Positions 1 through 21,166 of a stretch of DNA of 21,166 bases are shown here, one piece after another. Within the stretch, counting starts at the first letter, position 1. Each line of letters begins with the position of its first letter. The translations under genes were made by a program, and so were the position numbers. The notes under the pieces were generated by a model. That model searched no databases and was not told the origin of the DNA. It saw only the letters and a list, made by a program, of their open reading frames with translations. Where the stretch lies: IMG/VR virus record IMGVR_UViG_3300021959_000493, positions 1-21,166 of that record; one strand, given 5' to 3'. Source of the stretch: a virus.

Positions 1-237
1 ATGAGCAGAGTTATATAGATTAGAGCCTGCATATCCTATCTGAATAGATGGTACAGTAATCTCTGGAACAACAGAACCGTATACAGAGAATTGAAACGCA
101 TCCTCATTTAAATTATAGGTACGTCTCTCTGTTTTACTTTCAATCTTCTTAAGAGCTTGAGGTACTTGGAATACCATTATAAACTTATCAAGACGACTCT
201 TGTTAAGAAAAGACTGGTTGTTAGAGTTAGTAGCCAT
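1..237 (-). CDS. Phage structural protein, possibly tail tube (5' part only)
   Basis: The first 79 codons of a gene that runs off the left edge. The start ATG (complement of 235-237) lies 5 nt after a TAAATA late promoter and just beyond the terminase stop. The visible protein begins MATNSNNQSF and has a beta-rich stretch (residues 48-72, with VVPEITVPSIQIGYAG). This resembles the N-terminal part of tail-tube-like proteins of marine T4-type phages as I remember them. In T4 the tail genes 18 and 19 follow terminase gene 17, so the position agrees. The name is inference from position and general resemblance; most of the protein is outside the window. A different tail or baseplate protein is possible. 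Confidence 0.5.
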   Translation of the reverse strand, partial: MATNSNNQSFLNKSRLDKFIMVFQVPQALKKIESKTERRTYNLNEDAFQFSVYGSVVPEITVPSIQIGYAGSNLYNSAH

Positions 238-242
238 ACATA

Positions 243-248
243 TATTTA
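243..248 (-). promoter_or_regulatory. Late promoter (TAAATA) of the tail-tube-like gene
   Basis: On the minus strand this reads ATTAAATATATGT followed by the start ATG, with 5 nt between TAAATA and ATG. It matches the core of the T4 late promoter TATAAATA and lies inside the last codons of the terminase gene. Confidence 0.6.
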
Positions 249-1949
249 ATACAACGGTGCATAACCGTTCATTTCTAAATCAGACATATCATCTGATTGC
301 TGTGAAGAATCCATACCAAAGAAGCAAGGATTCAAATTGTGATTTGAATCACCTACTACTTCATTGTCAGTATAAATGGATGTAGGATCTTCAAAGAGAG
401 ATACACCAAAGTCCATTGGTGAAATAACTTTAGGTCTACCTGTTAAGTCAACTTCATTAATATCAAAGTATTTCTCAGCTATATCATTATCCAATACATA
501 TAATGAATAAAGAAGAGCCATTACCAAGTCATCATTCTCCCCATGACGAGCCTTCCAGGTGCCATTAGGATAGCGAACAAAATGTCTTAACTCATGCAAG
601 GTTCTTTTATCTTTTAATGTAAGAGCTCTGCAATCATTAATCCAGTAGCGCATATTAAGAACACCTTTATGCTTTGTATTTGTATGAGCAATCATACCTT
701 GCATACGATTCTTTCTATGAGCAGCTGAGTTACCATAAGATACAATCTTTGGATAACCCAAATCAACAGCAAGTCTATCTACAACCTGAGCTCCACAGTT
801 GTTACGTTCAATTAAAGCAAGAGGGTTACCATAGTTTCTTAATATACTATGCACCTTATTAGAAAATTCTAGAGGAGAAATCATATTGCTTCTATATACA
901 GCTACCTGTCGTATGTCTACTGGATCAGTTATATCTAAAATTTGAACAATAGATGAATCTTTACCAACTCCTTCTGATGTATCAACACCAGCAACATATA
1001 TACGAGACGGATCTGCTTCTTCCCATACTTTATAAGCCCCATCATCTAAAACTATAGCTGGTTCACAAATCTGCCTTTCCATTATCTCAAATAGCTCATC
1101 ATCGATAGAAGACTCTCCACTGTTAATAAACTCGCAGTTAAACTCTTGCATCCAAGCTTCATGCGAGCCAATAGCTTGCTTAGTACTAGCAGCCCATTTT
1201 TCATCTCTACCAGGTACTTCATTCCACATTATCTTACCATGACCCCATCCATTATCTCCATTAACAGCTCCTGTATAAAGCTTATGAAATAGGTTATGTG
1301 TACCATTTGCAGTAGAACATATGAATACTTTAGATTTCTTTGATGATGAAATAATAGGAAAGACTGATTTCCAAAACTCATCTACTAAATGAGACTCAAT
1401 AAATGCACACTCATCAATAACTAAACAGTTAACTGATTGTCCTCGTGCAGCAGTACCGGTCGTAGTTGTAATACCAATACGAGAACCATTCTCTAACGTC
1501 ATGGATGTCTTTGCATATTCCTTTACTGGGGGTTTAAGCCAGTTAGGTAACTCCTCATAAGCCATTCGTACTCGTTGAAAGATTTCAATAGCAGTAGCTT
1601 CTTTGTTCGCTACAAGAAGAATGCGTTGATCACTCTTAAAACATGCCTGCCATAGAAGGTATATAGTCATAAGAGTAGACTTACCAATCTGTCTCGATGC
1701 TAATAAAATATAATATCTATTATCACGCATCGCTCTTAAAGCTGTTTTCTGAGCAGGGTAGAGTTTAATCTTCTCTTTACCCGTATCCAAGTTAACAATA
1801 TGAAAGAAGTTCTCGGCAAAATATAAGATATTGCGCTTTGCTTTCTTAAGCATTGCAACCTGTTCTTTGGTATACTCACCCTTCCATCTAGCATTAGGCA
1901 AATGCTTATTGCCCATGTAATATTGACTGTCTTTATTAGTAGTAGCCAT
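246..1949 (-). CDS. Terminase large subunit (T4 gp17-like DNA-packaging ATPase/nuclease)
   Basis: A 567-residue packaging motor that pumps DNA into the prohead and cuts the concatemer. The ATPase domain shows Walker A at residues 84-92 (ASRQIGKST), Walker B at 175-180 (CLVIDE, catalytic E180) followed by CAFI as in gp17, and a coupling motif CSTANG at 211-216. The C-terminal RNase H-like nuclease shows three acidic sites: D323 (GVDTSEG), E381 (IERNNCG) and D473/D474 (ENDDLVMALL). Length is close to T4 gp17 (610). The start is the ATG 6 nt after TAAATA, with no Shine-Dalgarno sequence. The gene is transcribed away from the structural genes on the plus strand, unlike the co-directional T4 arrangement. 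The function call is secure. Confidence 0.97.
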   Translation of the reverse strand: MATTNKDSQYYMGNKHLPNARWKGEYTKEQVAMLKKAKRNILYFAENFFHIVNLDTGKEKIKLYPAQKTALRAMRDNRYYILLASRQIGKSTLMTIYLLWQACFKSDQRILLVANKEATAIEIFQRVRMAYEELPNWLKPPVKEYAKTSMTLENGSRIGITTTTGTAARGQSVNCLVIDECAFIESHLVDEFWKSVFPIISSSKKSKVFICSTANGTHNLFHKLYTGAVNGDNGWGHGKIMWNEVPGRDEKWAASTKQAIGSHEAWMQEFNCEFINSGESSIDDELFEIMERQICEPAIVLDDGAYKVWEEADPSRIYVAGVDTSEGVGKDSSIVQILDITDPVDIRQVAVYRSNMISPLEFSNKVHSILRNYGNPLALIERNNCGAQVVDRLAVDLGYPKIVSYGNSAAHRKNRMQGMIAHTNTKHKGVLNMRYWINDCRALTLKDKRTLHELRHFVRYPNGTWKARHGENDDLVMALLYSLYVLDNDIAEKYFDINEVDLTGRPKVISPMDFGVSLFEDPTSIYTDNEVVGDSNHNLNPCFFGMDSSQQSDDMSDLEMNGYAPLY

Positions 1950-1955
1950 TATACA

Positions 1956-1961
1956 TATTTA
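1956..1961 (-). promoter_or_regulatory. Late promoter of the terminase gene
   Basis: The minus strand reads GATTAAATATGTATA then ATG, with TAAATA 6 nt from the start codon. It is back-to-back with the plus-strand late promoter at 2003. Confidence 0.6.
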
Positions 1962-2002
1962 ATCTTTACGTCGTTTTTTGTAGACTTTTTTTGCCCTTTG
2001 CA

Positions 2003-2008
2003 TAAATA
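2003..2008 (+). promoter_or_regulatory. Late promoter (CATAAATA) of the acidic head-associated gene
   Basis: GCATAAATATTAGT precedes ATG, with TAAATA 5 nt from the start codon. It is one base off T4 TATAAATA. A T-rich tract (1978-1998) lies just upstream. Confidence 0.7.
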
Positions 2009-2013
2009 TTAGT

Positions 2014-3039
2014 ATGGCTAAACAATATGACCTTAAAGATCTTGGTGAGGTCTACGGTAATCTCGGTAAAGAGACTGCAGTACTTGCTGAGGATACCCAA
2101 TCACTTACAGTCGGCGATGCAAAAGCTGGTATTGGAAGTGCAGATATTTTACCTGGAGGACCGACTAAGGAAGCCGGTTTCGAGGAACCAACAGTTGATG
2201 TAACAAAGTGCGGAGATAAGAATCCATACAATGTTAAAGCATATTCATACGGTGCAGGTAATGATCCTGGTGTGGGAGCTGAGGAGCCAGCACCAACCGG
2301 TGAAGATGCTCTACACGGTGAAGAAGATGAAGAAGGAAAGCCAGACTATATCGATCTTGATGGTGATGGAGACAAAAAAGAGTCAATGAAGCAAGCTGCT
2401 AAAGATAAAAAGAAGAAGGATCACGAAGAAGAAGAGGATGAGGATGAAGAAAGTTCAGAAAAAGACTTGGAAATGGCACAAGAGGGATTAAATACTTTCA
2501 TGGCTAATAAATCTGTATTCGACCGCCTTTATAATAAGGTCATGGTTAACGAAAATTACGAGATGGAAGAGATGGACGATCTCGCTGCACTCGGAATTGA
2601 TGACGCTGCTCCTGACGCTGAAGGTGAAGATGGGGATAGCGAAGAAGAAGTCACTATAACTCTTGATAAGGACATGGCACAGCATCTCTGTGATATCCTT
2701 AAAGCAGCTTGTGGTGAAGACGACGACGTTGAAGTAGACGAAGTTGAAGATGGTGAAGGACATCATGAAGATGGTGAAGGACATCATGAAGAAGACGAAG
2801 AGGGAGAGCCTCACGCAATGAACACTCATTACAATGATGGTAAGTCTAACAAAGTTGGTAACGTAACCGGTCTTGGTGGAAGTGGTGGATCAGCTGATAC
2901 TGGTTCAACTGCAGAAGTACTTCATCACACAGTAAACGATGGTGACGGAAAGAATAACAAAGTTGGTAATCTTCCTGATGGAAAGAATGCTTTCGGTGAT
3001 GTTAAAGTAGAGCCAATGAACAAGGTTGGTAAAGCTTAA
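2014..3039 (+). CDS. Acidic low-complexity protein, probably virion/head associated
   Basis: A 341-residue, very acidic protein. It has an EF-hand-like segment at about residues 110-120 (YIDLDGDGDKKES) followed by a Lys block and a run of Glu/Asp. Then come a predicted helical part (about 148-235), a DGEGHHE tandem repeat, and two copies of a (N)DGK-N-NKVGN motif in the C-terminal third. The DLDGDGDKK-type segment recurs, to my recollection, in structural proteins of marine T4-like phages, but I cannot name the protein. A late promoter upstream and a terminator downstream make it a single-gene transcription unit. Scaffold/core or head decoration are possible roles; both are inference. Confidence 0.85.
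   Translation: MAKQYDLKDLGEVYGNLGKETAVLAEDTQSLTVGDAKAGIGSADILPGGPTKEAGFEEPTVDVTKCGDKNPYNVKAYSYGAGNDPGVGAEEPAPTGEDALHGEEDEEGKPDYIDLDGDGDKKESMKQAAKDKKKKDHEEEEDEDEESSEKDLEMAQEGLNTFMANKSVFDRLYNKVMVNENYEMEEMDDLAALGIDDAAPDAEGEDGDSEEEVTITLDKDMAQHLCDILKAACGEDDDVEVDEVEDGEGHHEDGEGHHEEDEEGEPHAMNTHYNDGKSNKVGNVTGLGGSGGSADTGSTAEVLHHTVNDGDGKNNKVGNLPDGKNAFGDVKVEPMNKVGKA
2749..2790 (+). repeat. Exact 21-bp tandem duplication (2 units) inside a gene
   Basis: Two identical 21-bp units (2749-2769 and 2770-2790), each encoding DGEGHHE, stand in tandem. They look like a recent in-frame duplication by slippage and are a possible length-variable site. Confidence 0.9.
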
Positions 3040-3061
3040 TTTTAAATAACCTTAACTAAGA

Positions 3062-3093
3062 GGCTCACGACTTTAAATCGTGAGTCTTTTTTT
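3062..3093 (+). terminator. Intrinsic terminator after the acidic protein gene
   Basis: A 9-bp stem (3062-3070 with 3078-3086, one G-U pair) with a 7-nt loop is followed directly by seven T. It closes the transcript of the upstream gene. Confidence 0.92.
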
Positions 3094-3113
3094 GTATTCC
3101 GCTTAAGTGGGCA

Positions 3114-3119
3114 TAAATA
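3114..3119 (+). promoter_or_regulatory. Late promoter of the 3127 gene
   Basis: GCATAAATAT runs into two in-frame ATGs. The second ATG (3127) is 7 nt from TAAATA, the first (3121) only 1 nt. Transcription starting about 6 nt downstream would leave out the first ATG. Confidence 0.65.
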
Positions 3120-3126
3120 TATGTAC

Positions 3127-3465
3127 ATGAGAACCTTCAAAGAATATTATCAGGGTGACAATATGATGAATGCTGGAGCTGTTTCTGCAACGACAGGAGG
3201 TAAGAGTATAATGCGTACGGGTAGAAAGCATGAAAATCTAACACGCAAAGAATATAGTCATAAATGTCCTCATGTGCGTAATTTAATAAATGGAGGCGCA
3301 TCGCAAATTAAACTTATGGGCATGCCTCTTATGCAGACTCTTCAAGCATATGGTATGGAATTTCAACCAGGAGTAACTAACGGATGTGGTAACTCTGGTG
3401 TAGAGGTTAGAATGTATAAAGATGAAGAGGATAATGAGTGCGGTATCTTAAGCAAGAAACATTAA
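3127..3465 (+). CDS. Small phage protein of unknown function (late)
   Basis: 112 residues from ATG 3127 (114 if ATG 3121 is used). I prefer 3127 because the late promoter TAAATA ends at 3119 and the message would probably begin after the first ATG. The protein begins MRTFKEYYQ. It is basic in the middle and has cysteines in HKCPH, NGCGNSG and NECG, which could bind a metal, but no known fold is evident. It ends 1 nt before the ATG of the neck-protein gene, so the two are surely co-transcribed. That placement suggests a head- or neck-related role (inference). Confidence 0.8.
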   Translation: MRTFKEYYQGDNMMNAGAVSATTGGKSIMRTGRKHENLTRKEYSHKCPHVRNLINGGASQIKLMGMPLMQTLQAYGMEFQPGVTNGCGNSGVEVRMYKDEEDNECGILSKKH

Positions 3466-3466
3466 T

Positions 3467-4258
3467 ATGGCCTGCAATACTGAGAGACAAAACTGTACAC
3501 CAGAAGAAATTATGGCTGCAGGGCAACTGCCTTGCGGAAAATTCATGAATGGTGAGAATTTACAAGCAGAACAGCTTGTATATGATTTAGCGTATAGAGA
3601 TCTCATTAACAATCAAGGAGTTCAGATTGAATACTTTATTAATACATTTACATTATCAGGTGCTAATCTGTTATACGGTGAAGAGCCTACAGCATCATAC
3701 TTAAATGGTATAGAAATGCAAATGTATGTAGAGCTATCTCAAGACGCTCTTACTCTTAGTCAGTTTGGATTTGACCCAGGTGATGACTTTACAGGCTTCC
3801 TTCACATTGAGACCTTTGCTAGCACAGTTAGTGCAGTATTATCTGCAAGAGAGCATTTCTCTCTTAATAATAGTTTCTCTGCTATTGAACCTCGTGCAGG
3901 TGATCTTGTTGAATTAGTTTCTCTCGGCTGTGATAGACCAGGAGGTAGAGGTCCAAAGATATATGAAATTACAGAACGCGTTGATGAAGATATATCAGCT
4001 ATTAATCCTATAATGGGTCATTATGTGTACCGTGTAAGAGCAAAACGTTATGACTACTCTTACAAGCCTAACTCACCGAAAGAGCAACAGAATGAGCAAG
4101 TATATGATGATAGCTTTACTGGCGTATTAAGTACGAATATTCCAGGAGATGAGGTATCTCCTACTAAGAGGTACGAGCATAACATTGATCAAGTATCTCA
4201 AGATGACGTCTATGATATGGATCAGAATAATACTGACATCTACGGTGGCTACTATTAA
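3467..4258 (+). CDS. Probable neck protein (T4 gp14-like)
   Basis: 263 residues. The pattern resembles T4 gp14, the neck protein joining head and tail. A GVQIEYFINT strand lies near residue 52, with LLYGEE soon after. FGFDPGDDFTG follows, then PRAGDLVEL and an IYEITERV strand, then NPIMGHYVYRVRAKRYDYS, and finally an Asp/Asn-rich C-terminal tail. T4 gp14 (256 residues) has the same order: a GVECYYV-type strand, LIFGED, FGMQVQDEVTLS, PKEGDLIYFP and FEINWV. I see this as a remote match from memory, not a computed one. The gene follows its upstream neighbour with 1 nt between stop and start, so it is coupled to it. Confidence 0.65.
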   Translation: MACNTERQNCTPEEIMAAGQLPCGKFMNGENLQAEQLVYDLAYRDLINNQGVQIEYFINTFTLSGANLLYGEEPTASYLNGIEMQMYVELSQDALTLSQFGFDPGDDFTGFLHIETFASTVSAVLSAREHFSLNNSFSAIEPRAGDLVELVSLGCDRPGGRGPKIYEITERVDEDISAINPIMGHYVYRVRAKRYDYSYKPNSPKEQQNEQVYDDSFTGVLSTNIPGDEVSPTKRYEHNIDQVSQDDVYDMDQNNTDIYGGYY

Positions 4259-4297
4259 AAGAAAAAGCTCGTAAGCAGCTGGGGCCACCTACGAGCT
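4257..4297 (-). terminator. Intrinsic terminator for the glycosyltransferase gene
   Basis: A perfect 8-bp stem (AGCTCGTA at 4266-4273 with TACGAGCT at 4290-4297) encloses a G/C-rich loop. On the minus strand it is followed by a U-rich run (complement of 4257-4265). On the plus strand no T tract follows, so it mainly stops minus-strand transcripts, although a hairpin forms in both. Confidence 0.8.
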
Positions 4298-4315
4298 CTA
4301 GTCGAGTAAGAGACT

Positions 4316-5341
4316 TTACTTCTTACCGTTCTTATGCTTTCCAGTTTTTACTCCTGGAGCTGACTTCTCTTGTTTCGCAGCAGACTTAACTGGCTCCGGA
4401 TTAGATTGGACAGCAACAGGTTCAGCAGCAGCTGCTTGACGTGGTGGTTGTAAGAGCGAGTTAACAATACCATTAACATCAAACATTTGATTAACATCAT
4501 CATATGGACACTCATGTATGGCGCCTGTGAAGTTATAATCATGCAGGAAAGAATCGATTGTACCTTCTGGAAACTCTACAGGAGGTTTAAAGTTTTGGTG
4601 CATATCGTAACCGAATACCTCTGGCTGTGTACCTATCCATACAACAGATGCTTCCTTACCCATAGCTGCTGCTGCATGCTGGAATGAAGAATCTACAAAC
4701 AAGCATCGATCAGCGAAACGTAGTAGGTTAAATAGATTCTTTTTAGGTACTACCTTTTCATAACGAATTACATCATTAAGCGTAGGATGGAAGTCGTAAC
4801 ACACGTGTAGAATCTGATAATGTTCTTTAAGTTTATCAACAATATGCTGCGCTACCTGAGGGTGAATGTCTCGTACCCAAGAATAATTATCTGCTTGGTG
4901 ATCTTTACCTGGACCACCAAAGGGCTGGAATAAAAGCAATGGCTTGGTTTTTTGAATAGCTGCTAATTCAGGGTCAATATAACCTGCTTCACGTATATTC
5001 ATAGATAGCTTAGGCGCTTCACCACTATATTTTGTACCAATCATATCACACCATGTTTTAATTAGGTGTTTATTTTTACTAATATGTGATTTCTGCTTAT
5101 AAGGTTCCTGTGCAAATACTTCAGTATCCTTACCTACTATATAATCTTGGTAGAAATATGGTACATTGCCTAAGCGATAGACTCTATGAACATCTTTATT
5201 ATGCAGGTACACTTCTGGCCATGCGCAAACTACAATAACTTTTTTATCTGGGTTATTTTTCTTATATGCTGCAACGACAGCAGTACTTAGGATATGTTTA
5301 CCAATCCCGCCTTCAATATTAAAAACAGCAAACTCGCTCAT
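4316..5341 (-). CDS. Glycosyltransferase, GT9/heptosyltransferase-like (GT-B)
   Basis: 341 residues. It starts with a strand and glycine loop, FNIEGGIGKHILS (residues 7-19), as in GT-B enzymes of the ADP-heptose transferase type. The C-terminal half has a nucleotide-sugar-site-like stretch RFADRCLFVDSSFQHAAAAMG (D217, H222), then VVWIGTQPEVFGY (233-245), which is where GT9 enzymes have their D-G-x-x-H and G-x-T-x-P signatures. Residues 298-341 are an Ala/Pro/Lys-rich tail ending in a basic cluster, probably disordered. Such genes occur in large marine myoviruses and may modify host surface glycan or a virion protein. A late promoter and its own terminator make it a single-gene unit. Donor and acceptor cannot be told. 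Confidence 0.75.
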   Translation of the reverse strand: MSEFAVFNIEGGIGKHILSTAVVAAYKKNNPDKKVIVVCAWPEVYLHNKDVHRVYRLGNVPYFYQDYIVGKDTEVFAQEPYKQKSHISKNKHLIKTWCDMIGTKYSGEAPKLSMNIREAGYIDPELAAIQKTKPLLLFQPFGGPGKDHQADNYSWVRDIHPQVAQHIVDKLKEHYQILHVCYDFHPTLNDVIRYEKVVPKKNLFNLLRFADRCLFVDSSFQHAAAAMGKEASVVWIGTQPEVFGYDMHQNFKPPVEFPEGTIDSFLHDYNFTGAIHECPYDDVNQMFDVNGIVNSLLQPPRQAAAAEPVAVQSNPEPVKSAAKQEKSAPGVKTGKHKNGKK

Positions 5342-5346
5342 ATAAA

Positions 5347-5352
5347 GATTTA
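5347..5352 (-). promoter_or_regulatory. Late promoter (TAAATC variant) of the glycosyltransferase gene
   Basis: The minus strand reads GAATAAATCTTTAT then ATG. The core differs from TAAATA at its last base and sits 5 nt from the start codon. Confidence 0.45.
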
Positions 5353-5377
5353 TTCTCTATATGAAATAAATCAACTA

Positions 5378-6058
5378 CTATCCAACCGATAATGTTCCGT
5401 TATTACTCCATATAACCCCTGTAACACGTGGGTTAGCTGTTGGTAAGCCATTAGCATATAATCGAGTAACATGAAGCATATTCGAACTTACCGAGCAAGT
5501 ACACGTACCCATAGCGACTGAGTTTTGATGTCTAACACAGTTTTCCGTTCCTCCTGCAATAAAGCCATTTTGTCCAACTAATGTAATTACATTATTTTGA
5601 CCAGCAGCAATAGTTGCGAAATTACCAAGTACATCATTATTGTTTCCTGCTACAACAGCAGACCCTCCACCACAAGCATCATTATAATAACCTCCAAGAA
5701 CTGACGAACAAGCTCCAGCTGCGTTAACTTGGTAACCTGCTTCAAGAGTTTCTACTTCTATTTCACTAAAAACTTGCTTAGCACAAAAATTATTGCATTG
5801 AGTTGTTCGAACATAAGAACCAGAAAGTGATTTCCAATCATTATAAACACCGGACCAAGTAGCGCTATTAGCATTAACAGTTGTAAATACACCAGTTAAT
5901 GGTATATTACATGTAGTAGAAAGAAATGAAGTACCAACTAAGGCAGTAATGTCACACATTCTAGCAGCTTTAGTAGTAGAGGATTGAACTATTGCAAACT
6001 GCTCGGTTCCTCCTAAGGTGCTAGCTGCTGGTAAATTGCTGATCTTAATTCCGGCCAT
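5378..6058 (-). CDS. Fibre-like virion protein with trimeric beta-roll repeats
   Basis: 226 residues. The start MAGIKISNLPAAS is chosen because the late promoter CATAAATA lies between it and a further in-frame ATG 18 nt upstream. The opening I-x-x-LPAASTLGGTEQF resembles the N-terminal attachment segment of many phage fibre proteins. Residues 118-186 hold four to five degenerate repeats of about 16 residues (SSVLGG, SAVVAG, ATIAAG, NGFIAGG, NSVAMG), the pattern of the YadA/Hep_Hag head beta-roll of trimeric fibres. It is Cys-rich (nine Cys), which is odd for a fibre. The length is short for a full tail fibre, so it may be a whisker or short spike. Likely late, on the virion surface. Confidence 0.75.
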   Translation of the reverse strand: MAGIKISNLPAASTLGGTEQFAIVQSSTTKAARMCDITALVGTSFLSTTCNIPLTGVFTTVNANSATWSGVYNDWKSLSGSYVRTTQCNNFCAKQVFSEIEVETLEAGYQVNAAGACSSVLGGYYNDACGGGSAVVAGNNNDVLGNFATIAAGQNNVITLVGQNGFIAGGTENCVRHQNSVAMGTCTCSVSSNMLHVTRLYANGLPTANPRVTGVIWSNNGTLSVG

Positions 6059-6063
6059 ATCAA

Positions 6064-6069
6064 TATTTA
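6064..6069 (-). promoter_or_regulatory. Late promoter of the fibre-like gene
   Basis: The minus strand reads GCATAAATATTGAT then ATG, with TAAATA 5 nt from the start. It lies 36 bp from the divergent plus-strand GTAAC/TATAAT element. Confidence 0.7.
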
Positions 6070-6104
6070 TGCTCAAAGACTACTTTTATCGTTGATTTTT
6101 CTAA

Positions 6105-6120
6105 GTAACTATCGTATAAT
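6105..6120 (+). promoter_or_regulatory. GGAAC-N5-TATAAT-type promoter (GTAAC variant)
   Basis: GTAAC, five bases, then TATAAT. The first G is 22 nt from the ATG at 6127 and TATAAT ends 6 nt before it, the same geometry as the strict copies further right. Confidence 0.6.
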
Positions 6121-6126
6121 TATAAT

Positions 6127-6837
6127 ATGAATAAATGTCCACTCACCTTCAATGAGGCTAAGCATACTTATACTCATAATGTAACTGGTGAAAGGTATAC
6201 TTCTGTAACTACCCTGCTAGGTAAATATAAAAAGCCATTTGATTCTGATGGAGCAGCTACTAGAGTTGCCAAGCGTGAAGGTGTCACAAAAGAGATGGTT
6301 CTTGAAATGTGGGAAAAGGAAAAGAACCGAGCATGCGACCGCGGTACTAGTATGCATAAACTACTCGAGGACTATATCACTGTAGGTGAGCAGGTAGATG
6401 ATTATGGTTGGTTGTATAAGACTTATGATAAGTGTGCAGAGTATAATGTTGATAGATATCAGAAAGTTAAATGCGAGCAGATATTATGGAATGAGGACTT
6501 TAAGATTTCAGGACTAGCTGATCTTATCTACGAACATAAAGATGGTACCTTTACTGTAGGTGACTTTAAAACTAATAAGCGTTATCGATTCAGCTCTGAC
6601 TATAATGAATGGATGCTAGCACCTCTCGATCATCTAACTGTATGTGAGCATTCAACTTATACTATGCAACTATCTATCTATGCTTATTTATATGAGCAAT
6701 TGACGGGTAAGAAATGCCGTAAGTTAGTTATATACTACCTACAAGGTGATAGATTTGTTGCACATCATGGTAACTATATGAAAGCAGAAGTACTTAATTT
6801 ATTTAAACATTATCGTGAAAACCGATTGAATAGTTAA
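6127..6837 (+). CDS. PD-(D/E)XK nuclease, RecB/Cas4-type exonuclease-like
   Basis: 236 residues. The RecB-type nuclease signatures are in order: RGTSMHKLLEDYI (H77), ISGLADLIYE (D132), VGDFKTNK (D146, K148 of the D-x-K pair) and QLSIYAYLYEQ (Q181-x-x-x-Y185). These are the metal and DNA-end residues of the Cas4/RecB/lambda-exonuclease superfamily. A role in DNA processing, recombination or degradation of host DNA is expected; single-domain members of this kind are common in T4-like phages. It is preceded by a GTAAC-N5-TATAAT element rather than a late promoter, which fits early or middle expression. The nuclease call is strong; the exact pathway is open. Confidence 0.88.
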   Translation: MNKCPLTFNEAKHTYTHNVTGERYTSVTTLLGKYKKPFDSDGAATRVAKREGVTKEMVLEMWEKEKNRACDRGTSMHKLLEDYITVGEQVDDYGWLYKTYDKCAEYNVDRYQKVKCEQILWNEDFKISGLADLIYEHKDGTFTVGDFKTNKRYRFSSDYNEWMLAPLDHLTVCEHSTYTMQLSIYAYLYEQLTGKKCRKLVIYYLQGDRFVAHHGNYMKAEVLNLFKHYRENRLNS

Positions 6838-6864
6838 GCTAGCTGAATAATTATTATATCACCT

Positions 6865-7068
6865 ATGAAGAGAAGCACCGTCCTATCTAAGTTCGAAAAA
6901 AAAATTGATGAAGCTTTAACCGGTCTTTATGAAGCTCGTGATGTATTATCTAATGTTGAAGATCCAGAATTAGATGAGCTAGCAAATGAATACGTTGAAG
7001 AGCTTGAAGAGCAAATTGCTGAAGGAGTAGAAAAGCTGAGAGAAGCAGTTGATAATATCTTGGAATAG
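6865..7068 (+). CDS. Small acidic coiled-coil protein, unknown
   Basis: 67 residues, almost wholly predicted helix with heptad-like leucine/isoleucine spacing and many Glu/Lys (for example ELANEYVEELEEQI). No enzyme motif. It sits between the nuclease and a sugar-nucleotide reductase. Upstream is only a weak TTATAT box 5 nt before ATG and no Shine-Dalgarno sequence. An oligomeric accessory or DNA-mimic-like protein is conceivable but unsupported. Confidence 0.7.
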   Translation: MKRSTVLSKFEKKIDEALTGLYEARDVLSNVEDPELDELANEYVEELEEQIAEGVEKLREAVDNILE

Positions 7069-7076
7069 GTTATAAT
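7062..7076 (+). promoter_or_regulatory. Variant bipartite promoter (GGAAT, TATAAT)
   Basis: GGAAT, 4 bases, TATAAT, then 6 nt to ATG 7083. The first G is 21 nt from ATG. It lies in the last codons of the upstream gene. Confidence 0.5.
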
Positions 7077-7082
7077 AATCGC

Positions 7083-7934
7083 ATGAAGAAGCGAGTTCTT
7101 ATTTGTGGTAATGGGTATGTTGGTGGCTATGTCTTTGCACAGCTATCAAAAAATACATCACTTGAAGTTACATTAGAGTCGAAAGCTACTCTAGACTATA
7201 CCGACGAATACTATCTTCGTGATTACCTCAAAGAGCAGCGTTTTGATTATCTAATTAATGCTCAAGGATATACTGGTCGACCTAACGTTGATGCGGCAGA
7301 GCGAGATAAAGGAGCATGCTGGAAGTATAACGTTCAAGTACCAGTAATGTTTAATACTGTATGCAGAGAGCTACATGTTCAACCAATTCATATTACATCT
7401 GGTTGTATATTTACAGGTTATGATAAAGCTTGGAGTGAAGCTGATGAACCTAACTTTGGTGTATTTAACTCTGCTGCTTCTTTCTACTCTACAAGTAAGC
7501 ATGCTTTTGAGTCAGTAAGTGATAATGGCATTACTATTCGTATTCGTATGCCCTTCTGTGATACTCTTAATGAAAGATCATATCTGACTAAGATTCATAA
7601 GTACGATAACCTTATCAGTGCTGTTAATTCTAAGACTTACATTCCGGAACTTGTTGACTTTATCGAGCAAATTATCGAGGATGAGCGTAAGGGTCATGAT
7701 GTAGTTCACTTTACTAATCCTGAACCTCTCGAGACAGCTGGTGCTGTAGAGCTTATGAAAGAGTATGGTTTAGAGAATGAGAACTGGTCATGGGTGGATC
7801 TTAAAGATCTTAATCTAGCAGCTGGTAGGTCTAATTGTATTCTTGATACTACTAAGCTTAAAGAAGAGTATGGCTTTACGATGCTTACAGAGACTGAAGC
7901 TTTAAGAAAGGCTCTTAAAGCAATTGCCTCTTGA
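7083..7934 (+). CDS. NAD(P)-dependent sugar-nucleotide reductase, RmlD-like extended SDR
   Basis: 283 residues. N-terminal Rossmann loop ICGNGYVGGYV (G9, G11, G14), a LINAQGYTG strand (58-65), ITSGCIFTG (104-112) and the catalytic YSTSK (Y135, K139). Order and length match dTDP-4-dehydrorhamnose reductases and related extended short-chain dehydrogenases. It probably works on a nucleotide-linked deoxysugar, in line with the RmlB-like dehydratase at 10458 and the nucleotidyltransferase at 9889, though the tail-hub gene separates them. Substrate is inferred only. It may supply a modified sugar for virion or host-surface glycan. Confidence 0.82.
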   Translation: MKKRVLICGNGYVGGYVFAQLSKNTSLEVTLESKATLDYTDEYYLRDYLKEQRFDYLINAQGYTGRPNVDAAERDKGACWKYNVQVPVMFNTVCRELHVQPIHITSGCIFTGYDKAWSEADEPNFGVFNSAASFYSTSKHAFESVSDNGITIRIRMPFCDTLNERSYLTKIHKYDNLISAVNSKTYIPELVDFIEQIIEDERKGHDVVHFTNPEPLETAGAVELMKEYGLENENWSWVDLKDLNLAAGRSNCILDTTKLKEEYGFTMLTETEALRKALKAIAS

Positions 7935-7935
7935 T

Positions 7936-7941
7936 TAAATA
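7936..7941 (+). promoter_or_regulatory. Late promoter of the tail-hub gene
   Basis: GATTAAATAAGTATGC precedes ATG 7949, with TAAATA 7 nt from the start and directly after the upstream stop codon. Confidence 0.55.
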
Positions 7942-7948
7942 AGTATGC

Positions 7949-9850
7949 ATGAGCTTCAACATACTAGGTGATCACAAACTCGATATTGACGTAAAGTTAA
8001 TTAAGAGGGTTATTGGTAAAAAAGATCAAACTTTTGATATAGAATTAAGTTCAATTAATTCATTACAGATTGACGACAATCTGATGAGAATGGGACTGTA
8101 TGGAGTTATAGAGATTAATAACAAAGCTAATATACTAGACACTTTAGGTATAAATAGTAGCGAAGCAGACGATTTATTTATAGCTATAAGTATTAAAGAT
8201 CTAGAGTTATCAAAAGTAGATAGTATAGAGCCTCACCAGCTTAAGATAGAGTTTCTCGGTCTTGTTGAAAAGACAACTACGGCATCAGCTAACTTCGAAG
8301 ATAATATTATAATCTTTGAATTTGAAGAAGCTGTTGTTGCAGATATGCAACATACTTCATGGGATAATTTTATATTAAAGTCTGCTAAGTCTGGCAGCCT
8401 TACCAGTAATGCGGAAGTTAATGTTGTAGAGCTAGCTAAAAAATTCTATGAAACAACATGGCTAGAAACTAACGAAAAAGCAGATCTAAAAGAAATAGTC
8501 GCAGAATCACCATATAAACCTGATGTAAAATTACCAATTTATCTAGTCCAAGAACGTAATAATGATAGTTTACATAAAGTTTTACTTAATTTATTAAAAT
8601 GTAGTAAAGCCATGGGCGTACAGAAAAAGAATACAGGTTCAGGAGGTTGGTTTGATGCTATAAGTCTCGTATCTTTTTCTCTACCATCTTTCCGTTTTAA
8701 TAATACTGAAAAAGGAAGGCAGCTGATATTTAAGCCATATTTTACAGATAAGCATAGAGCTTTTATTGAAGAAGTAAGAGAGAAAGGTTTACAAGGTAAA
8801 GAAACAGACTTTAGTGAAGTATATACAGAAAAATTTACATTCGGTCCTTTTGCGAAAATAACAGGCTTTACTGATCGTAATACAAATTGGCATAACTCTA
8901 TCGAAGGCGAGACGATAACAAGACCAGATACAGGAACTCTTATGGAAGAGGTATGGACAAACTTTTATATAGTAGGTGGTAAGAAAGAAAAAGGTACCGC
9001 GGTAGACATAGCAAAGCAAGGTGATGAGATTCTCTCTTATGCAGAAGTCGCGAAAAATTTTGCTAAACAAGAATTAGGCCTTACTGATGTACCAGGTGTA
9101 AATTTACCGTTAATAGATCCGAGTCATCAGAAGAAGCAATACATATATAAGCAAGGTGATACTAATACACCTCATAGCCTGGTTGCTCGTAGAAATAGAG
9201 TTCATAATAGAATTACAAAGAGCTTTGTGACAGTTAATGAGCAGATTGAATTTGAATGTAAAGGTGCTATATATAGAACACCTGGTAAGTTTATTTGGAT
9301 TGAAAGAACAAAAGAAACTTCACAGTTAGAGAAATTATGGTATGTAAATTCTATTCAACATTCTATAGTTGATGGTAAGTATACAACAAAAATAATAGCT
9401 AATAGCTTCTTCGGACAAAAAACTAGCCAGGATTATGATGATTTAGCTAAAGGGGTAATTAAGAAAACTAAAGATGATGCTGAGATTTTAATTGAAGACT
9501 CAAAACGGTTAGATGCGTCTGGTGATCGCGGACCAGTTCCGCCTCCAGAAAGGGTACAAGAAAAGACGAAGGAGTTAGAAGAGAAATCAGCACCACCGGA
9601 ACCGAAATTTTATAAAGATCCTTTAACTTCAGAGCAAATTAAAAAGCTCCAGGAGAGTGATGAGTATAAAAAAATGTCAGCGGAAAATCAACGTAGATGG
9701 AATAGGGAAAACATACCTGGTTATGTTGATGATCAAGATAGATCGATTCAACAAATAAGGGAGAAAGACCCTGAAGCGTTCTTTACTGCACAAAAGGCTG
9801 GACAAGCCGCATTTCAAAAGTTTCTAAAGGATAATGGTTTCAAGAAATAA
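7949..9850 (+). CDS. Probable baseplate/tail hub protein
   Basis: 633 residues. Beta-rich N-terminal part (1-130: LDIDVKLIKRVIG, GLYGVIEINNKANIL, HQLKIEFLGLVEK), a middle region, and a beta-barrel-like stretch near residues 430-490 with FVTVNEQIEFECKGA, FIWIERT and KLWYVNSIQHSIVDGKYTT. The last pattern (a hydrophobic strand, then H-x-I-x-x-G-x-Y-x-T) is typical of gp27/VgrG-type hub domains. Residues about 505-633 are charged and Pro/Lys/Glu-rich, probably an extended tail. Its late promoter supports a virion role. The hub assignment is from pattern recognition only; another baseplate wedge protein is possible. Confidence 0.6.
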   Translation: MSFNILGDHKLDIDVKLIKRVIGKKDQTFDIELSSINSLQIDDNLMRMGLYGVIEINNKANILDTLGINSSEADDLFIAISIKDLELSKVDSIEPHQLKIEFLGLVEKTTTASANFEDNIIIFEFEEAVVADMQHTSWDNFILKSAKSGSLTSNAEVNVVELAKKFYETTWLETNEKADLKEIVAESPYKPDVKLPIYLVQERNNDSLHKVLLNLLKCSKAMGVQKKNTGSGGWFDAISLVSFSLPSFRFNNTEKGRQLIFKPYFTDKHRAFIEEVREKGLQGKETDFSEVYTEKFTFGPFAKITGFTDRNTNWHNSIEGETITRPDTGTLMEEVWTNFYIVGGKKEKGTAVDIAKQGDEILSYAEVAKNFAKQELGLTDVPGVNLPLIDPSHQKKQYIYKQGDTNTPHSLVARRNRVHNRITKSFVTVNEQIEFECKGAIYRTPGKFIWIERTKETSQLEKLWYVNSIQHSIVDGKYTTKIIANSFFGQKTSQDYDDLAKGVIKKTKDDAEILIEDSKRLDASGDRGPVPPPERVQEKTKELEEKSAPPEPKFYKDPLTSEQIKKLQESDEYKKMSAENQRRWNRENIPGYVDDQDRSIQQIREKDPEAFFTAQKAGQAAFQKFLKDNGFKK

Positions 9851-9888
9851 TAGTTGATTTCCACATCACCATACATTAATATATATGT

Positions 9889-10461
9889 ATGTATAACCCT
9901 TTAGCTGACTCGCATAAGAGTCCTGTCTATAAGAAGCTTAAGTCTGTTAAGCCTCATAAGGATGTAGTTGCATTTACAGCAGGTAACTTTGATATTATTC
10001 ACCCTGGTTATACAGCTACGTTTGAAGAAGCTAAGAGACATTGTGATAAGTTCATTGTCTTCTTGCATGGTGATCCTTCTGCTACTCGTAATACTAAGTA
10101 TAAGCCTGTAGTACCTTATTATGACCGTTACAAGATGCTTATGTCTATTAAGCATATTGATGAAGTCTATATGTACCAGACAGAGCCCGAACTCCTATTC
10201 CTTATGAAGACCTTTGATCTTGATGTACGTATCTTAGGAGAAGATTATCTTGGTAAGTACTTCACTGGCGGTGATCTTGGTCATGAGATTATTTATACTA
10301 CACGTTCGCATGAGTGGAGTACAACTAAGTTTAAGAATCGCATTACAGCAATGACTATGATTCAGAATGAGAAGCTACGTGATAGAGTGTTAGCTTTACT
10401 CAATGATGAAGATGCATCAGAAGATATACTCAATGGAGACTTTACACAATTAGAGAAATGA
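9889..10461 (+). CDS. Nucleotidyltransferase, TagD/cytidylyltransferase-like
   Basis: 190 residues. AGNFDIIHPGYTATFEEAK (residues 31-49) is the G-x-F-D-x-x-H-x-G-H site of the cytidylyltransferase family, but the second His is Tyr (Y41). YYDRYKMLMSIKHIDEV (77-93), RILGEDY (114-120) and WSTTK (143-147, the I-S-T-T-like motif) complete the fold. The family joins CTP (or ATP) to phosphorylated alcohols or sugars. The gene overlaps the RmlB-like dehydratase by 4 nt (ATGA), so the two are translationally coupled and likely act in one pathway. The Tyr at the second His site could lower or change activity. Upstream there is a TAATAT box 6 nt before ATG. Confidence 0.8.
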   Translation: MYNPLADSHKSPVYKKLKSVKPHKDVVAFTAGNFDIIHPGYTATFEEAKRHCDKFIVFLHGDPSATRNTKYKPVVPYYDRYKMLMSIKHIDEVYMYQTEPELLFLMKTFDLDVRILGEDYLGKYFTGGDLGHEIIYTTRSHEWSTTKFKNRITAMTMIQNEKLRDRVLALLNDEDASEDILNGDFTQLEK

Positions 10462-11405
10462 GAATAGAGAAATTTAATTATGTTGTAACTGGTGGTGCTG
10501 GTTTTATTGGCTCACATGTGATTGATGAGCTACTTAAGAGAGATGATATCAATAAGATATTTGTTATCGATAAACTCGGCATGGGCTCTGATATGGATAA
10601 CATTGCTGATGATGAGCGTGTTAAGTTTGTTTTCGAAGATATTGCTAGTGATAGAGCATACGAAGACCTTCCAGGTATTAATTACATTCTACATCTCGCT
10701 GCTGAGTCTCACGTTGATAGATCTATTACAGATCCTCTTGCTTGTGTAACAAGTAACGTGATGGGTACTGCTAAGATCTTAGAACTTGCTCGAATAGATA
10801 AAGCTCGTATGGTTCATGTATCTACTGACGAAGTGTATGGTCATCTTCAGTTAGATGAGCCTGCCTTTACTGAAGATACTAAGCTTGCTCCTCGTAGCCC
10901 TTACTCTGCTACTAAGGCAGGGTCAGACTTATTAGTACAATCATACATTACAACATTTGGTATCAACGCGTCTATTACTCGATGCTGTAATAACTATGGG
11001 CCTAGGCAAGCATGTGAGAAGCTCATCCCTACTGTGATTGGTAAGCTACTTAAAGATGAGCCTATCCCAATCTATGGTAATGGTCAGAACATTCGAGAGT
11101 GGATTCATGTCACTGATCATGCTAAAGCAATCATCGAAGTACTCCATACTGGTCATACTGATACTGTATACAACATTCCAGGTAGCTGCCATTTAACTAA
11201 CCTGGAGATGGTTGATGAGATTATTGGACAAGTAACCTTCTTCAAGCCAGAGATTAATCCATCAATTGAGTTTGTAGAAGATAGGGCAGGGCATGACTTT
11301 AAGTACTCCGTCAGTACAAAGCATTCTTTGAAGTCAGTTAGAGGTCAGCGAATCTTTGATTTAACTGATACAGTTGAGTATTACTTGAAAAAACTAGTTG
11401 ATTAA
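10458..11405 (+). CDS. NAD-dependent sugar-nucleotide 4,6-dehydratase (RmlB-like)
   Basis: 315 residues. Rossmann motif TGGAGFIGS (11-19), HLAAESHVDRS (79-89), STDEVYG (122-128, with the T-D-E catalytic triad of RmlB), PYSATKAG (148-155, Y149 and K153) and NNYGP (178-182). All catalytic residues of dTDP-glucose 4,6-dehydratases are present. It is somewhat shorter than typical RmlB (about 340-360), losing mainly C-terminal residues. With the coupled nucleotidyltransferase and the RmlD-like reductase it outlines a short route to a deoxysugar nucleotide. dTDP-glucose is the likely substrate from motif order, but CDP- or GDP-sugars cannot be excluded. Confidence 0.88.
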   Translation: MRIEKFNYVVTGGAGFIGSHVIDELLKRDDINKIFVIDKLGMGSDMDNIADDERVKFVFEDIASDRAYEDLPGINYILHLAAESHVDRSITDPLACVTSNVMGTAKILELARIDKARMVHVSTDEVYGHLQLDEPAFTEDTKLAPRSPYSATKAGSDLLVQSYITTFGINASITRCCNNYGPRQACEKLIPTVIGKLLKDEPIPIYGNGQNIREWIHVTDHAKAIIEVLHTGHTDTVYNIPGSCHLTNLEMVDEIIGQVTFFKPEINPSIEFVEDRAGHDFKYSVSTKHSLKSVRGQRIFDLTDTVEYYLKKLVD

Positions 11406-11431
11406 AAAATAACAGTAGATAAAATATAGGT

Positions 11432-11620
11432 ATGGGTAAGAAGATATTTCCACGTAAACCTTTCAAGTTCGGTAAATTTATTATTGAATATAAAGAAGGT
11501 CCAAAGAGCCCTGTCCATTTCTTGAAAGAAGAAATAAACACACAAGCAGAGGCTGAAAATGCAGCTAATAAATTAGCGGAGAAAGGGTATAATAAAATAT
11601 TAATTAAGCAAGTAGGTTAA
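11432..11620 (+). CDS. Small basic protein, unknown
   Basis: 62 residues, Lys-rich. The second half (QAEAENAANKLAEKGYNKILIKQ) looks like a small alpha-beta unit. A TAAAAT box ends 6 nt before ATG and an ATAAC stands 6 nt upstream of it, a weak form of the GGAAC/TATAAT promoter. Its stop overlaps the next ATG by 1 nt (TAATG), so the pair is coupled. Function not recognised. Confidence 0.65.
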   Translation: MGKKIFPRKPFKFGKFIIEYKEGPKSPVHFLKEEINTQAEAENAANKLAEKGYNKILIKQVG

Positions 11621-11904
11621 TGATAGATGGTAGTCATCTAAAAAATATGACTTGTATACATAGTAAGCATTTTACTAGTACTAGTCTACCAGAAGAAGGT
11701 ACAATTGTTAATATATACTATAAATATAATCATAAATGTAAACAATTAGAAATAAATGACTATTCGATACAGTTAGTTCATGATGGAAAATTAGGTTACA
11801 ATATTGCCAATAAAGATGATATTATATCAGATGATGTTTATGAATTTTTATTCAAAACTACTTATATGGAACTACTTAAACAAGTTTTAACACAAATAAA
11901 ATAA
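11620..11904 (+). CDS. Small protein, unknown
   Basis: 94 residues, starting within the TAATG stop/start overlap of the preceding gene. A beta-rich first half (TIVNIYYKYNHKCKQLEINDYSIQLVHDG) is followed by an acidic helical end. No motif recognised. More AT-rich than the sugar-pathway genes to its left, as are its neighbours. Confidence 0.65.
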   Translation: MIDGSHLKNMTCIHSKHFTSTSLPEEGTIVNIYYKYNHKCKQLEINDYSIQLVHDGKLGYNIANKDDIISDDVYEFLFKTTYMELLKQVLTQIK

Positions 11905-11906
11905 TA

Positions 11907-12086
11907 ATGGAAGCAAATATTAATAACTTTTTATTTAAATTAGATAAGAATAATAATACTATTGAAATATACTTTGGTTCTGAAGCTGAGAGGTCTCATG
12001 GCTTTATCAGAGTCAAACCAGATATAACTGAAAAAGAGTTTCATTTTGAAATCTCTGATTGGTTTATTGGTAATGCAAATAATTAA
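11907..12086 (+). CDS. Small protein, unknown (59 aa)
   Basis: 59 residues: MEANINNFLFKLDK, then IEIYFGSEAERSHGFIRV and EFHFEISDWFIG. It starts 2 nt after the upstream stop and ends 34 nt before the next gene. The alternating hydrophobic/polar pattern suggests a small beta protein. Same-strand packing and close spacing support it as a real gene; no function is evident. Confidence 0.6.
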   Translation: MEANINNFLFKLDKNNNTIEIYFGSEAERSHGFIRVKPDITEKEFHFEISDWFIGNANN

Positions 12087-12120
12087 TTGCATTTTAATAG
12101 TTAGTATGTAAACTATATAT

Positions 12121-12582
12121 ATGAAACTAACCTTAACTATTATTACATTAGTGGCAATCGCGATTGCCGTACCGCTTATCCTTAAAAAAGAACCAGTGTT
12201 TACAGGTAGAGAGTATAATGGAGAATCTCTTACTGCTAATTTATTTGCGAATCCTGTTACATTCACTGATACAGATGGTAATTTAGTTGATGGTTATGCA
12301 GTAAGATATTATCCAGGTACAGAACAACTATACTCTAAAGCTAGTTTTAAAGATGGAGTTATGCATGGACCGTTTCTCTCTTTCTGGGATAATGGTCAAA
12401 TGCAGATGACGATGGTATGGGATAAAGGTACTCGTTACAAAAAAATGCGCTCGTGGGACCGGGATGGTAAGCGTTTGAAAGGTTCAGGCGATGAGCAAAT
12501 CTCACAGATTAGGAGTATGGATAAGCAACTAGGAGCTCAAATGGATGAATTGGAAAATCTTAAAATAGAGTTACTAAATTAG
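12121..12582 (+). CDS. Membrane-anchored MORN-type protein
   Basis: 153 residues. An N-terminal hydrophobic helix (about 4-21) with no clear cleavage site suggests a signal anchor. Residues 62-118 hold MORN_2-type repeats: YYPGTEQLYSKASFKDGVMHGPF, FWDNGQMQMTMVWDKG and SWDRDGKRLKG. Such repeats are seen in YwqK-family proteins, often annotated as antitoxin-like although the biochemistry is unclear. A C-terminal helix (125-153) follows. It probably faces the periplasm and may modify the infected cell envelope (inference). Confidence 0.75.
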   Translation: MKLTLTIITLVAIAIAVPLILKKEPVFTGREYNGESLTANLFANPVTFTDTDGNLVDGYAVRYYPGTEQLYSKASFKDGVMHGPFLSFWDNGQMQMTMVWDKGTRYKKMRSWDRDGKRLKGSGDEQISQIRSMDKQLGAQMDELENLKIELLN

Positions 12583-12596
12583 AGTTTATACAATAA

Positions 12597-12612
12597 GGAA
12601 CTCTGGGATAAT
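12597..12612 (+). promoter_or_regulatory. GGAAC-N5-GATAAT promoter element
   Basis: The one strict-family copy with a changed first base in the -10 hexamer. The start ATG (12622) is 25 nt from the first G, the longest distance in the set. Confidence 0.6.
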
Positions 12613-12621
12613 TAAGGTGTA

Positions 12622-12873
12622 ATGAAGATTGTATATTGTACCTGTGGTTGCCTGGTTAGACCTGCTCGTGTAGAAGCTGGCTTTAGTAATTGTATTAGAT
12701 GCGCTCACGAGAATCCAGTAGAGCCTCCTAAGGGTCGTATGGTTTATACTGGTAAGGTAGGAGCGGAGATTGAGATTATGTCTGCTGAGACTTGGCGAGA
12801 GAATAAGGACAGGTTCTGCCCTAAAGGTGCTCGTAGTGCTGTTAAGAACTTTAGTAAGAACGTTTGCGCATAA
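12622..12873 (+). CDS. Small zinc-ribbon-like protein
   Basis: 83 residues. Cysteines at 6, 8 and 10 (YCTCGC) and at 24 and 27 (NCIRC) make a plausible zinc ribbon. The rest holds a beta-strand MVYTGKVGAEIEIM and a basic C-terminal end. Small zinc proteins of this kind often bind nucleic acid or polymerase in phages; here that is inference. It ends inside the next GGAAC element (TAAGGAAC), a packing seen repeatedly in this region. Confidence 0.75.
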   Translation: MKIVYCTCGCLVRPARVEAGFSNCIRCAHENPVEPPKGRMVYTGKVGAEIEIMSAETWRENKDRFCPKGARSAVKNFSKNVCA

Positions 12874-12889
12874 GGAACACCATTATAAT
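12874..12889 (+). promoter_or_regulatory. GGAAC-N5-TATAAT promoter element
   Basis: Strict copy overlapping the upstream stop codon (TAAGGAAC). TATAAT ends 5 nt before ATG 12895. Confidence 0.75.
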
Positions 12890-12894
12890 TAGAT

Positions 12895-13149
12895 ATGGCA
12901 GCACAGAAAAAAGTTCAAGCTCGACGAATGGCTCAAGGCCACTATATGAAAGATGCGTTCTTCTTTATGCAAGACCTGCAGCTAGCTCTACTAGAGTATG
13001 ATGTAGGTGAGTTTACCCAGACTGATGCTCGATATGCTCAGCGTCTTATAGAAGAGCTCGATGAGATGAGACCTTTGATTCAGAAGCTAGCTAATAACTT
13101 AGAAGCTAACTCACCAGCAGATATCATAACTAACTGGAAAGATCTTTAG
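12895..13149 (+). CDS. Small helical protein, unknown
   Basis: 84 residues, basic N-terminus (MAAQKKVQARRMAQGHYMK) then long helices (FFMQDLQLALLEYD; YAQRLIEELDEMRPLIQKLANNLE). No enzyme motif. Leaderless start after a strict promoter copy. Confidence 0.75.
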   Translation: MAAQKKVQARRMAQGHYMKDAFFFMQDLQLALLEYDVGEFTQTDARYAQRLIEELDEMRPLIQKLANNLEANSPADIITNWKDL

Positions 13150-13164
13150 GAACTTCGTTATAAT
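13149..13164 (+). promoter_or_regulatory. GGAAC-N5-TATAAT promoter element
   Basis: Begins at the last base of the upstream TAG stop. TATAAT ends 6 nt before ATG 13171. Confidence 0.75.
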
Positions 13165-13170
13165 AATATT

Positions 13171-13440
13171 ATGAACCCAACAAGAGAAGATCTAATTGAA
13201 CTCGGCTTTCTTCAACCTGGTGATACTCACTGCAAGATTCCTAAACGTATACGTAAGATTTTTCTTACAGAGAGTGATCTAGAGTATGCGCAGCGCCATG
13301 GGCTTAATCGTCAAGAGATGAAGGACTTTAAAGAGGAGATGATGATTGAAGACGAAATTATTCGTGATCATCGTATCCTAGCAGCTCGAGAAAGGAACGA
13401 TAATTTTGACTCACCTCAAGCTCATTATTTTGCATGGTAA
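13171..13440 (+). CDS. Small charged helical protein, unknown
   Basis: 89 residues. It begins MNPTREDLIELGF and has a basic segment KIPKRIRKIFLTESDLEYA, then an acidic helix with many Glu. The R/K cluster and helix could suit nucleic-acid binding but no family is recognised. Its end overlaps the next gene by 7 nt (13434-13440). Confidence 0.75.
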   Translation: MNPTREDLIELGFLQPGDTHCKIPKRIRKIFLTESDLEYAQRHGLNRQEMKDFKEEMMIEDEIIRDHRILAARERNDNFDSPQAHYFAW

Positions 13441-13784
13441 TTAAATCCTTTAACTTTGAAACTAAAGAGCGTGTAGGTGATTGTGCACCTACTTACTCAA
13501 GGAGTTGGGAGCTTGATCTAACTGATGGAGTATACACCTTAACAATAGATGGATATAGCCCTGAGATCTTGGAAGAGAATGATCGTGAGTTATATTATTT
13601 TATCTCTAAAGGTAAACATAAACCTATCAAGATTCTTGAGAGTAGAGGCTTTAAGCAATGGGTCTATGCTCAGTGGCAGAGTGGTGATGTATGGGGATAT
13701 GCTCCTTACCTCTGTAAGTTCAAAAGAGATATCTTAGTATTTGGTAATGCTCAATGGTCAGAAATGGAAGCATTTGGCGACTAA
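13434..13784 (+). CDS. Small protein rich in aromatic residues, unknown
   Basis: 116 residues with many Tyr/Trp/Phe (WVYAQWQSGDVWGYAPYL). The 7-nt overlap with the upstream gene and no promoter of its own indicate translational coupling. Probably a compact beta protein. No homologue recognised. Confidence 0.75.
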   Translation: MVIKSFNFETKERVGDCAPTYSRSWELDLTDGVYTLTIDGYSPEILEENDRELYYFISKGKHKPIKILESRGFKQWVYAQWQSGDVWGYAPYLCKFKRDILVFGNAQWSEMEAFGD

Positions 13785-13810
13785 AGATGATAACAATATA
13801 AAAATATAAT

Positions 13811-14131
13811 ATGAGTACAAAGTGGCACGGTGGTAAAGGTGATAAGTCTAGAATGACAAATTATAACAAGTATGCAGATAATTATACCAATATCTTTGGT
13901 ACTAGGGCAAAAGCTACTGATGACATATGGGGCGAATCAGGTCATGTAGATATCATTGAAGGGGATACAATTTCATATAGAAAAACGAAGGATGACTTTA
14001 TTAATGTGGTTGTAGTTGCAGAAGCTCCTGGTAAATATGGAGAAGCAAGTGGCAACGCAGGTCACCCGTTTAATGTAACTCAGGATATATTTGAAGAAAA
14101 ATATAAACCCTATTTAAAAATTCTTGGATGA
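13811..14131 (+). CDS. Phage protein with N-terminal WHGGKG motif
   Basis: 106 residues. The N-terminus STKWHGGKGDKSRMTNYNKY followed by NIFG matches a short conserved start found in many small proteins of tailed phages (W-H-G-G-K-G-x-x-x-R); the function of that family is unknown to me. The rest shows a beta-strand DFINVVVVAEAPG. A TATAAT lies directly against the ATG. A perfect GGAAC partner is absent. Confidence 0.7.
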   Translation: MSTKWHGGKGDKSRMTNYNKYADNYTNIFGTRAKATDDIWGESGHVDIIEGDTISYRKTKDDFINVVVVAEAPGKYGEASGNAGHPFNVTQDIFEEKYKPYLKILG

Positions 14132-14140
14132 AATCTGAAT

Positions 14141-14314
14141 ATGGAAATGATAGCTATAGGATTTATTCTTGCAATTATAGTAGTTACAGCACTACCATAT
14201 ATGTTATGGAAGATAATATCTATACTTCCTAATCTATTATGGACCTGTTCTAAAGTAGCAACGTTTATAATTGTATTTGGAGCTATTGTTTTTTGTATCA
14301 ATAAACTAAACTAA
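14141..14314 (+). CDS. Small two-helix membrane protein
   Basis: 57 residues with two hydrophobic segments (about 4-22 and 39-53) joined by a short loop. It starts 9 nt after the upstream stop. Size and topology are compatible with a holin or another inner-membrane effector, but nothing specific marks it as one. Confidence 0.65.
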   Translation: MEMIAIGFILAIIVVTALPYMLWKIISILPNLLWTCSKVATFIIVFGAIVFCINKLN

Positions 14315-14319
14315 ATAAA

Positions 14320-14484
14320 ATGGACAAAAATAAAACAACAAACGTATCGTTAGGTCGTGATTATTTCTTAAACGCGTTACCAGATGATACAGATAGAGTA
14401 CGCGTTGAAGGTACTGATGTAAGCGTAGATAAAACTACACTCAAAGAGCTTGAAGCTCTCGGACTAATTAACCAACCTAAATAG
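14320..14484 (+). CDS. Small acidic protein, unknown (54 aa)
   Basis: 54 residues: MDKNKTTNVSLGRDYFLNALPDD and an acidic helical end. CTAAATAA stands 1-2 nt before ATG, too close to serve as its leaderless late promoter, so it is likely coupled to the gene before (5-nt gap). Confidence 0.6.
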   Translation: MDKNKTTNVSLGRDYFLNALPDDTDRVRVEGTDVSVDKTTLKELEALGLINQPK

Positions 14485-14485
14485 A

Positions 14486-14737
14486 ATGTATAAACATATT
14501 AAAGATATGCTCCAAAGTGGGCAAGTAATTCACATTGAGTTCACTAAAAAGAATGGTGAAACTCGTAAGATGAACTGTACAACTAATCTTGATCTAATTC
14601 CAGAAGATGCACACCCGTCAGGTGATCGAATGAGCTACGTAAATGAAGATGTAGTTAGAGCGTATGATATTGATGTGAAAGGATGGCGCGCTTTTAGAGT
14701 AGATTCTGTAAACGTTCTTGAGTCAAAGGAACTCTGA
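14486..14737 (+). CDS. WYL_2/DUF2693-like small phage protein
   Basis: 83 residues. The pattern IHIEFTKKNGETRKMNCT, then LIPEDAHPSG, then VRAYDIDVKGWRAFRVDSV fits the small Sm-like/SH3-fold family of phage and bacterial proteins (WYL_2, DUF2693), which ends in a G-W-R-x-F-R motif. The family may bind nucleic acid or ligand; its role in phage is not established. It starts 1 nt after the upstream stop, and its last codons contain the next GGAAC element (ESKEL encoded across AAGGAACTC). Confidence 0.75.
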   Translation: MYKHIKDMLQSGQVIHIEFTKKNGETRKMNCTTNLDLIPEDAHPSGDRMSYVNEDVVRAYDIDVKGWRAFRVDSVNVLESKEL

Positions 14738-14743
14738 TATAAT
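14728..14743 (+). promoter_or_regulatory. GGAAC-N5-TATAAT promoter element
   Basis: Strict copy placed inside the last codons of the upstream gene; the TGA stop is part of the spacer. TATAAT ends 5 nt before ATG 14749. Confidence 0.75.
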
Positions 14744-14748
14744 TAGGT

Positions 14749-15009
14749 ATGCAAAAGAAAGAAGAAATTCCAGAAGAGGTTATCAACTATTGCATTGATA
14801 ACAAAGTAAGTATTGTAGAGGGACTCCAGGCAATTGCCGATAGTAAAATTCAAAGCCTGGAGAAAAATATCGCTTCTCTTAAAAAAGATGCTCTAGATGA
14901 TATTTTCTCCATTAAGAAAGATATCTCCTCAGTGGAGAAGCTAAGTAAAGAGGATATGGATGATGTTGAGTCATTTCTCGATTTTCTAGATAAAAACGTT
15001 ACAGACTAA
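14749..15009 (+). CDS. Small coiled-coil protein, unknown
   Basis: 86 residues, acidic, long helix with heptads (IQSLEKNIASLKKDALDDI). Its stop overlaps the next ATG by one base (TAATG). No motif recognised. Confidence 0.75.
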   Translation: MQKKEEIPEEVINYCIDNKVSIVEGLQAIADSKIQSLEKNIASLKKDALDDIFSIKKDISSVEKLSKEDMDDVESFLDFLDKNVTD

Positions 15010-15233
15010 TGATAAATTTAATTAAGAAGTTATTTAAAAAAGAACCTGAGCCTAAGTTTGCTAAATGTCTTAACAATCAAACATGGCTTGAGCGACAGGT
15101 TGATGATGCTCTTTATAAGAGAGATACAATGAATTATCTATCAGGTAATAATTTACCAAATAAAGTAAAAGAAGCTGGCTTTATTTTAAAGCCATCCGAT
15201 AATTGGTATGATAAATATTATGACAATGAATAA
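15009..15233 (+). CDS. Small basic/aromatic protein, unknown
   Basis: 74 residues, N-terminal amphipathic helix MINLIKKLFKKEPEP and a C-terminal WYDKYYD cluster. Coupled to the upstream gene by TAATG. It overlaps the start of the EF-hand gene by 8 nt. Confidence 0.7.
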   Translation: MINLIKKLFKKEPEPKFAKCLNNQTWLERQVDDALYKRDTMNYLSGNNLPNKVKEAGFILKPSDNWYDKYYDNE

Positions 15234-15594
15234 AAAAATGACAGCAATTGTAATTGCTGCACTAACACTCACTGCTAACGCAAGTGACCACCACGATGAG
15301 AAGAAAGGACCTAAGGCAAAACCTGCAAAGGTTGATGGTAAGCGCAAGCTTCCTCCGGCTATGGCTAAGTTCGATAAGAACAAAGATGGAAAACTTTGTG
15401 AAGCCGAACGTAAAGTTGCCAAAGCTGCTTTTATGAAGCGGTTCGATAAGAACAAAGATGGCAAGCTCGACGAGAAAGAGCGTAAAGCTGCTATGGCTGA
15501 GCGCCGTAAAAATGCCAAAAAACCGAAAGGTAAAGGTAAGCTCCCAAAAGGAGCTAAAGGTAAGGTTAAACCTGCGCAAAAGAAAACCAAGTAA
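15226..15594 (+). CDS. Secreted two-EF-hand, Lys-rich protein
   Basis: 122 residues from ATG 15226 (ATGs at 15220 and 15208 are in frame). A signal peptide is clear: MNKKM, hydrophobic AIVIAALTLT, then a likely cut after ANA (residue 19). Two perfect EF-hand loops follow: DKNKDGKLCEAE (50-61) and DKNKDGKLDEKE (74-85), with Asp, Asn, Asp, Gly and Glu at the canonical calcium-binding places. The tail (92-122) is Lys/Pro/Gly-rich. The two loops are near-identical at DNA level. Such small secreted EF-hand proteins are common in some environmental bacteria and unusual in phages, so host origin is likely. Role unknown; calcium capture or envelope modification are possible. Confidence 0.82.
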   Translation: MNKKMTAIVIAALTLTANASDHHDEKKGPKAKPAKVDGKRKLPPAMAKFDKNKDGKLCEAERKVAKAAFMKRFDKNKDGKLDEKERKAAMAERRKNAKKPKGKGKLPKGAKGKVKPAQKKTK

Positions 15595-15854
15595 TGAACA
15601 ATGACCTGAGTATGTCTGAAAACTACTCTTTTTTTAATAAAGTGAAAGGGTTCATTCAGGTACACATAATAGCAAAAGATAGAGGTTTTAAATATGAGAA
15701 GGTGCCCAACACACCTGATTTTAATGATGAGAGAACCGCTCTAAAATATTGGGAGGCTAATAAAGACTCCATTACTGAGGCTAATTTTTATGATGATCAT
15801 CTCGTTATTATTAGAAAGGAGATTCATAACGTATGTACGACAAAGTTAAATTAG
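15594..15854 (+). CDS. Small protein, unknown
   Basis: 86 residues, coupled to the EF-hand gene by TAATG. Contains SFFNKVKGFIQVHIIAKDRG and a strand HLVIIRKEI. Its 3' end overlaps the next gene by 22 nt in another frame. Confidence 0.7.
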   Translation: MNNDLSMSENYSFFNKVKGFIQVHIIAKDRGFKYEKVPNTPDFNDERTALKYWEANKDSITEANFYDDHLVIIRKEIHNVCTTKLN

Positions 15855-16000
15855 ATAAACAAGATAGAGTTATCTATACTAAAACAGTTGAAGAGGGATT
15901 TATTTGCGAGAGTTGGTATGAATATACCGATACCGGTGAGCAAGTTCTTGTAAAATTATTTGAAGAATCAACCCCTACAGATTACACAGAGCATATTTAA
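15833..16000 (+). CDS. Small protein, unknown (55 aa)
   Basis: 55 residues: MYDKVKLDKQDRVIYTK, ICESWYEYTDTGEQVLVKLFEE. It is one of the few genes with a Shine-Dalgarno-like AAGGAG (15816-15821), though 11 nt from ATG. Its stop overlaps by 4 nt the convergent gene at 15997. Confidence 0.6.
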   Translation: MYDKVKLDKQDRVIYTKTVEEGFICESWYEYTDTGEQVLVKLFEESTPTDYTEHI

Positions 16001-16482
16001 AATAAATATTTGAGAATCAGCTCTTCTTCTGTAAGGATTTTCTCACCTTCATCTTCTTGTACTGAATCAAAACCCTCTTCGTATTCTTCGTAATAAGAGT
16101 AAATGTCATCTGCATCTGCTTCATAACTAAATGAAGATGATCCTTTAGATGTTTGTATTACTTCATATTTATCCTTAATACCAGCAACTATTAATTGTTT
16201 AAGTAATTTAGGACCAGTCTCTTTTTCAGACCGAGTCATAAAATCTTTAACTTGATTACTAGTAAATTTGCCCTTAAGAGTTAAGATAGGGTCATCGTAA
16301 AGACCCCAAACGTGAATAGCTAAATATTGCCTGGTAATATCTGCGCAATCTCGTATAACATAATATGCAGATTTCTTTTTTACCTCTATGCCAGTATCAG
16401 GCTTTTTATGAGCTCTATCAGCAGGACCGTAAAGTTTGGCTATTTGTTCCTTACTATTGTCTAAGATTACTTCTTCGAACAT
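15997..16482 (-). CDS. Late protein of unknown function, acidic C-terminus
   Basis: 161 residues on the minus strand within an otherwise plus-strand region. The N-terminal two thirds is mixed alpha/beta (SAYYVIRDCADITRQYLAIHVWGLYDDPIL; FTSNQVKDFMTRSEKETGPKLLKQLIVAG). The C-terminal 45 residues are Glu/Asp/Tyr-rich (IYSYYEEYEEGFDSVQEDEGE). A late promoter lies 5 nt before ATG, so it is probably a late, perhaps virion-associated or morphogenesis protein. No family recognised. Confidence 0.78.
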   Translation of the reverse strand: MFEEVILDNSKEQIAKLYGPADRAHKKPDTGIEVKKKSAYYVIRDCADITRQYLAIHVWGLYDDPILTLKGKFTSNQVKDFMTRSEKETGPKLLKQLIVAGIKDKYEVIQTSKGSSSFSYEADADDIYSYYEEYEEGFDSVQEDEGEKILTEEELILKYLF

Positions 16483-16487
16483 ATGTA

Positions 16488-16493
16488 TATTTA
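16488..16493 (-). promoter_or_regulatory. Late promoter of the 16482 gene
   Basis: The minus strand reads ACTAAATATACAT then ATG, with TAAATA 5 nt from the start codon. It diverges from the GGAAC element at 16526. Confidence 0.65.
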
Positions 16494-16525
16494 GTCTCTC
16501 TGCTAAAATTAGTGGATATCCATAA

Positions 16526-16541
16526 GGAACCTCGATATAAT
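16526..16541 (+). promoter_or_regulatory. GGAAC-N5-TATAAT promoter element
   Basis: Strict copy. TATAAT ends 7 nt before ATG 16549 (an in-frame TTG at 16546 is 4 nt away). Confidence 0.75.
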
Positions 16542-16548
16542 TAGGTTG

Positions 16549-17001
16549 ATGATATTATTAGACCCGTCTCCTAGCATCAAAAAGCATACGAAGATTGACT
16601 TTAATCTTCTCAGTCAGCTGCTCACTACATTACTTGAATCAAACCATAAGCGAGATATCAATATTGTGGCGAAAGTTTATAAGAGTAAAATTGCAGGTAC
16701 TTCGCTATGTACTCACGTAGATGGTTGTAGATTTCTTATTAACTTAGACGTCTCAAATCTTAAGAGACGTTACATATTCGGCTCTATTTTGCATGAGCTT
16801 CGACATTGTGTACAGAAGAATCTATTTGGGTATTGGCCTGATACTCACGCTATGAAGACTTGGAGAGATTACTGGTATTCAAAAGAAGAGATAGATGCTC
16901 GTAAGATGGAGAAGCTTACGACACAGATGATTAAAGCATACGACTCGATGATTAATATGGGCATACAGTTTAAGAAGTATAATCTAAACAAGATTGGATA
17001 A
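16549..17001 (+). CDS. Small zinc metalloprotease-like protein (HExxH)
   Basis: 150 residues from ATG 16549. ILHELRHCVQ contains H82-E83-x-x-H86, the zinc-binding and catalytic motif, preceded by a helix-compatible RRYIFGS. Downstream SKEEIDARKME supplies an acidic third ligand candidate (E114) in the E-x-D-A context of gluzincins. The small size fits minimal gluzincin or ImmA/SprT-like peptidases. Substrate unknown; phage or host regulatory proteins are possible targets. Expressed from a strict GGAAC element, so probably early. The motif is clear; active protease function is inferred. Confidence 0.78.
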   Translation: MILLDPSPSIKKHTKIDFNLLSQLLTTLLESNHKRDINIVAKVYKSKIAGTSLCTHVDGCRFLINLDVSNLKRRYIFGSILHELRHCVQKNLFGYWPDTHAMKTWRDYWYSKEEIDARKMEKLTTQMIKAYDSMINMGIQFKKYNLNKIG

Positions 17002-17017
17002 GGAACCTCAGTATAAT
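17002..17017 (+). promoter_or_regulatory. GGAAC-N5-TATAAT promoter element
   Basis: Strict copy directly after the upstream TAA. TATAAT ends 6 nt before ATG 17024. Confidence 0.75.
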
Positions 17018-17023
17018 TAGATT

Positions 17024-17122
17024 ATGAAACAAGAAGATCGACAGTTTTTCGAAAATGTAGTTTTTGGATGTTTAATCATCCTTGTAGGAGTTTTAGTAGT
17101 TGTATCAATTTTACCAAAATAA
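17024..17122 (+). CDS. Single-span membrane miniprotein (32 aa)
   Basis: 32 residues: a polar start MKQEDRQFFENV, then a hydrophobic span of about 18 residues (VFGCLIILVGVLVVVSIL) and PK at the end. The strict promoter with 6-nt spacing to ATG is good evidence that it is real. The topology suggests N-in single pass. Possible roles include modulation of a host membrane complex, unproven. Confidence 0.72.
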   Translation: MKQEDRQFFENVVFGCLIILVGVLVVVSILPK

Positions 17123-17126
17123 ACAA

Positions 17127-17306
17127 ATGCCCGAACCAGCAGAATCAAAAAGTAATAAGCACTTCCGTATCTCGTTAGTTAAATCATTCTTACGAATAGG
17201 TGGATGTGTTGCAGCATTAACTCCATTAGGAACTAACGAATCAATCATAGCTCTAGCTGTATCATTCCTCGCAGCTGAGATCTTAGGAATTTTTGAGGAA
17301 CTCTAA
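17127..17306 (+). CDS. Small membrane protein (59 aa)
   Basis: 59 residues from ATG 17127, 4 nt after the upstream stop. Polar, basic N-terminus (MPEPAESKSNKHFRIS) and two weakly hydrophobic segments (VKSFLRIGGCVAALTPLG; ESIIALAVSFLAAEILGIF). The last codons GAGGAACTC contain the next promoter element. Unrecognised. Confidence 0.68.
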   Translation: MPEPAESKSNKHFRISLVKSFLRIGGCVAALTPLGTNESIIALAVSFLAAEILGIFEEL

Positions 17307-17312
17307 TATAAT
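17297..17312 (+). promoter_or_regulatory. GGAAC-N5-TATAAT promoter element
   Basis: Strict copy overlapping the last codons and TAA stop of the upstream gene. TATAAT ends 6 nt before ATG 17319. Confidence 0.75.
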
Positions 17313-17318
17313 ATAAAT

Positions 17319-17522
17319 ATGAAGTACGACATTGTATTCAAGACAAAAGAAGCATTCACAGCAGCTAAAACCCTACTCACTCATCATTATGCTTGTCGAT
17401 TTAATGACCTAGATGATTATAGAATTGAGTTCTATCTAGAAGGAAGGCGCGCGACAGCTAAAAAAATGCTACAAGATGTAAATGCTGTTGAAGAAGTTGA
17501 CATGGAGTTTGTAACTGCTTAA
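17319..17522 (+). CDS. Small ferredoxin-like-fold protein, unknown
   Basis: 67 residues with beta-alpha-beta-beta-alpha-beta order (YDIVFKT, then a helix, YRIEFYLE, a helix ATAKKMLQ, VEEVDMEFV). Such a compact alpha/beta fold is common in small phage regulators, but no specific family is recognised. Confidence 0.72.
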   Translation: MKYDIVFKTKEAFTAAKTLLTHHYACRFNDLDDYRIEFYLEGRRATAKKMLQDVNAVEEVDMEFVTA

Positions 17523-17538
17523 GGAACCCCAATATAAT
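17523..17538 (+). promoter_or_regulatory. GGAAC-N5-TATAAT promoter element
   Basis: Strict copy right after the upstream TAA. TATAAT ends 6 nt before ATG 17545. Confidence 0.75.
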
Positions 17539-17544
17539 AATAAC

Positions 17545-17955
17545 ATGAACAACACCATTAAGCCTATAGGTAACGGCGACTTTGAAGTACAGAAAGTTCC
17601 TCCCTCAGCGGAGATTCTGGAATCAGGAAAGCCTAAATTCAGTAAAGACGATAAGGCAGCAAAGAAGTTGTTCCAGGATATCCAATTAGCCTATGATGCT
17701 CTGATCATGTCGAAGGTCGATACTATGAGACCTGGTGCGGTTGTAACACAAGAGCTCTCTGATAAGCAGGAGACTCTCTATACTGAGTATGATGATTTAG
17801 TTGATATCACTGTGAAGGCTACCGGTGGTTATGCTCCTGCATGGTTTACTGACCCACAGACATGTGATCTATTTGAGATAGCTGGTATTGATTGTAAGGA
17901 TATGACCTACAATGAAATGTGTGAGCTAGAAGGTTCGATGGCGTTTGGAGATTAA
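17545..17955 (+). CDS. Protein of unknown function (136 aa)
   Basis: 136 residues, mixed alpha/beta: an N-terminal extended part (KPIGNGDFEVQKVPPSAEI), a helix around 40-57, then a Cys-containing segment DPQTCDLFEIAGIDCKDMTYNEMCELEG. It ends FGD, like the gene ending at 13784. No family recognised. Confidence 0.75.
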   Translation: MNNTIKPIGNGDFEVQKVPPSAEILESGKPKFSKDDKAAKKLFQDIQLAYDALIMSKVDTMRPGAVVTQELSDKQETLYTEYDDLVDITVKATGGYAPAWFTDPQTCDLFEIAGIDCKDMTYNEMCELEGSMAFGD

Positions 17956-17961
17956 ATTAAT

Positions 17962-18030
17962 ATGAAACTAAATATACTACTACCACTAATAATTATCACT
18001 ATTGTGTTGATCTTAACCGGATGCACGTGA
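17962..18030 (+). CDS. Ultra-short lipoprotein (22 aa)
   Basis: 22 residues: MKLNILLPLI, a hydrophobic core, and a perfect lipobox LTGC at 18-21, then only T before TGA. After processing only Cys-Thr with lipid would remain. It starts 6 nt after the upstream stop. It may be a genuine lipopeptide, a leader, or a truncated larger lipoprotein; downstream sequence to 18081 shows no in-frame continuation. Confidence 0.5.
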   Translation: MKLNILLPLIIITIVLILTGCT

Positions 18031-18059
18031 AGTTCATGCTAGACTCCCAGTTGGGATAA

Positions 18060-18075
18060 GGAACTCTGATATAAT
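18060..18075 (+). promoter_or_regulatory. GGAAC-N5-TATAAT promoter element
   Basis: Strict copy identical in its spacer (TCTGA) to the one at 14728. TATAAT ends 6 nt before ATG 18082. A small CCCA-GT-TGGG inverted repeat lies just upstream. Confidence 0.75.
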
Positions 18076-18081
18076 TAAAGT

Positions 18082-18267
18082 ATGAAAAGAGACAAGTACT
18101 TAGTAATCGTAAGCTTTAAAGGACGTGTTGAGCGTATTGTTGTAGAAGCTACTTCAAGACCAGATGCTGAAAATGTTGTTTATGAGAAGAAGAAGCATTT
18201 GTTTGATCATGATGTTATACACGGTACAAATACAATTAACATTATGTCTTCACGTAGAATGTCCTAA
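18082..18267 (+). CDS. Small protein, unknown (61 aa)
   Basis: 61 residues, MKRDKYLVIVSFKGRVERIVVEATS then a charged end. The strand pattern is roughly like that of the partial gene at 21019 (NYIAVKGRDTLRKIVVV), so the two may be distant paralogues. No known function. Confidence 0.72.
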   Translation: MKRDKYLVIVSFKGRVERIVVEATSRPDAENVVYEKKKHLFDHDVIHGTNTINIMSSRRMS

Positions 18268-18283
18268 TCGCTTGATACTTTAA

Positions 18284-18299
18284 GGAACTTAACTATAAT
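18284..18299 (+). promoter_or_regulatory. GGAAC-N5-TATAAT promoter element upstream of the mini-tmRNA locus
   Basis: Strict copy. TATAAT ends 6 nt before ATG 18306 (an in-frame ATG at 18300 would be upstream of the expected +1). It probably also drives the RNA at 18412. Confidence 0.75.
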
Positions 18300-18305
18300 A
18301 TGATT

Positions 18306-18401
18306 ATGAGCATTGAAAAACTAAAAGACACGTTAATTGTATTATGGATTATATCAGTATCCCTCTACATAGGGTTAGATTTACTTCAAAAATTTAACTA
18401 G
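18306..18401 (+). CDS. Single-span membrane miniprotein (31 aa)
   Basis: 31 residues: MSIEKLKDT, a hydrophobic span LIVLWIISVSLYIGLDLL, and QKFN. The strict promoter geometry selects this ATG. It ends 10 nt before the tmRNA-like RNA, so both are likely on one transcript. Confidence 0.68.
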   Translation: MSIEKLKDTLIVLWIISVSLYIGLDLLQKFN

Positions 18402-18411
18402 AATTAACAAC

Positions 18412-18475
18412 GGGGGTGACGTTGGTTTCGACGTAATAAAAATTACGGATGAGGGTTCAAATCCCTCCACCTCCA
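18412..18475 (+). ncRNA. Mini-tmRNA: tRNA-like domain of tmRNA without tag or pseudoknots
   Basis: A 64-nt RNA. The acceptor stem has 7 pairs: GGGGGTG (18412-18418) with CACCTCC (18468-18474), including a G3:U70 wobble, followed by A73 (18475); these are alanyl-tRNA synthetase identity elements also used by tmRNA. The next 14 nt (18419-18432) end GGTTTCGAC, the tmRNA D-segment signature, and have the same length as in E. coli tmRNA. A P2-like stem GTAAT/ATTAC (18433-18437, 18442-18446) is closed by AAAA. The linker GGAT matches GGAC of tmRNA, and the T arm is GAGGG-TTCAAAT-CCCTC (18451-18467). CCA is not encoded. The resume codon, tag frame and pseudoknots are absent. Structure and kinship are read from sequence; function is inferred. 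Confidence 0.85.
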
Positions 18476-18479
18476 TTAA

Positions 18480-18485
18480 TAAATA
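18480..18485 (+). promoter_or_regulatory. Late promoter abutting the mini-tmRNA 3' end
   Basis: AATAAATACTCAT then ATG 18491, with TAAATA 5 nt from the start. The box starts 5 nt after the RNA discriminator base, so late transcription starts just past the RNA. Confidence 0.6.
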
Positions 18486-18490
18486 CTCAT

Positions 18491-18643
18491 ATGGCATTTG
18501 AACATTTACATTTAGATGATATAGGTAGAATAATTTATAAATTCGCTAGATCAGTTGGATATACCGAAGAATGGTGGTTTTCATATGATAGCTTGAGTAA
18601 CAAAACAATCGATAAATATATTAAAGAAAGAAAACCATTTTAA
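18491..18643 (+). CDS. Small late protein, unknown (50 aa)
   Basis: 50 residues from ATG 18491: MAFEHLHLDDIGRIIYKFARS and WWFSYDSLSNK. A longer in-frame reading from 18449 would begin inside the RNA T arm and is rejected. Late promoter geometry supports this start. No family recognised. Confidence 0.68.
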   Translation: MAFEHLHLDDIGRIIYKFARSVGYTEEWWFSYDSLSNKTIDKYIKERKPF

Positions 18644-18644
18644 G

Positions 18645-18815
18645 GTGAAAAAAATATTAAAAGCTTTTAAAAGTAAAAAGAATCGTAAAATAGATTACAA
18701 TCAAGAGCTAGACAATTTTAGACAAATGGTGATCGATTTACACCTTAAAATAACAAGATTAGAAAAAGAAAATCGTCGATTGAAACGAGTTATCAAAAAT
18801 CTCTCTGAAACATAA
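18645..18815 (+). CDS. Basic coiled-coil miniprotein, GTG start (56 aa)
   Basis: 56 residues starting with GTG 1 nt after the upstream stop: MKKILKAFKSKKNRK, then a heptad helix QELDNFRQMVIDLHLKITRLEKENRRLKRV like a short leucine zipper. It ends at TAA, which is fused to the next GGAAC element. A basic plus zipper arrangement could bind DNA or RNA, unproven. Confidence 0.62.
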   Translation: MKKILKAFKSKKNRKIDYNQELDNFRQMVIDLHLKITRLEKENRRLKRVIKNLSET

Positions 18816-18831
18816 GGAACTTCATTATAAT
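18816..18831 (+). promoter_or_regulatory. GGAAC-N5-TATAAT promoter element
   Basis: Strict copy directly after TAA. TATAAT ends 6 nt before ATG 18838. Confidence 0.75.
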
Positions 18832-18837
18832 AAACAT

Positions 18838-19122
18838 ATGAACAAAGACATTTACAGAGTTCAAAAAAGCCCTAGTTATTCACTGTATACTAAAAACGGA
18901 GCTAATCATAGAATTCACGGCCCTGCATTAAGCATTGGTGAAAGTCAATATTTTTACATCAAAGGTAAACGGTTAACCCTATCGGGTCATGAAGATTATG
19001 TTAGATCTTACCTTATTCATGAAGATAGTTACCAGGTGGAGAAGGAATATTTTGAAAAGGCATTAGAATCTTCTGATGGTATTTTTATTCATAATTTGGA
19101 ATTAGCTGAAAATGTCGATTGA
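18838..19122 (+). CDS. GPA-repeat protein (phage/virus H-R-x-x-GPA type)
   Basis: 94 residues. The stretch NGANHRIHGPALSIGESQYFYIKGKRL (about 20-46) matches the H-R-x-x-G-P-A...Y-x-x-x-G-x-x-L repeat seen in proteins of many tailed phages and giant viruses, here as one copy. C-terminal acidic helix. It overlaps the next gene by 11 nt. The function of this repeat is not known to me. Confidence 0.72.
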   Translation: MNKDIYRVQKSPSYSLYTKNGANHRIHGPALSIGESQYFYIKGKRLTLSGHEDYVRSYLIHEDSYQVEKEYFEKALESSDGIFIHNLELAENVD

Positions 19123-19297
19123 ATCTCCGCATTGGTATTTAGAGATTATACATTTGCATGAAAATTTAATTACAGAGAGTAAACATTTGGAAGGTCCTTT
19201 TATAAATCAAGACGATGCTGAATATCGTAAGGAAAAAATTCTTACTAAACACGATAGCATACGTGATCAGATAACAATTAATCTCATAATGTTGTAA
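19112..19297 (+). CDS. Small protein, unknown (61 aa)
   Basis: 61 residues, MSIESPHWYLEIIHLHENLITES then charged helices. Overlaps the upstream gene by 11 nt and has no promoter of its own, so coupled translation is likely. Confidence 0.65.
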   Translation: MSIESPHWYLEIIHLHENLITESKHLEGPFINQDDAEYRKEKILTKHDSIRDQITINLIML

Positions 19298-19302
19298 ATA
19301 CT

Positions 19303-19611
19303 ATGCAAAAGTATAAAAAGGTAACCAAAGTTAGTTGGGTAAATAAATCAGTGCGGGTTGCAGAGATAGCCAAGCTAGCGGAGTTAATTAAAGAAGGAGA
19401 AGAAGAGCATCTAGAGCATTACAATGACTTAGTACTTAGTTATGCTAAAGATACTAACATGCAAGCTTCAGCCTCTGAGACTGATCCAATTGCTTGGGAT
19501 TTATTTTGTGAGTTAGCTGGTGGTGATCCTGGTAAGATTGCTTATGCTGGAGGTAGGAGAGGTTTAAACTATCTAGAAATGGTTAAGTTTAATCGAGGAT
19601 ACTGGCGATAA
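19303..19611 (+). CDS. Protein of unknown function (102 aa)
   Basis: 102 residues, basic start MQKYKKVTKVSWVNKS, acidic helix GEEEHLEHYNDLVLSYAKD, and a Gly-rich end (ELAGGDPGKIAYAGGRRGLNYLE). It follows the upstream stop by 5 nt. No motif recognised. Confidence 0.72.
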   Translation: MQKYKKVTKVSWVNKSVRVAEIAKLAELIKEGEEEHLEHYNDLVLSYAKDTNMQASASETDPIAWDLFCELAGGDPGKIAYAGGRRGLNYLEMVKFNRGYWR

Positions 19612-19620
19612 CTAATTAAA

Positions 19621-19704
19621 ATGGACCCTATCCCTACTATCACTCTAGCTGTTGTAATTATTGAGCTTGTTATATTGGTATTCCTATTCAGATCTAATAA
19701 ATAG
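19621..19704 (+). CDS. Single-span membrane miniprotein (27 aa)
   Basis: 27 residues: MDPIPTITLAVVIIELVILVF and LFRSNK at the end. It starts 9 nt after a stop and ends 4 nt before the lipoprotein ATG. The hydrophobic span with positive C-terminus predicts an N-out orientation. A partner of the lipoprotein that follows is a possibility only. Confidence 0.6.
   Translation: MDPIPTITLAVVIIELVILVFLFRSNK
19698..19703 (+). promoter_or_regulatory. Late promoter of the lipoprotein gene
   Basis: AATAAATAGTTCT then ATG 19709, with TAAATA 5 nt from the start codon. It overlaps the end of the 27-codon gene. Confidence 0.6.
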
Positions 19705-19708
19705 TTCT

Positions 19709-19951
19709 ATGAAGACCTTACTTATATTACTTGCTTACTGTCTTATTAGTTGCGAAGGAGGCTATAGTTCGTATACGTATCAATCAGTACCGACTACTAC
19801 TGTACATAGAACCTATACACCAGTCTATACACCGGTATATTATTCTGCTCCTAGGAGAGTCTATTGTCCTCCACCAGTTGTCAGATATCAATATAGAACA
19901 CCTAGATTACATAGTGTTGAAACTAGAAGCTATAAGAAAAAGTGCCCATAA
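19709..19951 (+). CDS. Tyr/Pro-rich lipoprotein
   Basis: 80 residues from ATG 19709. A short signal sequence MKTLLILLAYCLISC with lipobox LISC puts the lipidated Cys at 15. The mature part is rich in Tyr, Pro, Thr and Arg (TYTPVYTPVYYSAPRRVYCPPPVVRYQYR) and looks unstructured, ending in KKKCP. Outer-membrane lipoproteins in phages include o-spanins, but the neighbour gives no clear inner-membrane spanin partner. A late promoter makes a lysis or envelope role reasonable, not proven. Confidence 0.75.
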   Translation: MKTLLILLAYCLISCEGGYSSYTYQSVPTTTVHRTYTPVYTPVYYSAPRRVYCPPPVVRYQYRTPRLHSVETRSYKKKCP

Positions 19952-20163
19952 AAACGAAATACGCAGTCGTCGGTGAAAATAACGATGTAATTATTACATT
20001 AGATAACAAAACTGATGCAATAGATTACGCGTTTGAGTATTTTAGGTCTGTTGATGATGATCGTAATCTAAATCAAGTAAGTGTTATAGATATTGACGGC
20101 AATATAATCTTTACAAGTTTTCGTACACCAATGACATATTATTTTTCTGGTCCGATGACATAA
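19942..20163 (+). CDS. Small protein, unknown (73 aa, GTG start)
   Basis: 73 residues starting at GTG 19942, overlapping the lipoprotein end by 10 nt. KTKYAVVGENNDVIITLDN and QVSVIDIDGNIIF suggest a compact alpha/beta fold. The stop TGACATAAGGAAC region runs into the next promoter element. No family recognised. Confidence 0.62.
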   Translation: MPIKTKYAVVGENNDVIITLDNKTDAIDYAFEYFRSVDDDRNLNQVSVIDIDGNIIFTSFRTPMTYYFSGPMT

Positions 20164-20179
20164 GGAACTCCGTTATAAT
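20164..20179 (+). promoter_or_regulatory. GGAAC-N5-TATAAT promoter element
   Basis: Strict copy directly after TAA. TATAAT ends 6 nt before ATG 20186. Confidence 0.75.
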
Positions 20180-20185
20180 AAGAGT

Positions 20186-20383
20186 ATGAAAGAGAGAGTT
20201 GAGAGTTTAGTTGAGTCAGGAAAGCATGTGTTCTTAGATATCTGCCCTAGACGTGATGGTAAGATGTGGTCAGAAGAAGGTGTCATCAAGAGGCTCGATG
20301 CTAATGGTTGGTTTCAGATTGAGTTTATGGGCTCTACTAACGGATGGCATGTTAATCAAATCGTTAACATCAATATAGATTAA
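20186..20383 (+). CDS. Small SH3-like protein, unknown (65 aa)
   Basis: 65 residues. A short helix MKERVESLVESG is followed by beta-strands (HVFLDICPRRDGK, EEGVIKRLDANGWFQIEFMG, GWHVNQIVNIN), which looks like a small SH3/Sm-type barrel. It is the last gene before the RNA locus. Confidence 0.7.
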   Translation: MKERVESLVESGKHVFLDICPRRDGKMWSEEGVIKRLDANGWFQIEFMGSTNGWHVNQIVNINID

Positions 20384-20507
20384 AAGTTTTCATCCAAGAG
20401 AGGTGCGTCAAGTGAGTATAAACACGGTTAAGCGAGTAGGATAAGACGTTAAATAATGAACTATCGTGGGAGTAAGGGTGCCCTCAGAGAAAGACCCTAA
20501 TCTTTAA
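20384..20507 (+). other. Non-coding leader of the RNA locus
   Basis: No credible reading frame. Possible local pairings are GCGTC (20405-20409) with GACGT (20445-20449, one G-U) and AGGGT with ACCCT near 20474-20499. The 10-mer GTGGGAGTAA (20466-20475) recurs at 20711-20720 on the far side of the tRNA-like RNA. It may be a third structured RNA or a spacer; I see no known family. Confidence 0.4.
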
Positions 20508-20523
20508 GGAACTATAATATAAT
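20508..20523 (+). promoter_or_regulatory. GGAAC-N5-TATAAT promoter of the tRNA-like RNA
   Basis: Strict copy, the only one with no ATG at 21-25 nt. The expected +1 is near 20530 and the folded RNA starts at 20539. Confidence 0.7.
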
Positions 20524-20538
20524 ATAGAAACAAAATAT

Positions 20539-20647
20539 GGCCCGGTCATCTAACTGGGAAGAACCACCCGGTAGCAATGCTAGCAAGGCTACAACAAGGC
20601 GACGGCTGAGTATGGGAGGTAATGCAGGTTCAATACCTGCTCGGGCC
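20539..20647 (+). ncRNA. tRNA-like RNA with an expanded anticodon loop
   Basis: Acceptor stem GGCCCGG (20539-20545) pairs fully with TCGGGCC (20641-20647, one G-U). Counting on from there, positions 8-25 fit tRNA rules: U8, A14, A15, G18, G19, A21 and a 3-bp D stem (TCT/AGA). The T arm is GCAGG-TTCAATA-CCTGC (20624-20640). Positions 27-31 (20565-20569) pair with 39-43 (20614-20618) except one A-A, but the loop between is 44 nt, not 7, lacks U33, and has its own possible stem GTAGC/GCTAC. No CCA is encoded. So it is a tRNA relative that cannot act as an ordinary adaptor as written, either an intron-like insert or a new regulatory RNA. An open frame across it is a shadow. Confidence 0.65.
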
Positions 20648-20649
20648 TG

Positions 20650-20717
20650 CTCCTAGCAATTAACGAGGCGTCAAAGACTTCACGCCTACAACCCAGAAGG
20701 GAGAGGCTAGGTGGGAG
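20650..20717 (+). ncRNA. Possible three-way-junction RNA element
   Basis: Closing stem CCTAGC (20652-20657) with GCTAGG (20706-20711). Inside it are AGGCGT (20666-20671) with ACGCCT (20682-20687), and CCC-AGAA-GGG (20692-20701). Such nested perfect stems are unlike the surrounding coding DNA. It may be the 3' part of the same transcript as the tRNA-like RNA, or a terminator-less processing element. Confidence 0.5.
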
Positions 20718-20720
20718 TAA

Positions 20721-20736
20721 AGAACTACGATATAAT
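20721..20736 (+). promoter_or_regulatory. AGAAC-N5-TATAAT promoter element
   Basis: A family copy with A in place of the first G. TATAAT ends 5 nt before ATG 20742. Confidence 0.65.
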
Positions 20737-20741
20737 AAGGT

Positions 20742-21011
20742 ATGAAAGAGAGTAAGTATGTTGTTGTAGCTTATACTAAGACAAATACTAATGTACTGAA
20801 AGCTCTCAACCTCTGCATTCATGAAGTAAAGGATGAAGTACAGAACGTATGGGTAGAGAAGGTAGTACCAGTCAATAGAGAGCGTAAGAATGAGATGGTT
20901 AATGGGTGGACGCCTGGGACAGAAGAGTTTAATAGTGCATGGCGAGATACAGACCCAATCGATAGACCGATTAAATGTATCGTGCATACAGTAAAAGGAA
21001 CTCGAATATAA
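20742..21011 (+). CDS. Small protein, unknown (89 aa)
   Basis: 89 residues: MKESKYVVVAYTKTNTNVLKAL, a helix, NVWVEKVVPVNRERK, then VNGWTPGTEEFNSAWRD and IKCIVHTVKGTRI. Small alpha/beta protein. The last codons AAAGGAACTCGA contain the next promoter element. No family recognised. Confidence 0.72.
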   Translation: MKESKYVVVAYTKTNTNVLKALNLCIHEVKDEVQNVWVEKVVPVNRERKNEMVNGWTPGTEEFNSAWRDTDPIDRPIKCIVHTVKGTRI

Positions 21012-21012
21012 T
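20997..21012 (+). promoter_or_regulatory. GGAAC-N5-TATAAT promoter element
   Basis: Strict copy within the last codons of the upstream gene. TATAAT ends 6 nt before ATG 21019. Confidence 0.75.
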
Positions 21013-21018
21013 AATAGT

Positions 21019-21166
21019 ATGAACGATACCGTTGGAAAGAACTATATTGCTGTTAAAGGAAGAGATACTCTTAGAAAGATTGTTGTTGTATCGCCTCGTG
21101 TAGTGCTTACTGAATGTGAATATAAAGAGTTAGGATGGCGATATGAGCTCTGGCCATCCGAGCCAT
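21019..21166 (+). CDS. Small protein, unknown (partial, runs off the right edge)
   Basis: At least 49 residues are visible: MNDTVGKNYIAVKGRD, TLRKIVVVSPRVVLTEC, EYKELGWRYELWPSEP. The strand order resembles the gene at 18082. The start is set by the promoter geometry. The end is outside the window. Confidence 0.65.
   Translation, partial: MNDTVGKNYIAVKGRDTLRKIVVVSPRVVLTECEYKELGWRYELWPSEP

Follow-up and report, generated by a model that had tools for sequence, protein, structure and literature searches.

A predicted tag-less, tmRNA-derived RNA of a marine phage and its many relatives in other phages

A tmRNA reduced to its tRNA-like domain (TLD) is already known as a kind from Mycobacterium phage DS6A (tmRNA Website tmID 11587), as stated in passages of PMC4131195 and PMC11915505 that cite Mao et al. 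2009. According to the same passages, a TLD-like molecule of this kind is a strong inhibitor of tmRNA in E. coli, irrespective of whether it can be charged, perhaps through titration of SmpB. Tag-less forms also occur in organelles. The jakobid mitochondrial tmRNAs lack the mRNA-like part, and conservation of the tag-less mitochondrial tmRNAs goes along with that of SmpB (PMC11915505); the Mallomonadaceae plastid tmRNA (~65 bp, two plastid genes) is tag-less as well (PMC11915505, PMC3985003). An engineered TLD fragment of T. thermophilus tmRNA, built of 25+UUCG+34 nt, binds SmpB in a crystal (PDB 2CZJ), and in the structures it is the D arm that SmpB contacts extensively (PMC3985003).

The DNA analysed here (the window, 21,166 nt) comes from a marine virus of bacteria, and an RNA of 64 nt sits in it between two small phage genes (18412..18475, + strand). 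The window encodes a T4-like terminase large subunit and other phage genes, which makes the RNA phage-encoded. The terminase is closest to proteins of Pseudoalteromonas, Sinorhizobium and cyanobacterial phages, at 33-39% identity, and neither an integrase nor SmpB was seen among the window proteins searched. A small protein with EF-hand matches is encoded at 15208-15594; a fluoride-riboswitch-like match at 4136-4219 (19.5 bits, threshold 34) is probably due to chance.

When all Rfam families were compared with the window, the sole significant match was RF00023 (tmRNA) at 18412-18478, with 65.6 bits and an E-value of 8.4e-24 (gathering score 47). The alignment runs end to end over model positions 1-374, with ~310 internal positions deleted, and the pseudoknot domain is absent with them. 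ARAGORN found no tRNA or tmRNA in the window, and the RNA, which has neither an anticodon arm nor a cloverleaf, is not a tRNA. The 5′ strand of the acceptor stem (GGGGGTG, 18412..18418, G3 at 18414) forms seven of seven pairs with the 3′ strand (CACCTCC, 18468..18474, U70 at 18472), G3:U70 included. It is followed by the degenerate D segment ACGTTGGTTTCGA, which ends in GGTTTCGAC and is of the GG-TTCGAC type (18419..18431), and then by P2 (18432..18447), where C18432:G18447 and the strands GTAAT and ATTAC enclose an AAAA loop (18438-18441) in a stem of 5 bp, or 6 bp with C18432:G18447 included. These 4 nt are all that lies between the P2 strands, and the tag-coding mRNA-like part with its resume codon is absent. 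Next come the linker GGAT (18447..18450), which is GGAC in most relatives, and the T arm with a GAGGG/CCCTC stem of 5 bp and a TTCAAAT loop (18451..18467). The 3′ acceptor strand ends on the discriminator A73 (18475) and is followed by TTA; CCA, which many relatives encode, is not encoded in the window. Every part that the initial annotation had described was found in its place. The identity it gave to the RNA, a tmRNA stripped of its tag part and left with the tRNA-like domain, is strongly supported by more than 100 relatives with covarying stems and a near-invariant G3:U70.

Folded alone, the window 64-mer gives an alternative hairpin of -24.6 kcal/mol, in which the D segment pairs with the 5′ strand of P2, against -23.0 for the canonical fold. 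The canonical fold is the minimum in the relatives L002, L012, L017, L026, L037 and L286. Because single-sequence folding of the window RNA gives this competing hairpin, the structural claim rests on comparison.

About a dozen genes between 12597 and 21040 of the window share a repeated promoter, AAGGAACT-N4-TATAAT (AAGGAAC(T/C)-N4-TATAAT), with the ATG 6-8 nt later, a proximity that suggests leaderless phage mRNAs. A putative -10 box TAGAAT (18399..18404, + strand) lies 7 nt upstream of G1 of the RNA, with the spacing of the phage's own promoters, so that the mature 5′ end may also be the point where transcription begins. The relative L037 has a complete copy of the repeated promoter immediately upstream of its TLD-only RNA. 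Across the whole family, no TANNNT box was found at a fixed distance, and a start at G1 is therefore proposed for the window group only.

Two other RNA-like elements lie downstream in the window. The one at 20407-20510 (GTCAAGTGAGTATAAACACGGTTAAGCGA ... ACGTTAAATAA ... GCCCTCNNAGAAA) is conserved, of ~100 nt and with apparently covarying stems; it has no Rfam match and occurs in 29 IMG/VR contigs. In L187, L211, L256, L354 and L286 an element of this type follows the TLD-only RNA after 10-28 nt, and in L286 it begins ~6 nt after a TATAAT box; in the window, L003 and L004 it lies 1.9 kb downstream of the RNA. The other, at 20539-20651, is a second tRNA-like RNA with a 7-bp acceptor (GGCCCGG/TCGGGCC), a short D arm and a T arm; the place of the anticodon arm is taken by a variable domain that a long stem (ACCACCC/GGGAGGT) closes off. 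It is conserved in L002-L004, L341, L342, L344, L353 and L356, and ARAGORN reported nothing there, even with introns allowed.

A strict pattern searched in IMG/VR gave four contigs, L001 to L004, all with RNAs above the Rfam threshold, and the same form, which the initial annotation had proposed to look for in related phages, is present in them. In the region around the RNA, L002, L003 and L004 share 85-89% identity with the window; L001 shows no relation to it beyond the RNA itself, a 64-nt copy with a UUCG-closed P2. The first open pattern, in which TTCGAC, GGA and most of the T arm were the sole constraints and position 3:70 was free, returned 60 viral contigs. A 7/7 acceptor stem was present in 50 of them, and the other 10 matches, without a pairing 5′ half of the acceptor, resemble tRNAs or ssrA 3′ fragments. 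At least 120 matches were obtained with a freer T-stem pattern, and 51 further loci, valid in part, with a pattern for inserts of 35-65 nt. After the structure filter, these IMG/VR scans left at least 136 distinct TLD-only RNAs, 105 of them at <85% identity, a count that is a lower bound. Insert lengths cluster near 15 nt and at 26-33 nt, with a thin tail up to 65 nt. The ~15-nt class, to which the window RNA belongs, has P2 with a short loop; most members are in the 26-33-nt class, which combines P2 with an A-rich internal loop and a further hairpin, often CCGCAYGCGG.

In bacterial genomes a looser pattern gave at least 119 loci, and among the matches listed one was structure-valid (L166, a Victivallaceae MAG contig, possibly a prophage), so that the class looks phage-enriched. 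The remaining bacterial loci failed the structure filter and are presumably tRNAs and chance matches. Near and distant BLAST searches gave no close match to the window or the RNA in named phages. The matches in Mosig, Axy11, MA9V-3, Mendera, CcrRogue, XacN1 and others are full-length tmRNAs, mostly permuted, and were rejected as members. The cultured Streptomyces phages LuckySocke, pSt2308 and BRock carry an unannotated long form of 78 nt near tRNA genes, with 57-65 bits against RF00023; in LuckySocke it occupies positions 17977-18054 of the record.

Since the filter itself required the acceptor and T stems to pair, the independent evidence for conservation is P2, whose pairing played no part in the choice of sequences, together with position 3:70 in the first open pattern. 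Among the 105 non-redundant relatives, the first five P2 positions inside the C:G pair are paired in 97, 93, 92, 88 and 81%, whereas none of 500 shuffles exceeded 61%, and each position shows six standard pair types. The P2 changes among the window, L002, L003 and L004 preserve the stem. More distant relatives of the window phage have acceptors that differ and still pair (L286 GGGTAGC/GCTATCC, L037 GGGGCGG/CCGCTCC), and their P2 sequences differ from the window with pairing retained. The pair G3:U70 and A73, neither of them required by the pattern, occur in all 50 structured matches. The GG ahead of TTCGA is kept in 81-90% of the 105 sequences, TTCGA itself being in the search filter, and the linker is GGAC in 81, GGAT in 12, GGAG in 6 and GGAA in 6, with GGA in the filter.

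All 50 viral records that carry the RNA match RF00023, 46 of them above the threshold. SmpB was found in none, so host SmpB must serve, and an integrase was found in four, always more than 9 kb from the RNA; most of these records are fragments, which makes both absences weak evidence. An ordinary tRNA lies within 400 nt at 17 of 92 loci. ARAGORN detects many full-length phage tmRNAs and almost no TLD-only ones, its single tmRNA call at the 92 loci having implausible limits. Record G048 (136 kb) has two TLD-only RNAs, and record G036 (123 kb) has a TLD-only RNA and a full-length tmRNA of 392 nt (L366 1089-1480) 31 kb apart. An unusual tag, SPEYRIRLLTNTKW, is predicted for this full-length tmRNA.

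For the function of the RNA, the reading that we favour, and that we regard as evenly poised between true and false, is that of an alanylatable, tag-less dominant-negative partner in host trans-translation that depends on host SmpB. In the window RNA the predicted determinants of alanine charging and SmpB binding appear conserved. With its complete tRNA-like domain, alanine pair and closed P2, the RNA would work through host SmpB; lacking a resume codon, it would be unable to switch the ribosome to a tag frame. Host tmRNA would then be displaced, and tagging and proteolysis would be suppressed during infection. By analogy, blocking or diverting host trans-translation fits the published work on molecules of the DS6A kind. 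Also in favour we count the tmRNA covariance match, the breadth of the class, the P2 covariation, the constancy of G3:U70 and A73, the SmpB-binding crystal construct, and the records in which the short form accompanies a full-length tmRNA or is present twice. The competing fold predicted for the window 64-mer counts against this reading. Moreover, inhibition is published to need no charging, yet G3:U70 is invariant, which simple titration leaves unexplained. The near-invariance of the pair suggests that the charged form may matter beyond mere SmpB titration.

For this reason tagless ribosome rescue stays a live rival, the main one, although we consider it somewhat unlikely. Here the charged RNA would enter stalled ribosomes with host SmpB and take the nascent chain, which would leave by drop-off or through another factor, and ribosomes would be kept available to the phage, as modelled on the proposal for the tag-less mitochondrial tmRNAs. 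The conservation of these tmRNAs with SmpB (PMC11915505) speaks for it, and so does phage lambda-immP22, whose growth requires ribosome rescue by trans-translation rather than proteolysis (PMC2862035); given this requirement, some phages may gain nothing from blocking. In the same study, however, changing the resume codon of E. coli tmRNA to a stop cut the plating of lambda-immP22 to 1.3e-5 (PMC2862035), so that one would not expect a tag-less RNA to carry rescue through. A title cited in PMC2862035 reports that release needs minimal tag translation, and the relevant passages of PMC4131195 describe inhibition of tmRNA in E. coli by TLD-like RNA. The suggestion made with the initial annotation, that the RNA might release ribosomes from leaderless messages, finds no support, since E. 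coli tmRNA without its resume codon fails in rescue-dependent phage growth.

An improbable reading places the RNA outside trans-translation: it would be a decoy or substitute aimed at some other factor that recognises the elbow or acceptor stem of tRNAs, for example AlaRS, a tRNA modification enzyme or a defence nuclease that cleaves tRNA. Phage tRNAs counter tRNA-cutting defences, and some copies lie in tRNA clusters, as in the Streptomyces phages and the 17 loci with a nearby tRNA. The anticodon arm is the usual target of tRNA-cutting defence nucleases, and the TLD-only RNA has none; its D segment is of the tmRNA type (GG-TTCGAC), the D arm being richly contacted by SmpB (PMC3985003). It is far less probable still that integration at ssrA left the RNA behind, as an attachment-site remnant or as a tmRNA gene in decay. 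Both halves and a closed P2 are kept in more than 100 diverse copies with covariation, insert lengths are clustered near 15 and 26-33 nt, and the four integrases are all distant. The 3′ ends of ssrA are common integration sites, and L007, L008, L057 and L060, without a pairing 5′ half, do resemble ssrA fragments; for the class, covariation leads us to reject this origin, and the initial annotation's rejection of random decay of a full tmRNA gene is strongly supported by the covarying stems and the near-invariant G3:U70. Equally implausible is that the RNA is one half of a permuted two-piece tmRNA with its coding piece elsewhere. Permuted tmRNAs do occur in marine phages, Pelagibacter phage Mosig among them, but in this gene the 5′ acceptor strand comes first, then a P2 that closes on itself, the T arm and the 3′ acceptor strand, and RF04321 and RF01849-RF01851 have no match in the window; this reading was rejected on the unpermuted order and the missing model match.

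The presence of TLD-only RNA in more than 100 phages suggests a common phage route to interfere with host rescue of stalled ribosomes. Tentatively, and with a confidence just short of even, we propose that many phage groups share alanylated tag-less tmRNAs that would act in charged form on stalled host ribosomes, adding a single alanine and blocking or redirecting rescue. If true, this would be a widespread RNA-based takeover of trans-translation, invisible to the standard annotation tool. Surveys based on ARAGORN are blind to the class, and one of 18,146 phage genomes that relied on it (PMC9004378) would have missed the TLD-only form for that reason. What has so far been treated as an oddity of one mycobacteriophage is here a large phage class, and, if it controls trans-translation, a common phage RNA weapon or aid at stalled ribosomes. 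LuckySocke, BRock and pSt2308, as cultured carriers, make the question of function testable, and the class may also inform how the tag-less mitochondrial tmRNAs work.

No earlier report of so large and varied a membership, of its covariation or of the second size class came up in the literature searched, a search that had most subscription papers outside its scope and is no proof of novelty; within these limits, what is new is the breadth of the class, its covariation, the near-invariance of the charging site and the division into two size classes. Bacterial tmRNA (ssrA, RF00023) and the window RNA share the acceptor with G3:U70, A73, the degenerate D segment, the T arm and the start of P2, whereas the bacterial RNA has ~360 nt with a tag frame and pseudoknots and the window RNA has 64 nt with neither. 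The full-length tmRNAs of Mosig, Melnitz, Bongo and the Streptomyces BE phages are likewise phage-encoded ssrA but keep tag and pseudoknots, and many are permuted, while the window RNA is unpermuted. The jakobid and Mallomonadaceae tmRNAs belong to organelles, and those of mitochondria are usually permuted; the phage RNA is in one piece, and no phage SmpB was found in the 50 records. The design of the PDB 2CZJ construct is practically that of the natural L001 RNA (64 nt, UUCG loop) and of the window RNA (AAAA loop), although a laboratory construct speaks for SmpB binding and not for natural function. DS6A, known by description only and from a different phage group, is alike in that both RNAs are phage-encoded, contain little beyond the tRNA-like domain and have no tag frame; the window RNA is of the short class, with an AAAA-closed P2.
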